From Vicingaceae bacterium (lineage in GTDB: Bacteria; Bacteroidota; Bacteroidia; Flavobacteriales_E; Vicingaceae), in contig JAOKCF010000001.1 of NCBI GenBank assembly GCA_028245195.1, positions 62,001 to 126,000 of the forward strand: DNA of 64,000 nt, read 5' to 3'. Under the pieces are notes generated by a model that was given only the letters and a program-made list of their open reading frames with translations, was not told the origin of the DNA and ran no database searches. Shown here piece after piece: positions 1 through 64,000 of the stretch. The translations under genes were made by a program, and so were the position numbers. Positions within the stretch are counted from its first letter, which is position 1. Each line of letters begins with the position of its first letter.

Positions 1-216
1 GTTTATCCTAACCCTGCTAACGCTGAAATTTCTTGGAAAAGTGATATCAGTGTTACAGATGTAAGAATTTACAATTCAGTAGGTCAACTATTCCAAACAG
101 CAAATGCAATGGTTGGAGAAGTTGATGTTAACAATATCGCAGATGGCTTATACTTTGTTCAGTTTTTTAATAAGAATGAACTTGTTAAGACATCCAAAGT
201 CTTGATTCAACACTAG
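1..216 (+). CDS. 3' end of a T9SS-secreted protein (type A sorting domain)
   Basis: The frame is open from base 1 to a TAG at 214-216, giving the last 71 residues of a protein whose start lies outside the window. It opens with VYPNPA and continues with alternating strands ending in GLYFVQFFN and KTSKVLIQH. This is the usual plan of the type IX secretion type A C-terminal sorting domain: YPNP box, beta strands, GxY(F/I)(V/L) near the end, then a short basic tail. In that family the domain directs passage across the outer membrane and is then removed. The function of the passenger cannot be known from this fragment. Confidence 0.85.
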   Translation, partial: VYPNPANAEISWKSDISVTDVRIYNSVGQLFQTANAMVGEVDVNNIADGLYFVQFFNKNELVKTSKVLIQH

Positions 217-251
217 GCAGAAAAAACAACTGAAACAGATAAAAGACAATT

Positions 252-279
252 AAAAAGCAACCTTAGGGTTGCTTTTTTT
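252..279 (+). terminator. Rho-independent terminator after the T9SS cargo gene
   Basis: An 11-bp stem (AAAAAGCAACC with GGTTGCTTTTT) closes a TTAG loop and runs into seven T residues. It lies 36 bases after the stop codon at 216. Confidence 0.85.
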
Positions 280-435
280 ATGCCCTATTTTAAAAATGTA
301 AATTTAAAAACTCTATCCCTTTCCTATCGAACTATAGTTCAATTATTAGAATTTGAAGGCTTCTAATTTTTTTATAAATTAAATTTATATTAGTTTAGAA
401 ATTAATTCTATCTACCCTACCTAAATGATTGTATT

Positions 436-651
436 TTGAAATCTTCACAAAAATATTTCCTTTAAGCCACTCTGTTTGCTTTAGCTTATCTAGTCGTCAC
501 CTATACGGACATTTATGGATCATCAAATTGGTTTAGAATATCTACAGCAATAGTAGCTTTGGTGTATGTAATTAATGGGCTTAATCATCTTCAAAAGGAA
601 AAAAAAGAAAAAAACAGAGCTTATAATATTTACATTTATGACAGCAGATAA
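436..651 (+). pseudogene. Possible remnant of a small two-helix membrane protein
   Basis: From a TTG at 436 the frame reads LKSSQKYFL, meets TAA at 463-465, and continues open to TAA at 649-651. The downstream part has two hydrophobic stretches (ATLFALAYLVVTYTDIYG and FRISTAIVALVYVING) followed by a lysine-rich tail, a composition typical of a short membrane protein. No ATG precedes it in frame. I read it as a decayed gene, but with so little sequence it could be chance. The rest of the 217-691 interval holds the terminator at 252-279 and nothing else I recognise. Confidence 0.3.
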
Positions 652-691
652 ATAGTACTTTCACCACTTAATTTAGGACCTGAAGTTTATT

Positions 692-1807
692 ATGAATTGT
701 CTATTAACCGGTGGAACAGGAATTGTTGGAAGTCACATTATTTTTGAATGGATTCATAAAGCAATCGTTGATAAAACGGTAAATCACATTTTTGTTGTTA
801 TAAGAGATAGTGACATCCCAGCTCAACAGCGTTTAACTGCTATTTTACAAGATAAGTCACGTCCCAATTTTTTAAATAATTACACCCTAGAAGACTGTTT
901 AGAAAAGATTACAGTAATCGCTAATGATTTAGCTACCATCACTAAAAATGATTTAAGCAACTATGAATTTGACACAATAATTCATTGCGCAGGATCAACA
1001 AGCTTACTGCATACAAGTGATTCAAAAAAGATAGTTCATACTCAGAACTATTTAGTAACCAAACAACTCTTAGAGCAGCTACCACAAAGCGTAAATCGTT
1101 TCATTTACATTAGTACCGCATACTCGTTTGGCATTCAAAACAAAAGGGTTAATGATGACATTAACCAATATGATGTTACTCATTTTAGAAACCCATACGA
1201 GCAATCAAAATATGAGTGCGAACAGTATGTTAAAGAAACGTGTATAAGAAAAAACATAGATGCTCAAATTTTAAGGCCTAGTATAATTTGTGGACGTTTA
1301 ATAGACATGCCATATTACGAGACACCAAAATTTGATGTATTCTATTCGTGGGCAATTTTCTTAGATAAGTATGCTGAGAAAGCCAAAGAAAATTTTAGAA
1401 TTTGGATTGATAAACAGGGTGGGTTAAATATTGTGCCAGTCGATTTTGTTTCTAAAGCAGTATTGTATGCTTTTTTAAACCCGGACATAAAAGAACTCAA
1501 CATTGTTAACCCTAAACAAATACTACACAAAGATTATGTCGGAGATGTACTAGAATCTTTCAACATAAAATCTTATGAATATATTGAAAAGAAGCCAGAT
1601 GACCTAACTATTTTCGAACAGTTGTATTATAAAAGTATTGGTGGACTTTTTGAAAAATATGTATCTATTCCTGATTTACAATTTCAACCTGATCTCATTT
1701 TGAAATTAATAGACCAGCTGCAGCTTGACATTACGTTGGGCGTGCATGAGAACTTCATGAACTTGATTAATTTTTCAGTAGAAAAGAAATTCAGAAAAAG
1801 TTACTAG
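692..1807 (+). CDS. Extended SDR family NAD(P)-dependent reductase (thioester-reductase-like)
   Basis: This 371-residue protein begins with a Rossmann nucleotide-binding loop, TGGTGIVG at residues 6-13. It has a STAYSFG segment at 141-147 and the catalytic Y-x3-K pair as Y169 and K173 in NPYEQSKY. The long C-terminal half is typical of extended (epimerase or male-sterility/NAD_binding_4) short-chain dehydrogenases, which act on nucleotide sugars or reduce acyl thioesters. The ATG at 692 places the glycine loop at the expected distance from the N terminus. No partner enzyme sits next to it; the neighbours are decayed genes, so the substrate cannot be inferred. The catalytic residues look complete. 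Confidence 0.8.
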   Translation: MNCLLTGGTGIVGSHIIFEWIHKAIVDKTVNHIFVVIRDSDIPAQQRLTAILQDKSRPNFLNNYTLEDCLEKITVIANDLATITKNDLSNYEFDTIIHCAGSTSLLHTSDSKKIVHTQNYLVTKQLLEQLPQSVNRFIYISTAYSFGIQNKRVNDDINQYDVTHFRNPYEQSKYECEQYVKETCIRKNIDAQILRPSIICGRLIDMPYYETPKFDVFYSWAIFLDKYAEKAKENFRIWIDKQGGLNIVPVDFVSKAVLYAFLNPDIKELNIVNPKQILHKDYVGDVLESFNIKSYEYIEKKPDDLTIFEQLYYKSIGGLFEKYVSIPDLQFQPDLILKLIDQLQLDITLGVHENFMNLINFSVEKKFRKSY

Positions 1808-2247
1808 TTCAAGGCGTTTTTAATTCAAGTATTCGTGAAACTCATTAGCTAATTTCTACTTAGATTATTATACTTCACTATCAAGCAATTAGAGATATTA
1901 ATTTGAATATAACCAATTTCAAAATCAACATTTTATTCCAATCGAACTTTACAAATTAGTTCACTCTGGAGTGGGCTAATACTTCAGTAAGTCCTAAGTT
2001 GTTTCATAAATCAGAAGGACTCATTACTCCCTTTTCACATCTCGAAATAAGTATTTAATTATTGATATAGAAAGGGTATCATTTTACTGCTATTTATTTA
2101 AACATTTAAGCGAAAAGTACTACCCTTAGCTAACATCCAGCGTTTTACCATTAAAAATCGTTTGCAAACTATAACCAACGACAAAAATCAAAGTTTTATC
2201 ATGAAATTCGAATTAGACCATCTATAAAAAGTAAAAACTGAAAAGAG
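1808..2247 (+). other. Gene-poor AT-rich interval
   Basis: No gene is recognised in these 440 bases. An imperfect inverted repeat is visible: AGTAAGTCCT at 1986-1995 against AGGACTCATTACT at 2016-2028, a 10-bp stem with a 3-base bulge and a 20-base loop. There is no T-run, so it is not a convincing terminator. At 2201 a short frame, MKFELDHL then stop, could be a relic of a gene start upstream of the broken ppk2, but it is too short to argue from. Confidence 0.5.
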
Positions 2248-2969
2248 TTGATTACTACTGCTAAAAAGAACAAAATCTCAATTTCAAAGACTCTTGACAA
2301 GATTAAATATGAAGCTGAATTACACCAGCTACAATCAGAATTTGTGAACCTTCAAAAATGGATAGCCCAAAATAAAATGCTTGTTATAATCATTTTCGAA
2401 GGCAGAGATGCAGCAGGTAAGGGAGGTTCAATAAAGAGATTTATTGAACATTTGAATCCTTGAATTTCAAGTGGTGTTGCATTGTCAAAACCAACCAAGG
2501 TCAATGGTATTTTAGGCGTTATATAAAAACATTACCAGATCAGGGCGAAATTGTTTTCTTTGATAGAAGCTTGTACAACAGAGATGTTGTTGAACCGGTT
2601 ATGGATTTTTGCAACAAAAAGCAATATGATAAATTCATCGCACAAGTGCCGGAGTTAGAACATTCATTATACGAAGACAACTTAAAAATTATAAAGTTTT
2701 GGTTTTCTATTTCCAAGGAGGAGCAGAAGAGAAGATTTGATGAACGTTTAAGCAATCCTAGGAAAAGCTTGAAGTTTAGTCCAGTTCATATGAAAGGCCA
2801 AGAAATGTGGAATCGTTACACGCATTATAAAGAGCTTATGTTCAGTAAAAAACACACAAATTTTAGCCCCTGGATAATCGTAAAAACAAATGATAAAAAA
2901 GAAGCTAGATTAGAGAGTATGCGACATGTTATATCGCAGTTTGATTATAATAACAAAGGTAAATCTTAG
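2248..2969 (+). pseudogene. Broken polyphosphate kinase 2 (first copy)
   Basis: Joined across two lesions, the translation follows the class I PPK2 family (polyphosphate-dependent nucleotide kinases). The Walker A segment EGRDAAGKGGSIKR and EHLNP come first. A TGA at 2461-2463 follows, then the same frame continues as GVALSKPT. Near 2494-2499 the reading must shift to the next frame, which gives NQGQWYFRRY, then GEIVFFDRSLYNRDVVEPV and the usual C-terminal half to 2969. The lid motif has DRSLYNR where the family has DRSWYNR. One nonsense codon plus one frameshift make a functional product unlikely. No ATG starts the frame; the first usable codon is TTG at 2248. The second copy follows at once on the same strand. 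Confidence 0.8.
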
Positions 2970-3040
2970 ACAACACTGCTCCCCGACCCCAATGTGATTA
3001 TGAGGTATCATAGAAGCGCAATACAAATTGATATTTAAAA

Positions 3041-3814
3041 ATGAGCAAAATGGAAATTAACAAAGAAGATTTAGAATTATTGAATTCTAAAGTAAGATTG
3101 TATAGCCTTCTGAGAAATAAAAATGTCAATGCAAGTAAAGCGCTGGAATAAGCGAAGTATACGGTTGAACTTAAAGAGAAACAAGCCGAGCTCATTAAAC
3201 TTCAAAACTGGGTAATAAAGAACAATAAAAAAGTAGTGATCTTATTTGAAGGAAGAGACTCAGCCGGGAAAGTTGGTGCAATTCGAATAATAACTGAGTA
3301 CCTCAATCCAAGACACTTTAGGGTAGTTGCATTAAACATCCCAACTGAAGATCAAAAAAAGCAATGGTTTTTTCAGAGGTACTATAACCGCCTACCGAAG
3401 CCAGGCGAATTTATTTTTTTCGACAGAAGCTGGTATAACAGAGCCGTTGTTGAACCAGTAAATAACTTCTGTACAGCAAAGGAGTATAATATCTTCGTGG
3501 AACAAGTGAATGAGTTTGAAAAGATGTTGATTCAATCAGATACCTATTTAATAAAACTTTACTTTTCTATTGGCAAAGAGGAACAATCTAAAGGATTTAA
3601 GGAGATAGAAAATAACCCGCTAAAAAAATGGAAAATCACGCCAGTGGATGAAAAAGCCCAGGAACTATGGCATGACTATAAAGATTACAAAGAAAAAATG
3701 TTTGATGCAACAAATACAGAGCTTGCACCTTGGAAAATAATTGATGCAAATAAAAAATCTGTCGCTCGAATAATTGCTATTTCACATATTCTAGAAACGA
3801 TTCCATTTAAATAA
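3041..3814 (+). pseudogene. Broken polyphosphate kinase 2 (second copy)
   Basis: The frame starts at ATG 3041 (MSKMEINKEDLE), hits TAA at 3149-3151 after NASKALE, and stays open to 3814. The second part is PPK2-like: ELIKLQNWVIKNNKKVVILF, EGRDSAGKVGAI, EYLNPRHFRVVAL, KKQWFFQRYY, FFDRSWYNRAVVEP and LAPWKIIDANKK. The Walker A loop reads AGKVG where the family has AGKGG or AGKDG, and the RF-x-R pair after the EEQ motif is degraded to KGF-x-EI. An internal GTG at 3236 could restart translation but would sit almost on the P-loop strand. I call it a pseudogene; a shortened protein cannot be excluded. Confidence 0.7.
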
Positions 3815-3819
3815 ATCAA

Positions 3820-3850
3820 AAGCCCATCCAGACAATGTCGGGATGGGCCT
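3820..3850 (-). terminator. Terminator downstream of yidC
   Basis: The arms GCCCATCC (3822-3829) and GGATGGGC (3841-3848) enclose an 11-base loop. Read on the minus strand the hairpin is followed by TTTTGATTT, so it fits best as the end of the pyrG-yidC transcript. On the plus strand, after the second ppk2, the T-run is poor. Confidence 0.7.
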
Positions 3851-3872
3851 TAAAAGTCAACCAATAGAAGTA

Positions 3873-5798
3873 TTACTTCTTATTCTTCAATTTAGATTGT
3901 TGTTGCTTTGACATGTCTTCCAATCTTTTTTGGAAACCAGATTTCTTTTGATTCTTAGGCTTCTTTTTGTTCATTTCTATCTTCGCTCGAATTGAATCTT
4001 CATTGATAAATACTTTACGAATTAATACCGTTTGACCAATAGAGATCACGTTTGCTAGTAAATAATAGTAACTTAAACCTGAAGAGTAATTGTTGAAGAA
4101 AAACAACATCATCACAGGCATCAGATACGTCATAATTTTCATTTGGGCTGCCATTGGCCCTTCCGTCATCGTGCCGCTCATCTGGCTATTCATTTTAGTA
4201 TAAAATGCAATAGAAACAGCCATCAATATGGTAAACAAACTAATATGGTCTCCATACCAAGGAATTTCAAATCCTGCAGGAAAACTATAAATAGAATCAT
4301 AAGTAGATAAATCGTCTGCCCACAAAAAGCTTTCTTGTCTTAATTCTAGTGATGCCGGGAAAAACCGGAACATAGCAAACAGAATCGGCATTTGTATTAA
4401 CAGAGGGATACATCCACTCAAAGGATTTACTCCAGTTTGACGATACAAGGTCATAGTCGCTTGCTGCTTCTTCATTGCATCATCTTTGAACTTGTCGTTA
4501 ATCTCAGAAATTTCAGGCTTAAGTACTCTCATTTTAGCTCCAGACAAGTACGTTTTGTAGGTAATTGGCATTAAAACTAATTTTAACAGAATCGTCAAAA
4601 TAAATATAATGATACCATAATTCCAATCGAAGTCTTCTAAGAAATGAAAAACAGGAATAACAGCAAATTGGTTTACCCAACCAAATATTCCCCAGCCTAA
4701 ATTAATGATATTTTGAAGCTCGTTTCCGTGGTCTTTCAATATATCATATTTGTTTGGTCCCAAATACATGGCCATTCCAAACTTTTCCATTTTACTGCCA
4801 CTTACAGGCATTGTTAAAGCAACCGTTAACCTTTTTATATAATCGGTCTCACCTTCGTCGGTAAGCGTTTCCATGTAACCTTTAGACTTATCAAAGTACT
4901 CATCCGCAATTAGCGTGGTGTTAAAAAATTGTTGTTTCAATGAAACCCACTTCATTGAAGTTTCCAACTCCTCTCTTTCATCTGAAATGCCTAAGTCATC
5001 TACATCTTCATTTTTATACTTGTAAAAAATGGTGGTCGCGTCTCTTTGTGGTTTTAAACTTTTTTCTTGATTTGGTGCGTTCACCATCCAATTTATATAC
5101 ACCTCTCCAGTTCGCATATCCATTACTTGGTCCATTTCTACCAAGTTTACATCGAAGTCAATCATGTAATCGTTACCGTTGATTTTGTAGATGTATTCAA
5201 TGTAGCGATCTGAACCTGCGTTCAGCTTGAATGAGATCATTTTTTCATTGTCACCATTCACCATAAAATCTGTCGACTCTGTTGTAAAAAGCAACTCATC
5301 AGTTGTTATGTCTTTGCTGTCTCTTGTAAAAAAATTCAAATTGAAATTAGAAGTAGAATCGAATAATATTAATTCTTCTCCCTGTTCACCATCTTCAGCA
5401 TATCTGAAATACTTCTTTAGAACAGCTTTTTTAATGCCTCCTCCTTTAGTAGAGAATGTAAGTCGCATCAAGTCCGTCTCTACCTCAAACTCTTTTGCTT
5501 CTCCAACTGATGCTTGAGCGAAGACACCAAAGGATTGAGCTTGCTGCTGCAAGACAGCAGAATCCGAAACAGAAACTATGGTCATTTCACCTGAGGTATC
5601 AACTACCTCGTTAAAGCTACTTTCCATTTTCTGAGCCTGCTCTTCAATTACTTCTTGCTGAACCGCTTCAAGTTGAGCTATTGAGTCACTTATTCTTTTT
5701 CCCTCGGCAATTTCCTCCTCGGAAGGACCGTTTAAAATACCGAAACCTATAACGATGGCCCCAATTAATAAAAGCCCGACTAGTGTATTCTTATCCAT
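3873..5798 (-). CDS. yidC: Membrane protein insertase YidC
   Basis: YidC inserts and folds inner-membrane proteins, alone or together with SecYEG. The 641-residue protein starts with one transmembrane helix (NTLVGLLLIGAIVIGFGIL), then a long periplasmic domain to about residue 360, as in Gram-negative YidC. The conserved insertase core follows: YGIIIFILTILLKLVLMPIT, the cytoplasmic MRVLKPEISEI helix, GVNPLSGCIPLLIQMPIL and helices to about residue 605. It ends in a strongly basic tail (KKPKNQKK, KLKNKK) suited to ribosome contact. It begins 18 bases after the pyrG stop on the same strand, so the two are probably co-transcribed; this pairing is common in Bacteroidota. Confidence 0.97.
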   Translation of the reverse strand: MDKNTLVGLLLIGAIVIGFGILNGPSEEEIAEGKRISDSIAQLEAVQQEVIEEQAQKMESSFNEVVDTSGEMTIVSVSDSAVLQQQAQSFGVFAQASVGEAKEFEVETDLMRLTFSTKGGGIKKAVLKKYFRYAEDGEQGEELILFDSTSNFNLNFFTRDSKDITTDELLFTTESTDFMVNGDNEKMISFKLNAGSDRYIEYIYKINGNDYMIDFDVNLVEMDQVMDMRTGEVYINWMVNAPNQEKSLKPQRDATTIFYKYKNEDVDDLGISDEREELETSMKWVSLKQQFFNTTLIADEYFDKSKGYMETLTDEGETDYIKRLTVALTMPVSGSKMEKFGMAMYLGPNKYDILKDHGNELQNIINLGWGIFGWVNQFAVIPVFHFLEDFDWNYGIIIFILTILLKLVLMPITYKTYLSGAKMRVLKPEISEINDKFKDDAMKKQQATMTLYRQTGVNPLSGCIPLLIQMPILFAMFRFFPASLELRQESFLWADDLSTYDSIYSFPAGFEIPWYGDHISLFTILMAVSIAFYTKMNSQMSGTMTEGPMAAQMKIMTYLMPVMMLFFFNNYSSGLSYYYLLANVISIGQTVLIRKVFINEDSIRAKIEMNKKKPKNQKKSGFQKRLEDMSKQQQSKLKNKK

Positions 5799-5816
5799 GA
5801 ATTCTGATTCCTTTCT

Positions 5817-7430
5817 TTATACTTTTTCTTTGATTGTAGCTTCTAAAAACTCCACAAATAATGGATGTGGATTCAACACCGTACTGCTATATTCAGGGTG
5901 AAATTGCACCCCTACAAACCATGGGTGATCTTCAATTTCAACGATCTCAACCATCTTTCCTGTTGGGTTGATTCCTGTAGCCTTCATTCCAGCAGCAGCA
6001 AAATCCTTTAAAAACTTATTGTTGAACTCATACCGGTGACGATGTCGCTCAGTAATCAAATCCTTTTTATAGGTATCGTATGCCTTCGATGGGTGCTCAA
6101 TCGCACATTCATAAGCTCCTAAACGCATCGTACCTCCCTTATTTGTCACATCCTTTTGATCTTCCATTAAAAAGATAACTGGAAATTCTGTTTTATCATT
6201 AATCTCAGTTGTGTGAGCCCCTTTCAAGCCGACAACATTGCGTGAAAACTCAATAACAGCACATTGCATTCCCAAACAAATTCCTAAAAATGGAACTTTA
6301 TTCTCACGCGCATACTTCACCGCAGCTATTTTGCCTTCTATGCCTCGCTCACCAAATCCAGGAGCAACTAAAATACCATCTAATTCACCTAATTTTTCAG
6401 CTACATTTTCATCATTCAGTAACTCCGAATGAATCCATTTAATGTCTAAGGCACTTTCTGAAACAGCTCCTGCATGAATCAATGATTCATGAATAGATAT
6501 GTAAGAGTCTTTCAACTCAATATACTTTCCTATCAACCCGATCTTAAGTGTTCTTTTAGGATTCTTAAGTCGATGAAGAAATTCTTTCCATTGCGTTATA
6601 TTTGGTTCCTCTCCAATTGGCATATTGAACTTCCTCAATACTACCTGATCAAGGCCCTCCTCCTGCATCATTACCGGAACTTCATAAATAGTTGATGCAT
6701 TTTTTGATTCAATAACAGCGTCAGTCGAAATGTTACAGAAAAGGGCAACCTTTCTTCTAATATCTTCATTTATGGAATGTTCAGTCCTTAAAACAAGCAC
6801 ATCTGCTTGCACCCCACTTTCTAACAATTGCTTGACTGAATGTTGTGTAGGCTTTGTTTTCAGTTCACCTGAAGCAGCCAAATACGGAACCAACGTTAAA
6901 TGAATAACGATACAACTAAAATCAGGATCCCACTTTAATTGTCTCACTGCTTCAATGTATGGCAACGATTCAATATCACCTACTGTTCCACCGATTTCTG
7001 TAATCACAAAATCGTACTTCCCGGTGTGGCCTAACAGTCGAATCCGTCTTTTAATTTCATCTGTAATGTGAGGGACTACTTGAACAGTTTTTCCTAAATA
7101 CGCTCCAGCCCTTTCTTGATTGATAACATGCTGATATATTTTACCAGTAGTTACGTTGTTCGCTTGCGAAGTGTTTGTATCCAAATACCTTTCGTAATGT
7201 CCAAGATCTAAATCAGTTTCAGCACCATCTTCCGTAACAAAACACTCGCCGTGCTCATATGGGTTCAAAGTACCTGGATCAACATTGATATATGGATCCA
7301 GTTTTTGAATAGTAACCGAATGACCCCTAGCTTGTAACAATTTAGCCAAAGATGCGGAGATAATTCCTTTCCCCAAAGAAGAGGTAACTCCCCCAGTTAC
7401 AAAAATATACTTAGTATTAGAATCAGGCAT
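5817..7430 (-). CDS. pyrG: CTP synthase
   Basis: This enzyme converts UTP, ATP and glutamine to CTP, the last step of de novo pyrimidine nucleotide synthesis. Its 537 residues match the usual length. The N-terminal synthetase domain has FVTGGVTSSLGKGI and DPYINVDPGTLNPYEHGE. The C-terminal glutamine amidotransferase domain has the oxyanion loop GFGERGIEGK, the nucleophile cysteine in FLGICLGMQ, and the histidine and glutamate in GVQFHPEYSS. The start is supported by the immediately following TGG nucleotide-binding segment and by a promoter box at 7463-7471. yidC follows 18 bases downstream. Confidence 0.98.
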   Translation of the reverse strand: MPDSNTKYIFVTGGVTSSLGKGIISASLAKLLQARGHSVTIQKLDPYINVDPGTLNPYEHGECFVTEDGAETDLDLGHYERYLDTNTSQANNVTTGKIYQHVINQERAGAYLGKTVQVVPHITDEIKRRIRLLGHTGKYDFVITEIGGTVGDIESLPYIEAVRQLKWDPDFSCIVIHLTLVPYLAASGELKTKPTQHSVKQLLESGVQADVLVLRTEHSINEDIRRKVALFCNISTDAVIESKNASTIYEVPVMMQEEGLDQVVLRKFNMPIGEEPNITQWKEFLHRLKNPKRTLKIGLIGKYIELKDSYISIHESLIHAGAVSESALDIKWIHSELLNDENVAEKLGELDGILVAPGFGERGIEGKIAAVKYARENKVPFLGICLGMQCAVIEFSRNVVGLKGAHTTEINDKTEFPVIFLMEDQKDVTNKGGTMRLGAYECAIEHPSKAYDTYKKDLITERHRHRYEFNNKFLKDFAAAGMKATGINPTGKMVEIVEIEDHPWFVGVQFHPEYSSTVLNPHPLFVEFLEATIKEKV

Positions 7431-7441
7431 TAGAAATATTA

Positions 7442-7460
7442 ACAGTTTAGTTTAAACTGT
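7442..7460. repeat. Inverted repeat in the pyrG leader
   Basis: ACAGTTTA at 7442-7449 and TAAACTGT at 7453-7460 form an 8-bp perfect inverted repeat with a 3-base spacer. It sits between the proposed promoter and the pyrG start codon, 11 bases from the ATG. It could be an operator or a small leader hairpin; nothing in the sequence decides between these. Confidence 0.4.
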
Positions 7461-7462
7461 AT

Positions 7463-7471
7463 GCAAAATTA
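7463..7471 (-). promoter_or_regulatory. Candidate pyrG promoter -7 box
   Basis: On the minus strand the sequence reads TAATTTTGC, matching the Bacteroidota TAnnTTTG element, 32 bases before the pyrG ATG. I see no clear TTG at the -33 position. Confidence 0.45.
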
Positions 7472-7514
7472 AGATAATAAGATGGGGTTAAAAAGCCTTA
7501 TTTCTAAGTTATCG

Positions 7515-9851
7515 CTAAAAAGTTAAGCTAACACCAACCGATGGTAAAAAGGGCAATTGATATACTCTTTCATTGGTAACTCGATTCACATAAAATATGT
7601 TTTCACGATTGTAAACATTGGTTATACTGCCTGTTACTTCTAACACCGAATTTTCGGTAAGAAAAAACTTCCTTTTAATTGAAACATCAAATCGATGGTA
7701 CCAAGGCAAACGACCCTCTCCTAAACCACCGTACTGAATACCTAATATTCCATTTTGAGTGGTAATATCTTGTCCTATGTTACCCTGCAGAGCTATGTTT
7801 TCGTAGAACCCTGTTGTCTGTGTTAGAGGAAATCCAGAACCAAGATTCCATCGAGCATCAAATGACCACACTTGGTCTTTTCCAAACAGGTAAGAACCCA
7901 ATAAATTAATGTTATGCCTTCTGTCCCAAATTGGGTTGTAACGGGTAATTCCATCCCAACGGTCAACATAACTCCAAGAGTATACCATTGAAACACTCAG
8001 CTGCTTCTTTTCATATTTAGCGGAGAAGTCAATCCCGTAGGCATTTCCTGTTTCAACTATAAAATCTTTCTTTAAAGCATCAGGGATTTCTCCTCCAACC
8101 TTATTTTCATCGTACAGCTTATTTCGATTCAAATTAGTTAACTGTTTAAACCATTTGTAATACCCTTCTACATTTATATTTAAATACCTGGTGACATCAT
8201 ATTCGAAACCAAGAATCGCATGTCTGCCAAGTTGCAAAGGAGCACCAACTTCTGTTCTTGAACCATCTTCATTCAAAATTTCATCTTGTAAATTATCCGG
8301 TCCAGATATAAACCCGTAAAACAAATTAACCACATCTCGATCAGAAGTGGCACTAATTAAATTTTGTGAGTAGAAACCACCGGCACCTTTAATTCTCAAT
8401 TTTTTGGTGGCGTTAAATTTAAATCCAAGTCTAGGTTCTGGCGAAAATGTAGACAAAGAAGCATAGTACTGAACCCTGAAACTTGGCTCAATAACAAATT
8501 TTCGAACATTGTATCTATTTTGAAGGTAAAGAGCTAATTCTGTTGTATTTTGTTTTTGACCTACAGTTTGATTCACACTATTTAAGAATGAAAAGTCCGT
8601 TGTAAATCCCAAAATCTCAAATCCAAACTTGGTCTGATTTTCACCTTTAAAACTTGTAAAATTCATTCCTGCATTAAACCCCGTAATTTCACTTTGACGA
8701 TTGGAAATATCTACTCCTTCATTACTTTCACTTGATGCTATGTTGTATTTACTGTAAGCAATAGTTCCATCAATTAAGGTTGTTGACGCTGCAGGAATAA
8801 GCACAAAGTTTGTGCCTCCTCCATATTCCGTCCATTTAAAACCGGCCACATTTGGATAGTTTACTTCATCAGCATATCTAAAACCAAAGAAACTCGCCTT
8901 ACTACCATTCGAACTCTTTAATGAGATCTTGCCATAAACATCATTAAAACGATAAGGCAAGCCCGCAGTATCCGCATACTGGTAAAATACAGGCGCTGTT
9001 TTATCTATAAAAGAGTTTTTATACGACAAGATAAATGAACTTCCTCCTGTACCAATCTTTTTGGGCTTGCGAAGAGGTCCCTCAATGAATGCCTTCGAAC
9101 CAAAAGTACTGGCTGAAATTTTTCCGCCAAAACGTTGATTATTTCCATCAATTGTTTTAATGTCCATAATGGAAGATACTCTTCCTCCATACTCAGCACC
9201 AAAACCACCTGTAAACACGTCGGCAGTTTTAATGATGTCTGTTTCAAAAACAGAAAATAACCCTATGGAGTGGAAAGGGTTGTAGACAACCATTCCGTCT
9301 AGAAGCACCTTATTTTGGATTGGTGATCCTCCTCTAATATATAATTGCCCGCCTTGATCTCCTGTAAATACTACACCCGGTAATACTTGCAAATACTGAG
9401 CTAAATCCGGGTCCCCTCCTATTGAGGGCATTTTTTTTATTTTCTTTGGAGTTAATCTATTAACCGACATCTTCACAGTAGTCATAGCTTCCTGTCTTTC
9501 CGCTGTAATGGTAACATCATCTATCCGAACTGAAGTTTCACCCACAGAGAGGTTGTTCGACAAAACTTGGCCATCTCTATCAAGTGTTACCTTTTTATAT
9601 GCAGTTTCATACCCTATTGAAGTAGCTATTAAAGTATAGGTTCCTAATGGCACATTAGACATGGTATAATAACCATTCTCATCGGTAGTTGAACCAACTA
9701 CAGTTCCTTTCAATATAACGTTCACAAATATTGCAGGCTCACCAGTTTCTTTCAAATAAACAAAGCCTTTCAATGCCCCAGACTGAGCAAGTCCTGCTGC
9801 TGAAAAAAATATAGAAAACACAACTGATAGAGCTATTTTAGAAAACTTCAT
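7515..9851 (-). CDS. TonB-dependent receptor with carboxypeptidase-regulatory-like domain
   Basis: This 778-residue outer-membrane receptor has a signal peptide ending near AGLAQ (residue 23). A CarboxypepD_reg-like beta-sandwich follows at about 25-110 (GALKGFVYLKETGEPAIFVN, STTDENGYYTMSNVPLGTYT), then a plug domain at about 130-250 (LPGVVFTGDQGGQLYIRGGS, VLLDGMVVYNPFH, GGFGAEYGGRVSS), then a 22-strand-type barrel ending in an aromatic residue (SVGVSLTF). Such proteins take up ligands using TonB energy. There is no SusD partner next to it, so it is not a typical polysaccharide-utilisation locus, and the ligand is unknown. A promoter box lies just upstream at 9868-9876; holA upstream is on the same strand. 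Confidence 0.92.
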   Translation of the reverse strand: MKFSKIALSVVFSIFFSAAGLAQSGALKGFVYLKETGEPAIFVNVILKGTVVGSTTDENGYYTMSNVPLGTYTLIATSIGYETAYKKVTLDRDGQVLSNNLSVGETSVRIDDVTITAERQEAMTTVKMSVNRLTPKKIKKMPSIGGDPDLAQYLQVLPGVVFTGDQGGQLYIRGGSPIQNKVLLDGMVVYNPFHSIGLFSVFETDIIKTADVFTGGFGAEYGGRVSSIMDIKTIDGNNQRFGGKISASTFGSKAFIEGPLRKPKKIGTGGSSFILSYKNSFIDKTAPVFYQYADTAGLPYRFNDVYGKISLKSSNGSKASFFGFRYADEVNYPNVAGFKWTEYGGGTNFVLIPAASTTLIDGTIAYSKYNIASSESNEGVDISNRQSEITGFNAGMNFTSFKGENQTKFGFEILGFTTDFSFLNSVNQTVGQKQNTTELALYLQNRYNVRKFVIEPSFRVQYYASLSTFSPEPRLGFKFNATKKLRIKGAGGFYSQNLISATSDRDVVNLFYGFISGPDNLQDEILNEDGSRTEVGAPLQLGRHAILGFEYDVTRYLNINVEGYYKWFKQLTNLNRNKLYDENKVGGEIPDALKKDFIVETGNAYGIDFSAKYEKKQLSVSMVYSWSYVDRWDGITRYNPIWDRRHNINLLGSYLFGKDQVWSFDARWNLGSGFPLTQTTGFYENIALQGNIGQDITTQNGILGIQYGGLGEGRLPWYHRFDVSIKRKFFLTENSVLEVTGSITNVYNRENIFYVNRVTNERVYQLPFLPSVGVSLTF

Positions 9852-9867
9852 AAAAACAATTAAGATC

Positions 9868-9876
9868 GCAAATGTA
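9868..9876 (-). promoter_or_regulatory. Candidate promoter -7 box for the TonB receptor
   Basis: Minus-strand TACATTTGC lies 16 bases before the ATG at 9851, in the 92-base gap after holA. It fits TAnnTTTG exactly. The -33 element is not clear. Confidence 0.45.
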
Positions 9877-9943
9877 ATTAATCAAACCGGCCAAAATAGT
9901 CGGCATTTTGCAAAAGACAACTTGTAAGGCCAAATTGTTGCCT

Positions 9944-10945
9944 CTAACTGTGAATGATATCAAAAACCATTTCCTGTAATATTTCGTGATTGTTCATTCT
10001 TGAAGCTCCAATCCCTTTTGAGAGGTTATCAGCTTTGCGCAATGATGATATTGCTCTTGCTACTTTTTTAGTATTGTAGTTCCTACCTGCAGAAATAAAA
10101 TCACAGACAAAAAAAGGATTGACTCCTAATTTTGCCGCTACTTCCCGCTCTGAGCTATTTCGAACTGTCTGGTAAATTAACATTTGAGAAAAGAATCGAT
10201 AAATACTTGGCAAAACCATTTGAAGGGGGTGTGCCTTTTCATTTTTACCCATGTAATTGATAATTTTATTGGCTTTAATCACATCCTTCTCCCCTAGCGC
10301 CTTATTCAGTTCAAAAACATTAAAATCTTTGCTAATCCCAATATTTTCTTCAATAATTTTAGGCGAAATCTTGGTTCCTTGAGCTAAATTAATAGTCAGC
10401 TTATCCAACTCATTGCTTATTTTACTGAGTTCTGTCCCTAAAAAATTGACTAACAATAAAGTAGCTTTCGGTTCTATGAAATACCCTTTTCGTTTGAGGT
10501 AAGAGTCAATCCAAGGACCTACTTTGTTTTCATATAGTTTCTTGGATTCAAAAAAAACTCCTGACTTCTTAACCTCTTTTATAAATGCAGACCTTCCATC
10601 TGCTTTTCCATGCTTATAATTAATTACTAGAATAGTGGAATTCGAAGGATTCTTTGCATAATTAGAAAGTCCATCCAATTTTTTTAAACTCTGCGCCTCT
10701 TTTACAATGACGACGTTATATTCAGACATCATCGGAAAACGTTTCGACTCCGCTTCAATGGTGAGTAAGTCCGTTTCTATGCCGTAAAGAACCGTTAAGT
10801 TAAATTCCTTCTCCGTTTCATTCAAAACGGTAGCTTCAATTGCATCACTAATCTTGTCAATGAAATATTCCTCATCACCAGTTAATACATAGATGGGCAT
10901 GAACGACTTATTTTTAATGTCTCGAATTATTTGTTCAAATTCCAA
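9944..10945 (-). CDS. holA: DNA polymerase III delta subunit
   Basis: The delta subunit opens the sliding clamp within the replicative clamp loader. The 333-residue protein starts MEFEQIIRDIKNKSFMPIYVLTGDEEYFID, the N-terminal signature of Bacteroidota HolA, where PIYxLxGxExYxID begins the AAA+-like fold. Later segments agree with the family: MSEYNVVIVKEAQSLKKLDG, LNALxK-type helices (FELNKALGEKDVIKANKII) and an all-helical C-terminal collar domain. Length is normal. It is divergent from the HsdR-N gene with only 28 bases between the start codons, an arrangement seen in other Bacteroidota genomes. Confidence 0.93.
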   Translation of the reverse strand: MEFEQIIRDIKNKSFMPIYVLTGDEEYFIDKISDAIEATVLNETEKEFNLTVLYGIETDLLTIEAESKRFPMMSEYNVVIVKEAQSLKKLDGLSNYAKNPSNSTILVINYKHGKADGRSAFIKEVKKSGVFFESKKLYENKVGPWIDSYLKRKGYFIEPKATLLLVNFLGTELSKISNELDKLTINLAQGTKISPKIIEENIGISKDFNVFELNKALGEKDVIKANKIINYMGKNEKAHPLQMVLPSIYRFFSQMLIYQTVRNSSEREVAAKLGVNPFFVCDFISAGRNYNTKKVARAISSLRKADNLSKGIGASRMNNHEILQEMVFDIIHS

Positions 10946-10955
10946 TGGGACTCCT

Positions 10956-10963
10956 TATTTTTG
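10956..10963 (+). promoter_or_regulatory. Candidate promoter -7 box for the HsdR-N gene
   Basis: TATTTTTG matches TAnnTTTG, with a TTG 22 bases upstream at 10931-10933 inside holA. The start codon at 10974 is only 10 bases beyond the box, so the leader would be very short. Confidence 0.4.
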
Positions 10964-10973
10964 TGAATAACAG

Positions 10974-11429
10974 ATGAAAACACTCAATCTTCCTTCTTAT
11001 CAATTTAGCTTCAAAGAGGAGAACAAAAAAACTAAAATTTTCGATGCCATACGGAAGAAATTCTTAGTTCTTACTCCTGAAGAATGGGTTCGGCAGAATG
11101 TAGTCCGATTCTTGGTGGAAGAGAAAGGCTTTCCTGCAAATTTAATAGCAATTGAGATGGGTTTAAAACTGAATGGAATGCAGAAAAGAGCTGACATTTT
11201 AGTTTACTCTAAATTAGGTAAACCCATTCTTCTAGCAGAATGTAAAGCTCCTCATGTAAAAATAGATCAAAATGTATTTGACCAAATTGGACGATATAAT
11301 ATTACCTTCAAACTTCCTTACCTATTAGTGACTAATGGAATGGAACATTTTTGTGCCCAGATTGATTTTAATAGTAAAGACTTTTCTTTTTTACAAGAAA
11401 TTCCCGAATATGAAAAACTTGAAGCATAG
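10974..11429 (+). CDS. Solitary HsdR N-terminal (PD-(D/E)XK) domain protein
   Basis: This 151-residue protein consists of just the N-terminal nuclease fold of type I restriction subunit R. The TPEEWVRQNVVRFL segment at 34-47 is the usual HSDR_N start. D74 in RADILVYSK and the E89-x-K91 pair in LLAECKAP form an apparently complete PD-(D/E)XK site. No helicase motor, methylase or specificity subunit is nearby, so this is not a working type I restriction system. Small stand-alone proteins of this kind are conserved in Bacteroidota next to holA, and their role is unknown; a DNA repair or replication function is only a guess from the neighbour. The next gene starts inside its 3' end. Confidence 0.85.
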   Translation: MKTLNLPSYQFSFKEENKKTKIFDAIRKKFLVLTPEEWVRQNVVRFLVEEKGFPANLIAIEMGLKLNGMQKRADILVYSKLGKPILLAECKAPHVKIDQNVFDQIGRYNITFKLPYLLVTNGMEHFCAQIDFNSKDFSFLQEIPEYEKLEA

Positions 11430-12483
11430 TATTGCGCTATTCTTTTTATTGACTTTTAGTTTATACAGTGCTGCTCAACATTCAACAAAATACGGCTTTG
11501 AATTAAGAGAGTATCTGAAAACGGCAAGTGCTCATGAAAAAATACCTCTTTTAGTGGAAGGCGATGAGCACCAAATTATACAACTAACGAACCAGCTGGG
11601 GGAAGAAATTCGATTGCAATTTGAATCCTTATTTTCACTAGAAATCCCAGCTCAATATATAAATGTATTTGCGGAAAGTTCAGCAGTCCAAAACATAGAA
11701 TTCTCAACAATCCCCGATCGCACGCATACAGATACGATGTTGGTTCACACAAATGTGGACTCAATAATTCAGCAAGCAGCACCTTTGCGACAAGCTTATA
11801 CAGGAAAAGGAGTGCTATTAGGTGTAATTGATTCTGGTATTGAGTTGGCTCATCCTGATTTTCAAGATAGCACAGGAAAAACAAGAGCACTTTACGTTTG
11901 GGACCAAACTCAAGCATTTAACCCCGCTCAACAAGCATTACATTATAATTATGGAATTGAATGGGATTCTGCTACAATCAATGCAAGAATTTCCACCCAT
12001 GATGATAAAGCGAATGAATTTGGCCACGGATCTGACGTAACTGGAGCTGCTGCTTCGAATGGTTTCACAAGTAGATTTTATCAATGGTATTATAACAATT
12101 CTAGAATTTTAGGGAGAATCAACTCCACGATGTTAGTTCAGAGCAGCGGCAACTATTTTTGTTCATTTACAGACAACAATGGCTGTAGTGTTAATTCAGA
12201 TACAGTCAATGTAATTGTTACAAACCTTAACGAAATAGTATTACAAACTCTTTCCATATATCCAAATCCGAGTAACGGAATGATAGTAGTCTCAACTAAA
12301 AATGACATTTGCATTGAACGAATAGACTTATTTGATGTTAATGGTAACTTAGTTTGGTCGAAAAAAATACAACAAACCGGACAACAATTCTACTTAACTC
12401 TGAGTCATATTACAAAAGGAATCTATTTTTTAAGGGCACATAGCCCAAATGAAACGATTCAGAAAAAACTATTGATTGAATGA
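11410..12483 (+). CDS. Subtilase (S8) family protein with internal deletion, T9SS cargo, probably inactive
   Basis: From ATG 11410 the 357-residue protein has a signal peptide (HSIALFFLLTFSLYSAAQ). The frame is open further upstream, but only this start gives an export signal. It keeps the first subtilisin catalytic aspartate (GVLLGVIDSGIELAHPDF, D141) and histidine (FGHGSDVTGAAASNG, H206). After about residue 218 (near base 12063) it jumps to YQWYYNNSRILG and GNYFCSFTDNNGCSV, an Ig-like segment normally found far C-terminal. A type A sorting domain ends it (SIYPNPSNG, GIYFLRA). The oxyanion asparagine and the GTSMA serine are absent, so proteolysis is not expected. It overlaps the HsdR-N gene by 20 bases, and its stop overlaps the next start in ATGA. 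Confidence 0.8.
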   Translation: MKNLKHSIALFFLLTFSLYSAAQHSTKYGFELREYLKTASAHEKIPLLVEGDEHQIIQLTNQLGEEIRLQFESLFSLEIPAQYINVFAESSAVQNIEFSTIPDRTHTDTMLVHTNVDSIIQQAAPLRQAYTGKGVLLGVIDSGIELAHPDFQDSTGKTRALYVWDQTQAFNPAQQALHYNYGIEWDSATINARISTHDDKANEFGHGSDVTGAAASNGFTSRFYQWYYNNSRILGRINSTMLVQSSGNYFCSFTDNNGCSVNSDTVNVIVTNLNEIVLQTLSIYPNPSNGMIVVSTKNDICIERIDLFDVNGNLVWSKKIQQTGQQFYLTLSHITKGIYFLRAHSPNETIQKKLLIE

Positions 12484-15272
12484 GAGCACTTTTATTAATC
12501 ACTTCAATTCTTTTGGCAACTATTGGCTGCGCTCAGAATCAGACTAATTTTGTTCCAGGAGAAATTATTATAAAAATAAAGTCCAACTACGGTGACAAAT
12601 GCCAAAAATCTACTATTCAAATTCCCGAAATTGAGCAAGCAGTCCAAAAAAGTGCAATTACAGCGGTTCGTAAGCTTTTTCCCAACCATCAACCACCCAA
12701 AACTAAAAAATGTGGTCCCAAATTGGTTGATTTAAGCACCTTGTACTCCATCCAAATTGACCCCTTAGCAGATGTAAAAAAGATACTTGCGCAATTCAAT
12801 AACATGGAATCGGTAGCCTATGCCGAAGAAAAAGTAGTTAACGAATTAACATATACACCAAACGACACATTATCGAGCAGGCAGTGGTATATAGGAGCTG
12901 TAGACTTATTTCGTGCTTGGGACATTCAACAAGGAGACACAACTGTAGTTATTGCTTACACTGACACAGGCACAGATATTGACCACCCTGACATGGTAGC
13001 AAACTACGCATACAATTACAATGATCCGGTAAACGGTATCGATGATGACAACGATGGCTACATTGATAATTTTTTAGGATGGGATGTTGCAGACAACGAT
13101 AGCGATGCTGGGTTTGGAATTTCGGGACATGGAATAAATGTTGGTGGCTTGATCAGCGCGGTTACCGATAACGTTACCGGACTAAGTGGAGCAGGTTTTA
13201 AAACCAAATTACTGCCAGTTAAAATTGACCAATCATCTACCGGTGTGTTAACTGCAGCTTATGAAGGAATCGTGTATGCAGCTGATCATGGTGCTTTTAT
13301 TATCAACAACTCTTGGGGAGGAAAAGTATATCGCCAATATGCGCAAGAAATTATAAACTACGCCGCGCTGAATAGAGGGTGTTTGATTGTCGCTGCCACT
13401 GGCAACAATAAGTTTGAAAATCGCTTTTACCCGGCTGCATATGACAATGTGCTTTCAGTAGGTTCATTGACTACAGCTGATTTAGTAAAATCTGACATAA
13501 AAGGGTCGAACTATGGCTATTGGACAGACATTATGGCTCCCGGTGATAATATGCTAACTACTAATGCTATTGGTGGTTACGGTGTCAACGGAGGTACTTC
13601 CATGGCCGCACCTATTGTTGCAGGAATTGCAGGATTGGTAAAAGCTCAGTTTCCAAATTATACGTGGCAACAAGTTACCGAGCAAATTATTAATAATGGA
13701 AACAACATCGACGCCTTTAATGACCCAATATATGCAGGAAAACTTGGAGCAGGAAGGGTTAATGCATTTTTAGCAGTTTCAGATTCTTCTAAACCTGGTA
13801 TTCTATTTCAAAACAATACAATTTCCGATAACAATGATGAGACTTTTGTGATTGGAGACACGCTCAGAATTGCGGGAATTTTTACGAATTGGCTAAAAGA
13901 TGCGAGTAATGTTTCGGTTAACATTAGTACCATTAACAACAAACTTCAACCACTCAATACTACAACTGTAAGTATAGGGAGCCTAAATTCTTTAGATTCA
14001 TTCTCCATTCAAAATAGTCCCATTGAATTTGTCATTAGTCAAGGTATTGGTTTTGATGAAGAAGTAGAATTTGAAGTTTCTATAATTGCAGATGGTTATA
14101 GTAAAAAGCAATACTTCTCAACGATTATTAATTCGGACCTGCTAACCATACAAGAAAATAACTTAACAGTTACGGTTATTAGTGACGGCGGTATAGGTTA
14201 CACCACTCCAAATCGTATAATTGGAGAAGGGATTAAATATAAAAATGGAAGCTCGCTTTTATGGGAAGGGAGTCTATTGATCGGCTCCGCGAACAACTTT
14301 ATCGCTAACAATTTTAGAGGGGAAAATGTAAATGATGATGATTTTGATATAAATGAAGCAATTCGACCCATTCCACCTAAGCTAGCAGATTTCCAAACCT
14401 TTAGCTCATTTACTTTTAACTCTACTTCTAATGATGGTTTAAGCATTGAAAACAGATGCTACGTTTTTAAACATTTACAGGCGCGAAACTCCATCATCTA
14501 TGAATACAAGATTACCAATACAGGCACGGTAAATTACACCAACTTATTTGCAGGCCTTATTTTAGATTGGGACATCGTTAATTATGATCGGAACAAAATA
14601 AGTTACGATGCTGCAAGAAATATGGGGATTAGCTTTGCTACAGACTCTGCGCTTTTTTGTGGTGTTAGAGTTTTATTAAGCGATTCAACCCAAGCTACAA
14701 CTCACTACGCTATCGACAATTCGTCAAACACTCAAGGAAGTGTAAACTTATCTGATGGTTTCTCTGATATGGAAAAGATTCAAGTTTTATCCACAAATAG
14801 GCACTTTGCTGGTGCTGCAACTGCCGAAGGAAACGATATTATCGATGTTAATTCTGTAGGACCTATCACACTCTCAAGAGGAGAAGAGTTCTATATCAGT
14901 TTCTCAGTCACCGTATCGGATTCGCTTATGAGCTTGCAAACTGAGAGTGATACCCTTAAAAATATTTATGAAAGAATAGCACTTTCTAATGAAGAAGTTC
15001 GGCAGTTTACGTCTAACAATGAACTAAAAGTATACCCTAACCCAGCTACAAGAATTGTCAATTTAGAATTGAATTTGGCAAAAAGAGAAAAACTTGACAT
15101 CACCATTTATGATATAAAAGGCCAAAAAGTTTATAATTTAGCAGGCAGCTATTATAATAGAGGCAAAACCCAAGTTTTATTAAACAATCTAGACCTTGAA
15201 ACAGGAATCTACATTATCGAAATTGAAGGAGATAATTTGCTATTTCAACAAAAAATTGTGGTTGCTCGATAA
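12480..15272 (+). CDS. Subtilisin-like serine protease (S8) secreted by T9SS
   Basis: This 930-residue protease has a signal sequence ending near IGCAQ. A propeptide-like region (about 24-125) carries PGEIIIKIK and an AYAEEKVV strand, typical of the fervidolysin-type prodomain. The catalytic triad is present: D162 in IAYTDTGTDIDHPDM, H217 in ISGHGINVGG and S374 in GGTSMAAPIVAG, with the oxyanion asparagine in AATGNN near 309. The histidine motif reads HGINV rather than the usual HGTHV. A long beta-rich region follows, then a type A sorting domain from about 850 (KVYPNPAT, GIYIIEIEG). The start codon overlaps the stop of the preceding subtilase fragment, so translation is probably coupled. Confidence 0.92.
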   Translation: MRALLLITSILLATIGCAQNQTNFVPGEIIIKIKSNYGDKCQKSTIQIPEIEQAVQKSAITAVRKLFPNHQPPKTKKCGPKLVDLSTLYSIQIDPLADVKKILAQFNNMESVAYAEEKVVNELTYTPNDTLSSRQWYIGAVDLFRAWDIQQGDTTVVIAYTDTGTDIDHPDMVANYAYNYNDPVNGIDDDNDGYIDNFLGWDVADNDSDAGFGISGHGINVGGLISAVTDNVTGLSGAGFKTKLLPVKIDQSSTGVLTAAYEGIVYAADHGAFIINNSWGGKVYRQYAQEIINYAALNRGCLIVAATGNNKFENRFYPAAYDNVLSVGSLTTADLVKSDIKGSNYGYWTDIMAPGDNMLTTNAIGGYGVNGGTSMAAPIVAGIAGLVKAQFPNYTWQQVTEQIINNGNNIDAFNDPIYAGKLGAGRVNAFLAVSDSSKPGILFQNNTISDNNDETFVIGDTLRIAGIFTNWLKDASNVSVNISTINNKLQPLNTTTVSIGSLNSLDSFSIQNSPIEFVISQGIGFDEEVEFEVSIIADGYSKKQYFSTIINSDLLTIQENNLTVTVISDGGIGYTTPNRIIGEGIKYKNGSSLLWEGSLLIGSANNFIANNFRGENVNDDDFDINEAIRPIPPKLADFQTFSSFTFNSTSNDGLSIENRCYVFKHLQARNSIIYEYKITNTGTVNYTNLFAGLILDWDIVNYDRNKISYDAARNMGISFATDSALFCGVRVLLSDSTQATTHYAIDNSSNTQGSVNLSDGFSDMEKIQVLSTNRHFAGAATAEGNDIIDVNSVGPITLSRGEEFYISFSVTVSDSLMSLQTESDTLKNIYERIALSNEEVRQFTSNNELKVYPNPATRIVNLELNLAKREKLDITIYDIKGQKVYNLAGSYYNRGKTQVLLNNLDLETGIYIIEIEGDNLLFQQKIVVAR

Positions 15273-15287
15273 TTCAGTTTTACGTTC

Positions 15288-15983
15288 ATGAAGAAGTTAA
15301 ACTCTGCCTTTATAGAAAAACCAACAGCAGGAAGAAGGCTGGTTATTTCTGACATTCACGGTTGCAGTAGAACTTTTAAAAAACTGTTAAAAAAAATTGA
15401 AATCACTAAAAATGATCAACTTTTCATATTGGGTGACGCAGTAAATAAAGGTCCAAATTCACGCAAAGTCTTAAATCAAATCTTAAAATTACAACAAGAA
15501 GATTACCAAGTATTTTTCATTCGTGGTAATCATGAACAAATCATTTTAAATTGTAAGAAGAAAACACTTGGACAGCGAAAAAGAACACTAAAAAGCGTAA
15601 ACGCCCTTGAGCTGCTAGAAGGCAAAAAAATCAAACCTGAGTTTGTTGCATTGCTAAAAAACAGCTATCACTATATTGAAACGAATGCTCATTTTTTGGT
15701 TCATGCGGGCTTTAATCATGAGCAAAACACTTTCTCAGACATGAAAGCGATGCTTCAAACTCGCAACTTTCAAGACAGCGAGAAACTTTGCATGGGTAAA
15801 CAAGTCATAATTGGACACACTCCAAGTTCAATTAAAAAAATAAAGAAAGACATAGAGGAACAGAAATCCATCATCTGTATTGACAATGGGTGCGTGAATA
15901 TCAATGAAGTTGGACAAGGACGTTTATTGTGCTTGAATCTCGACACTATGAAAACGCATACTCAGAAATATGCAGAGCGGTAA
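15288..15983 (+). CDS. Metallophosphoesterase of the PPP/Ap4A-hydrolase type
   Basis: This 231-residue soluble protein has the calcineurin-like phosphoesterase motifs in order: SDIHGC (D22, H24), LGDAVNKGPNS (D50), IRGNHEQ (N81, H82), VHAGFN and IIGHTP. These ligands hold two metal ions in PPP-family phosphatases and in symmetrical diadenosine tetraphosphatases. The second motif reads GDAVNKG where the family has GDxxDRG; both changes are conservative in size, but they replace the phosphate-contacting arginine with lysine. Whether it acts on phosphoproteins or dinucleotides is not decided. It follows the subtilase gene by 15 bases and ends at a strong terminator. Confidence 0.85.
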   Translation: MKKLNSAFIEKPTAGRRLVISDIHGCSRTFKKLLKKIEITKNDQLFILGDAVNKGPNSRKVLNQILKLQQEDYQVFFIRGNHEQIILNCKKKTLGQRKRTLKSVNALELLEGKKIKPEFVALLKNSYHYIETNAHFLVHAGFNHEQNTFSDMKAMLQTRNFQDSEKLCMGKQVIIGHTPSSIKKIKKDIEEQKSIICIDNGCVNINEVGQGRLLCLNLDTMKTHTQKYAER

Positions 15984-15986
15984 AAC

Positions 15987-16017
15987 AAAAAAGGCTTCTC
16001 GAATGAGAAGCCTTTTT
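15987..16017. terminator. Bidirectional terminator
   Basis: A 13-bp stem, AAAAGGCTTCTC side against GAGAAGCCTTTT side, closes a GAAT loop, with T-runs on both strands. It serves the phosphoesterase gene (stop 15983) and rpsT (stop 16039), which converge here. Confidence 0.92.
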
Positions 16018-16038
16018 GCTTAAAATCGTTTAAGAAAA

Positions 16039-16290
16039 TTAAATAGCAGAAACGTGCTTTGTCAACTTAGATTTTAAGTTAGCAGCCTTTTTCTTGTGTA
16101 TAACGTTTCTCTTAGCTAATTTATCAATCATACTTACAACTTTAGGTAAAGCAGCAGTCGCTTCTTTCTTGTCTTCAGTACCTCTTAGCACAGCAATTGC
16201 ATTACGAGTAGTCTTTGCATAATACCTGTTCTGCAAATTTCTTTTTCTTGACTGTCTGATTCTCTTTAATGCCGACTTATGATTAGCCAT
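16039..16290 (-). CDS. rpsT: 30S ribosomal protein S20
   Basis: An 83-residue, very basic, all-helical protein: [20 protein letters not shown] at the start and [18 protein letters not shown] at the end, both typical of bS20, which binds 16S rRNA early in 30S assembly. It lies directly downstream of a tRNA-Glu gene on the same strand with an 18-base gap and shares its promoter, an arrangement common in Bacteroidota. Confidence 0.96.
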
Positions 16291-16308
16291 AGTTTTGTTT
16301 TTTATTTG

Positions 16309-16380
16309 CAGTCCGTAGGGGAATCGAACCCCTGTTACCAGGATGAAAACCTGGCGTCCTAACCCCTAGACGAACGGACC
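16309..16380 (-). tRNA. tRNA-Glu (anticodon TTC)
   Basis: The minus strand folds into a full 72-base cloverleaf. The acceptor stem GGTCCGT pairs with ACGGACT, with a G-T pair at position 1-72. The anticodon stem CCAGG/CCTGG encloses TTTTCAT, placing TTC at 34-36. The T arm is AGGGG-TTCGATT-CCCCT. The discriminator base is G and the CCA end is not encoded. Confidence 0.96.
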
Positions 16381-16406
16381 GTGTTTTATTCCAAAAAATT
16401 TGGAGT

Positions 16407-16415
16407 GCAAATGTA
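16407..16415 (-). promoter_or_regulatory. Promoter -7 box for tRNA-Glu and rpsT
   Basis: Minus-strand TACATTTGC matches TAnnTTTG and lies 26 bases before the tRNA 5' end. The -33 region is a T-rich run rather than a clear TTG. The remaining bases to 16573 show no gene. Confidence 0.55.
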
Positions 16416-16573
16416 CTAGAAATTTAAATATTGAAAAACTTTTTTTGTGTTTTTTTTGTCGCTCAATCTCTAAAATTTTAACCCCTTAATTTAAAGAGAT
16501 TTAGCTTAAATAAGAATGAAGCTAATCGACTCTAAAGAAGTATACAAGGCACATTATATCCCAACTAAGAATC

Positions 16574-17260
16574 CTACCCCTCAAAACTGAACTTAAACCC
16601 TACTCGTTTTTCTGTTTTTAATCGCATACCTGATGCCTCGTTTAACAATTGTCCTACCGATATTTCTTGAACATGGCGGTAAGGAGGTGTAAACAAATCA
16701 AAATCCATTGAATACAATATTGCTTGCTGAATAATATTTAATATATCTTGCTCATTCACCGTTTGAGCAGTAAAATCATTGTGAATAAAGTTTAGTTGAC
16801 GTTTCCCTTCTACAAAAAAGTGATTGTCTTTATTGATGAAAATTCTTCCAATCAAATACCCACTATCATCGTATCGATTGTACCTCAAAGAGTCTGCTAA
16901 GAAGTTATAGATATTTATAATTCCACAGTAACTTCTGCTTGAGTCTTCTTTCAAATAAGAGGTTTTCCAAAGCGCATGAGACTTATCGAAGTCAAAAACA
17001 TTAGTGTGCATGTGGAATAATATAATGTCCCCACCAATCTTTAATTGGTATTCAAAAACTCCTTTTTCTTGGTAAACAATATTTACCCCATCATCAAAGT
17101 TTGCCGCTTCTTTCACTAAGTTCTCTATAACATTTTTAGAGTTTTCTTTAAACTGCAAAAAACCGGCTAATGTATTTCTATATATTTTCTGCTTAAGTGA
17201 TCCCTTGTTCTTGACAACTTCTACAATTTGTCGAAAATATTGTTCCTTCTTTTCTCCCAT
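16574..17260 (-). CDS. Conserved protein of unknown function downstream of proS
   Basis: I chose the ATG at 17260 (MGEKKEQYFRQIVEVV), two bases past the proS stop; a longer frame to 17356 runs inside proS and looks like read-through of its sequence. The 228-residue product has no signal peptide or membrane helix. It shows a helical N-terminal part followed by a mixed alpha/beta region (VFEYQLKIGGDIILFHMHTN, SGYLIGRIFINKDNHFFVEG, FIHNDFTAQTV). I do not recognise a named domain. Tight linkage to proS suggests co-transcription, but a link with translation is only inferred. Confidence 0.75.
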   Translation of the reverse strand: MGEKKEQYFRQIVEVVKNKGSLKQKIYRNTLAGFLQFKENSKNVIENLVKEAANFDDGVNIVYQEKGVFEYQLKIGGDIILFHMHTNVFDFDKSHALWKTSYLKEDSSRSYCGIINIYNFLADSLRYNRYDDSGYLIGRIFINKDNHFFVEGKRQLNFIHNDFTAQTVNEQDILNIIQQAILYSMDFDLFTPPYRHVQEISVGQLLNEASGMRLKTEKRVGFKFSFEG

Positions 17261-17262
17261 AA

Positions 17263-18741
17263 TTAATACGCTTTTGCAAAAATTACCCTTTGCGCTGAAT
17301 GCTTTCCGGTTACCATGCATGCTCCCTCTTCTTTCTTCGTGGTAAAAGGAATACAACGAATTGATGCTTTCGTTTCCTTCTTAATCAGTTCCTCTGTCTC
17401 TGCCGTTCCGTCCCAGTGAGCATAAATGAACCCTCCATTATTTTTTAGAACGGTTTTAAACTCTTCATAGCTATCTGCTTTGTTCGTTTTCTCTTCTCTA
17501 AAATCTATCGCTATTTGCTGTAAATTACTTTGAATATTCTCCAAAAGGTGATCCACTTTATTAGCGATATCTTTTTGCTCGTAAATTTTCTTTTCTAACG
17601 TATCTCTTCTAGCAAGCTCTAGGTTTCCGGCTTCCAAATCTCGCATACCCATGGCAATTCGAATTGGCACCCCTTTCAATTCATATTCTGCAAACTTCCA
17701 TCCTGGCTTCTGAGTATCTCGGTCATCTAGTTTAACTGAAATTCCTTTCGCCTCAATTTCAGCCTTAATCTCTTTCATTCGTGCAACTACTGTTTCTTTT
17801 TGCTCATCTCCCTTGCAAATAGGTATCATCACAACTTGAAAAGGAGCCAATTTTGGTGGAAGCACCAAGCCGTTATCGTCTGAATGAGTCATAATAAGTG
17901 CACCCATCAACCGAGTAGAAACACCCCACGAGGTTGCCCAAACATATTCCTGTTTCCCTTCTTTGGTTGCAAATTTCACATCAAATGCCTCAGCAAAATT
18001 CTGACCTAAGAAGTGAGAAGTTCCGGCTTGCAGTGCTTTTCCATCTTGCATCATAGCTTCTATACAATAGGTATCTTCAGCTCCCGCAAAACGCTCATTT
18101 TCTGACTTTACCCCTTGAATTACTGGCATGGCCATCCATTCTTCAGCAAATTTTGCATAGATCTCAACCATGGTTTTAGTTTCAGCTAATGCCTCTTCCT
18201 TTGTAGCATGAGCGGTATGTCCTTCTTGCCATAAAAACTCTGCAGTTCTCAAAAATAGACGAGTTCTCATTTCCCATCGTACTACATTCGCCCATTGATT
18301 TATTAAAATTGGTAAATCTCGGTACGACTGTATCCAACCTTTATAGGTTTTCCATATGATTGCCTCACTTGTAGGTCTTACAATCAACTCTTCTTCTAAT
18401 TTTGCATTCTCGTCAACAATTAGCTTACCTGGATTATCGGGGTCTGTTTTAAGTCTGTAATGGGTAACAACAGCGCATTCTTTTGCAAAACCCTCTGCAT
18501 TTTTTTCCTCTGCTTCAAACAAGCTTTTGGGAACAAAAAGTGGGAAATATGCATTTTCATGTCCCGTTTCTTTGAACATCTTATCTAGCTGAGCTTGCAT
18601 TTTTTCCCAGATTGCATAACCGTATGGCTTTATCACCATACATCCTCTAACTGCCGAGTGTTCAGCTAGTCCTGCTCTACTTACAATCTCATTGTACCAT
18701 TGAGAATAATCTTCTTCACGAGTTGGAAGTCCTTTTGCCAT
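17263..18741 (-). CDS. proS: Prolyl-tRNA synthetase
   Basis: Charges tRNA-Pro. The 492-residue protein is of the shorter archaeal/eukaryote-like type (without the editing insert of the E. coli enzyme), as usual in Bacteroidota. Class II motifs are visible: motif 1 near [14 protein letters not shown], motif 2 in [15 protein letters not shown] with TRLFLRT before it, and motif 3 in [17 protein letters not shown]. The anticodon-binding domain follows ([28 protein letters not shown]). It ends with a carboxy-terminal zinc-fold-type domain ([17 protein letters not shown], ending in AKAY). The start [18 protein letters not shown] is the normal one for this type. Confidence 0.96.
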
Positions 18742-18781
18742 TTTGTGGTATAAAATTTGTTTAACTAAAGTAAATGAAAAA

Positions 18782-18800
18782 CAAAAGTATCAAAATACTT
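18782..18800 (-). promoter_or_regulatory. Candidate proS promoter with overlapping inverted repeat
   Basis: Minus-strand TACTTTTG (18789-18782) matches the -7 consensus, 40 bases before the proS ATG. It overlaps a perfect inverted repeat, AAGTAT at 18785-18790 and ATACTT at 18795-18800 with a 4-base spacer, which could be a regulator site. It lies in the divergent gap shared with the lipoprotein gene. Confidence 0.4.
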
Positions 18801-18836
18801 GATGCTTAAGTTGACGAAAATTTTAAAATAAACGCC

Positions 18837-20225
18837 ATGAAGAAGATTCACACACTTAGTGCCCTATCAATTGTTAGTTTATTACTTGCAAGTTGCACAG
18901 TTTCAAACGCACCTTACGCATACGATGATTTGTACTACAGCCCTTCTACTGACCCTGTTCAGCAAGCTCGAGTAGAACCTAACTTTTCGAATCAAAACAA
19001 TTCTCAAGATGGCAATTATAATGATCGATACACTCAGGATAATGGAACAAATCCAAATGCAGAACAATATCAAGATAATTACGCTGAAGAAGGCACACAG
19101 CAAGCCAATCCGAACAATCAACAAGTAGAGGGCGAAGAATATTATGACGAGGATTATGCACAAACCTTGCAAACGATTAACGCTCCTGTTAGAAGTTTTA
19201 ATACATACGACCCTTACCAAAGGGATCGAATTATGTATACTCAAAACCCAGTATTTGCTGCTCCTAGTGTTTATGGGGCATATCAATTTGGGGATCTATT
19301 TATGCCAACAACAGGCTTGAGTGTTGGTTGGAATTCATTCAATGGATGGAACGTTGGCGTAAATGCTGGTTTTGGTTTTGGCTGCGGCAGAGCCCTTAAT
19401 CCTTATGCCCGGTTTTATGATCCTTTTTGGGGACCGCAATTTGGTTGGGGAAATAACTTTGGATGGAACAACCCTTGGGGTTGGAACAATGGCTTCAATA
19501 ATTTTGCTTACCAAAATGGTTATAGAAATGGCTTTAAGGATGGAGCGTTCAATAACTATAGAAACTACGCTGTAGGAAATAATGGCACTAGTGGTAGAAG
19601 ACAAATAGTAGCGCCAAGAGGTAATACAGGTTCTAGGAATGTTTCAACCGGAAGCGGAAATCGTCCAGTACGACCTGTAAGAGGAGGCACTCAACCAGAT
19701 GGAGCGAGAACTACAACCGTAGCTCCTAGAACAAATGAAACAAGACCGACTCGTCCAACTCAGTCAAATAGTAATTCTCCGGCTATTGAAAGTAGACCTG
19801 CACAAACTAGACCTAACACAACAACAAGGCCTGCTAGAAGTATTAGTACTCCTGAGAGATATCAGACTACGCCGAATCGACCGCAGCAGACTAGACCACA
19901 ACAGGCTAGACCGCGGCAAACAAATCCGACTCAGTCTAGACCAAATACTCAGCCAACGAGACCTGCTACTAGACCTATTCAGAGCACGCCGACTAAACCG
20001 ACTTACAATAGGCCAGCACAGCAGTCTCGACCGAACTACACTAGACCTGCAACAAGACCTGCTCCGCAACAAGCTAGGCCAGCTGCAACGCCGCAACCTA
20101 GACAACAAAGTAGGCCATCATATAATAACAGCAGACCTACGTACTCCGCTCCGCGAAGTACGGGAGGAGGTAGCAGAGGAACGAGTAGTCCTTCAAGAGG
20201 AACAACGAGACCATCAAGAAGATAA
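18837..20225 (+). CDS. Lipoprotein with Asn/Trp/Gly-rich middle and Arg/Pro/Thr-rich tail
   Basis: The 462-residue product has a lipoprotein signal (SLLLASC, lipid-modified C20). Three compositional zones follow. About 25-120 is acidic and rich in Gln, Asn and Tyr. About 150-235 is rich in Gly, Trp, Asn and Phe (FGWNNPWGWNNGFNN). From about 245 to the end it is an almost uninterrupted run of short R-P, T-R-P and Q-A-R-P units with a strongly positive charge. I recognise no enzymatic domain. A cell-surface or periplasmic structural role, perhaps binding polyanions or peptidoglycan, is inference only. Several other frames are also open here because of the repetitive codons; only this frame has a lipobox. 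The porin gene follows after 12 bases. Confidence 0.85.
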   Translation: MKKIHTLSALSIVSLLLASCTVSNAPYAYDDLYYSPSTDPVQQARVEPNFSNQNNSQDGNYNDRYTQDNGTNPNAEQYQDNYAEEGTQQANPNNQQVEGEEYYDEDYAQTLQTINAPVRSFNTYDPYQRDRIMYTQNPVFAAPSVYGAYQFGDLFMPTTGLSVGWNSFNGWNVGVNAGFGFGCGRALNPYARFYDPFWGPQFGWGNNFGWNNPWGWNNGFNNFAYQNGYRNGFKDGAFNNYRNYAVGNNGTSGRRQIVAPRGNTGSRNVSTGSGNRPVRPVRGGTQPDGARTTTVAPRTNETRPTRPTQSNSNSPAIESRPAQTRPNTTTRPARSISTPERYQTTPNRPQQTRPQQARPRQTNPTQSRPNTQPTRPATRPIQSTPTKPTYNRPAQQSRPNYTRPATRPAPQQARPAATPQPRQQSRPSYNNSRPTYSAPRSTGGGSRGTSSPSRGTTRPSRR

Positions 20226-20237
20226 AAAAGAACGATT

Positions 20238-21770
20238 ATGAGATATATTATAGCATTATTAACCCTCGGGTTAGCGAGCACCAGTTTTGCGCAGAATTAT
20301 TCTGATGCACTGCAGTTTTCTAGAACAGACATCTCCGGATCAGCAAGATTTGTTGCCATGGGAGGCTCTTTTGGAGCTCTTGGAGGTGAAATTTCAGGAA
20401 TATCTATTAACCCAGGAGGAATTGGGGTGTACAGAAACTCAGAGTTTACTATTTCTGCAGGCTTTAACAATTACAATGCACAAACCACTTATAGAGGTTC
20501 CAACGCGGTAGATGGCCGGTTCAGCATGAACTTGCCAAACGTTGGATACGTTGGCAATTATAAAATAAACACGAACGGATGGAAAAGTATCTCCTTCGGA
20601 ATTCTGCACAACCGATTGAATCGATTTGGCTCAGAACAAAGGGCGTTTGGCAACTCAAGCAACTCTACCTACATTGATGATTATGTGAATCAATTGAATA
20701 ATAACAATTCTACAGCAGCTGATGCAGCGAGCTATGAAGTCTATCCTTTTGGAATTGCACAAGCTTGGAATGCTGCACTAATAGATACGCTCACCAATCC
20801 TGTAACAGGCAATGTAGATTTTATTCCTTACATTTTTCTGCATGAAACGGAACCAAACGTTACCGGAAGACCATTAAGCACGGTAGAAAATATTGCTCAA
20901 ACTAGAACATTAGATACTCGAGGAAATCAGGCTGAAACACAATTTATCTTCGGAGGTAACTTTATGGATAAATTATATTTAGGAGCTAGCGTTTCTTTGC
21001 AAACCATAAATTTTGAGAAAACTTCGAGCTTTAGAGAGGTATACACTTACGGCCCAACAGCAACTGCTGCAAACGAATATTTGATAGCAAATTATCAAGA
21101 AGATACAAGATTGATTTCAGATGGAACAGGAGTAAATTTGAAAGTTGGAGGAATTTTAAGAGCGACAGAAGACCTTAGAGTAGGGCTTTCTCTGCAAACT
21201 CCTACAATTATGAGAATGGACGAAGTATTTTCTATTGATGTAAATTCTCAATTTGTAGATGGATTTGAGATCGCCGCTGAGTCTGTAGAATCTACTTTCA
21301 GCTATAGACTGCGAACACCAGTAAGAGTAACGGCTAGTTTAGCCTATATTATTTTACAGCGAGCAGCTGTTAACGTTGACTATGAGTATATCGATTATTC
21401 TACTGCTTTTTTTAACGATAGAAAAGATTTTCAAAACGACTATTCTTTCCAAAACTCAGAGATTCAAGACATTCTAACCAATGCCCATCACGTAAGAGTC
21501 GGAGCAGAATACAAAGTGAATCCATTTGTGATCAGAGTGGGTTACAGTTACCAAGGTAATCCTTATGACCCTGATTTTTCAGTAGCTGACGAAAGTAGAA
21601 ATGCTTATTCCGTTGGTGGTGGCTTTAGAAACAACAACTTCAATTTTGATGTAGGAATTAATTCGAGACAAATGACTCTTAATGAAAACTTTTACAGCTC
21701 AACTGATGCAATTGCGGCGATAGAAGAAACAGAAACCAATGTAGTTTTCACTTTAGGTTGGAGATGGTAA
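20238..21770 (+). CDS. OmpP1/FadL-like outer-membrane protein
   Basis: A 510-residue outer-membrane beta-barrel protein with a signal peptide cleaved near TSFAQ (residue 19). The N-terminal segment FSRTDISGSARFVAMGGSF followed by GALGGEISGISINPGGIGVY resembles the plug region of Bacteroidota OmpP1/FadL/TodX-type porins, where NPAGIG(V/L)Y is characteristic. The rest is amphipathic strands with a C-terminal FTLGWRW, an aromatic end typical of outer-membrane barrels. FadL-type porins take up hydrophobic compounds; the ligand here is not known. It is probably co-transcribed with the lipoprotein gene 12 bases upstream and ends at a strong terminator. Confidence 0.85.
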   Translation: MRYIIALLTLGLASTSFAQNYSDALQFSRTDISGSARFVAMGGSFGALGGEISGISINPGGIGVYRNSEFTISAGFNNYNAQTTYRGSNAVDGRFSMNLPNVGYVGNYKINTNGWKSISFGILHNRLNRFGSEQRAFGNSSNSTYIDDYVNQLNNNNSTAADAASYEVYPFGIAQAWNAALIDTLTNPVTGNVDFIPYIFLHETEPNVTGRPLSTVENIAQTRTLDTRGNQAETQFIFGGNFMDKLYLGASVSLQTINFEKTSSFREVYTYGPTATAANEYLIANYQEDTRLISDGTGVNLKVGGILRATEDLRVGLSLQTPTIMRMDEVFSIDVNSQFVDGFEIAAESVESTFSYRLRTPVRVTASLAYIILQRAAVNVDYEYIDYSTAFFNDRKDFQNDYSFQNSEIQDILTNAHHVRVGAEYKVNPFVIRVGYSYQGNPYDPDFSVADESRNAYSVGGGFRNNNFNFDVGINSRQMTLNENFYSSTDAIAAIEETETNVVFTLGWRW

Positions 21771-21786
21771 AACTTTAATGAAAATA

Positions 21787-21819
21787 AAAAAGAGGGGAAA
21801 CATAGCTTCCCCTCTTTTT
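21787..21819. terminator. Bidirectional terminator
   Basis: A 13-bp stem (AGAGGGGAA core against TTCCCCTCT) with a 7-base loop and A/T runs on both sides separates the convergent porin gene and the glucosaminidase gene. Confidence 0.93.
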
Positions 21820-21837
21820 ATTTAGTAATTCGTGTAA

Positions 21838-22770
21838 TTAACGCTTACTGCGTTGCATAAAAATTTTATCCCCTTGTTTAGGCTCATCGCCTTCAAACAT
21901 TCCATTTCTTTTTAATAGCTTCTTGCACTTAATACCGTATTTCTGTGAAATTTCCCAGATAGTTTCTCCCGTTCGTGCAACATGATATTCTTCTTTTGCT
22001 TTTGAGCGCTTAGGTTGAAGAAATAGCACTCCTTCATCAAACAGTTCTTTATCTTTATCTAAGTCATTGTATTTATACAATTGCCAAGTTCCCATATCAA
22101 ATTCTTCAGCGATCTTCTCAAAGCTATCTTCAGGCTTTACCTCAATATATTTAATATTATTATCGTGCAACTGAACAGAGTGACTTCCTTTCTTCTTTGA
22201 TTTAGCAACTTCTTGAACAACTTCTTCTTTCTTTTTGTTGTTTGAAGATTTTTCAGGACTTACTTTATCAAATTTTGCTAAGTCATTCTCTTCTATTATG
22301 CGAATTAACATTTGAGGGTACTTTGGATTTGTTGCATAACCAGCTTCGTTCAAACCCCTTGCCCAGCCCTTATAATCTGTAATTTTTAACTCAAACAATG
22401 CTGCATATCGCTGCCGTTTTAAAAAATCAGAGTGATCTACAAAAGACTCATATGCTGAGTCGTACTTTCTAAAACATTCATCCTTAGAATCATCATCTTG
22501 AATAAAAGTTCTACCATTCCAGCTGCTGTGGCACTTAATTCCAAAATGATTATTAGCGTATCTAGCCAAAGGGCTATTACCATCTCCAGACTCTAAAATT
22601 CCTTGAGCTACAGTAATACTTGCAGGAACTCCGCTGTGATGCATTTCCTTTATCGCCGCATCTTTATACGTTTCGATGTACTCTGTCCTAGTTATTCTTT
22701 TGCTCGCCGGCTGTGAGAATGCATCGTTTGTAGCTGCAAATACTAAAATGATGATGATTAATTTTTTCAT
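21838..22770 (-). CDS. Glucosaminidase (GH73-type) with two LysM-like domains
   Basis: This 310-residue exported peptidoglycan hydrolase has a signal peptide (ending NDAFSQ). A glucosaminidase domain spans about 30-170 with GVPASITVAQGILESGDGNS (catalytic glutamate in QGILES), NNHFGIKCHSSWNG, FRKYDSAYESFVDHSDFL and GLNEAGYATNPKY. Two LysM-type segments follow at about 210-255 (YIEVKPEDSFEKIAEEFDM) and 265-305 (YHVARTGETIWEISQKYGI). It is expected to cut the glycan strand of peptidoglycan. A promoter box lies only 4 bases upstream of the ATG. Confidence 0.92.
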   Translation of the reverse strand: MKKLIIIILVFAATNDAFSQPASKRITRTEYIETYKDAAIKEMHHSGVPASITVAQGILESGDGNSPLARYANNHFGIKCHSSWNGRTFIQDDDSKDECFRKYDSAYESFVDHSDFLKRQRYAALFELKITDYKGWARGLNEAGYATNPKYPQMLIRIIEENDLAKFDKVSPEKSSNNKKKEEVVQEVAKSKKKGSHSVQLHDNNIKYIEVKPEDSFEKIAEEFDMGTWQLYKYNDLDKDKELFDEGVLFLQPKRSKAKEEYHVARTGETIWEISQKYGIKCKKLLKRNGMFEGDEPKQGDKIFMQRSKR

Positions 22771-22774
22771 ACCT

Positions 22775-22782
22775 CAAATTTA
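22775..22782 (-). promoter_or_regulatory. Candidate -7 box directly upstream of the glucosaminidase start
   Basis: Minus-strand TAAATTTG matches TAnnTTTG and ends 4 bases before the ATG at 22770. If used, the mRNA would be leaderless. No -33 TTG is evident. Confidence 0.35.
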
Positions 22783-22850
22783 TTGAGCTTGAAGCAGTCC
22801 GATGCAGACGGTTGATTAAAGTATTAACAATGCCTTATTCATTAGTAAAT

Positions 22851-23717
22851 TCAATTTCCTTGCAGTCCTCCAGTATGGATAGCTAAAATTTTAGTTCCAT
22901 CCTTAAAATAACTTTTCTTGATTAGATCAAATAATCCAAACATCATTTTTGAAGTATACATTTTATCTAGCTCAACGTTGTATTCATTAGTAAAGGCAGA
23001 CATAAATTCCAATTGTTCAAGCTTTGTCTTTCCATATCCTCCAAAATGATAGTCTAACTGAAGTTGAACATGTTGAAGCTGTTCTTTTGAGCAGTAATGC
23101 TTCATTTCATCCAGTATAAACCCACCTCCTTTTAATGCAGGAAACACATGCAATTGTTGATTCTTGATTTGCCTGCCAATTCCTGCTGCGGTTGTTCCTG
23201 TCCCTGCTGAAAGAGCAATAACATCAAAACTCTGATCCACCTCATTCATAATTTCTTCGCAACCTTGAACGCCTAGTTCATTTGCTCCACCTTCTGGAAT
23301 TAAATAAAATGTACCAAATTGATGTTCTAACTCTTGAATAAAATGAACCTCATTTTTTAACTTATAGTCAAATCGACTTACAAAATAAAGATGCATTCCA
23401 TTTTTCTTTGCGTCATGTAACGTTTTATTCTCAAAACCCTCATCTCCGCGTATTACACCGACAGTCTCAATTCCTAATACTTTTCCTGCAGCAGCAGTAG
23501 CCGCTATATGATTCGAATATGCACCCCCAAAGGTTAATATCTTTTTTATTCCTTGTTTCTCTAAATCAGCGACATTGTACTTGAGCTTCCGCCATTTATT
23601 ACCTGATATTTCAGGATGAATTAGATCATCTCGCTTTAGCCAAAGTTCAACTTTATGCTTCTGCAAAAACGCAGAATTAAGTTGATGAATAGGGCTTGGT
23701 AGATTAAAAAAACTCAT
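22851..23717 (-). CDS. PLP-dependent ACC deaminase / D-cysteine desulfhydrase family enzyme
   Basis: I prefer the ATG at 23717 (MSFFNLPSPIHQL) over a TTG at 23747, since family members start just before the SPIH segment. The 288-residue product is a fold-type II PLP enzyme: LKRDDLIHPEISGNKWRKL carries the cofactor lysine (K41), GGAYSNHIAATAAAGK binds the substrate carboxylate, and LSAGTGTTAAGIG is the phosphate loop. Relatives open the ring of 1-aminocyclopropane-1-carboxylate or release sulfide from D-cysteine; most bacterial members without plant contact act on D-cysteine, so that is my guess. Its C terminus (HTGGLQGN) is the normal end. Confidence 0.9.
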   Translation of the reverse strand: MSFFNLPSPIHQLNSAFLQKHKVELWLKRDDLIHPEISGNKWRKLKYNVADLEKQGIKKILTFGGAYSNHIAATAAAGKVLGIETVGVIRGDEGFENKTLHDAKKNGMHLYFVSRFDYKLKNEVHFIQELEHQFGTFYLIPEGGANELGVQGCEEIMNEVDQSFDVIALSAGTGTTAAGIGRQIKNQQLHVFPALKGGGFILDEMKHYCSKEQLQHVQLQLDYHFGGYGKTKLEQLEFMSAFTNEYNVELDKMYTSKMMFGLFDLIKKSYFKDGTKILAIHTGGLQGN

Positions 23718-23781
23718 ATTCTTCAAAATTGAATAAAAATGAACCAAATTGTGCTTTTAGAGTTCCTTAATTTTACAGTTT

Positions 23782-23958
23782 ATGGAAGGCTTTTCAATTT
23801 TTGACAAATACGACAAGGAAGATTACTATCTTAGTAAGGAAGGATATGTAGTATTTACTGCTAAATATCATCTCAAGAGAGGCTATTGCTGCAAGAATGG
23901 ATGTAAGCATTGTCCTTACGGTTTTGTAAAAAGCAAAGGTCGGATCATTAAAGAGTAG
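23782..23958 (+). CDS. Small cysteine-rich DUF5522-type protein
   Basis: A 58-residue frame: MEGFSIFDKYDKEDYYLSKE, then GYVVFTAKYHLKRGYCCKNG, then CKHCPYGF and a basic tail. The YHLKRGYCC-KNGCxHCPYGF arrangement of four cysteines plus a histidine is the hallmark of the short DUF5522 family of Bacteroidota. It suggests a bound metal such as zinc, though the function is unknown. The gene is divergent from the PLP enzyme and lies 31 bases before hutU on the same strand. Confidence 0.85.
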   Translation: MEGFSIFDKYDKEDYYLSKEGYVVFTAKYHLKRGYCCKNGCKHCPYGFVKSKGRIIKE

Positions 23959-23989
23959 AATACTACAAAAGGCAAAATTAGTAGCAATT

Positions 23990-25993
23990 ATGAAAACAAC
24001 TGCATTATCATTTAAAGCGCAAATTTTACAAGGGATTCCGGCTGAATTGCCAGAAGCAAAAACAATTGATTCGAAAATCAATCACGCTCCTGTAAGAAAA
24101 CAGATTCTAACTGATGCCGAAAAAAAGCTGGCGTTAAAAAATGCTTTACGGTACTTTGATAAGAATCAGCATCCAATGTTAGCTAAAGAGTTTGCAAAAG
24201 AATTAGCCGATTACGGCAGAATCTACATGCATCGTTTTCGACCTGATTATGAAATAAAATCGAAGCATTTCGAAGACTTTCCCCATAAGTCGAAGCAAGC
24301 GGCAGGAATTATGCTAATGCTATCCAACAACCTAGATCATGCTGTAGCACAACACCCCCACGAATTAATTACATATGGAGGTAATGGAGCTGTATTCCAA
24401 AATTGGGCGCAATACCTTTTGTGTATGCAGTACTTAGCAACCATGAATGATGAGCAAACATTAGTAATGTATTCAGGTCACTCAATGGGTCTTTTCCCAT
24501 CACACAAAGACGCCCCAAGAGTTGTAGTTACAAATGGCATGATGATACCTAATTATTCAAAACCCGACGATTGGGAAAAATTCAATGCCCTTGGAGTAAC
24601 TCAATATGGACAAATGACCGCGGGCTCCTTTATGTATATCGGCCCACAAGGTATTGTTCATGGAACAACCATTACTCTTCTAAACGCTGGAAGAATGATC
24701 TCTGACGAAGGCCTAGGAGGTAAGTTATTTGTTACTGCTGGTTTAGGGGGAATGTCAGGTGCCCAGCCAAAAGCAGCAAAAATAGCTGGAGCTGTTAGTA
24801 TTACTGCAGAAATTAATGCCAAAGCAACCCACACAAGACACTCTCAAGGTTGGGTTGACGAAGTATATACAGACTTGGATGAATTATTATCAAGAACAAA
24901 ACAAGCTCAAAATAACAAAGAGGCAATTTCTTTGGTCTACCAAGGAAACATTGTAGAACTTTGGGAAAAGTTAGTAAGCGAGAACTTTAAAGTTGACCTA
25001 GGTTCAGATCAAACATCACTTCATAATCCTTGGGCGGGAGGATATTACCCAGTTGGGTATTCTTTAGAAGAGGCCAACGAAATGATGGCTAACGAACCTG
25101 CACGATTTAAAGAAGAGGTTCAAAAAACCTTACAAAGGCATGTAGTTGCAATTAATACGTTAAGCGAAAGTGGTATGTATTTTTTCGATTATGGAAATGC
25201 ATTTTTATTAGAATCTAGCCGAGCAGGAGCAGATATAATGGATGGGTTAAATTTCAAATACCCTTCTTATGTTCAAGATATAATGGGGCCAATGTGTTTT
25301 GATTATGGATTTGGACCTTTCAGATGGGTATGTGCTTCTAATGACCCAAAAGACCTTCAAATCACAGATAGAATTGCTGGAGAAGTTTTGGAAGTAATGT
25401 CGAAAAAAGCTCCAAAAGAGATTCAACAGCAATTAGAAGATAACCTGAAGTGGATTAGAGCTGCGGAAGAGAATAAAATGGTTGTTGGTTCACAAGCGAG
25501 AATATTATATGCGGATGCAGAAGGGAGAATGAGAATTGCCAAAGCATTTAATGATGCTGTAAAATCAGGTAAGCTCTCTGCTCCTATTATTTTGGGTCGG
25601 GATCATCATGATGTGTCAGGAACAGATTCTCCATATCGAGAAACTTCGAACATTTATGACGGCTCTCAATTTACGGCAGACATGGCCATTCAAAATGTAA
25701 TTGGCGACTCCTTTAGGGGAGCTACCTGGGTCTCTATACACAACGGCGGCGGCGTAGGTTGGGGCGAAGTTATTAATGGAGGCTTTGGGATGTTGATTGA
25801 CGGAAGTTCCGATTCAGAAAGAAGACTAAGATCTATGTTGCATTGGGATGTGAATAACGGTGTTGCGCGAAGAAACTGGGCGAGAAACGAAGGAGCTACT
25901 TATGCTATTAAAAGAGCCATGGAAATGGAACCCAACTTAAAGGTTACTATTCCTAATTTAGTAGATGATGCAGATTTAGAAAACTTATTATGA
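23990..25993 (+). CDS. hutU: Urocanate hydratase (long form)
   Basis: Adds water to urocanate in histidine breakdown, using tightly bound NAD as an electrophile. The 667-residue length is that of the longer urocanase form common in Bacteroidota (the pseudomonad enzyme is about 555). Recognisable parts are YGGNGAVFQNWAQYLL, YSGHSMGLFPSHKDAPR, MTAGSFMYIGPQGIVHGTT, the NAD-binding GLGGMSGAQPKA, the GPMCFDYGFGPFRWVCAS region with the conserved cysteine, and SIHNGGGVGWGEVINGGFG near the end. The other histidine-degradation genes (hutH, hutI) are not in this window. Its stop overlaps the ATG of a broken small gene. Confidence 0.97.
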   Translation: MKTTALSFKAQILQGIPAELPEAKTIDSKINHAPVRKQILTDAEKKLALKNALRYFDKNQHPMLAKEFAKELADYGRIYMHRFRPDYEIKSKHFEDFPHKSKQAAGIMLMLSNNLDHAVAQHPHELITYGGNGAVFQNWAQYLLCMQYLATMNDEQTLVMYSGHSMGLFPSHKDAPRVVVTNGMMIPNYSKPDDWEKFNALGVTQYGQMTAGSFMYIGPQGIVHGTTITLLNAGRMISDEGLGGKLFVTAGLGGMSGAQPKAAKIAGAVSITAEINAKATHTRHSQGWVDEVYTDLDELLSRTKQAQNNKEAISLVYQGNIVELWEKLVSENFKVDLGSDQTSLHNPWAGGYYPVGYSLEEANEMMANEPARFKEEVQKTLQRHVVAINTLSESGMYFFDYGNAFLLESSRAGADIMDGLNFKYPSYVQDIMGPMCFDYGFGPFRWVCASNDPKDLQITDRIAGEVLEVMSKKAPKEIQQQLEDNLKWIRAAEENKMVVGSQARILYADAEGRMRIAKAFNDAVKSGKLSAPIILGRDHHDVSGTDSPYRETSNIYDGSQFTADMAIQNVIGDSFRGATWVSIHNGGGVGWGEVINGGFGMLIDGSSDSERRLRSMLHWDVNNGVARRNWARNEGATYAIKRAMEMEPNLKVTIPNLVDDADLENLL

Positions 25994-26199
25994 GCAAATA
26001 CGAAGCAAATAACATCACTTAGAAACAACATGGAATAGGGCTTGGAATCTTTATCTACATCCTAAACACTTTTGTTATTCCTTATTTTAGTGATCAAGAA
26101 GTCACATTGGAGTCCATTTTATTCATGATTCCAATTTGCATTGCTGCAGGCTTCGCATTTGGAAAGTTCAAAAAATGGCAAGCAGAAAGGAATAATTAA
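25990..26199 (+). pseudogene. Small membrane protein gene interrupted by an amber codon
   Basis: An ATG at 25990 overlaps the hutU stop (ATGA), as for a translationally coupled gene. It reads MSKYEANNIT, then TAG at 26020-26022, then continues in the same frame to TAA at 26197-26199. The second part has two hydrophobic helices (GIGLGIFIYILNTFVIPYF and SILFMIPICIAAGFAFGKF) and a polar, basic end KKWQAERNN. The coupled start, the continued frame and membrane-protein composition suggest a 69-codon gene broken by one base change. There is no good internal restart. The pseudouridine synthase gene starts 3 bases later. Confidence 0.6.
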
Positions 26200-26202
26200 A
26201 TA

Positions 26203-26772
26203 ATGCACTCTCACTACCTTATTCACAAACCCTATGGCTACCTCAGCCAATTTGTAAACAATGGCCCAAAACAAGGCAAGAAAAAGTTGCTAGGTGATTT
26301 GCATGATTTTCCTGAAGGAACCATGGCAATTGGGAGACTAGACGAACCATCGGAAGGACTCCTATTATTGACTACTGATGGCATGATGAGCGAAATGGTT
26401 CGAGGAAAAAATGTTGAAAAAGAATATTTTACTCAAGTTGATGGTTTAGTGGATGACGAAGCAATTCGCTTAATGGAAAGAGGTATTGAGATTGGTTTTC
26501 ATGGTAAAAAGTACACCACTAAACCATGCACGGTTATAAGTATTGATGACCCTAATTTTCCAAACAGAACTCAAAAAATTCGTGATCCAAAACATGGTCC
26601 AACATCTTGGATTTCGATAACACTTAAAGAAGGAAAGTTTCGTCAAGTACGAAAAATGACAGCAGCTGTTGGATTGCCTACTTTGCGCTTAGTTAGGGTG
26701 CGGATTGGCAACTATAAAATGGAAGGATTTAATTCCGGAGAAGTTATTGTATTAGAAAAAATTGAAGTTTAA
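26203..26772 (+). CDS. Pseudouridine synthase of the RsuA/RluE family
   Basis: A 189-residue RNA pseudouridine synthase without an S4 domain, as in RluE, which modifies 23S rRNA near position 2457 in E. coli. The catalytic aspartate is D47 in [14 protein letters not shown]. Other family segments are [12 protein letters not shown] at the start, KEYFTQVDG (motif IIa type) and [20 protein letters not shown], the conserved substrate-binding motif III. The exact rRNA target is inferred. It follows the broken small gene by 3 bases, and its 3' end overlaps the photolyase gene by 4 bases on the other strand. Confidence 0.9.
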
Positions 26773-28253
26773 CTTCTTCTAGTTCTCCGATCGAATGCAG
26801 TATTCCGAGTGTGCGTTTGAATTAAGCGTGTTTGCTCTTCTTTCACTTTAGGATGCTTTCTGTGACCCCATATTTTATCTCGCGCTATTTTTGAAGCTGC
26901 CGCAAAATCGATAATTGGGTTTGGGTAACATTCACCTAAGGTAAAACCATACAATTGCTGTTCCATAGGTGTTAGCCCCCAAGGCTCATGAATAAATTCA
27001 GTGGGCAATTCTCTTAATTCAGGAATCCATTTTTTAATAAATACCCCCTCTTCATCATTATCTTTTGATTGCTTTAAAGGGTTATACATTCGAATTGTAT
27101 TTATCCCCGTGGTTCCTGCTTGCATCTGAATTTGAGGATAATGAATGCCAGGCTCGTAATCTAAAAAGTTCCGACCCAAATGAGAGGTGATTAATCGCCA
27201 ATCTAAATCTAAATGATGACATGCAAACGAGACCAACATGGCTCGCATTCTAAAATTAATCCAACCTGTGCTAATTAATGCTCGCATGTTCGCATCAATC
27301 ATTGGAAAACCGGTTTTCCCTTCCTTCCATGCTTCTAGTTTTTTAGGATCATTTTCGCGCTCTAACAATTCATAACCTCTATTAATGCACTTTTTCTCGT
27401 AAGCAACTTCTACTTCAAATTTTTGGATAAAGTGACAGTGCCACTTCAACCGCATCATCATATTTTCAAAGCTGTGAGAATACTTTTTTCTGTTTGGATG
27501 AAAATGCACATAGTGCAAGACTTGCCGCACACTGAGATTTCCCCATGCTAGGTATGGTGAAATCCTACTGCATGACCTTCTACTTTGTATAGGTTTTGAA
27601 ATGTGACTGCTGTAGTTTTTGCCCCTGTCATCACAAAAAGATTGTAAATATTTCCATGCATTGTGTTCTCCAGAAGGCTGAAAGCAGTCTAGCATCAACT
27701 TTATTCGTTCTCGTAATTCCTGCTTCAAAGGGAATTCATTTTGAAAAACCAGACTCTCTTTCTTCTTGTAGGTATTTTTAATGGGCTCTTCGCTCATGGT
27801 CTCATTCCACATTTTGTCCCAACCGTTTCTGTTTTTAATTCCTCGCACAATTGCATCTCGCTGAAATTCTTGCCAAACAACACCAACAGAATCAAACAAC
27901 TTTTTTATGACTTTATCTCGATTCCAGGTCACCTGCACCCCACTTTCTTGATAACTATACACCTTTTTTACTTCGAATTGATTAAGAATACTTTGAAACC
28001 CTTCAACCGCATTACAATGCATGATTATTGACTGTTGATTAAATGCTCGCATACTTTCATTCATAACTTTAATACTGCCATAAATGAATTGCAGGTGTCT
28101 TTTGGAGGTTGCCGGATGAGCTAATAGCTCAGGCTCGAAAAAGTATACAGTTAAATAAGGCAAGTCACTTCTTTCTGCAGCATCAAAAGATTGATGATCT
28201 CTCAATCTCAAATCTTTCTTTAACCAAACTACATTTAGCTGTTGCTTTTTCAT
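26769..28253 (-). CDS. Cryptochrome/deoxyribodipyrimidine photolyase family protein
   Basis: This 494-residue flavoprotein starts with the DNA photolyase alpha/beta domain ([20 protein letters not shown]). The helical FAD-binding domain has [44 protein letters not shown] and [20 protein letters not shown] followed by [16 protein letters not shown], all close to FAD or the pyrimidine dimer in photolyases. Members either repair UV dimers with blue light or act as light sensors; this one keeps the tryptophan- and methionine-containing FAD pocket, so repair is plausible. It ends with an unusual basic tail ([13 protein letters not shown]). It converges with the pseudouridine synthase gene, with a 4-base overlap. 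Confidence 0.9.
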
Positions 28254-28362
28254 CGAAAAGAGAACCTCTTAGCAAATAAAAAGTTTCATTGTAGCTAAAA
28301 TGAAATAATAAAACTCTATTCCATTGAATGCATTCCACTCAAGTTTAGAAAAGTAAATAACG

Positions 28363-28393
28363 AAAGGCTTAGCAATAGTTGCTAAGCCTTTTC
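28363..28393 (-). terminator. Terminator overlapping the stop of the flavoprotein gene
   Basis: The arms AAAGGCTTAGCAA (28363-28375) and TTGCTAAGCCTTT (28379-28391) form a perfect 13-bp stem with a 3-base loop. On the minus strand the last coding bases and the TAG stop of the downstream-reading flavoprotein gene lie inside the stem, so stop codon and terminator share the same bases. The 3' side reads TTTCGTTATTT. Confidence 0.75.
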
Positions 28394-29596
28394 AGTGAGC
28401 TCAGTAATGGCATTTGCCACCAAAAAGCCTCCGGTCCAAGCTGCCTGAAAGTTAAAGCCTCCGGTATATCCGTCAATATTTAGTACTTCTCCCGAAAAAA
28501 ACAGATTCGGAATTAGTTTACTTTCCATTGTTTTCATGTTCACTTCATTCAACTTCACACCACCAGAGGTAACAAACTCTTCTTTAAAAGCTGTTTTGCC
28601 ATTTGCAGCGTAATCGTCTTTTGAAAGCAACTGAATTAATTTTTCGATTTCTATTTTTTTCAAATCAGCCCAACGTTTTTTACCATCAATTTCTCCTTTA
28701 GCCAATAAGTATTCCCAAAAGCGGTTTGGAAAACCTTCAATTTTAGTGTTAGAAAGTTGCGTGCTTGCTTTTGATTTTCGGAAAGAATGAACCAATTCTT
28801 CCCCATTTGAAATCCATTCCACCTCATAATTGAATTGATACGATCTATCAAATAAATATTGAGCAGCTTTCGCTGACAACTTTAAAATTCCGGGGCCACT
28901 CATTCCCCAATGTGTGAATAAAACAGGCCCATATTCCTCATACTTTGTTCCTACTATTTTAACATTTGCATTCAGCGCTAAACCCATTAATTGGTTAGAA
29001 GCATGCTTTTTTAAATTAAATGTAAAGAGACTGGGAATGGGGTTTACTATGGAATGACCTAAATCGGTTATCCATTGGTAGTGCTTATGTTTAGAATTAC
29101 CTCCCACTGCTAAAACAACATAATCAGCACGTAATTTTCCTTTATTAGTGGTAATTTCAAATCCATCTTGCTGCTTCTCAACCTGAAGCACTTCGGTTGA
29201 CAACTGGACCTTTATTCCATATTTATCTACGTCCTTTTGAAAACAGTTAATAATTGTTTGTGAAGAGTTTGAAATCGGAAACATTCTTCCGTCATCTTCC
29301 ATTTTCAATTCCACGCCTCTTTCCGAAAACCAAGCGATTGTATCACCTGTCATGAAAGTGTGAAAGGGACCGAGCAACTCCTTTTCACCTCTTGGGTAAA
29401 ATTTCGATAATTCCTTCGGCACAAAACAAGCATGAGTTACATTACATCTTCCACCACCGCTAACTTTCACCTTTGACAACGTTTTAGTTGTCTTCTCTAA
29501 AATCACAACCTTCACATTTGCAGCCTTTTCAGCAATATTGATAGCCGAAAAATAACCTGCTGCTCCTCCACCAATTACCACCACTGTCTTTTCCAT
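28382..29596 (-). CDS. HI0933/YhiN-family FAD-dependent oxidoreductase
   Basis: A 404-residue flavoprotein with the dinucleotide-binding loop VVIGGGAAGYFSAINIAE at the N terminus and the family hallmark KVKVSGGGRCNVTHAC. An internal domain follows (PIPSLFTFNLKKHASNQLMG), then EFVTSGGVKLNEVNMKTMES. The C-terminal flavin-binding end is LFFSGEVLNIDGYTGGFNFQ. Family members are widespread and poorly understood; some are called aminoacetone oxidases. No partner is adjacent. The start is fixed by the glycine loop, five residues in. Confidence 0.9.
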   Translation of the reverse strand: MEKTVVVIGGGAAGYFSAINIAEKAANVKVVILEKTTKTLSKVKVSGGGRCNVTHACFVPKELSKFYPRGEKELLGPFHTFMTGDTIAWFSERGVELKMEDDGRMFPISNSSQTIINCFQKDVDKYGIKVQLSTEVLQVEKQQDGFEITTNKGKLRADYVVLAVGGNSKHKHYQWITDLGHSIVNPIPSLFTFNLKKHASNQLMGLALNANVKIVGTKYEEYGPVLFTHWGMSGPGILKLSAKAAQYLFDRSYQFNYEVEWISNGEELVHSFRKSKASTQLSNTKIEGFPNRFWEYLLAKGEIDGKKRWADLKKIEIEKLIQLLSKDDYAANGKTAFKEEFVTSGGVKLNEVNMKTMESKLIPNLFFSGEVLNIDGYTGGFNFQAAWTGGFLVANAITELTEKA

Positions 29597-29670
29597 ATTT
29601 CAAAGAAACTTAAAGCAATTCAATTATTCCCAAAAGAAATGAAGGCATTTCTATATTTTTACGGCACGTT

Positions 29671-31563
29671 ATGAGGTTTCTGCTACTTTCAGTTTTATTG
29701 GTGTTTTGTGCACTGAGCTCCTTTTCACAAGAGCCTGCAATCCTTGGAGAGGATAACATTATCATACAAAATGTAGAGACCGAGCTGGAGTTAATAAACT
29801 TACCCCAAAATTGTTCTAACTGTGAAGCAACAATTAATGGCACTACTAAGCTACTAGATGTAGATGAACAAGGAGTTAGTTTCATTAACCTTTCACTCAA
29901 TAATACAACTACTTTGTCAGTCTCTACAGGCACCGATACGCTAACGGCCACAATAGAAGTAATCCCACTTTGGCTTTCCATTATTCCCCCATTATTGGCG
30001 ATTATTCTCGCCTTGGTTTTTAAAGAAGTGGTTACTTCTCTAATTATTGGAATTTTCTCTGGAGTTTTAATCACACAGTTTTATGCAACTACGTTCCTCC
30101 CCGCTTTGCTTCTATCGTTTACCAAAACAATAGACACTTATATATTAAATTCATTAAATGACTCCGGTCATTTATCGATTATTGTGTTTTCAACCTTAAT
30201 AGGAGGAATGGTAAGCGTGATCTCCAAAAATGGAGGAATGCAAGGAGTTGTAAATAGAATATCGAAGTACGCGATAACTGCTAAAAGTGGCCAACTAGCT
30301 ACTTGGCTCTTGGGCATTGCCATTTTTTTCGACGATTATGCAAATACTTTAATTGTAGGCAACACCATGAGACCTATTACAGATCGTCTAAATATTTCTC
30401 GAGAAAAGTTAGCTTATTTAGTAGATTCAACAGCCGCACCTATTGCAGCCATTGCTTTCATAACCACCTGGATTGGTGCTGAATTAGGCTATATTGAGAG
30501 TGGAATAGAAACTATTGAAGGATTGAATGAAAGTGTGTATTCAATCTTCATTTCGTCCCTTGCCTACTCCTTCTACCCCATTTTTGCACTTCTCTTTATG
30601 CTCATTCTAATTTTAAGAGAAAGAGATTTTGGACCAATGTACCTTGCCGAAAAACAAGCAAGACTTGGAAATAACGATGATAAGCGCGCAGTAATTAAAA
30701 ATGAAGATTTAGATGAGTTTACTGCTAAAGAAGGCATAGCACATAAGTCCTACAATGCCATTATTCCTGTTGCTATGGTGATTATAGGTGCAATTATTGG
30801 ATTAGTTTATACAGGTTGGGATCAATCGGTTATGGATGATCAAACATTATCCTTTGGCAGAAAGATATCGACAGTTATTGGAAACGCTGACTCCTACAAA
30901 GCTCTGCTTTGGGCCTCTTTAGCAGGGCTTTTGACTGCAATCGCTCTGTCAGTTACACAAAAGCTAATGAACATTCATCAATCGGTAAATGCAGCCATTG
31001 GGGGATTTAAAACCATGCTAACAGCCATTATTATTCTCGTTTTAGCTTGGTCACTAGCCATAGTTATAGAAGACCTTCATACTGCAGATTTCCTTACTTC
31101 CCTAATGTCTGACAATGTGAGTCCGTATTTTGTTCCAACGCTAACTTTTTTATTAGCTGCTGTTGTGGCCTTTTCCACTGGTTCTTCTTGGGGAACAATG
31201 GCAATCCTGTATCCCTTAATGCTACCTTCATCATGGGCAATTTGCTTGGCTGCAGGATTACCTGAAGCAGAAACACTTTCAATATTTCACAATGTTGTAG
31301 CTTGTGTTTTAGCAGGGGCAGTCCTTGGAGATCATTGCTCCCCTATCTCAGACACCACTATTTTAAGTTCTTTAGCAAGTTCTTGTAACCATATTAATCA
31401 TGTCAGAACTCAAATGCCCTATGCATTAACTGTCGGCGCTGTAGCAGTTGTTTTCGGTACAATTCCAGCCGCGTATGGAGTGCCATTTTGGATTACCATA
31501 CCTATCGGCATCATTACTCTCTACCTCGTTATCGGCAAGTTTGGAAAAAAAATCCAGAGTTAA
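29671..31563 (+). CDS. NhaC-family Na+/H+ antiporter with an extra exported N-terminal domain
   Basis: The last 530 or so residues form a polytopic transporter with NhaC-type segments: LIIGIFSGVLITQF, VISKNGGMQGVVNRIS, LGIAIFFDDYANTLIVGNTM, STAAPIAAIAFITTWIGAEL, FSTGSSWGTMAILYPL and VLGDHCSPISDTTILSS. The DDYAN and DHCSPISDT motifs are expected near the ion site. Ahead of this lies a signal peptide (residues 1-20, ending SSFSQ) and an exported domain of about 75 residues with a C-x-x-C pair (NCSNCEA), which the basic family lacks. The substrate may be sodium and protons, or an organic acid as in some relatives. It stands alone as a transcription unit. Confidence 0.88.
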   Translation: MRFLLLSVLLVFCALSSFSQEPAILGEDNIIIQNVETELELINLPQNCSNCEATINGTTKLLDVDEQGVSFINLSLNNTTTLSVSTGTDTLTATIEVIPLWLSIIPPLLAIILALVFKEVVTSLIIGIFSGVLITQFYATTFLPALLLSFTKTIDTYILNSLNDSGHLSIIVFSTLIGGMVSVISKNGGMQGVVNRISKYAITAKSGQLATWLLGIAIFFDDYANTLIVGNTMRPITDRLNISREKLAYLVDSTAAPIAAIAFITTWIGAELGYIESGIETIEGLNESVYSIFISSLAYSFYPIFALLFMLILILRERDFGPMYLAEKQARLGNNDDKRAVIKNEDLDEFTAKEGIAHKSYNAIIPVAMVIIGAIIGLVYTGWDQSVMDDQTLSFGRKISTVIGNADSYKALLWASLAGLLTAIALSVTQKLMNIHQSVNAAIGGFKTMLTAIIILVLAWSLAIVIEDLHTADFLTSLMSDNVSPYFVPTLTFLLAAVVAFSTGSSWGTMAILYPLMLPSSWAICLAAGLPEAETLSIFHNVVACVLAGAVLGDHCSPISDTTILSSLASSCNHINHVRTQMPYALTVGAVAVVFGTIPAAYGVPFWITIPIGIITLYLVIGKFGKKIQS

Positions 31564-31648
31564 TTCAATTATTAGCCTGAGTAACGAGTTAACACCAAAG
31601 GGTTAATAACTTCAGAAATTTCGGCCTAATATCTCTCTACTCTTTAGA

Positions 31649-31656
31649 TAGCTTTG
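31649..31656 (+). promoter_or_regulatory. Candidate promoter -7 box
   Basis: TAGCTTTG matches TAnnTTTG in the 150-base gap before the gene at 31714, leaving a leader of about 50 bases. No good -33 TTG is seen. Confidence 0.3.
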
Positions 31657-31713
31657 AAAGGTAAGTTTCAACACTATATTGAAAAGTCTGCTTTCAACTA
31701 AAGTAAATTAGCT

Positions 31714-33177
31714 ATGGCCAAGATATTCCTTATTAGCATAAATCTAATTATTGTATTTGCACTAAAGATATTTTTTGGTGGAGATGTGGAAATCGAACAA
31801 AAAATGCAAGAGATAATTAAGCCTGGCGAAACATTAAATGTTACACTAGAAATCACTAAAGGAGATCGAGAAGGATTTGCAAAATGGCAACAAACACTCC
31901 CTGATGGCTTTATTGCGAGCTCTGTAGAAATGAATGGTGCAACCTTCTCATTTAAAAATCAAGATATAAAAGTGATATGGATGGAAATGCCAAAAGCTGA
32001 AACATTTACCATTCAATATAAGATTGAAACTAGCGAAAGTGTTCTAGGAGAACATAACTTGAGTGGCAAATTTTCGTTTATTGAAGAGAATGAAAGAAGA
32101 GATATCAATTCTGAGCTCTTTATTTTAACAATAGATGGAGAAGCAATGGCTAAAAAGAAATCAAAAGTTGATCAAGAAGACAGTAATAAGGTTGAAGAAA
32201 TAGTATATGCTAAAGACTCCGAATCTAACTCACAAACCAAAGCGTTAAATACAACTGATTCGACAAACAACACTGCTGTTGTTAATCCAACTAAGTCTAA
32301 ATCGTTAAAATCTAATTCTTCTAATCAAATTGCACCTGCAGCGAACAGTTCGGTGCTAATTACAAGAGACATTAAACACATTGAAGGTGGAAGCTACGAA
32401 GTTACCTTGACATTAAATAAAAATGGATTGAAGAGTTTTGGAAAGGTGGAGGACTTTCTTCCGCCCAACTACAGTGCTACTGAGTTAGAAAGTGGAGAAG
32501 GGATCTTTAGCTTTAAAAATAATGTGGTTAAAATCTTATGGATGACCCTTCCGGAAAACCAGGGATTTGAAGTAAAGTATGCTTTACAAAGCAATCCTGA
32601 TGGCTTAGATAGCGCTATTATTCACGGAGTTTTTTCGTACTTAGATAAAGACCAGTCTATTCAAAGTGATGTAGCTCCCACAAAGTTTAAAAACTTCTTA
32701 GTTGAAGAACAAATAGCAGATGCTATCAATAAAAACAACTCATCAGAAAATGAATCTATTAACAACAACCCTATTGACCAAGTTTCAAATACAGAAAGTG
32801 AAGCAATATTAGCCAGTACTCAAGAATCCATTCCTACGTCAAATGAAGAGTTAACGAGGCAAATTACAAATATCCCTGCGCCTGAATCTGCTATAGCTTA
32901 CAAGATTCAAATTGCTGCTTCCCATAAAGAAGTAAATCAAAAATATTTCATCGAAAGACACAATATAAATGAGCCTGTTGCCATAGAGTTTCATAAAACC
33001 TGGTACAAGTACACAGTTGGCTCATTTCCTATATATAAGGAAGCAAGAGATAAAAGAAATCAAGTTTGGGCAGAGAACAACAAAATAAACGATGCCTTTG
33101 TAACCGCTTATAACTCAGGAGAACGTATCTCAGTGCAAGAGGCCCTAATGATTAGCCAACAAAAGTGGTTCAAATAA
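31714..33177 (+). CDS. Envelope protein with duplicated beta domain and SPOR-like C terminus
   Basis: The 487-residue product has one N-terminal hydrophobic helix (IFLISINLIIVFALKIFF) that is either an anchor or an uncleaved signal. Two copies of one domain follow at about 30-140 and 210-325. Each contains a KG/KNGL start, an LP..F/Y stretch, FSFKN and then V-I/L-WM..P (for example TFSFKNQDIKVIWMEMP and IFSFKNNVVKILWMTLP). A Ser/Asn/Thr-rich linker separates them. The end (about 395-475) is a SPOR-like module: YKIQIAASHK, TWYKYTVGSFPIYKEA, NDAFVTAYNSGERIS. The same module ends the next gene, 51 bases downstream. SPOR-type domains often bind denuded peptidoglycan; that role is inferred here. 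I do not recognise a named family. Confidence 0.8.
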   Translation: MAKIFLISINLIIVFALKIFFGGDVEIEQKMQEIIKPGETLNVTLEITKGDREGFAKWQQTLPDGFIASSVEMNGATFSFKNQDIKVIWMEMPKAETFTIQYKIETSESVLGEHNLSGKFSFIEENERRDINSELFILTIDGEAMAKKKSKVDQEDSNKVEEIVYAKDSESNSQTKALNTTDSTNNTAVVNPTKSKSLKSNSSNQIAPAANSSVLITRDIKHIEGGSYEVTLTLNKNGLKSFGKVEDFLPPNYSATELESGEGIFSFKNNVVKILWMTLPENQGFEVKYALQSNPDGLDSAIIHGVFSYLDKDQSIQSDVAPTKFKNFLVEEQIADAINKNNSSENESINNNPIDQVSNTESEAILASTQESIPTSNEELTRQITNIPAPESAIAYKIQIAASHKEVNQKYFIERHNINEPVAIEFHKTWYKYTVGSFPIYKEARDKRNQVWAENNKINDAFVTAYNSGERISVQEALMISQQKWFK

Positions 33178-33228
33178 TCTGATTAAAAAAATAAGAATTA
33201 TCTTTATCCCTCAATTGGATAATACAGA

Positions 33229-35013
33229 ATGAGATATTTTTTGCTTAGCGTAATATTTATTTTAACAATTAAGGTTGCTAAAAGTCAGGATATTGAAGCT
33301 GATAAGGAAAGTGAGATAAATGTTACTAAGGCATTTGGACCGTCTTTTGGAGTTGGTATTGGGACTATCGCATTTTACGGTGATTTAAACGATCGAGACT
33401 ACGGTTCTCCTTTTGCATCAAACATTGGTTACAACTTTTATGTATTACAACCTGTTAGTAGATCGTTTAATGTCAAGTTCGGGTTCTTTTTAGGCAAAGT
33501 AAGGGAAGAAGAGCGTTCACTTGAAAGAAACTTAAACTTTGAAACTGATATTCGATCAGCTTCCGTCCAAATGGAATATAATTTCGATGCACTTCTACCT
33601 GAGAATCGCTCTATTACCCCATTTGTAACGGCAGGGTTTGCAGCAATTGAATTTAACCCCAAATCTGACCTAACTGCAAACGGAGGAGAACCCTACAACT
33701 ATTGGACCGACGGAACTATTCGAAGCGTTTCAGAAAATTCGTCATCTGCAGATCAAGCTAAAATAATTCAACGAGATTATATCTACGAAACGGATATAAG
33801 AGAAGCGGCATTCAACAACAGCACTACTTATGCCGAAAGATCTTTTGCCATCCCATTAGGTGCCGGAATAAACTTCCACCTAACAGATCAAGTTAATTTC
33901 AGATTTGAGAGTATTTTCCATTTAACATTTACAGATTATATAGATGGGGTAACCCGTACAACTAAGCCAGATTTTTTAGGCAATAAACCAGCCAACGGAG
34001 CTAACGATCACCTGTTATATAATGGAATTTCAGTTAATTATAACTTTGATAAAATTCAACCTGCGGATAACTTGAATGTTGAGACCGAAGAAGCTTTCGA
34101 TTTCTTGGCTAATGGGAATAGTGAAGACTATGACAATGATGGAGTAATTGACCTCATTGACTTATGCCCTAAAACCCCTCCCAATTTTGAAGTGGATACA
34201 AATGGGTGTGCTATTGACACCGATGGAGATGGAATTGCTGACTACCTTGATGAAGAAATCAATTCAGAATACCCACAATTTGCGAATGATAAGGGAATTT
34301 CAATGACAGATGAAATGATTTATAAATCATACATGAGTTACAAAGACTCGACTTTAGAATTTGCTGAAATTATACAAAGAGATTTTAAGGGAGATACACT
34401 TGGCGGATACAACAAAACGTATAAAAAATACAGAATTAAGATTGACGAGTATAATCGTGGAGAAGAACCTCAAAACTTAAACGCCCTTCTTAGTCTTGCA
34501 GACTTAAAAAAAGTTGACCAAGGAGATAAATCAATTTACACTGTTGGAAATTATAAAACACTAAAAGAAGCTAACGTAAGGCTACAAGCGCTCAAAAATA
34601 GTGGATTTGAGCCTGAAGTTGTAAAAAGAGATCCTTCCGGTACTATTTCAGGAGTGAACGAACAAGAATTAGAAATACTAGCAATAGCGGCCAGTGCAAT
34701 TGACAAAAACACTACTGCATTAGCAAAAGAAGAAGGGTTAGCCTTTAGGGTTCAATTAGGAGCCTTTAAAGAAAAGCCAACATCTGCAAAGTATAACAAC
34801 ATCCCAGATCTTTTTATAATTGAAAGTGATGGTGTATACAAATACATGTCGGGTTCATTTTTAACTTTCGAAGAAGCTGCCAAGCACAAAATAAAAATGG
34901 TAGTTGCAGGATTTCAAGGAGGTTTTGTTGTCGCTTACAAGGATGGGCAACGAGTAAAGTTAAGAGATGTTGGTGTAAAGCAAATAAAGTCCAACCCATT
35001 GATTGGTAAATAG
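33229..35013 (+). CDS. Outer-membrane beta-barrel protein with TSP3 calcium repeats and SPOR-like modules
   Basis: A 594-residue protein with a signal peptide (residues 1-20, ending AKSQ). A porin-like N-terminal region at about 35-275 contains GVGIGTIAFYGDLND, PFVTAGFAAIEFNP and ISVNYNF. Thrombospondin type 3-like calcium loops lie at about 300-340 (DYDNDGVIDLIDLCP, DTDGDGIADYLDE). After a linker come two SPOR-like units, about 435-475 (YTVGNYKTLKEANVRL) and 500-575 (FRVQLGAFKEKP, YKYMSGSFLTFEEAAKH, GGFVVAYKDGQRV). The layout, barrel then calcium-bound stalk then a periplasmic peptidoglycan-type module, resembles OmpA-like tethers in which SPOR-like units replace the OmpA domain. It is likely co-transcribed with the preceding gene. 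Confidence 0.82.
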   Translation: MRYFLLSVIFILTIKVAKSQDIEADKESEINVTKAFGPSFGVGIGTIAFYGDLNDRDYGSPFASNIGYNFYVLQPVSRSFNVKFGFFLGKVREEERSLERNLNFETDIRSASVQMEYNFDALLPENRSITPFVTAGFAAIEFNPKSDLTANGGEPYNYWTDGTIRSVSENSSSADQAKIIQRDYIYETDIREAAFNNSTTYAERSFAIPLGAGINFHLTDQVNFRFESIFHLTFTDYIDGVTRTTKPDFLGNKPANGANDHLLYNGISVNYNFDKIQPADNLNVETEEAFDFLANGNSEDYDNDGVIDLIDLCPKTPPNFEVDTNGCAIDTDGDGIADYLDEEINSEYPQFANDKGISMTDEMIYKSYMSYKDSTLEFAEIIQRDFKGDTLGGYNKTYKKYRIKIDEYNRGEEPQNLNALLSLADLKKVDQGDKSIYTVGNYKTLKEANVRLQALKNSGFEPEVVKRDPSGTISGVNEQELEILAIAASAIDKNTTALAKEEGLAFRVQLGAFKEKPTSAKYNNIPDLFIIESDGVYKYMSGSFLTFEEAAKHKIKMVVAGFQGGFVVAYKDGQRVKLRDVGVKQIKSNPLIGK

Positions 35014-35058
35014 CTCCTTTAATACTTCCATTACCCCATTTAAACAATAGTCTTTAGC

Positions 35059-35072
35059 TTAACGTTCGTTAA
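35059..35072. promoter_or_regulatory. Perfect 14-base inverted repeat upstream of the S41 protease
   Basis: TTAACG and CGTTAA flank a TT. The site ends 24 bases before the -7 box at 35097, which puts it over the -33 region, a common operator position. The regulator is unknown. Confidence 0.4.
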
Positions 35073-35096
35073 CTAGATTAATCATTGTGTAATATT

Positions 35097-35104
35097 TACA
35101 TTTG
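35097..35104 (+). promoter_or_regulatory. Candidate promoter -7 box for the S41 protease
   Basis: TACATTTG matches TAnnTTTG exactly, 19 bases before the ATG at 35124. Confidence 0.45.
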
Positions 35105-35123
35105 ATAATCTTAGACTATTGAT

Positions 35124-36734
35124 ATGAAAAAAATAAGCCTTACTCTCTGTTTTTTGTTTTCAGCAATGATTGGAACCTTCGCTCAACAGAAAAACGAAAA
35201 ACGATTACATAAAGATTCCCTACAATACGATAAATTTGGAAAATTACTTTATACAGTAGTTAGCCAGTATGTGGACAGTGTTGACAGTGAAGAACTAATT
35301 GAAAATGCAATTAAAGGAATGCTGAAGGAGCTTGACCCTCACTCAGTCTATATCCCGGAAAAAGAGTACGATCGGATGAATGAACCGCTTGAGGGTAACT
35401 TTGAAGGAATTGGAATCCAATTTAATATATTAAATGACACTCTTGTTGTAGTTTCTCCAATTTCAGGAGGACCTTCCGAAGAAGTTGGGATTTCTTCCGG
35501 TGACAAAATTATTTTTGTTGGTAAAGAAAATATTGCAGGGACCGGATTACAAAATAGTGATGTTCAGCGATTATTGAGAGGAAAGAAAGGAACTTTAGTT
35601 GAGGTACAAATAAAACGAAATGGAGAAAAGAACCTTCTTCCATTTGAGATTAAAAGAGACAAAATCCCAATTTACAGTGTAGATGCATCTTACATGGCAA
35701 CACCTGAAACGGGTTACATTAAAGTGAATCGCTTTGCCAGGACTACCATGAAAGAGTTTGTTCAAGCTATCGATACATTAAAAAGAGATGGAGCAAAGAA
35801 TTTAATTTTAGATTTACGAGGTAATGGCGGAGGCTACTTAACTACTGCCTTTCAGCTAGCTGACCAATTCTTGGGCGCGGGAAAAATGATTGTTTACACT
35901 CAAGGGGAGAACCAAGTTAGACAAGAGTATAAAGCAACAAGGATAGGTACCTTCGAAACGGGTAAACTTATTGTTTTAATTGATGAAGGTTCAGCATCTG
36001 CTTCTGAAATTGTTTCAGGAGCTGTTCAAGACTGGGACCGAGGAATGATCATTGGTCGCAGATCATTTGGAAAGGGTCTAGTGCAGAAGCCATTTAACTT
36101 ACCTGATGGTTCTGCCATTAGATTAACTACTGCCCGTTATTACACTCCCACCGGAAGATCTATACAAAGACCATATAATGAAGGGAAAGAAAATTATTAT
36201 AACGAATTAAATAGAAGATTTGAGAGTGGTGAACTAATGGAACGAGATTCAATTAATTTTCCAGATTCATTAACTTACTACACTCCAAACAAGAGAGTAG
36301 TGTATGGCGGAGGGGGTATTATGCCAGATATTTTTATCGCATTAGACACTACCATCAATACTCAATTGAATCGAAATCTTATTAGGAGAGGCGTATACAA
36401 TCAATTTGTATTAAGTTATTTAAATACTCATCGCGAAGAGTTAAAAATAAAATATCCAGCTTTCGAATCATTCAAATCAGACTTTAAATTAGATGACAAA
36501 TTAATTGAAGATTTTTTCGCGTTCGCCCAAAAGAAGAAGGTAAAAAAAGACGAGGATGATTATAAAAAATCAAAAAGACTAATTGAATCACAATTAACTG
36601 CTCTTTTCGCAAGAAATCTGTATTCTGTGTCTGCCTATTTTGAAATTATTAATGAATTAAATGATTCATATCTTGAAGCGTTAAAAATTCTTAAAGGTGA
36701 CGCATTCGAGGAGGCGAAACTCAACTATGAATAA
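35124..36734 (+). CDS. Carboxy-terminal processing protease (S41, CtpA type)
   Basis: A 536-residue exported protease with a signal peptide ending near TFAQ (residue 21). A helical region is followed by a PDZ domain at about 90-180 (GIGIQFNILNDTLVVVSPI, GLQNSDVQRLLRGKKGT). The S41 catalytic core has ILDLRGNGGGYL, the serine loop DEGSASASEIVSGA (nucleophile expected at S292) and the base lysine in RRSFGKGLVQ (K317). The C-terminal extension of some 150 residues is rich in charged helices, usual for Bacteroidota members. Such enzymes trim C termini of periplasmic proteins and control peptidoglycan hydrolases elsewhere; the substrate here is unknown. Confidence 0.94.
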   Translation: MKKISLTLCFLFSAMIGTFAQQKNEKRLHKDSLQYDKFGKLLYTVVSQYVDSVDSEELIENAIKGMLKELDPHSVYIPEKEYDRMNEPLEGNFEGIGIQFNILNDTLVVVSPISGGPSEEVGISSGDKIIFVGKENIAGTGLQNSDVQRLLRGKKGTLVEVQIKRNGEKNLLPFEIKRDKIPIYSVDASYMATPETGYIKVNRFARTTMKEFVQAIDTLKRDGAKNLILDLRGNGGGYLTTAFQLADQFLGAGKMIVYTQGENQVRQEYKATRIGTFETGKLIVLIDEGSASASEIVSGAVQDWDRGMIIGRRSFGKGLVQKPFNLPDGSAIRLTTARYYTPTGRSIQRPYNEGKENYYNELNRRFESGELMERDSINFPDSLTYYTPNKRVVYGGGGIMPDIFIALDTTINTQLNRNLIRRGVYNQFVLSYLNTHREELKIKYPAFESFKSDFKLDDKLIEDFFAFAQKKKVKKDEDDYKKSKRLIESQLTALFARNLYSVSAYFEIINELNDSYLEALKILKGDAFEEAKLNYE

Positions 36735-36735
36735 T

Positions 36736-36743
36736 TATATTTG
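36736..36743 (+). promoter_or_regulatory. Candidate promoter -7 box for the DUF1573 gene
   Basis: TATATTTG (followed by C) matches TAnnTTTG just after the protease stop and 27 bases before the ATG at 36771. Confidence 0.4.
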
Positions 36744-36770
36744 CACTTTAAAAATTTAAAACAATAAACT

Positions 36771-37328
36771 ATGAACGATAATGTAAAAACGGGTCTTTTA
36801 GTAGCCTTTTCAATTCTAACTTTGGTGAACACTGTTATGATATTTTCAGACGATGATGTTTCTTATGACAGACCTGAGCGAAGTATCTCTACTTCAGCTC
36901 CAATAACTCCTGCTACTCCGACAAATACAGCAATGGACAATAACGCAGCAGTTGTACCTCAGAATACAGGTCCAAAAACGGCTATTCAATTTACTGAAAT
37001 GGAACATGATTTTGGAACTATTGATCAAAACACTACAAACCCTAAAGTATTTTCATTTACAAATACAGGAGATGAGCCTTTAATCATTTCAGACGCAAAA
37101 GGCAGCTGTGGTTGCACCGTACCTGAATACCCAAGACAACCAATTGCTCCAGGTGAAACAGGAAACATCAAAGTAGTTTATAGTCCTGGAACGCAAGCAA
37201 ACCAGCAAACAAAATCAATTACCATTACTGCTAATACAGAGCCTGCAACAACTGTTTTAAGAATTAAAGCGAATGTGACTCCAGGTGAGAGTGCAGGAAA
37301 CGCAGCCCCAATAGAAATAGGAGAGTAA
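36771..37328 (+). CDS. DUF1573 domain protein
   Basis: The 185-residue protein has an N-terminal hydrophobic helix (TGLLVAFSILTLVNTVMIF) as signal or anchor and a Thr/Pro/Ala linker. A single DUF1573 domain follows from about residue 75: MEHDFGTIDQNTT, FSFTNTGDEPLIISDAKGSC ending in GCTVPEYP, and PIAPGETGNIKVVYSPGTQ. This Ig-like fold is very common in Bacteroidota exported proteins and has a conserved CGC pair; its function is not known. It ends at a terminator and probably has its own promoter. Confidence 0.9.
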   Translation: MNDNVKTGLLVAFSILTLVNTVMIFSDDDVSYDRPERSISTSAPITPATPTNTAMDNNAAVVPQNTGPKTAIQFTEMEHDFGTIDQNTTNPKVFSFTNTGDEPLIISDAKGSCGCTVPEYPRQPIAPGETGNIKVVYSPGTQANQQTKSITITANTEPATTVLRIKANVTPGESAGNAAPIEIGE

Positions 37329-37350
37329 AAAACAACTTTATCAATAACCT

Positions 37351-37383
37351 AAAAGCCATTCTGAAATTCAGGATGGCTTTTTT
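37351..37383 (+). terminator. Terminator after the DUF1573 gene
   Basis: AAAAGCCATTCTGA pairs with TCAGGATGGCTTTT around a 3-base loop with one G-T pair, followed by further T residues. Confidence 0.9.
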
Positions 37384-37796
37384 ATGCCTTTGAATGAAAA
37401 AAGCAATAGCTACTCTATCCTTCCTTTTAATTTTAAAAAGTCATAGGGAGAAACTTAATAAGTAGCTTATGGTATATCTTAATCTTATGTAGTAGCCATC
37501 TCATGTTAGGTTTGGTAACATAGATACCATGACTTCAATTTTTGAATATCTATTGATGAGCATTCAATTGATTCCTATTTAGTTACTGAATTAATTCATT
37601 ATTAAGTTCAATTACGTGACAGATTAGTGTGACCGCAGCGACTCTCAAAGTAGAACACATTTACAGAGATTATCACTTATGGTGTTTGTCTCCACCAACT
37701 TATTCTACAGAGATTTAAGTAGTCCTTTACCTTCGAAAATACTTATTCCTAAAAATTACATAAGAGCAACCACAAACGTGTTACATCTAAAAAACA
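37384..37796. other. Gene-free interval, possible relic
   Basis: I find no gene in these 413 bases. A 23-codon frame starting at 37394 (MKKAIATLSFLLILK) looks like the start of an export signal that stops at once (TAG ending at 37465), so it may be the relic of a lost gene. Stop codons are dense in all frames after it. Confidence 0.4.
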
Positions 37797-37826
37797 AAAC
37801 CCCTTCCGCTTAAACGGAAGGGGTTT
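37797..37826 (-). terminator. Terminator after the Omp28-type pseudogene
   Basis: A perfect 12-bp stem, AAACCCCTTCCG with CGGAAGGGGTTT, has a 6-base loop. Read on the minus strand it runs into TTTTGTTTTTT. It ends the xerD-side transcript. Confidence 0.93.
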
Positions 37827-37865
37827 ATAAATTTAATCAGTTAATTTACTGGTTAACTAAACTTC

Positions 37866-39945
37866 TTACTTATTTACAGTAATCTTTTTAGTTACCAATT
37901 TATCTCCAATACGAAGTGTAGTAAAGTAAATTCCGTTACTTAACATAGAAACGTTAAGTGCTATTCTTTGATTTCCTTGAGCTATTAAACCTAGATCTTG
38001 AGACATTACTTCTTTTCCTGTAATATCTCTTACCATCACTGAAACGTTTTCTCTATCCTCCAAATCAATTGAGATATTGGTGATGTCTTTACTTGGATTA
38101 GGATAAACCTCAAAAGTTGTATTTCCTTTTGCTTCATTTTTCGAAATACCTACTCCTAGCAATTGATTTAACTTAACTTCTTTTGCATTCAACACTTCAT
38201 ATTCTTCAAGACCTGGACCTCTGTATGCAATTACAGCTACTAGATATACTTGACCCTCATTATATGAATTATCTAAACTTACATTAAAGTTTCTTTGATA
38301 ATCCGTGTAAAGTGCTATAGGCGATGAAATAACAGTAGCGTCACCATAAGTAGATGGAAGAGTTTGTCTGTGCACATGCTCGTGAACGTATCCTACAATT
38401 GGATCACCTAATCCAGCGAATGGATGCCCTGCAGTTGCGTTATAGAAGTTTCTTTGGTCGTAAGTAGCTCCTCCTGTTACACTATCTTCCACTATCATCA
38501 AACTCATGCTTATATCTCCAGGTAATGGGTAGTCAACAAAATTAGATTTTACATCAACATCTATTTGTCTTGTTGCATTGTTATAGTTCCCTTTAATATC
38601 CACATTCACGAGCGCTCCATCTGCTGTTCTATCTCGAGCTCTTATAAACCATGGGTTCGAACTAGATGGAACAGAAGCATTAAAGTTGATTCCAAAAGTT
38701 GGCCTAGCCTCTCCATCAAACAATATTCTATCAACCATACCTCTGTGCTGGAGCGCTGTTATTACCAAGATCACTACAAAGCTCAACTAATTCGTTATTT
38801 GTCATTGGATCAGTACCAAAACAAGCATGCAAGCCAACTAGTATGCTGTTCTGCACATTATTTAGAATATATTCAGAAGTAATGGTTGCATTCGGGCAAA
38901 ATCCACATGGCACAGTGGTGAACTCTTCTAACAATGCATTTCTAGTTACAGTTTGACCAAAATTAATAAATGATGTTGCTGAAGCTGAATTATTTGATGG
39001 ATTTTCATCCGCTACCCCGTTTGGATTACTTCCAGTAACTTTTACTGTGTATGAAGCTCCTGCAATTGGAGACCATCCTGTTGGATGAGTATATATGTAT
39101 GACGAGCCTGGTGCGATATTAGCAGAAATATTTGCCGTTCTATTATTTAAACCACCGTCTGCAGTCCATGTTAAATCAAAACTTGTAATCGCTGCAGAAC
39201 CGTTATTCTTCGCTTCACCAGTAATTGTAATTGTACTAGTACTACTACGTGATTCAACTCTATCCAAATCTACAGACGAAATCACAATATCGTTAGCAGT
39301 TCTGTTACCTTGAATAAATTCGTAGTAAACATTATCTGTTGGATCAGATGCATTACCGCCATTTGTAACAAATGATTGTGTGCTTGGAGCTCCTGCTATT
39401 TCTATTGCAGTAGTAGCATCAATTTGCACACCAAGTGTTAGATTCAAAGTCGTGTTAAAAGACCTCAAATCAGCGATATATATATTGTTTGTAGTTTCTT
39501 CTAAAACGATTCCCCAATAGGTCCAATGACCCTGTGCAGTATTAATTGCTCCAACTGGAGAAGAATAGGAAGCAAAATTTACCCAAAGTTGTCTATTTGG
39601 AGCAGTACCATGTACTTTCATTATCACACCGTCATTACCAGCACCTTGCTGCAATCCCCATATCAAAACTGACTTATCAGGAATATTAGCACCAGGTAGT
39701 GTTGTGTTTGTTGTTGTTGGAACAGTAGTAGCTGAACCTGTAAAAGTTAATACTCCAGAGTTAGAAACCTTAAAATTAGTTTCTGGACTACCATTAAATT
39801 TAAATGGTATAGTTTGAAGCGGCGACCACTGTAATCCTAGAGCTGTCGTTGAAGCTGGCATTAACACTGAGTAACCATCCCCTGCGGTAACGCCTGTTGC
39901 ACCAAATGGCTGTTCAGCATCTGTATTTAAACCACCTGGGTTCAT
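37866..39945 (-). pseudogene. Omp28-type T9SS cargo gene, 5'-truncated and frameshifted
   Basis: Two overlapping minus-strand frames (39945-38731 and 38786-37866) together make one protein of about 690 residues. The first starts MNPGGLNTDAEQPFG without any signal peptide, then has Ig/BACON-like strands and the Omp28 signature ALLEEFTTVPCGFCPNATIT. It runs to NNSAPAQ and stops. The second frame takes over near base 38747 with RGMVDRILFDGEARP and ends in a type A sorting domain (EVYPNPSKD, GIYFTTLRI, KKITVNK). One inserted base, or two lost, would explain the break; no slippery heptamer is visible there. A cargo without an export signal cannot reach T9SS. Its start codon overlaps the xerD stop (ATGA) inside a 22-bp palindrome. 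Confidence 0.85.
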
Positions 39946-40844
39946 TTCACCCTAGGGTGAAATGCAGTTATGGCTTCTCTCAAGTATTGTCGATCTAGGT
40001 GTGTATAAATCTCTGTAGTCGTAATAGATTTATGACCCAACATTTCTTGAATAACCCTTAAATCTGCCCCTCCATCAATCAAGTGTGTTGCGAACGAATG
40101 TCTGAACGTATGGGGACTTACACCTTTAGAGATATTAGCTTTTTCGCAAAGTTTTTTGACAATTGTGAAAATCATAACTCGGGTTAGTCCTGCTCCTCTA
40201 TTGTTTAAGAAAACAACATCCTCCGCATCTTTTTTAACCATTTGATGGTTTCGACGGTGCTCAAAATAATAGCGAATAAATTTAATTGCTGTCGATCCAA
40301 TTGGGACAATTCTTTCTTTGTTCCCTTTACCAGTTATACGAATAAACCCCTCCTCAAATAGGAGGTTTGAAATCTTTAAATGAATGAGCTCTGAAACACG
40401 CAATCCACAACCATACAAGGTTTCTAAAATTGCTCTATTCCTCTCCCCTTCTCTACTGCTCAAATCTATTGATTTAATAATGGAATCTATTTCTTCTATA
40501 GATAACACCTCGGGAATTTTCATCCCTAACTTAGGTCCTTCAACTAATGAGGTAGGATTCCGCACAACGACATCTTCCATCATTAAGTAGTTAAAAAACG
40601 CCTTAATTCCTGATAAAATTCTCGCTTGGGAACGAGGACCAATTTCAACATCATACAACCAAGCCATGAAATCTTGTACGTGACCAATTTCAACTTCGTT
40701 CGGTCCAGGATTTAAAGATTTCAATTCTAAGAACTGAAAAAACTTAGAAAGATCCCTTAAATAGGCGTCAATCGAATTGGAAGAAAGTGACTTTTCTAAT
40801 TTTAAGTAGGCTTGGAATCCTTTTTTATAGTTAAGTAACTTCAT
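39942..40844 (-). CDS. xerD: Tyrosine recombinase XerD/XerC type
   Basis: I chose ATG 40844 (MKLLNYKKGFQAYLKLEKSL); a longer frame reaches back over the promoter region. The 300-residue product has the N-terminal SAM-like core-binding domain and a complete catalytic set: R in YGCGLRVSELIHL, K in ITGKGNKERIVP, H-x-x-R in HTFRHSFATHLID, H in LGHKSITTTEIY and the tyrosine in the same segment. Xer recombinases resolve chromosome dimers at dif. The protein ends in AFHPRVK; the last codons form one arm of a palindrome. No integrase-associated att sites, phage or cassette genes are close, so a housekeeping role is most likely. Confidence 0.93.
   Translation of the reverse strand: MKLLNYKKGFQAYLKLEKSLSSNSIDAYLRDLSKFFQFLELKSLNPGPNEVEIGHVQDFMAWLYDVEIGPRSQARILSGIKAFFNYLMMEDVVVRNPTSLVEGPKLGMKIPEVLSIEEIDSIIKSIDLSSREGERNRAILETLYGCGLRVSELIHLKISNLLFEEGFIRITGKGNKERIVPIGSTAIKFIRYYFEHRRNHQMVKKDAEDVVFLNNRGAGLTRVMIFTIVKKLCEKANISKGVSPHTFRHSFATHLIDGGADLRVIQEMLGHKSITTTEIYTHLDRQYLREAITAFHPRVK
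39943..39964. repeat. Perfect 22-bp palindrome at the xerD/Omp28 junction
   Basis: CATTTCACCCT (39943-39953) is followed at once by its exact reverse complement AGGGTGAAATG (39954-39964). It spans the last six sense codons plus part of the stop of xerD and the first codon of the truncated Omp28 frame. There is no T-run, so it is not an ordinary terminator. Confidence 0.9.
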
Positions 40845-40849
40845 CGTTA

Positions 40850-40857
40850 CAAATGTA
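40850..40857 (-). promoter_or_regulatory. Candidate xerD promoter -7 box
   Basis: Minus-strand TACATTTG matches TAnnTTTG and ends 5 bases before the xerD ATG. It directly abuts the aroQ box on the other strand. Confidence 0.45.
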
Positions 40858-40865
40858 TAATTTTG
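40858..40865 (+). promoter_or_regulatory. Candidate aroQ promoter -7 box
   Basis: Plus-strand TAATTTTG matches TAnnTTTG, 8 bases before the chosen aroQ ATG at 40874, and abuts the minus-strand box of xerD. Confidence 0.45.
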
Positions 40866-40873
40866 ATCTTGAA

Positions 40874-41302
40874 ATGAGCCATTTAAAAATTGCAATAATA
40901 AACGGTCCCAATTTAAATTTACTTGGAATTAGACAACCTGAAATATATGGGAGTCAAACATTTGAGCAACATTACACCTACTTGGAGAGTAAATTTCCAA
41001 ACGTTGAGTTCAGTTATTTCCAATCTAATTCAGAAGGTGACTTAGTTGATTACCTTCAAAAGATCGGCTTTGAAGAGGTATGCATTATATTAAATGCTGG
41101 AGGCTACACTCATACTTCAGTAGCTATTGCTGATGCTGTTGCAGCAATTTCAGCAAAAGTAATTGAAGTTCATATTTCTCAACCTGCAGCTCGTGAAGAA
41201 CAAAGACATATTTCTTTGCTGTCGAAATATGCTAAAGGAAGTATATCAGGTTTAGGATTATACTCTTACGAAGCAGCCATTCAATACTATACTAACAATT
41301 AA
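40874..41302 (+). CDS. aroQ: Type II 3-dehydroquinate dehydratase
   Basis: Catalyses the third step of the shikimate pathway. The start at 40874 (MSHLKIAIINGPNLNLLG) puts the conserved NGPNLNLLG loop at the usual position; an upstream ATG at 40853 would add seven residues and overlap the promoter box. The 142-residue protein has the catalytic arginine and tyrosine (R20 and Y25 in GIRQPEIYG), SNSEGDLVDYLQ, LNAGGYTHTSVAIADA with the substrate-binding asparagine, and EVHISQPAAREEQRH. The last segment has QPAA where most members have NIxA. The gene is followed after 5 bases by a thioredoxin-like gene. Confidence 0.95.
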   Translation: MSHLKIAIINGPNLNLLGIRQPEIYGSQTFEQHYTYLESKFPNVEFSYFQSNSEGDLVDYLQKIGFEEVCIILNAGGYTHTSVAIADAVAAISAKVIEVHISQPAAREEQRHISLLSKYAKGSISGLGLYSYEAAIQYYTNN

Positions 41303-41307
41303 AAAAC

Positions 41308-41841
41308 ATGAAAAAATTACTATTTGTACTCGGGTTCACCTGTTCCTCATTTATCATACTTGGGCAAACAGGTGAAGTATTTCCAGAAATTGACGTATTT
41401 AATCTAAATAATGAAGCTGTTACTATTCCAAAAGATGTAAAAGGAAAGTATAGTTTAATTGGAGTTACTTTTTCGGAAGATGCTCAGCAAGACCTTTATA
41501 CTTGGAGTCAACCAGTTTTTAGCGAGTTTCTGGATGATAATAATCTTTCCAACTTAGTTTATGACCCACATGTTCACCTCATTTTAATGTTTACAGGAGC
41601 TAATAAATTAGCCTACAACATATCAAATCAACAAATTACCGAAGGTACTGATGAAAAATTGGCCGAAAATATTGTATTGTATAAAGGTGCAATGGAGAAT
41701 TATCGCAAGACTTTGAAAATGGAGGACCGTAAGAAGCCTTATTTTTTTGTTCTAGATAAACAAGACAAAATAATTTATGCTACTTCTGGAAGGTATACGA
41801 TGAAGGCATTGAGAGAAGTTGGTAACTTAATTGAAGAGTAG
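41308..41841 (+). CDS. Exported protein with a thioredoxin-like outline, function unknown
   Basis: A 177-residue product with a signal peptide (KLLFVLGFTCSSFIILGQ). The body reads FPEIDVFNLNNEAVTIPKDV, KGKYSLIGVTFSEDAQQDL, then a long linker and KPYFFVLDKQDKIIYATSG near the end. This is the strand order of a thioredoxin/peroxiredoxin-type fold, where an FVLDxxGxIxYxxxG hairpin closes the sheet. There is no CxxC or peroxidatic cysteine, so redox chemistry is not expected. I do not recognise a named family. It lies between aroQ (5-base gap) and ridA (1-base gap), probably in one transcript. Confidence 0.75.
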   Translation: MKKLLFVLGFTCSSFIILGQTGEVFPEIDVFNLNNEAVTIPKDVKGKYSLIGVTFSEDAQQDLYTWSQPVFSEFLDDNNLSNLVYDPHVHLILMFTGANKLAYNISNQQITEGTDEKLAENIVLYKGAMENYRKTLKMEDRKKPYFFVLDKQDKIIYATSGRYTMKALREVGNLIEE

Positions 41842-41842
41842 A

Positions 41843-42226
41843 ATGAAAAAAATAATCCAAACCAATAACGCCCCAGCTCCAATAGGGCCTTATTCGCAAG
41901 CTGTTTTGGCAGGTAACACCTTGTACACCTCAGGTCAAATTGCATTGGATAGTGAGAGTGGAGAATTAATAGTTTCCTCTATTGATGCAGAAACTAAAAA
42001 GGTAATGGAGAATATGCAAGCGGTGTTACAAGCTGCAGGAATGGACTTTGAAAATGTAGTAAAATCAACCATTTTTCTTTCTTCCATGAAACACTTTAAC
42101 GCTGTAAATGAAGTATACGGGAGTTATTTTGATCAACTAGCAGCTCCTTCTCGTGAAACCGTAGAAGTTTCGGAATTGCCAAGGAAGGTAAATGTTGAAA
42201 TTTCAATGATAGCAATCAAAGCCTAA
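41843..42226 (+). CDS. ridA: RidA family enamine/imine deaminase
   Basis: RidA proteins hydrolyse reactive enamine/imine intermediates released by PLP enzymes such as threonine dehydratase. I chose ATG 41843, which directly follows the preceding stop; a TTG at 41831 would overlap it. The 127-residue product has all family marks: APAPIGPYSQAVLAGNTLYT, SGQIALDSESGEL, VVKSTIFLSSMKHFNAVNEV, and the active-site arginine in PSRETVEVSELPRKVNVEIS. Its length is typical of the trimeric fold. Confidence 0.95.
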   Translation: MKKIIQTNNAPAPIGPYSQAVLAGNTLYTSGQIALDSESGELIVSSIDAETKKVMENMQAVLQAAGMDFENVVKSTIFLSSMKHFNAVNEVYGSYFDQLAAPSRETVEVSELPRKVNVEISMIAIKA

Positions 42227-42330
42227 GTAAAACTTACATTTTTGATGCATTTACTTTAAGTTGGAATGTAGTTCAATGGTTCATTTCAAGCAAGGTTAAG
42301 ATGAATGTGATAATCTCATTTAAATCACAT

Positions 42331-42359
42331 AAATGCATTACTTCTAAAGTAATGCATTT
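42331..42359. terminator. AT-rich bidirectional hairpin between ridA and ubiD
   Basis: AAATGCATTACTT and AAGTAATGCATTT form a perfect 13-bp stem with a CTA loop. It lies about 105 bases after the ridA stop and overlaps the last bases of the ubiD stop codon on the other strand. The T-runs are short, so efficiency may be low. Confidence 0.65.
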
Positions 42360-44199
42360 ATATTATTCCATGAAGCGGACCACCCTCTATTCCCATAGCG
42401 TCTACTCTTTTTTCAACTTCCTCGTCAAGTACAAGATAAGGGGCATTATGAGGTTTCATTCTGCAATCTATAATAAGGGAACTTTTACAGCCCCAATGTT
42501 TATGTTCAACAAATGAATCAACTCCATAAATATCATGAGAGGGATTTGCTCTTGTGAAAGTACTCCATATCAAATTTGAAAAAGTCTTCGAAATAAACTT
42601 CGCATCATCGCATAGCACAATCAAAGGAAATTCTTTTAGACTCTCTTTTTGCTTCGAAAGGAATGTGCATAAAGTTTGAATCTGCTTTTCTTCATTCTCG
42701 TAGTCAGTAAACTTATTTAACTGAATTGCAAGCACACCGTTAAAAGCACATTCAAACCCAGTTACCATTTCTGGCAAATCGAATGTTGGTTTTTGTGTTC
42801 CTAATTCACGTTTAGGAATACCAACAGCTGCTATTACGACCTTTGAACCTGCATTCAAGTTTTTAGAACTATAATCCAACGTATCGATTGTTGTTTTAGT
42901 TTGAAAGTGAAGATCTCTGTTCCAGTCTACTCTCTCCAGAATATGCTTAAAAAATCCTTCTTTATCGTGAAGATTCAATTCAGGGGCATCTTCCTTTGCG
43001 GAAATAAGAAGAAATTTAGCAAGAGACATTTGTCCAAAACCTAAAATATGATTTGCTATCGTCAATAACTCTGCAGGTTGTTTTGTCTCCAAGTATGGAG
43101 TATAACGTTCACTTCCTATAGCAAATAAAAGAGGGTGAACTCCGGCTTCATCAACTGCATTCACTTCATGTAGGCCTGGTATTTCCTTTGGAATAATTGA
43201 TCCAGTAATTTCATGAATCAAATCTCCAAAACTTGTATCCTCCTGTGGTGGCCTTCCAACAACTGTGAATGGCCAAATTGCCCCATCTCGATGGTAAACC
43301 TGATCTACTTTCATTAAAGGAAAGTCATGTTTTAGGCTATAATAGCCCAAATGATCACCAAAAGGCCCTTCTGGTTTGTTTTCTTTCGGGTAAACTTTTC
43401 CAGTAATTACAAAGTCTGCTTCCGAAGAAAGTGTATGACCTTCGTGATTGGCATACCTGAATCTTCTTCCACCAAGCGCTCCTGCGAAAGTTAATTCTGA
43501 AAGGCCTTCAGGAAGAGGCATGACTGCTGCAAAAGAATGAGAAGGAGGACCTCCTACAAAAATAGAAACACGTAACGGTTTACCTAGAGCGTTTGCTTTA
43601 GTTTGATGCACACCAATTCCTCTATGAATTTGATAATGAAGGCCAATCTCTTTATTTGGGATGTAATCATTACCCGTTAGCTGGATACGATACATTCCTA
43701 AATTAGAATTCATTACTCCAGGTTTGTCCGCATCTTCTGTATATACAATAGGAAGAGTCACATATGCTCCACCATCCATCGGCCAATGTTGAATTAATGG
43801 TAATTTATCAATTTGGGTTTGATTTTTCAAAATCGGTGCACCAAATCTAGATTTTAAAGGCAATGCCTTTAGTGCAGCAAATGGAGTACCTGCATACTTC
43901 AAAGGATTCTTTAAAAAAATGGACGGGTCTCCTTTTAATCGAACCATATTCTTGACCTGGCCTAATGTGTCTCGAAAAATAAACCTGCTTCTTTCTAGCG
44001 TACCAAAAAGGTTTGAAACCGCAGGAAACTTAGAACCCTTTACATTTTGAAAAAAAATCGCTGGTCCTTGTGCTGCGTGAACCCGCAGGTGGATCGACGC
44101 CATTTCTAAATGGGGGTCTACTTCCTCTTTGATTCGAATCAGATGCCCATTTTTCTCCAAGTCTGCAACACAAGCTGCCATGCTTTTATATCCCATCAA
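42358..44199 (-). CDS. UbiD-family decarboxylase
   Basis: UbiD enzymes decarboxylate aromatic or unsaturated acids with prenylated FMN. In Bacteroidota, which make menaquinone, long members of this size (613 residues) are usually annotated as menaquinone biosynthesis decarboxylases, so that is the likely role. Recognisable segments are GPAIFFQNVKGSKFPAVSNL, MNSNLGMYRIQLTGND, the GMHYQIHRG-like ring GLHYQIHRGIGVH, SIFVGGPPSHSF, and KPEGPFGDHLGYYSLKHDFP with the prFMN-adjacent glutamate. The flavin prenyltransferase gene (ubiX) is not in this window. It is separated from gltA by a terminator, so it has its own promoter, which I cannot place with confidence. Confidence 0.9.
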   Translation of the reverse strand: MMGYKSMAACVADLEKNGHLIRIKEEVDPHLEMASIHLRVHAAQGPAIFFQNVKGSKFPAVSNLFGTLERSRFIFRDTLGQVKNMVRLKGDPSIFLKNPLKYAGTPFAALKALPLKSRFGAPILKNQTQIDKLPLIQHWPMDGGAYVTLPIVYTEDADKPGVMNSNLGMYRIQLTGNDYIPNKEIGLHYQIHRGIGVHQTKANALGKPLRVSIFVGGPPSHSFAAVMPLPEGLSELTFAGALGGRRFRYANHEGHTLSSEADFVITGKVYPKENKPEGPFGDHLGYYSLKHDFPLMKVDQVYHRDGAIWPFTVVGRPPQEDTSFGDLIHEITGSIIPKEIPGLHEVNAVDEAGVHPLLFAIGSERYTPYLETKQPAELLTIANHILGFGQMSLAKFLLISAKEDAPELNLHDKEGFFKHILERVDWNRDLHFQTKTTIDTLDYSSKNLNAGSKVVIAAVGIPKRELGTQKPTFDLPEMVTGFECAFNGVLAIQLNKFTDYENEEKQIQTLCTFLSKQKESLKEFPLIVLCDDAKFISKTFSNLIWSTFTRANPSHDIYGVDSFVEHKHWGCKSSLIIDCRMKPHNAPYLVLDEEVEKRVDAMGIEGGPLHGII

Positions 44200-44248
44200 T
44201 AATCAATTAGTTTTTCAAATAACAAATGATTTAGACTTTTGATTATAT

Positions 44249-44278
44249 AAAAAGAGCAGCTTTTCAGCTGCTCTTTTT
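44249..44278 (-). terminator. Terminator after gltA
   Basis: AAAAAGAGCAGCT and AGCTGCTCTTTTT pair perfectly around TTTC, one base beyond the gltA stop codon and upstream of ubiD on the same strand. Confidence 0.93.
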
Positions 44279-44279
44279 A

Positions 44280-45566
44280 TTATCTTTCTGAAACCGTCTT
44301 AAACCTTCTTAAGTTATTTCCGGTATAAACTTGTCTTGGTCTACCGATTGGTTCTTTATTCTCTCTCATTTCTTTCCACTGAGCAATCCAACCTGGCAAT
44401 CTTCCCAGTGTAAACATTACAGTAAACATTGACGTTGGTATACCTATTGCTCTATAAATAATTCCTGAATAGAAATCTACGTTAGGATAAAGCTTTCTTT
44501 CTACAAAATATGGATCTTTTAATGCTATTACTTCTAGTCCTTTGGCTATTTCTAGAATTGGATCGTTTACTCCTAATTTTTCTAGTACATCGTCCGCAGC
44601 TTTTTTAATGATAGTTGCTCTTGGATCAAAGTTTTTATAAACTCTATGTCCAAAACCCATCAATCTAAATGAATCATTTTTATCCTTAGCCTTGTCCATG
44701 TATTTCTTCACATCGCCACCATCAGCTTGAATGCCTTCTAGCATCTCAATTACTGACTGATTTGCTCCTCCATGCAATGGACCCCAAAGAGCTGATATTC
44801 CTGCGGCTATCGAAGCATAAAGACTTGCATGAGATGAACCTACAATTCTTACAGTAGAAGTTGAACAATTTTGCTCGTGATCTGCATGTAAAATCAATAA
44901 TTTATCTAAAGCATTAGCAATTACTGGGTCTACGTCATACTTCTCTGATGGCACAGAGAACATCATTTTTAAAAAGTTAGAACAATAATTCAATGCGTTA
45001 TCAGGGTAATTCGCTGGATGACCAATTTCATTTTTGAAAGCCCAAGCTGCCATTGTAGGTATCTTAGCTAACAATCGCTTAATGCTCAAATCCACTTCGT
45101 CTGCAGATCTATTTGGATCTAAAGATTCAGGATAAAAAGCAGTTAACGAAGAAACCAATGACGACAAAACACCCATTGGATGGGAATTAGAAGGAAATCC
45201 TTCTAAGATATTCTTAATGTCTTCATGAATTAAAGTGTGATGCGTAATTTCCTTCTGAAAAGCTTCTAGCTCAGGTTTATTTGGTAATTCTCCATATATC
45301 AATAAGTAAGAAACTTCTAAAAAAGAAGATTTTTCAGCTAGGTCCTCGATAGAGTATCCTCTATATCTTAGTATTCCCTTCTCACCGTCTAGAAATGTAA
45401 TTGCACTTGAGGTTGCACCGGTATTCTTATAACCTGGATCAATTGTTATATACCCTGTACTCCCTCTTAAAGAACTAATATCGATTGCTTTTTCGTTTTC
45501 AGTTCCCATAACAATTGGTAATTCAATTGTTTTACCTTCAATAATTAATTGTGCTTTTTCTGACAT
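44280..45566 (-). CDS. gltA: Citrate synthase
   Basis: Condenses oxaloacetate and acetyl-CoA at the entry of the citric acid cycle. The 428-residue length and N-terminal beta-strand region (IELPIVMGTENEKAIDIS, GYITIDPGYKNTGATSSAIT) mark it as the Gram-negative type II enzyme. Active-site segments are LHADHEQNCSTSTVR (first histidine), LWGPLHGGANQSVIEML (second histidine), GFGHRVYKNFDPRA (substrate arginine and histidine) and LYPNVDFYSGIIYRAIG (catalytic aspartate). A good promoter (45645-45675) precedes it, although eno lies upstream on the same strand. Confidence 0.97.
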   Translation of the reverse strand: MSEKAQLIIEGKTIELPIVMGTENEKAIDISSLRGSTGYITIDPGYKNTGATSSAITFLDGEKGILRYRGYSIEDLAEKSSFLEVSYLLIYGELPNKPELEAFQKEITHHTLIHEDIKNILEGFPSNSHPMGVLSSLVSSLTAFYPESLDPNRSADEVDLSIKRLLAKIPTMAAWAFKNEIGHPANYPDNALNYCSNFLKMMFSVPSEKYDVDPVIANALDKLLILHADHEQNCSTSTVRIVGSSHASLYASIAAGISALWGPLHGGANQSVIEMLEGIQADGGDVKKYMDKAKDKNDSFRLMGFGHRVYKNFDPRATIIKKAADDVLEKLGVNDPILEIAKGLEVIALKDPYFVERKLYPNVDFYSGIIYRAIGIPTSMFTVMFTLGRLPGWIAQWKEMRENKEPIGRPRQVYTGNNLRRFKTVSER

Positions 45567-45644
45567 TTATCCTCGAGTATTTAGTTATATCTAGTTAACA
45601 TGAAGATCGGATAAAAGTTGTGGCTTTCCCTCCCTTACATGTTG

Positions 45645-45675
45645 CAAAAGTAGGTAAGAGCGTCCTGCTTTACAA
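45645..45675 (-). promoter_or_regulatory. gltA promoter with -33 and -7 elements
   Basis: The minus strand reads TTG (45675-45673), 20 bases, then TACTTTTG (45652-45645). This is the best match in the window to the full Bacteroidota promoter (TTG, about 20 bases, TAnnTTTG). The leader to the ATG would be about 75 bases. Confidence 0.65.
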
Positions 45676-45686
45676 TAGTGCATATA

Positions 45687-48088
<2,402 letters not shown>

Positions 48089-48125
48089 TATATATTGCTC
48101 GTTATGTATTAAAGTATAAAACAAA

Positions 48126-48158
48126 AAAAAGGATAAAACATTAAGCTTTATCCTTTTT
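48126..48158 (-). terminator. Terminator at the end of the ribosomal protein cluster
   Basis: AAAAAGGATAAA pairs with TTTATCCTTTTT across a 9-base loop, 30 bases past the rplQ stop and just upstream of carA on the same strand. Confidence 0.85.
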
Positions 48159-48188
48159 AAAATTATTTTATCAACGTAAAATTAACTT

Positions 48189-48695
48189 TTAGTCCTTATC
48201 GTTTTCCTTTGTTTCTGCTTCGTTAGATTTTACTTCTTCAACGGCTGTTTCAATAGGCGCTTGTGCTGTAGCTTTCCCAGAACCTCTTCTGCTTCTAGCT
48301 TTCTTCGCAGGTGTCTTCGCGTCAGGGCCGTAAATGTCATTAAAGTCAACTAACTCAATTAAACACATCTCAGCATTATCACCCATTCTGTTTCCAGTCT
48401 TGATAATTCTTGTATAGCCCCCTGGTCGACTAGCAACTGCAGGTGCGACGTCTCTGAATAATTCAGAAACTACATATTTATTATTCAAATACTTAAACAC
48501 AATTCTTCGAGAATGCGTTGAATCGTTCTTTGACTTGGTAATCAAAGGTTCAACAAATACTCTTAGCGCCTTTGCTTTAGCCACAGTAGTGTTAATTCTT
48601 TTGTGTTGTATTAAAGAACAAGCCATGTTTGAAAGCATCGCTTTTCTATGAGATCTTGTTCTACCTAAATGGTTAAATTTCTTTCCGTGTCGCAT
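48189..48695 (-). CDS. rplQ: 50S ribosomal protein L17
   Basis: Residues 1-120 follow bL17 ([53 protein letters not shown]). At 168 residues it is about 40 longer than the E. coli protein. The extra C-terminal tail is first basic ([12 protein letters not shown]) and then acidic ([17 protein letters not shown]); such tails are usual in Bacteroidota. It is the last gene of the ribosomal run, 5 bases after rpoA. Confidence 0.97.
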
Positions 48696-48700
48696 AATTC

Positions 48701-49693
48701 TTAATCCTTATCCAATTTGTACTTCGCAACGTTCATTCCGAAAGTCAAGTTTTTATTTTCAACTAATTCATCTAATTCAGTTAAAGACTTCTTACCGAAG
48801 TTTCTGAATTTCAATAAATCAGATTTATTAAATTGTACTAACTCACCTAAAGTATCAACATCAGCAGCCTTCAAACAATTCAAAGCTCTAACCGATAAAT
48901 CCATATCAATTAAACGAGTTTTTAACAGTTGTCTCATGTGTAAGGAATCCTCATCAAATTCTTCTACTGCTGACTTAACTTCAGTCTCCAAAGCAATTTT
49001 CTCATCAGAAAACAACATGAAATGTTGAATCAAAATTGTAGCCGCTTCTTTCAACGCTTCTTTCGGATGAATTGATCCGTCAGACTCGATATCTACAACT
49101 AATTTTTCATAATCAGTTCTTTCCTCAACTCTATAGTTTTCAATGCTGTAATTAACATTCTTTATTGGAGTAAAGATGGAGTCAATTGGAATAAACCCAA
49201 CAGGTGCATCCTCCACATGGTTATCTTCAGAAGGAATATATCCTCTTCCCTTTTCAACAGTTAATTCCATTTGGATTTTAACAGAACGCTCCATATTACA
49301 AATTACATGGTCTGGGTTTAAAACCTGAAATGCAGATGTAAATTTTCCAATATCTCCTGCAGTCAGTTTGTCTTGACCAGAAATCGAAATGTTAACTTTC
49401 TCCGATGATGTACCTTCTATTTGTTGCTTAAAACGAACTTGCTTTAAGTTTAAAATCATTGATGTCACATCTTCTACTACACCATCAATCGTTGAGAATT
49501 CATGATCAACATTCTCTACTTTGATCCCAGTTATTGCGTAACCTTCAAGTGATGAAAGCAATATTCTTCGAATAGCATTACCAATTGTAATACCATATCC
49601 TGGTTCAAGTGGCCTGAATTCGAATTTTCCGTGTTGGTCGTTCGATTCAATCATAATCACCTTGTCAGGCTTTTGAAAATCTAAAATTGCCAT
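48701..49693 (-). CDS. rpoA: RNA polymerase alpha subunit
   Basis: The 330-residue alpha subunit has the N-terminal dimerisation domain ([49 protein letters not shown]). A short linker leads to the C-terminal domain ([39 protein letters not shown]), which contacts UP elements and activators. Length and domain spacing are normal. It lies between rpsD and rplQ as in the alpha operon of most bacteria. Confidence 0.98.
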
Positions 49694-49717
49694 ATATAAT
49701 TTATTTTTAGAATGTTA

Positions 49718-50323
49718 TTACTTAGAGTAAAGTTCTACGATTAACTGCTCCTTGATGTTCTCGTTGATTTGAGCTCTTTGCGGAGCATTAACAAACTTAG
49801 CTTTCATGTCTTGAGCATTCCACTCTAACCAATCGTGCTGATCTCTTCTGTTCGCTAATGACTCGTTTATTGCCTCTAAAGACTTAGATCTTTCTCTAAC
49901 CTCAATTACATCTCCTTCTTTACATGAGTATGAAGGGATATTCATTACAGTACCATTTACTAAAAAATGTTTGTGACCTACCATTTGGCGTGCACCTCTT
50001 CTAGTTGTAGCTAAACCTAATCTGTAAACAACGTTGTCTAACCTAGACTCACAAAGTTTTAACAAGTTTTCACCTGTAATGCCTTTTGTTCTAGATGCCT
50101 CTTTAAACAAGTTTGAGAATTGTTTCTCTAAAATACCGTAAGTATACTTTGCTTTTTGCTTTTCCATTAGCTGGACAGCATATTCAGACTGCTTACCTCT
50201 TCTCTTATTTGGCCCATGTTGACCAGGAGGATAGTTCTTTTTTTCCAAAGCTCTATCAGGTCCAAAAATTGGTTCTTTAAACTTTCTTGCAATTTTCGAT
50301 TGAGGGCCTCTATATCTTGCCAT
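49718..50323 (-). CDS. rpsD: 30S ribosomal protein S4
   Basis: A 201-residue uS4: [14 protein letters not shown] at the start, the helical domain, then the S4 RNA-binding fold ([20 protein letters not shown] and [14 protein letters not shown]) and the end IVELYSK. The N-terminal half has no zinc-binding cysteine set. It binds 16S rRNA early in assembly. Confidence 0.98.
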
Positions 50324-50348
50324 TATTCTTCTATTTTATGCTTTACAA

Positions 50349-50735
50349 TTAAACTCTTCTTCTCTTCGGTGGTCTACAACCATTGTGAGGAGTAGGAGTA
50401 ATATCAATAATTTCGGTTACTTCAATACCGTTGTTATGAATAGTTCTTATCGCAGACTCTCTGCCTGCTCCAGGACCTTTAACATAAACTTTAACACGTC
50501 TTAAACCTAAATCATGGGCTTCTTTAGTGCACTCTTCAGCTGCCAATTGCGCCGCATATGGAGTGTTTTTCTTTGAGCCTTTAAATCCCATTTTACCAGC
50601 AGATGCCCAAGATATAACTTGGCCATTCTTATTGGTTAAAGATATGATAATATTGTTAAAAGACGCATGAATATGAGCCTCACCAATTGATTCGACTTTT
50701 ACGCTCTTTTTCTTTTTCTGTGTAGATTTTGCCAT
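50349..50735 (-). CDS. rpsK: 30S ribosomal protein S11
   Basis: A 128-residue uS11 with a basic N terminus ([11 protein letters not shown]), [54 protein letters not shown] and the conserved C-terminal [13 protein letters not shown] that forms part of the mRNA exit platform. Confidence 0.98.
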
Positions 50736-50758
50736 CTTGTAAAACGTTATTCGCTTAT

Positions 50759-51136
50759 TTATTTAGTAGCCTTCTTCTTGTTAGCAACTGTTTTCTTTTT
50801 ACCTTTTCTCGTACGAGCATTATTCTTTGTTTTCTGCCCACGCAATGGTAGACCAGATCTGTGTCGTATACCTCTGTAACATCCAATATCCATTAAACGC
50901 TTAATGTTTAATTGAACCTCTGATCTCAAAGTACCTTCAACAGTAAATTCCTCCGTAATGAGCTCTCTAATTTTTCCTAAATCATCATCATCCCAGTCTT
51001 GAACTTTCTTATCAACACTAACACCTGCTTTATCAAGAATCGACTGAGCTGAGCTCCTTCCAATTCCATAGATATAGGTTAAACCTATTACTCCTCGCTT
51101 GTTTTTTGGTAAATCAATACCTGCTATTCTAGCCAT
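50759..51136 (-). CDS. rpsM: 30S ribosomal protein S13
   Basis: I chose ATG 51136 ([20 protein letters not shown]), the universal uS13 start; a TTG-type start at 51196 runs back into rpmJ. The 125-residue protein has [19 protein letters not shown] (helix-two-turn-helix), [19 protein letters not shown] and a lysine-rich end. rpmJ lies 13 bases upstream. Confidence 0.97.
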
Positions 51137-51149
51137 AAATAATGTTTTT

Positions 51150-51266
51150 TTATCCTTGTCTTTGCTTGAACTTTGGATTCTTTTTGTTAATAACATATAA
51201 TCGCCCTTTTCTTCGAACGATTTTGCAATCAGCGCTTCTTTTCTTAATTGATGCTCTTATTTTCAT
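51150..51266 (-). CDS. rpmJ: 50S ribosomal protein L36
   Basis: A 38-residue frame: [20 protein letters not shown] followed by [18 protein letters not shown]. This matches bL36 in length and sequence. Only one of the usual four zinc ligands (C14) is kept, so it is the zinc-free form. It lies in its standard place between infA and rpsM. Confidence 0.97.
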
Positions 51267-51305
51267 GAGTCTCGATTTGTTATAAAACTATTCAACCTTT
51301 CAGTC

Positions 51306-51524
51306 TTACTTGTATCTATAAGTTATTCTTCCTTTTGTTAAATCATATGGCGACATCTCAACTTTTACCTTATCTCCCGGCAATAACTTGATGTAGTACA
51401 TTCTCATTTTACCAGAAATGTGCGCAGTAATAATGTGCCCATTTTCTAATTCCACTCGAAACATGGCATTTGATAATGCCTCTGTTACTGTTCCATCTTG
51501 TTCTATTGACGCTTGTTTTGCCAT
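51306..51524 (-). CDS. infA: Translation initiation factor IF-1
   Basis: A 72-residue S1/OB-fold protein: [40 protein letters not shown] and ILPGDKVxVE-type [20 protein letters not shown], then ITYRYK. It occupies the A site during initiation. It is 9 bases downstream of map. Confidence 0.97.
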
Positions 51525-51533
51525 TTATTATTC

Positions 51534-52316
51534 TTACTTAATCTTATTTTTTAATACCTCTTCAATCAACTCGTGCGTTGACAACACTTCAGCTTTTCCC
51601 TTCCTCACTACAACGTCATGTTCAAAGTGCGCTGAAGGTAATTCATCCTTTGCATAGATTGTCCAACCATCTTCTCCTTGTTTAACGTGCCTCTTACCCA
51701 TGTTAATCATTGGCTCTATTGCTATCACCAAGCCCTCTTTCAACTTCGCGCCTTGTCCTCTCTTTCCATAATTCGGAACTTGAGGCTCCTCATGTAATTT
51801 CTTACCTAATCCATGACCAACAAGCTCTCTCACCACACCATACCCATTATCCTCTGCAACTGTTTGCACAGCGTAACCGATATCTCCAACTCTATTCCCT
51901 GCCACTGCTGCTTCAATACCTTTTTGAAGACAAAGTTTAGTAACAGATAATAACTTTTTAATGTCATCCGCTACTTCGCCTACTTCAAAAGTGTAAGCCA
52001 CATCACCATAAAACTCATTCATCAAAACACCACAATCAACAGAGACTATATCTCCGTCTTTTAGCGCCACTTTCGATGGTAAACCATGAACAACAGCTGA
52101 ATTAACCGACGTTAACAACGTACTAGGGCAATCATAAAGACCTTTAAAACCAGGTACTCCACCATTATCTTTAATGAACTCCTCTGCCATCTGATCTAAC
52201 CTTAATGTCGTAACACCAGGTTCAATTAGCTTAGCAACTTCGGCTAACGTTTTTCCAACAAGTAAAGAACTCTCTCTTATTAATTCAATTTCCTCTTCCG
52301 TTTTCAAATACATCAC
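51534..52316 (-). CDS. map: Methionine aminopeptidase, type I
   Basis: Removes the initiator methionine from nascent proteins. The 260-residue pita-bread-fold enzyme has LTSVNSAVVHGLPSKVALKD (first histidine), GDIVSVDCGVLMNEFYGDVA (both metal aspartates), VRELVGHGLGKKLHEEPQVP (metal histidine), GLVIAIEPMINMG (glutamate) and SAHFEHDVVV (last glutamate region). It lies 4 bases after secY, as often in this cluster. Confidence 0.97.
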   Translation of the reverse strand: MMYLKTEEEIELIRESSLLVGKTLAEVAKLIEPGVTTLRLDQMAEEFIKDNGGVPGFKGLYDCPSTLLTSVNSAVVHGLPSKVALKDGDIVSVDCGVLMNEFYGDVAYTFEVGEVADDIKKLLSVTKLCLQKGIEAAVAGNRVGDIGYAVQTVAEDNGYGVVRELVGHGLGKKLHEEPQVPNYGKRGQGAKLKEGLVIAIEPMINMGKRHVKQGEDGWTIYAKDELPSAHFEHDVVVRKGKAEVLSTHELIEEVLKNKIK

Positions 52317-52320
52317 TTGA

Positions 52321-53661
52321 CTATCCCGCCATGTTTATACTTGAACGTCCCTTTATCCTTCCAGACTTCATCAAACCATCATAATGTCTCATTAACAAAT
52401 GACTTTCAATTTGTTGGAGCGTATCTAAAACAACTCCCACCATAATTAGCAATGATGTTCCCCCAAAAAATTGAGAAAACTGACCATTTACTCCGGCCTT
52501 AGCTGCAAATGCAGGTAAGATTGCAACTATAGCCAAAAAGATTGACCCTGGTAGTGTGATCCTAGATAAAATTGTATCTAAAAATTCTGCAGTTCTTTTA
52601 CCAGGTTTAACACCCGGAACGAAACCACCATTTTTCTTCATATCATCTGCCATCTGGTTAGGGTTCACCGTAACCGCAGTATAGAAGTAGGTGAAGGCAA
52701 TAATCATAATTGCAAAAATAAGATTGTACCAGAATCCAGTAAAATCACTTAAAGCTTGAGTTATTCCTGTTAACGAATCAGTATCTGCAAAACCAACTAA
52801 AGTGATTGGAATAAACATTATTGCTTGTGCAAAGATAATCGGCATTACACCGGCTGCATTTACTTTTAAAGGAATGTATTGTCTAACTCCACCGTATTGT
52901 TTGTTTCCAACAACTCTTTTAGCAAACTGAACAGGAACCCTTCGAGTACCTTGCACCAATAAAATAGTTGCTATAATAACCAATAACAGAATAACTAATT
53001 CAACTAAGAGGATTACTAAACCGCCACCATTAATTCTAGACGCAAATTCTGCAACAAAAGCAAATGGAAGGTTAGCAATAATACCAATCATGATAATCAA
53101 TGAAATACCGTTTCCTAAACCTTTCTCTGTAATTCTCTCTCCCAACCACATAACGAACATTGTTCCAGTGATCAAAATAATTACGGTAGAAACCCACCAA
53201 AATGCATCATCAGGTCGAACCATTGCTCCAGCTTGTGTAAACGCAGGAACTTGAGATGCGATATATGGTCCAGCTTGGAAACCGACAATTGCAATCGTCA
53301 ACATTCGTGTAATTTGATTGATTCTTCTCCTACCACTTTCACCTTCTTTCTGAAGTTTTTGAAAGTAAGGTATTGCTATACCTAATAACTGAACAACAAT
53401 TGAAGCAGAAATGTAAGGCATTATTCCTAGTGCAAAAATTGAAGCCCTAGAGAAAGCACCCCCAGCAAACAAATCTAACAAATCAGCAATACCGCCTCCA
53501 TTATTCGCATTTGCTATATCTAAAGCAGCTGAATCAACACCTGGTAATACTATAAAAGAACCCAAACGATAAATTAAAAGTAAACCAAGGGTATTTATGA
53601 TTCTTACCCTGAGATCCTCAATCGTCCAAATATTTTTTAATGTTTCTAAAAAACGTTTCAT
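52321..53661 (-). CDS. secY: Protein translocase subunit SecY
   Basis: The 446-residue channel protein of the Sec translocon has ten predicted transmembrane segments. Family landmarks are RIINTLGLLLIYRLGSFIVL, ASIFALGIMPYISASIVVQL, GNGISLIIMIGIIANLPFAF, YIPLKVNAAGVMPIIFAQAI, the NPNQMADDMKKNGGFVPGVK loop of the cytoplasmic domain, and the C-terminal SHLLMRHYDGLMKSGRIKGR. It follows rplO by 1 base. Confidence 0.98.
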   Translation of the reverse strand: MKRFLETLKNIWTIEDLRVRIINTLGLLLIYRLGSFIVLPGVDSAALDIANANNGGGIADLLDLFAGGAFSRASIFALGIMPYISASIVVQLLGIAIPYFQKLQKEGESGRRRINQITRMLTIAIVGFQAGPYIASQVPAFTQAGAMVRPDDAFWWVSTVIILITGTMFVMWLGERITEKGLGNGISLIIMIGIIANLPFAFVAEFASRINGGGLVILLVELVILLLVIIATILLVQGTRRVPVQFAKRVVGNKQYGGVRQYIPLKVNAAGVMPIIFAQAIMFIPITLVGFADTDSLTGITQALSDFTGFWYNLIFAIMIIAFTYFYTAVTVNPNQMADDMKKNGGFVPGVKPGKRTAEFLDTILSRITLPGSIFLAIVAILPAFAAKAGVNGQFSQFFGGTSLLIMVGVVLDTLQQIESHLLMRHYDGLMKSGRIKGRSSINMAG

Positions 53662-53662
53662 A

Positions 53663-54115
53663 TTATGCTATAGTTTCAGTAGAACCACCCTTTGCTTCAA
53701 TCGATTCCTTAGCGCTTTTTGAAAAAGCATGTGCTTTAACAGCGACCTTTGCGTCAACTGTTCCTCTACCTAGTATCTTCACTAAGGTATTTCTATTCGC
53801 CAAACCATTTTCAATTAAAACATCTAAATCGATTGTTTCAATTTTCTTTGATGAAACTAGAGTTTGAAGCGTATCTAAATTGATACCCTTAAATTCCTTC
53901 CTATTAATGTTAGTAAAACCAAACTTAGGTACACGTCTTTGCAATGGCATTTGACCGCCTTCAAATCCAATTTTCTTTGAATACCCAGATCTAGACTTGG
54001 CTCCATTATGACCTCTTGCAGAAGTTCCACCTCTACCAGATCCTTCACCTCTACCAACTCTCTTACCTTTGCTCTTTACAGACCCCTCTGCAGGTGTCAA
54101 AATACTTAAATCCAT
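53663..54115 (-). CDS. rplO: 50S ribosomal protein L15
   Basis: A 150-residue uL15 with the glycine- and arginine-rich N-terminal arm (GRGEGSGRGGTSARGHNGAK), GYSKKIGFEGGQMPLQRRVP, FGFTN and the globular end (AVKAHAFSKSAKESIEAKGG). It lies between rpmD and secY. Confidence 0.97.
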   Translation of the reverse strand: MDLSILTPAEGSVKSKGKRVGRGEGSGRGGTSARGHNGAKSRSGYSKKIGFEGGQMPLQRRVPKFGFTNINRKEFKGINLDTLQTLVSSKKIETIDLDVLIENGLANRNTLVKILGRGTVDAKVAVKAHAFSKSAKESIEAKGGSTETIA

Positions 54116-54135
54116 GATTAAATCTTTTAAGCTAA

Positions 54136-54315
54136 TTATACTTTTTCTACCGATACAAGGTGTTTCACCTTGTTGATCATTCCTAAAACCTGCGGAGTAT
54201 CTTCATGCTCAACAGTTTTCTGATTACGCGTTAAACCGAGAGCATCTAATGTTAACTTCTGCTTATTAGGTCTATTTATTCTACTCCTTATTTGAGTAAC
54301 TTTAATCTTTGACAT
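54136..54315 (-). CDS. rpmD: 50S ribosomal protein L30
   Basis: A 59-residue frame: MSKIKVTQIRSRINRPNKQK, LTLDALGLTRNQKTVEHEDT, PQVLGMINKVKHLVSVEKV. It matches the short bacterial uL30 (KVTQxRSxI, LxxLGLxxxxxxxxxxxTPxxxGMIxxVxxLVxVE). The position between rpsE and rplO is standard. Confidence 0.97.
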   Translation of the reverse strand: MSKIKVTQIRSRINRPNKQKLTLDALGLTRNQKTVEHEDTPQVLGMINKVKHLVSVEKV

Positions 54316-54326
54316 TTCTTTCGATT

Positions 54327-54845
54327 TTATCCGTTAAATACAACATCAAGTTCAACACCTCTGTGTTTTGCAACAGTGTATGCATCTCTCATTTCTTGCA
54401 ACGCTTTTATTGTTGCTTTAACAACGTTGTGAGGGTTTGAAGAACCTTTAGACTTGGCTAATACATCATGCACACCTACGCTTTCTAAAACTGCACGCAT
54501 CGCACCACCAGCAATAACACCGGTACCATTTGATGCAGGCTTAATAAAAACTTGAGCTCCACCATATTTCGCTTCTTGTTGGTGAGGTACTGTACCATTC
54601 ACAACCGGAACCTTAATAAGATTTTTCTTTGCATCGTCAATTCCTTTAGAGATCGCTTCCGTTACTTCGTTAGCTTTTCCTAATCCGTATCCAACAATTC
54701 CATTTTCGTTTCCAACTACAACAATTGCAGAAAAACTAAAATGTCTACCACCTTTTGTTACCTTAGTTACTCTTTGAATTCCAACTAATTTATCCTTTAG
54801 TTCGATTTCGCTCGACTTAACTCTCTTTGTGTTTGCGTTAGCCAT
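54327..54845 (-). CDS. rpsE: 30S ribosomal protein S5
   Basis: A 172-residue uS5 with the double-stranded RNA-binding N-terminal domain ([40 protein letters not shown]) and the C-terminal domain ([40 protein letters not shown]). It shapes decoding accuracy. Confidence 0.98.
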
Positions 54846-54869
54846 AATCTTTATAATTTCTTCTCTTTA

Positions 54870-55226
54870 TTAAAAGTTCAATCCACCTTCTCTGGCCCCA
54901 TCAGCAATAGCTTTTACCCTACCGTGATATAGATATCCATTTCTATCAAAACTTACTGACGTTATTCCAGCCTTGGAAGCTTTCTCAGCAATTAATTTTC
55001 CTACTAAAACAGACTTTTCAATTTTAGTTCCTTTTTCAGCAACAACATTTTTCTCTGTTGAAGAGGCTGCTAGAATTGTTTTTCCAGATTTATCATCAAT
55101 TAACTGAGCATAAATTTCTTTATTACTTCTAAAAACAGATAATCTTGGACGATCAGCAGTACCAGTAACCACCTTTCTAATTCTCCTTTTAATTCTTAGT
55201 CTTCTATTTGACTTTGTTAATGCCAT
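54870..55226 (-). CDS. rplR: 50S ribosomal protein L18
   Basis: A 118-residue uL18, a 5S rRNA-binding protein: [40 protein letters not shown], and the end [20 protein letters not shown] then EGGLNF. Confidence 0.97.
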
Positions 55227-55235
55227 AACGATATA

Positions 55236-55790
55236 TTATTTAGCAGCAGACTTACCTGCTTTTCTTCTAATGTACTCTCCAACAAATCGAACACCCTTAC
55301 CTTTGTATGGCTCTGGTTTTCTCATTGATTTAATTTTTGCAGCAACTTGACCGATTAATTGTTTGTCAAATGATTCTAAAGTAATGATTGGATTCTTTCC
55401 TCTTTCAGAAGCAGTGGTTACTTTTACTTCAGGAGCAATATCCATTACTATCGGGTGAGAAAATCCAAGACTTAACTCTAAAATTTGTCCTCTGTTTGAT
55501 GCTCTGTAACCAACACCTACAAGCTCTAAATCTTTTTTGAAGCCATTATTAACACCTTCAACCATATTGTTTATTAGCGAACGGTACAAACCATGCTTCG
55601 CCTTATGATCTTTTTGATCTGAATGTCTCTCTAATACAATTGAATTTTCTTCCTTCTTTACAGTAATATTAGAATCTACGTTCTGATGTAATTCACCTTT
55701 TGGGCCTTTTACACTCACAACATTCTTGTCTGAGATTGTTATCTCAATACCTGCAGGAACTTCAATTGGTGCTAAACCGATTCTTGACAT
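55236..55790 (-). CDS. rplF: 50S ribosomal protein L6
   Basis: A 184-residue uL6 with two similar halves. The first has IGLAPIEVPAGIEITISD and the start of the second has NGFKKDLELVGVGYRASNRG. The C-terminal signature is EPYKGKGVRFVGEYIRRKAG. The extra Lys/Ala at the end is normal. Confidence 0.98.
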   Translation of the reverse strand: MSRIGLAPIEVPAGIEITISDKNVVSVKGPKGELHQNVDSNITVKKEENSIVLERHSDQKDHKAKHGLYRSLINNMVEGVNNGFKKDLELVGVGYRASNRGQILELSLGFSHPIVMDIAPEVKVTTASERGKNPIITLESFDKQLIGQVAAKIKSMRKPEPYKGKGVRFVGEYIRRKAGKSAAK

Positions 55791-55810
55791 GTTATTATAA
55801 TCTTATTTTT

Positions 55811-56209
55811 TTAATATATGTAGCAAAGTACTTCACCACCTACTTTTTCTTTTCTAGCTTCCTTGTCGGTGATAACACCTTTAGAAGTAGAAATAATTGC
55901 AATACCTAGACCATTTATTACACGAGGCAAATTTGCAGCAGGTGCATATTTTCTCAAACCTGGCTTACTAACTCTGGTTAAGCTTTTGATAGCCGGAACC
56001 TTAGATACAGGATGATATTTTAGTGCAATTTTAATTATCCCTTGAGGGTTCTCACCATCAACAAATTTATAATTCAATATATAGCCTTTCTCAAAAAGAA
56101 TCTTTGTCATTTCTTTTTTAAGGTTTGAAGCTGGAATATCTACTATTCTATGTTTCGCACTTGATGCGTTTCTTATTCTTGTCAGAAAATCTGAAATTGG
56201 ATCTGTCAT
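55811..56209 (-). CDS. rpsH: 30S ribosomal protein S8
   Basis: A 132-residue uS8: [20 protein letters not shown] at the start, SRVSKPGLR-type stretch [20 protein letters not shown], and the C-terminal [20 protein letters not shown] with the usual EVLCYIY end. It binds the central domain of 16S rRNA. Confidence 0.97.
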
Positions 56210-56225
56210 AATTCCTTATATTAAT

Positions 56226-56495
56226 TTACCAACTAGCTTTTTTAACACCAGGAATTAACCCTGAACTTGCCATCTCTCTGAAAGTTACACGTGACAAACC
56301 AAATTGTCTCATATATCCTTTAGGTCTACCAGTTATCTTACATCTATTGTGCATTCTTACAGGTGCAGAGTTCTTAGGTAGTTTTTGTAAACCTTCGTAA
56401 TCACCTGCAGCCTTTAAAGCAGCTCTTTTTTCAGCGTACTTTTCAACCATTAATGCGCGCTTTCTTTCGCGAGCTTTCATCGATTCTTTAGCCAT
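56226..56495 (-). CDS. rpsN: 30S ribosomal protein S14
   Basis: An 89-residue uS14: [60 protein letters not shown], ending VKKASW. It has a single cysteine, so it is the longer zinc-independent form rather than the 61-residue zinc type. Confidence 0.97.
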
Positions 56496-56498
56496 GGC

Positions 56499-57056
56499 TT
56501 ATTGTTCGTTTTTATTTTTTTGAAATGGCATTCCAAACTCTTTCAACAGAGCTCTAGATTCCTCATTCGTTGCAGCAGTTGTAACGAAAGTGATATCCAT
56601 GCCACCAATATTATTCACTTTATCAATATCTATTTCAGGAAATATAATCTGCTCTTTGATACCTAAAGTATAGTTACCTCTTCCATCAAATCCCTTATTG
56701 TTAATTCCTCTAAAATCTCTAGTACGAGGTAAAGAAACCGCGATCAAACGATCCAAAAATTCATACATTTTTTCACCTCTTAAAGTTACTCGAACGCCAA
56801 TCGGCATTCCTTTTCTTAACTTAAAGTTAGAGATATCCTTCTTTGAAAAGGTTGCAACAGCTTTCTGACCTGCTATAGAAGTCATTTCAGTTATTGCTGA
56901 ATCAATTAGTTTTTTATCCGCAACAGCTTTACCAACTCCTTGGTTGATACAAATCTTTTCCAACTTTGGAATTTGCATTAAACTTTTGTAGTTAAAAGCA
57001 GACATCATATTCTTTTTGATGTCCTCGTTATACATTGTTTTTAATCTTGGCTCCAT
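56499..57056 (-). CDS. rplE: 50S ribosomal protein L5
   Basis: A 185-residue uL5: [80 protein letters not shown]. It binds 5S rRNA and contacts the P-site tRNA. Its ATG shares a base with the end of rplX. Confidence 0.98.
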
Positions 57057-57379
57057 TACTTAACTAGCTCTTTAGATTTCTTAAAATAACGAACAGACTT
57101 TCCGTCTTCTTGTCGTCTACCAACTCTATCAACTTTCCCAGTTGAAGCATCAACCAACATCACATTTGAAATATGTATCGGTGCATCTTGCTTTACAATA
57201 CCACCATCTTGATTGGTAGCATTTGGTTTAGTGTGCTTACTGTCCTTTCTGATATCATCACCTTCTATAATGACTCTAGAAGTTGAAGGAATAACTTTTA
57301 ACACTACTCCTTCTTTGCCCTTAGAAACTCCAGCTACTACTCTTACAGCATCACCTTTTTTAATGTTTAACTTCTTCAT
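57056..57379 (-). CDS. rplX: 50S ribosomal protein L24
   Basis: A 107-residue uL24 with a KOW motif at the start ([40 protein letters not shown]), then HTKPN and [19 protein letters not shown]. It is an assembly initiator of the large subunit. It overlaps rplE by 1 base. Confidence 0.97.
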
Positions 57380-57391
57380 GATATTATCCTA

Positions 57392-57760
57392 TTACAGTAC
57401 CTCAGGTGCTAGTGATACAATTTTCATAAACTTCTTATCTCTCAATTCACGGGCTACAGGTCCGAAAATACGCGTACCACGCATTTCTCCAGTTGCGCCT
57501 AACAATACAACCGCATTATTATCAAATCGAATGTAAGAACCATCTTGGCGTCTAATCTCTTTCCTTGTTCGAACAATAACAGCCTTAGAAACTGCTCCTT
57601 TTTTGATATTACCAGAAGGAATTGCAGATTTCACTGAAACTACTATCTGATCACCTATAGAAGCATATCTCCTCTTTGTTCCGCCTAACACTCTAATGCA
57701 AAGTACTTCCTTTGCACCACTATTGTCGGCTACTGTTAACCTTGATTCTTGCTGTATCAT
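57392..57760 (-). CDS. rplN: 50S ribosomal protein L14
   Basis: A 122-residue uL14: [69 protein letters not shown] and [20 protein letters not shown]. It opens the spc part of the run, 2 bases after rpsQ. Confidence 0.98.
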
Positions 57761-57762
57761 AA

Positions 57763-58023
57763 TTACTTCACTCTTTCAATTACTTCTACTAATCTCCAAT
57801 TCTTGTTCTTACTCAGTGGTCGAGTCTCCATAATTTTCACAGTATCTCCGATACTGCAATCATTTTTCTCATCATGCGCCATGAACTTTGAAGTTTTCTT
57901 GATAAACTTCCCGTACATAGGATGCTTCACCTTACTCTGAACAGCAATAGTTATGGACTTATCCATCTTGTTGCTGACGACTACTCCAATTCTTTCTTTT
58001 CTTAAGTTTCTTGTATTTTCCAT
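57763..58023 (-). CDS. rpsQ: 30S ribosomal protein S17
   Basis: An 86-residue uS17 of the OB fold: [60 protein letters not shown]. Length and sequence are typical. It ends the S10 part of the cluster. Confidence 0.97.
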
Positions 58024-58032
58024 CGGAATACT

Positions 58033-58239
58033 TTATTTCTCTTGAGCTTGTGTCAATTGTCTTTTTCTTATCTCTGTTTTTAATCGTGCAACAGTTCTTC
58101 TTGCTGACCCGATTTGCATTGGATTCTCCAATGGAGAAACCGAATGATTCATCTTCAACTTAGCAAGAAGCTCTGAATGCTCTGCCAGGTTTTCATTTAA
58201 ATCATCCACACTAAGGTTTTTAATATCTGTTTGTTTCAT
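58033..58239 (-). CDS. rpmC: 50S ribosomal protein L29
   Basis: A 68-residue, two-helix uL29: MKQTDIKNLSVDDLNENLAE, LLAKLKMNHSVSPLENPMQI and SARRTVARLKTEIRKRQLTQ. It sits at the peptide exit, next to L23. Confidence 0.96.
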   Translation of the reverse strand: MKQTDIKNLSVDDLNENLAEHSELLAKLKMNHSVSPLENPMQIGSARRTVARLKTEIRKRQLTQAQEK

Positions 58240-58251
58240 CTCTATAACTTA

Positions 58252-58671
58252 TTAACCTTTGTAATCTCTTCTTACGATAAACTTGCATTTAACCGGCAAC
58301 TTTTGCGCAGCTAATCTCATAGCCTCTTTAGCTATTTCCAATGGTACACCATCAGCTTCAAATAAAATTCTACCAGGTCTAGCAACAGCAACCCATAATT
58401 CTGGAGCTCCTTTACCTTTACCCATTCTCACTTCAGCAGGCTTTTTAGTAATAGGCTTGTCTGGAAAAACACGTATCCAAATTTGCCCTTCTCTCTTCAT
58501 ATATCTCGTTACCGCAATTCTAGCCGCCTCAATCTGGCGAGCTGTAAGCCAGCTCTCCTCTAAAGTCTTAATCGCAAAACTACCAAATGCTATCTGGTTC
58601 CCACGTCCGGCATTACCCTTCATGCGTCCCTTCTGCATTTTTCTAAACTTCGTTCTTTTCGGTTGTAACAT
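58252..58671 (-). CDS. rplP: 50S ribosomal protein L16
   Basis: A 139-residue uL16: [80 protein letters not shown] and [20 protein letters not shown]. It contacts the elbow of A-site tRNA. Confidence 0.98.
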
Positions 58672-58703
58672 TTTACTTTTATTTTAAGCTTGCTTCCTTT
58701 CTC

Positions 58704-59426
58704 TTAATTATTTCTTTTCTTACCGCTTCTGAAGCCGCCTCGTCCTTGTTGTGACTTTGGTCCAGGTTTGTTAGATACGATATTTGGTGAAAGATCTCTT
58801 TTACCATATATCTCTCCTTTACAAACCCATACCTTCACACCAATTCTACCATAAGTAGTATGAGCTTCAGAAAGAGCATAATCAATATCAGCTCTAAACG
58901 TATGCAATGGAATTCTTCCCTCCTTGTAAAACTCAGTTCTTGCCATCTCAGCACCACCAAGTCTTCCACTTACCATAATCTTGATCCCTTCAGCACCCAT
59001 TCGAATGGTTGAAGCAACCGACATCTTTGCAGCTCTTCTAAATGAAATTCTTCCTTCAATCTGACGAGCAACACTATCAGCTACTAACTTAGCGTCTAAT
59101 TCCGGTCGCTTAATTTCAAATATATTGATCTGAATATCTTTCTTCGTTAACTTCTTAAGCTCTTCCTTTAACATATCTACGTCCTTACCACCTTTTCCAA
59201 TGATAATTCCAGGTCTTGAAGAGTTAATTGTAACTGTAATTAGCTTTAATGTTCTTTCAATAACTATTTTAGAGATACTCGCTTTTTGCAGTCTGGCCAT
59301 GATGTACTTACGAATCTTATCGTCTTCAGCAATCTTATCACCATAATTTCTACCACCGTACCAGTTAGAATCCCATCCTTTGATGATTCCTAAACGATTT
59401 GCTATTGGATTTGTCTTTTGTCCCAT
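58704..59426 (-). CDS. rpsC: 30S ribosomal protein S3
   Basis: A 240-residue uS3 with the start [20 protein letters not shown], a KH RNA-binding domain ([20 protein letters not shown]) and the C-terminal domain ([56 protein letters not shown]). The tail is Gly/Arg-rich ([13 protein letters not shown]). It forms part of the mRNA entry helicase. Confidence 0.98.
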
Positions 59427-59439
59427 TATCGCGTATCTC

Positions 59440-59853
59440 TTATTTTGTTAGGTTTTCTTCTTTTAATCTATCAACTGTTAACGTTACGTGGTTTGAACGT
59501 TTTCTAATTCTGTGACCTCTTCCCTGAGGAGCAGGACGCAATCTCTTCAACATTCTTGCACTATCAACTTTAACTTCTGAAATAATCAAATGATTATCCT
59601 CCGGTCTTTCTCCTTCATTTTTAGCTTCCCAATTAGCGATTGCGGAACGAAGTAGTTTCTCCATTCTGTTAGACGCCTCTTTTGGACTGTATTGCAACAT
59701 TGACAATGCTTTTGAAACTTCAACGCCTCTAATCATATCTGCTACTAATCTCATCTTACGAGGAGAAGTTGGGCAATTATTCAACATTGCAAAACTTCTC
59801 CTTTTCTTGGCCTCTTTTGCAACTATTGCCGCATTTTTTTTTCGTGCTCCCAT
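59440..59853 (-). CDS. rplV: 50S ribosomal protein L22
   Basis: A 137-residue uL22 with [20 protein letters not shown] near the start, [20 protein letters not shown], and the long beta-hairpin that lines the exit tunnel ([20 protein letters not shown]). An extra basic N-terminal extension ([19 protein letters not shown]) precedes the usual start. Confidence 0.97.
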
Positions 59854-59865
59854 CTTAAAGTCTTT

Positions 59866-60144
59866 TTATCGTTTGCCTTTATCCTTTTTACCACCATGGC
59901 CTCTATAAGTTCTCGTTGGAGCAAATTCTCCCAACTTATGACCAACCATATTCTCAGTTACATATACAGGAATAAACTTATTTCCATTATGTACCGCAAT
60001 TGTTAAACCTACCATATCAGGAGAAATCATTGATGCACGAGACCACGTCTTGATTACAGACTTCTTAGTAGACGCCTGAGCCTCATCAACTCTTTGAGCT
60101 AATTTGTAATGTATAAAAGGCGGTTTTTTAAGTGAACGACTCAT
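59866..60144 (-). CDS. rpsS: 30S ribosomal protein S19
   Basis: A 92-residue uS19: [75 protein letters not shown]. It works with S13 in the small-subunit head. Confidence 0.98.
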
Positions 60145-60151
60145 ATCTTAA

Positions 60152-60976
60152 TTATTTCTTTCTTCTTTCGATGATGTACTTACTTGATAATTTCTTTGGT
60201 GCACGAGTTTTATACCCTTTTGCAGGAATACCATTTCGTGATCTTGGATGTCCTCCTGAAGAACGACCTTCTCCACCACCCATCGGGTGATCAACTGGAT
60301 TCATTACAACACCTCTTACTCTTGATCTTCTCCCTAACCATCTAGATCGACCAGCTTTACCAGATCTTTCTAACATGTGGTCAGAATTTGAAACTATACC
60401 AATTGTAGCAAGGCAAGTTCCAAGAATTAATCTAACTTCTCCTGAAGGCATCTTAATACCTACATATTTACCTTCTCTAGACACCAATTGAGCATAAGAG
60501 CCAGCACTTCTTGCCATCTTCCCACCTTGTTCAGGTCTCAATTCAATGTTATGAATCATAGTTCCCATTGGTACTTCTGACAAATACATAGCATTACCAA
60601 CTTCAGGTTCAACACCTTTTCCAGATTTAATTGTTTGACCAACTTCAATCCCTTTTGGCGCTACTATATAACGTTTTTCACCGTCAACGTAATTTACCAA
60701 AGCAATACGCGCAGTTCTGTAAGGATCGTATTCAACAGAAACTACTTTTCCAGGAATTCCAAACTTATCACGTTTGAAATCTATAGTTCTGTAACGTCTC
60801 TTGTGACCACCACCAATATTTCGCATGGTCATCTTACCCGTATTGTTTCTTCCACCTTTTCTTCCCTTACCTTTCAATAATGATTTTTCGGGAGTTGCCG
60901 AGGTTATATCCTCAAAAGACGACGCTACCTTATGACGTTGCCCTGGTGTTGTTGGTTTTAATTTCTTTACTGCCAT
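60152..60976 (-). CDS. rplB: 50S ribosomal protein L2
   Basis: A 274-residue uL2 with the N-terminal OB fold ([40 protein letters not shown]), the SH3-like domain ([20 protein letters not shown]) and the conserved C-terminal loop near the peptidyl transferase centre ([20 protein letters not shown]). Its length is normal. Confidence 0.98.
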
Positions 60977-60986
60977 TATCTATCTT

Positions 60987-61277
60987 CTAAATATTGCTGT
61001 AAAAATCAATGACATCTCCCTCTGCAAGAGATACAATTGCTTTTTTAAACTTATTCGTTCTTCCTTCTACCCAACCGGTTTTAGTGTATCTTGTTTTGTG
61101 CTTCCCTTTGTAGTTCATAGTGTTAACTCTATCTACGGAAACTCCATACATCTCTTCGATTGCGCTTTTTATTTGCAATTTATTGGCGTTGTGATCCACT
61201 ACAAAACCATATCTGTTAAACTCCTCTGTTAAGGAAGTCATCTTTTCTGTTATAACAGGTTTTTTTAATGTACTCAT
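60987..61277 (-). CDS. rplW: 50S ribosomal protein L23
   Basis: I chose ATG 61277 (MSTLKKPVITEKMTSLTEE) over a TTG two codons earlier. The 96-residue uL23 has YGFVVDHNANKLQIKSAIEE, MYGVSVDRVNTMNYKGKHKT and KKAIVSLAEGDVIDFYSNI. It is the docking site for trigger factor and SRP at the exit. Confidence 0.97.
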   Translation of the reverse strand: MSTLKKPVITEKMTSLTEEFNRYGFVVDHNANKLQIKSAIEEMYGVSVDRVNTMNYKGKHKTRYTKTGWVEGRTNKFKKAIVSLAEGDVIDFYSNI

Positions 61278-61287
61278 AACCAATTTA

Positions 61288-61911
61288 TTAACTTAAAATA
61301 CTTTCTATTACCTCTAATGCTCCCTGCGAAACAACTACTTTACTTGCGTCAACCAAATCGTAAGTGTTTACATTTGAAGGAGATACCACTTTGGCGCCCT
61401 TCAAATTTCGGGATGACAAATATATGTTTTTATTTGATTCGGAAACAACCAACAATGTTTTTTTATTGTTACACTTTAAATTGCTCAAAATCTGAGAGAA
61501 CTCACTCGTTTTTGGGGCATCCATTTGAAAATCTTCCAAAATGAGTAAATCTCCTGAATTTGCTTTGTGTGATAAAGCAGAACATCTAGCTACATTCTTT
61601 AGCTTCTTATTTAATTTGAAAGAATAGTTTCTTGGTCTTGGACCAAAAATTGTTCCTCCGCCTCTAAACAATGGTGACTTAATACTACCTGCTCTGGCTG
61701 TACCTGTTCCCTTTTGCTTCTTAATTTTTCTAGTACTACCAGAAATCTCGGCTCTTTCTTTAGACTTGCTAGTTCCTTGTCTTTGATTAGCCAAGTACTG
61801 CTTTACGTCTAAATAAATTGCATGGTCATTCGGCTCAATAGCAAAAATCGCATCTGACAACTTAACCTTCTTACCGGCCTTGCCGTCTTTATTTAAAATA
61901 CTTAATTCCAT
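61288..61911 (-). CDS. rplD: 50S ribosomal protein L4
   Basis: A 207-residue uL4: an N-terminal strand pair, the extended tunnel loop (RAEISGSTRKIKKQKGTGTA, SPLFRGGGTIFGPRPRNYSF), then an alpha/beta globular part (LLILEDFQMDAPKTSEFSQI) and the end ALEVIESILS. It is about the same length as other bacterial L4 proteins. No S10-type leader can be judged because the promoter lies outside the window. Confidence 0.97.
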   Translation of the reverse strand: MELSILNKDGKAGKKVKLSDAIFAIEPNDHAIYLDVKQYLANQRQGTSKSKERAEISGSTRKIKKQKGTGTARAGSIKSPLFRGGGTIFGPRPRNYSFKLNKKLKNVARCSALSHKANSGDLLILEDFQMDAPKTSEFSQILSNLKCNNKKTLLVVSESNKNIYLSSRNLKGAKVVSPSNVNTYDLVDASKVVVSQGALEVIESILS

Positions 61912-61929
61912 TTCTTACTCCTCCGTATT

Positions 61930-62544
61930 TTAGTTATTGATGAGAACCAACGATCCGTTTGCACCCGGCACTGAGCCCTTAATTACGATTAGATTCTTTT
62001 CAGCAAATACTTTCACAACCTTCAAATTTTGAACGGTTACTTTAGCATTTCCCATTTGACCAGCCATACGAGTACCCTTGAATACTCTAGATGGATCAGA
62101 ACCGGCTCCAATAGAACCCGGAGCTCTTAATCTGTTATGCTGACCGTGAGTTGCGTCTCCAACTCCGGAGAAACCATGTCTTTTAACAACACCTTGAAAA
62201 CCTTTTCCTTTAGACGTCGCGGTAACGTCTACCCACTGCCCTTCTTCAAAAACGTCTACTATAATCTCATCACCTACTTTTCTATCTTCATAACCTTTTA
62301 CTTCAATCAACTTTCGCTTGGGTGAAGTATTTGCTTTTTTGAAGTGACCCATCATAGCGGCAGAGGTATTCTTCTCTTTTTTGTCGCCATATGAAATCTG
62401 AACAGAATTGTAGCCATCTGTTTCTTCGGTTTTTACTTGCGTAACAACACAAGGACCGGCCTCTATAACTGTACATGGTATGTTTTTACCCTCGGTACTA
62501 AAGACACTAGTCATTCCTATTTTCTTTCCTAATAAACCTGGCAT
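61930..62544 (-). CDS. rplC: 50S ribosomal protein L3
   Basis: A 204-residue uL3: [40 protein letters not shown], the tentacle near the catalytic centre ([20 protein letters not shown]) and [20 protein letters not shown], whose glutamine is the methylation site in E. coli. Confidence 0.98.
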
Positions 62545-62562
62545 GTTATTGCTTTAATTTGT

Positions 62563-62868
62563 TTATACTTTAATTTCAACATCAACTCCACTTGGTAATT
62601 CAAGCTTCATTAAGGCATCTACTGTTTTAGAAGTAGAACTATAGATGTCAAGTAATCTTTTGTAAGAAGATAACTCAAACTGCTCTCTTGCCTTTTTATT
62701 AACGTGAGGTGATTTCAATACTGTGTAAATTCTCTTTTGCGTTGGCAATGGAATTGGCCCACTAACAACTGCTCCAGTTGATTTAACAGTTTTAACTATT
62801 TTCTCAGCCGATTTATCAACTAAGTTGAAATCGTATGATTTAAGCTTTATTCGAATTTTCTGATTCAT
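62563..62868 (-). CDS. rpsJ: 30S ribosomal protein S10
   Basis: A 101-residue uS10: [60 protein letters not shown] and the end [11 protein letters not shown]. It opens the S10 part of the cluster, 12 bases after fusA. In other bacteria this protein also joins the NusB antitermination complex. Confidence 0.98.
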
Positions 62869-62880
62869 AATTTCTTATTA

Positions 62881-64000
62881 TTAAGCTTGTACTTTTCCTT
62901 TAGCAACCGCAATAACTTCATCCGCAATTCCTTTTGGAGCAGCATCGAAGTGAGAGAATTCCATACTTGATGTAGCTCTACCTGATGACATTGTTCTTAA
63001 AGCAGTAACATAACCAAACATTTCTGACAATGGCACTTTGGCTTTAACCACCTTCGCTCCATTTCTGTCATCCATTCCGTCAACTTGACCTCTTCTTCTG
63101 TTCAAATCACCAACGATGTCACCCATATTCTCTTCAGGAGTAACCACTTCTAACTTCATGATTGGCTCTAAAAGAACTGGCTTAGATTTTGGAATAGCCT
63201 CCCTAAAGGCCATCTTCGCTGCTAATTCAAAAGATAATTGATCTGAATCCACTGCGTGAAACGATCCATCCAATAAAGTAACTTTCAAACTATCCATAGG
63301 ATAACCCGCAAGTACTCCGTTTTTCATTGAATCCTTAAATCCTTTCTCTACTGAAGGAATAAATTCTTTTGGAATACGACCACCTTTAATTTTATCTACA
63401 AACTCTAATCCGTTTGCTTCTTCAGCGTCTTCAACCGGCTCAATAACTACAGATATATCTGCAAATTTACCTCTACCACCTGATTGCTTCTTATATACTT
63501 CTCTATGCTCTGTAGAGCCTGAAATAGCCTCTTTATATGCAACTTGAGGAGCACCTTGACTACATTCTACTTTGAATTCTCTTTTTAATCGATCCAAGAT
63601 GATATCCAGGTGCAATTCTCCCATTCCACTCAATACAGTTTGACCTGAGTCTTCGTCTGTGTGAATTGTTAAGGTAGGATCTTCTTCAGAAAGCTTAGCT
63701 AATGCCATACCCATCTTATCTACATCTGCTTGAGTTTTTGGCTCGATAGCAATACCGATAACTGGATCTGGAAAGTCCATAGATTCCAATACAATTGGCT
63801 TACCTATTTCTGTTAGTGTATCTCCTGTTCGGATGTCTTTAAACCCAACTAATGCTCCAATATCACCTGCATGTAATTTGTCAATCTGATTTTGCTTATT
63901 TGCATGCATTTGGAAGATTCGTGAAATACGCTCTTTCTTTTGCGTTCTCATATTCATAATATATGAACCTGAATCTAAAATACCTGAGTAAGCTCTTACA
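62881..64000 (-). CDS. fusA: Elongation factor G, C-terminal part (gene runs off the window)
   Basis: The frame stays open to the window edge (the codons before the internal ATG at 63957 read [14 protein letters not shown]), so the gene is cut by the edge and the GTPase domain is not seen. The 370 or so visible residues cover part of domain II ([20 protein letters not shown]), domain III ([20 protein letters not shown]), domain IV with the tRNA-mimicking tip ([48 protein letters not shown]) and domain V ([10 protein letters not shown]-type [46 protein letters not shown]). EF-G moves tRNAs and mRNA through the ribosome. Its position before rpsJ is standard. Confidence 0.96.

Follow-up and report, generated by a model that had tools for sequence, protein, structure and literature searches.

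The stretch of DNA analysed here (hereafter the window) comprises 64,000 nucleotides of a Vicingaceae bacterium (assembly GCA_028245195.1, contig JAOKCF010000001.1, positions 62,001 to 126,000 of the forward strand), and positions below refer to the window. As the initial annotation had it, two adjacent genes lie at 31714-35013: gene A (31714..33177, 487 aa) and gene B (33229..35013, 594 aa), both on the plus strand, as are all features described below, and separated by 51 bases. Based on AlphaFold2 models and on alignments of 34 A and 33 B orthologs, A starts with a helix, continues with a pair of beta-sandwich domains and ends in a SPOR-type unit, whereas B is composed of a predicted outer-membrane barrel, a TSP3-type linker and two SPOR units. 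Downstream are genes for a CtpA/Prc-type C-terminal processing protease (35124..36734; TIGR00225, 297 bits against a cut-off of 218.6) and a DUF1573 protein (36771..37328; domain match). These neighbours had also been noticed at the outset and are indeed present in the window; both genes were found beside A and B in 12 of 39 loci, a lineage-limited arrangement in part of the family only. A search for the Bacteroidota promoter pattern gave five matches against 5.17 expected, none of them upstream of A.

The N-terminus of A forms a hydrophobic helix (residues 2-20; 31717..31773) in the AlphaFold2 model, and the hydropathy of the orthologs agrees, the best 19-residue value at this end being at least 1.6 in 33 of 34. 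Residue 10 is N, H or Q in 32 of the 34, and a cleavable-looking signal peptide, judged by eye, occurs in only two (L060 and L061). Judging from these sequences, residues 2-20 are probably an uncleaved inner-membrane anchor. The helix is followed by beta-sandwich domain 1 (residues 26-140; 31789..32133), recognised from the AlphaFold2 model, structure search and hhalign, and by domain 2 (residues 215-326; 32356..32691), recognised from the model and hhalign. By hhalign, domain 2 repeats domain 1 (probability 100, E 4.1e-41), and thus the helix, a probable membrane anchor, and the twice-repeated beta domain originally proposed for A were both recovered. The repeats give weak profile matches to bMG10, DUF11 and BatD (best E 5.9e-6, 1.9e-5 and 1.8e-5, respectively), but these come from a minority of A orthologs, with none for the window's own A domains. 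In the structure search, the best matches were pilin and adhesin domains, and the profile of the domains matched no solved structure at E values up to 10. The fold also resembles that of cohesins (3l8q, at Foldseek ranks 15, 16, 22 and 24), but a cohesin/dockerin pairing is not supported by these two results.

Protein B begins with a signal peptide read from the sequence (residues 1-19; 33229..33285), in which AKS precedes Q20, following a Q rule attributed to PMC10653852; the strict motif [AGSTV]x[AGS]Q is present in 16 of the 33 B orthologs. Residues 39-272 (33343..34044) form, in the AlphaFold2 model, an eight-strand barrel of DUF6089/PorG-like type with an OmpA fold. Specifically, the barrel scored 39.6 bits against Pfam DUF6089 (cut-off 23.2) and was superposed on an OmpA model with a VIA Z of 18.1 (174 residues, 2.6 Å) and on OmpA crystal structures with VIA Z values of 15.5-16.6. 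The TSP3-type calcium-binding linker (residues 299-345; 34123..34263) is supported by a TSP3 match at E <= 0.01 in 18 of 33 orthologs. It contains C313 and C327, the sole cysteines of B, both of which are kept in all 33. The barrel, TSP3 loops and second SPOR-like unit expected in B are therefore all present, with the reservation that TSP3 in the window's own B reaches 21.6 bits, below the Pfam cut-off of 25.

The initial annotation had held that A and B end in the same module. Profile-profile comparison bore this out, with the C-terminus of A (residues 394-481; 32893..33156) and SPOR 2 of B (residues 504-576; 34738..34956) being homologous (hhalign probability 99.4, E 2.9e-21), and the possibility that the two modules belong to unrelated folds was examined by hhalign of the two and by structure matching of SPOR 2, which point to one fold. 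SPOR 2 of B is canonical: it scored 29.2 bits against Pfam SPOR (PF05036; gathering score 21), found PDB SPOR structures by hmmsearch (E 1.6e-5) and has the SPOR fold, its AlphaFold2 model matching the CwlC SPOR domain 1x60 with a VIA Z of 8.8 (74 residues, 2.3 Å, 27% identity). The module of A reached 15.8 bits, below the gathering score, with a Pfam SPOR match at E <= 0.01 in 6 of 34 orthologs, and is therefore called SPOR-type by its homology to SPOR 2 of B; the AlphaFold2 model has a SPOR-like unit at this place. The A profile reached a solved SPOR structure only at E 0.1, and structure search with A returned a list filled by matches to the beta-sandwich domains. SPOR 1 of B (residues 401-475; 34429..34653; AlphaFold2 model) is homologous to SPOR 2 (hhalign probability 97.9) and is degenerate, retaining the glycan-binding Gln in only 11 of 33 orthologs.

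PMC6895207 gives RlpA Q270 and FtsN Q251 as the Gln used for denuded glycan, and CwlC K47 as a residue of the basic patch. The equivalent of this Gln is invariant in both modules (Q399 in 34/34 A orthologs and Q509 in 33/33 B orthologs). A basic residue is likewise never lost among the aligned orthologs: K432 in A, which the HMMER alignment places on CwlC K47, and K or R at position 538 in B. A402 and G436 are also invariant in A, and W430 is kept in 31 of 34, giving a W-x-basic spacing that matches FtsN W283/R285. In addition, an Amidase_3 protein encoded by the window's own genome (L005; Pfam and subtype match) terminates in the SPOR subtype of A and B, and amidases with this subtype, their IDAGH motif judged by eye, were present in 10 of 19 regions from relatives.

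A profile search of genome contigs placed a B-type barrel beside A in 76 of 80 loci, with three having A and no adjacent barrel, so the doubt whether A and B are often neighbours in other genomes was settled in favour of the pair. The figure was 37 of 39 among the relatives' loci, a species set that overlaps that of the 80; since the loci are related by descent, these counts are not independent. The pairing nevertheless extends over a long range and through several gene contexts, with varying flanking genes. In some genomes genes of about 1,900 aa adjoin A and B; none of these matched a 1836-aa SPOR-ended protein encoded in the window's genome, and they were rejected as SPOR giants. By eye, they resemble bacterial alpha-2-macroglobulins. 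The pair is not defined by a SPOR end on both members, as 35 of 74 downstream barrels (5 of the 35 running into a contig end) have no SPOR match. Many of these SPOR-less partners end in an EF-hand tail, often in loci titled Bacteroidales, indicating that SPOR on the barrel is non-essential for pairing. Although the tail recalls dockerins, it is of EF-hand type, as 31 of 32 match EF-hand_6 and Dockerin_1 is matched weakly in one of 32; no such tail was found elsewhere in the window's genome. The A domain is nearly universal in the window's family (36 of 37 genomes) and missing from 10 of 60 relatives. One carrier, Acidiluteibacter ferrifornacis (L087), is in culture. Across the phylum, the A profile matched 10 of 296 sampled genomes, full-length in only two, one being the window's own, and A is thus absent from heavily sampled families.

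The building blocks of the pair are familiar, although the pair itself appears undescribed, no paper on it having been found in the open-access literature searched. B shares with OmpA/OprF the eight-strand OmpA-fold barrel, the TSP3-type linker and a predicted periplasmic wall-binding end, but its end is made of SPOR units, with no match to the OmpA domain PF00691 in B at E values up to 1. With FtsN, DedD, DamX, RlpA and CwlC, both proteins share a C-terminal SPOR domain with the conserved Gln and basic residue, and A, on its AlphaFold2 model and hydropathy, also shares the N-terminal membrane helix and linker of FtsN. A differs from these SPOR proteins by its pair of beta-sandwich domains and by a conserved stretch (TVQEALMISxQKW) that follows the SPOR domain, whereas B differs as an outer-membrane barrel, a carrier that was not found in the literature compared.

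With one protein probably in the inner membrane, the other in the outer, and a wall-gripping domain on each, A and B probably tie the envelope layers together. We give roughly even odds to a tether that, wherever amidases act, runs from the inner membrane through peptidoglycan to the outer membrane. The N-terminal helix would hold A in the inner membrane, its beta-sandwich domains, as two pillars, would span to the wall together with two disordered linkers, and its SPOR domain would grip glycan strands, most likely those stripped of peptides by amidases. The OmpA-like barrel of B would sit in the outer membrane, with the TSP3 linker, stiffened by calcium, bearing SPOR 1 and SPOR 2, and SPOR 2 would also grip the wall. 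A and B might thereby cooperate in linking both membranes and the wall at such sites, for example at the division septum, a task that elsewhere is divided between OmpA/Pal-type and FtsN/DedD-type proteins. The initial annotation had already pictured one protein inside and one outside, each with a possible peptidoglycan-binding end, and architecture, residue conservation and synteny agree with that picture.

The same annotation had suggested a motility or secretion accessory pair, which fared less well. B could be a PorG-like barrel riding the GldK/PorK track or type IX secretion complex, with A coupling it to the inner membrane; the barrel is of the PorG family (DUF6089; NCBIfam PorG, E 8.6e-22), SprA is present in 59 of 60 relatives, a gene in the window has a type IX sorting domain over cut-off, and the 1836-aa protein mentioned above is PorE-like and likewise ends in SPOR units. 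PorE/CHU_0125-type OmpA proteins are also periplasmic wall tethers of Bacteroidota, but SPOR is the only domain in common with A or B. B, however, scores 77.9 bits against PorG NF052316, below the equivalog cut-off of 130, and has a long TSP3-SPOR extension, whereas a separate PorG in the genome scores 163.2 bits. According to PMC12635249, PorG acts via tail cysteines bonded to GldK; the separate PorG has a tail cysteine and B has none, both of its cysteines lying in the TSP3 linker. Moreover, all ten relatives without the A domain have SprA, suggesting that the pair is not a core part of the system. The window's own draft genome gave no SprA match, which is uninformative at 84% completeness. 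A core role in type IX secretion or gliding is not supported, and we consider the PorG-like reading quite improbable. It is also unlikely, though slightly less so, that A alone is the functional unit, an FtsN/DedD-like septal sensor or scaffold for denuded wall, with the barrels as outer-membrane constriction partners and the SPOR tail of B as a lineage-specific addition. Consistent with this, A is constant while its partner varies between the SPOR-tailed B of the window's family and the EF-hand-tailed barrel, the SPOR domain and C-terminal extension are the best-conserved part of A, and membrane helix, linkers and C-terminal SPOR are the usual SPOR-protein layout according to PMC6895207. Against it, the genome encodes a better FtsN candidate, a further membrane protein that ends in a SPOR domain (Pfam SPOR over cut-off; HU-like N-terminus by eye), and A is missing from relatives with full genomes, so division does not need A. 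Least likely of all is that the two are independent envelope proteins kept adjacent by operon inheritance; common descent of the genomes compared and the generic build of both proteins speak for it, but the pairing persists though flanking genes differ, and in two genomes (L060 and L061) A is embedded in a series of additional barrels of this type, up to five in number.

Several results weigh against the tether reading: the sub-threshold SPOR score of A and its distant match to a solved SPOR, the barrels without SPOR, the three loci without an adjacent barrel and the loss of the Gln from most copies of SPOR 1. The organism also has other candidate wall-binding outer-membrane proteins, as 10 of the 11 OmpA-domain matches in the window's genome exceed the cut-off, and the idea that SPOR proteins have replaced those with OmpA domains was rejected on this count. 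TolB_N was found in one of 60 relatives (borderline) and had no match in the window's genome; as TolB is lacking whether or not a relative has A, no correlation with the presence or absence of Tol-Pal can be drawn. A speculative extension, to which we attach little probability, is that in this TolB-less lineage A and B would form a dedicated bridge between inner membrane, amidase-stripped wall and outer membrane and would draw the latter inwards during division, Tol-Pal-like but built of SPOR domains, with the EF-hand-tailed barrel as the older version.

Far less has been worked out for Bacteroidota than for Proteobacteria about how the outer membrane is fixed to the wall and how it is constricted at division. 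The domain make-up of B suggests that SPOR domains can be carried by outer-membrane barrels, beyond inner-membrane proteins and hydrolases. A pair that is present nearly family-wide, in a family without TolB, and that keeps wall-binding residues on proteins predicted for both membranes may thus represent a directly testable candidate.

The genes for protein A (31714-33177, +; 487 aa) and protein B (33229-35013, +; 594 aa), proposed as a pair in the initial annotation, are regular neighbours elsewhere, with a B-type barrel (a PorG/OmpA-like outer-membrane barrel) directly adjoining A at 37 of 39 loci, each from one of the relatives with A matches (the exceptions being L065 and L066) and at 76 of 80 loci kept from a genome-contig scan in which 320 relatives were found, the species of the two sets overlapping. 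Of the remaining four loci, one reaches a contig end and three (L121, L136 and L143) lack an adjoining barrel. Among the 80 loci, the barrel was located downstream of A in 74 and upstream in 22; a second, shorter barrel precedes A in many relatives, and at many Bacteroidales-titled loci this shorter type, which lacks a SPOR (peptidoglycan glycan-binding) domain and terminates in a conserved EF-hand tail, is the sole partner. The SPOR end said to be common to both members is present in the A and B of the window, but 35 of the 74 downstream barrels gave no SPOR match, five of them (L080, L082, L119, L125 and L153) reaching a contig end. Since many partner barrels end in an EF-hand tail without SPOR, what stays constant is A together with a barrel bearing a TSP3 linker, and B's SPOR tail is an add-on that occurs in some other families as well as that of the window. 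The alternative barrel, with TSP3 and an EF-hand tail ending in LIDFFFEQ or similar, is found, for example, at L068:10311-11642 (-) and L109:11352-12704 (+); the tail matched only G028 of 11 genomes searched, at its A locus. At L060 and L061, A lies inside a run of PorG/OmpA-like barrel genes, with five B-type matches per locus.

The flanks of the pair vary. The CtpA and DUF1573 genes do follow B in the window, as initially annotated, and an antiporter-family (Na+/H+) gene precedes A; these flanks characterize the window's genus, CtpA and DUF1573 being near A at 12 of the 39 loci. Elsewhere the flanks are genes which we take to be UvrA and a LOG-family gene, and at a few loci, by eye, large alpha-2-macroglobulin-like genes.

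In the AlphaFold2 model of A (mean pLDDT 76), a helix (residues 2-20) leads into two beta-sandwiches (26-140 and 215-326), each followed by a disordered segment (144-211 and 338-390, respectively), and a SPOR-like unit (394-481) comes last. The two sandwiches are repeats of each other, bearing out the twice-repeated beta domain, and have a common Ig/pilin-like fold (best Z 13.3, to the pilin BcpA); some orthologs weakly match bMG10, DUF11 or BatD in sequence, and none of the family models searched spans A as a whole. The second beta domain is missing from the A proteins of L060 and L061. In 33 of 34 orthologs the N-terminal helix is hydrophobic, and residue 10 is N, H or Q in 32. A signal-peptidase-like motif, [AGSTV]x[AGS]Q, occurs in 6 of 34 A proteins versus 16 of 33 B proteins, and five of the six matches in A sit beyond the helix, where the first beta domain has a conserved V-x-Q; a credible cleavage site is confined to L061 and, judged by eye, L060. 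Because the hydrophobic helix is conserved and nearly all cleavage-like motifs lie past it, an uncleaved inner-membrane anchor is favoured. After the SPOR core, residues 474-485 (33133-33168; consensus TVQEALMISxQKW) show some of the strongest conservation in A, suggestive of a protein contact additional to glycan binding.

In B, the order is a signal peptide, an eight-stranded barrel, a TSP3 linker, SPOR 1 and SPOR 2, in agreement with the initial annotation; 17 of the 74 downstream barrels have three SPOR matches, a third unit following SPOR 2 in many relatives. SPOR 2 is of the canonical type (Pfam, 29.2 bits; PDB sequence search, E 1.6e-5; structure comparison with 1x60, Z 8.8). SPOR 1 is homologous to SPOR 2, but its binding Gln is gone in most orthologs, and it may therefore be purely structural. 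The RlpA SPOR domain uses Q270 and a basic patch to bind glycan that lacks stem peptides, with counterparts in FtsN (Q251, W283 and R285) and CwlC (K42 and K47) (PMC6895207). Corresponding positions are conserved in A (Q399 in 34, W430 in 31 and K432 in 34 of 34 orthologs, K432 aligning with CwlC K47) and in SPOR 2 (Q509 and K/R538, each in 33 of 33). Both domains thus retain a known site and are candidates for glycan binding.

The A-type SPOR profile also scored 41 bits at the C-terminal end of a fragmentary N-acetylmuramoyl-L-alanine amidase (Amidase_3) in the window's genome (L005:3-641, +, contig C8), truncated at the contig end and followed by an ORF that is MlaD/MCE-like by eye, and amidase C-termini (called by eye from the IDAGH motif) in 10 of 19 relatives' regions picked for short ORFs (L163-L181). 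Enzymes of the class that generates denuded glycan therefore share this reader domain. On contig C3 of this genome (L076:4358-9865, -), a 1836-aa PorE-like protein (PD40 repeat; PorE model, E 4.2e-24; CHU_0125 model, E 2.5e-26) has a long charged central region, probably a coiled coil, and then two A-subtype SPOR units at its end; similar giants are present in several relatives.

A role as a secretion accessory was not borne out. SprA was found in 59 of 60 relatives, including all ten without the A beta domain. PorG forms a disulfide bond with GldK via its tail cysteines (PMC12635249); a tail Cys is present in the genome's true PorG but absent from B. Given SprA without A and the Cys-less tail, we do not class B as PorG or the pair as part of the T9SS. 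No SprA match was found in the window's draft genome (2.33 Mb, 84% complete, Bacteroidota), but the organism in all likelihood has a T9SS, since its Omp28-like gene carries a type A sorting domain (41.4 bits versus a cut-off of 23). Two overlapping ORFs here (37866-39945, -) match successive stretches of the Omp28 model (profile 34-99 and 111-249), with the sorting domain on the downstream one, and together look like a single gene broken by a frameshift or assembly error.

The A beta domain was present in 50 of the 60 relatives. Within the window's family it occurs in 36 of 37 genomes, the exception being G006, which is 66% complete; in other families it occurs in 14 of 23. Full-length A was found in 2 of 296 phylum-sample genomes, the window's genome being one of the two. 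Among named records, the closest is 'Flavobacteriales bacterium HE327_NSB038' (L077; A identity 78%), and Acidiluteibacter ferrifornacis (L087), placed by NCBI in Flavobacteriales, Cryomorphaceae, also carries A.

TolB was absent from 59 of 60 relatives, A-bearing and A-less alike, and the pair is a possible Tol-Pal substitute. The strongest pointers to a tether are the homology of the domains, the binding residues that both proteins have kept, the long-range pairing and an almost universal presence in one family; its weakest links are the topology of A, real glycan binding, the place of action and direct A-B cooperation. No similar pair was described in the open-access literature searched; every module is already known, and we place the pair among probable wall-binding envelope tethers. 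A in the inner membrane and B in the outer membrane, with a wall reader at the end of each protein, would fasten both membranes to the wall, and the wall they grip would be amidase-stripped, as at septa.
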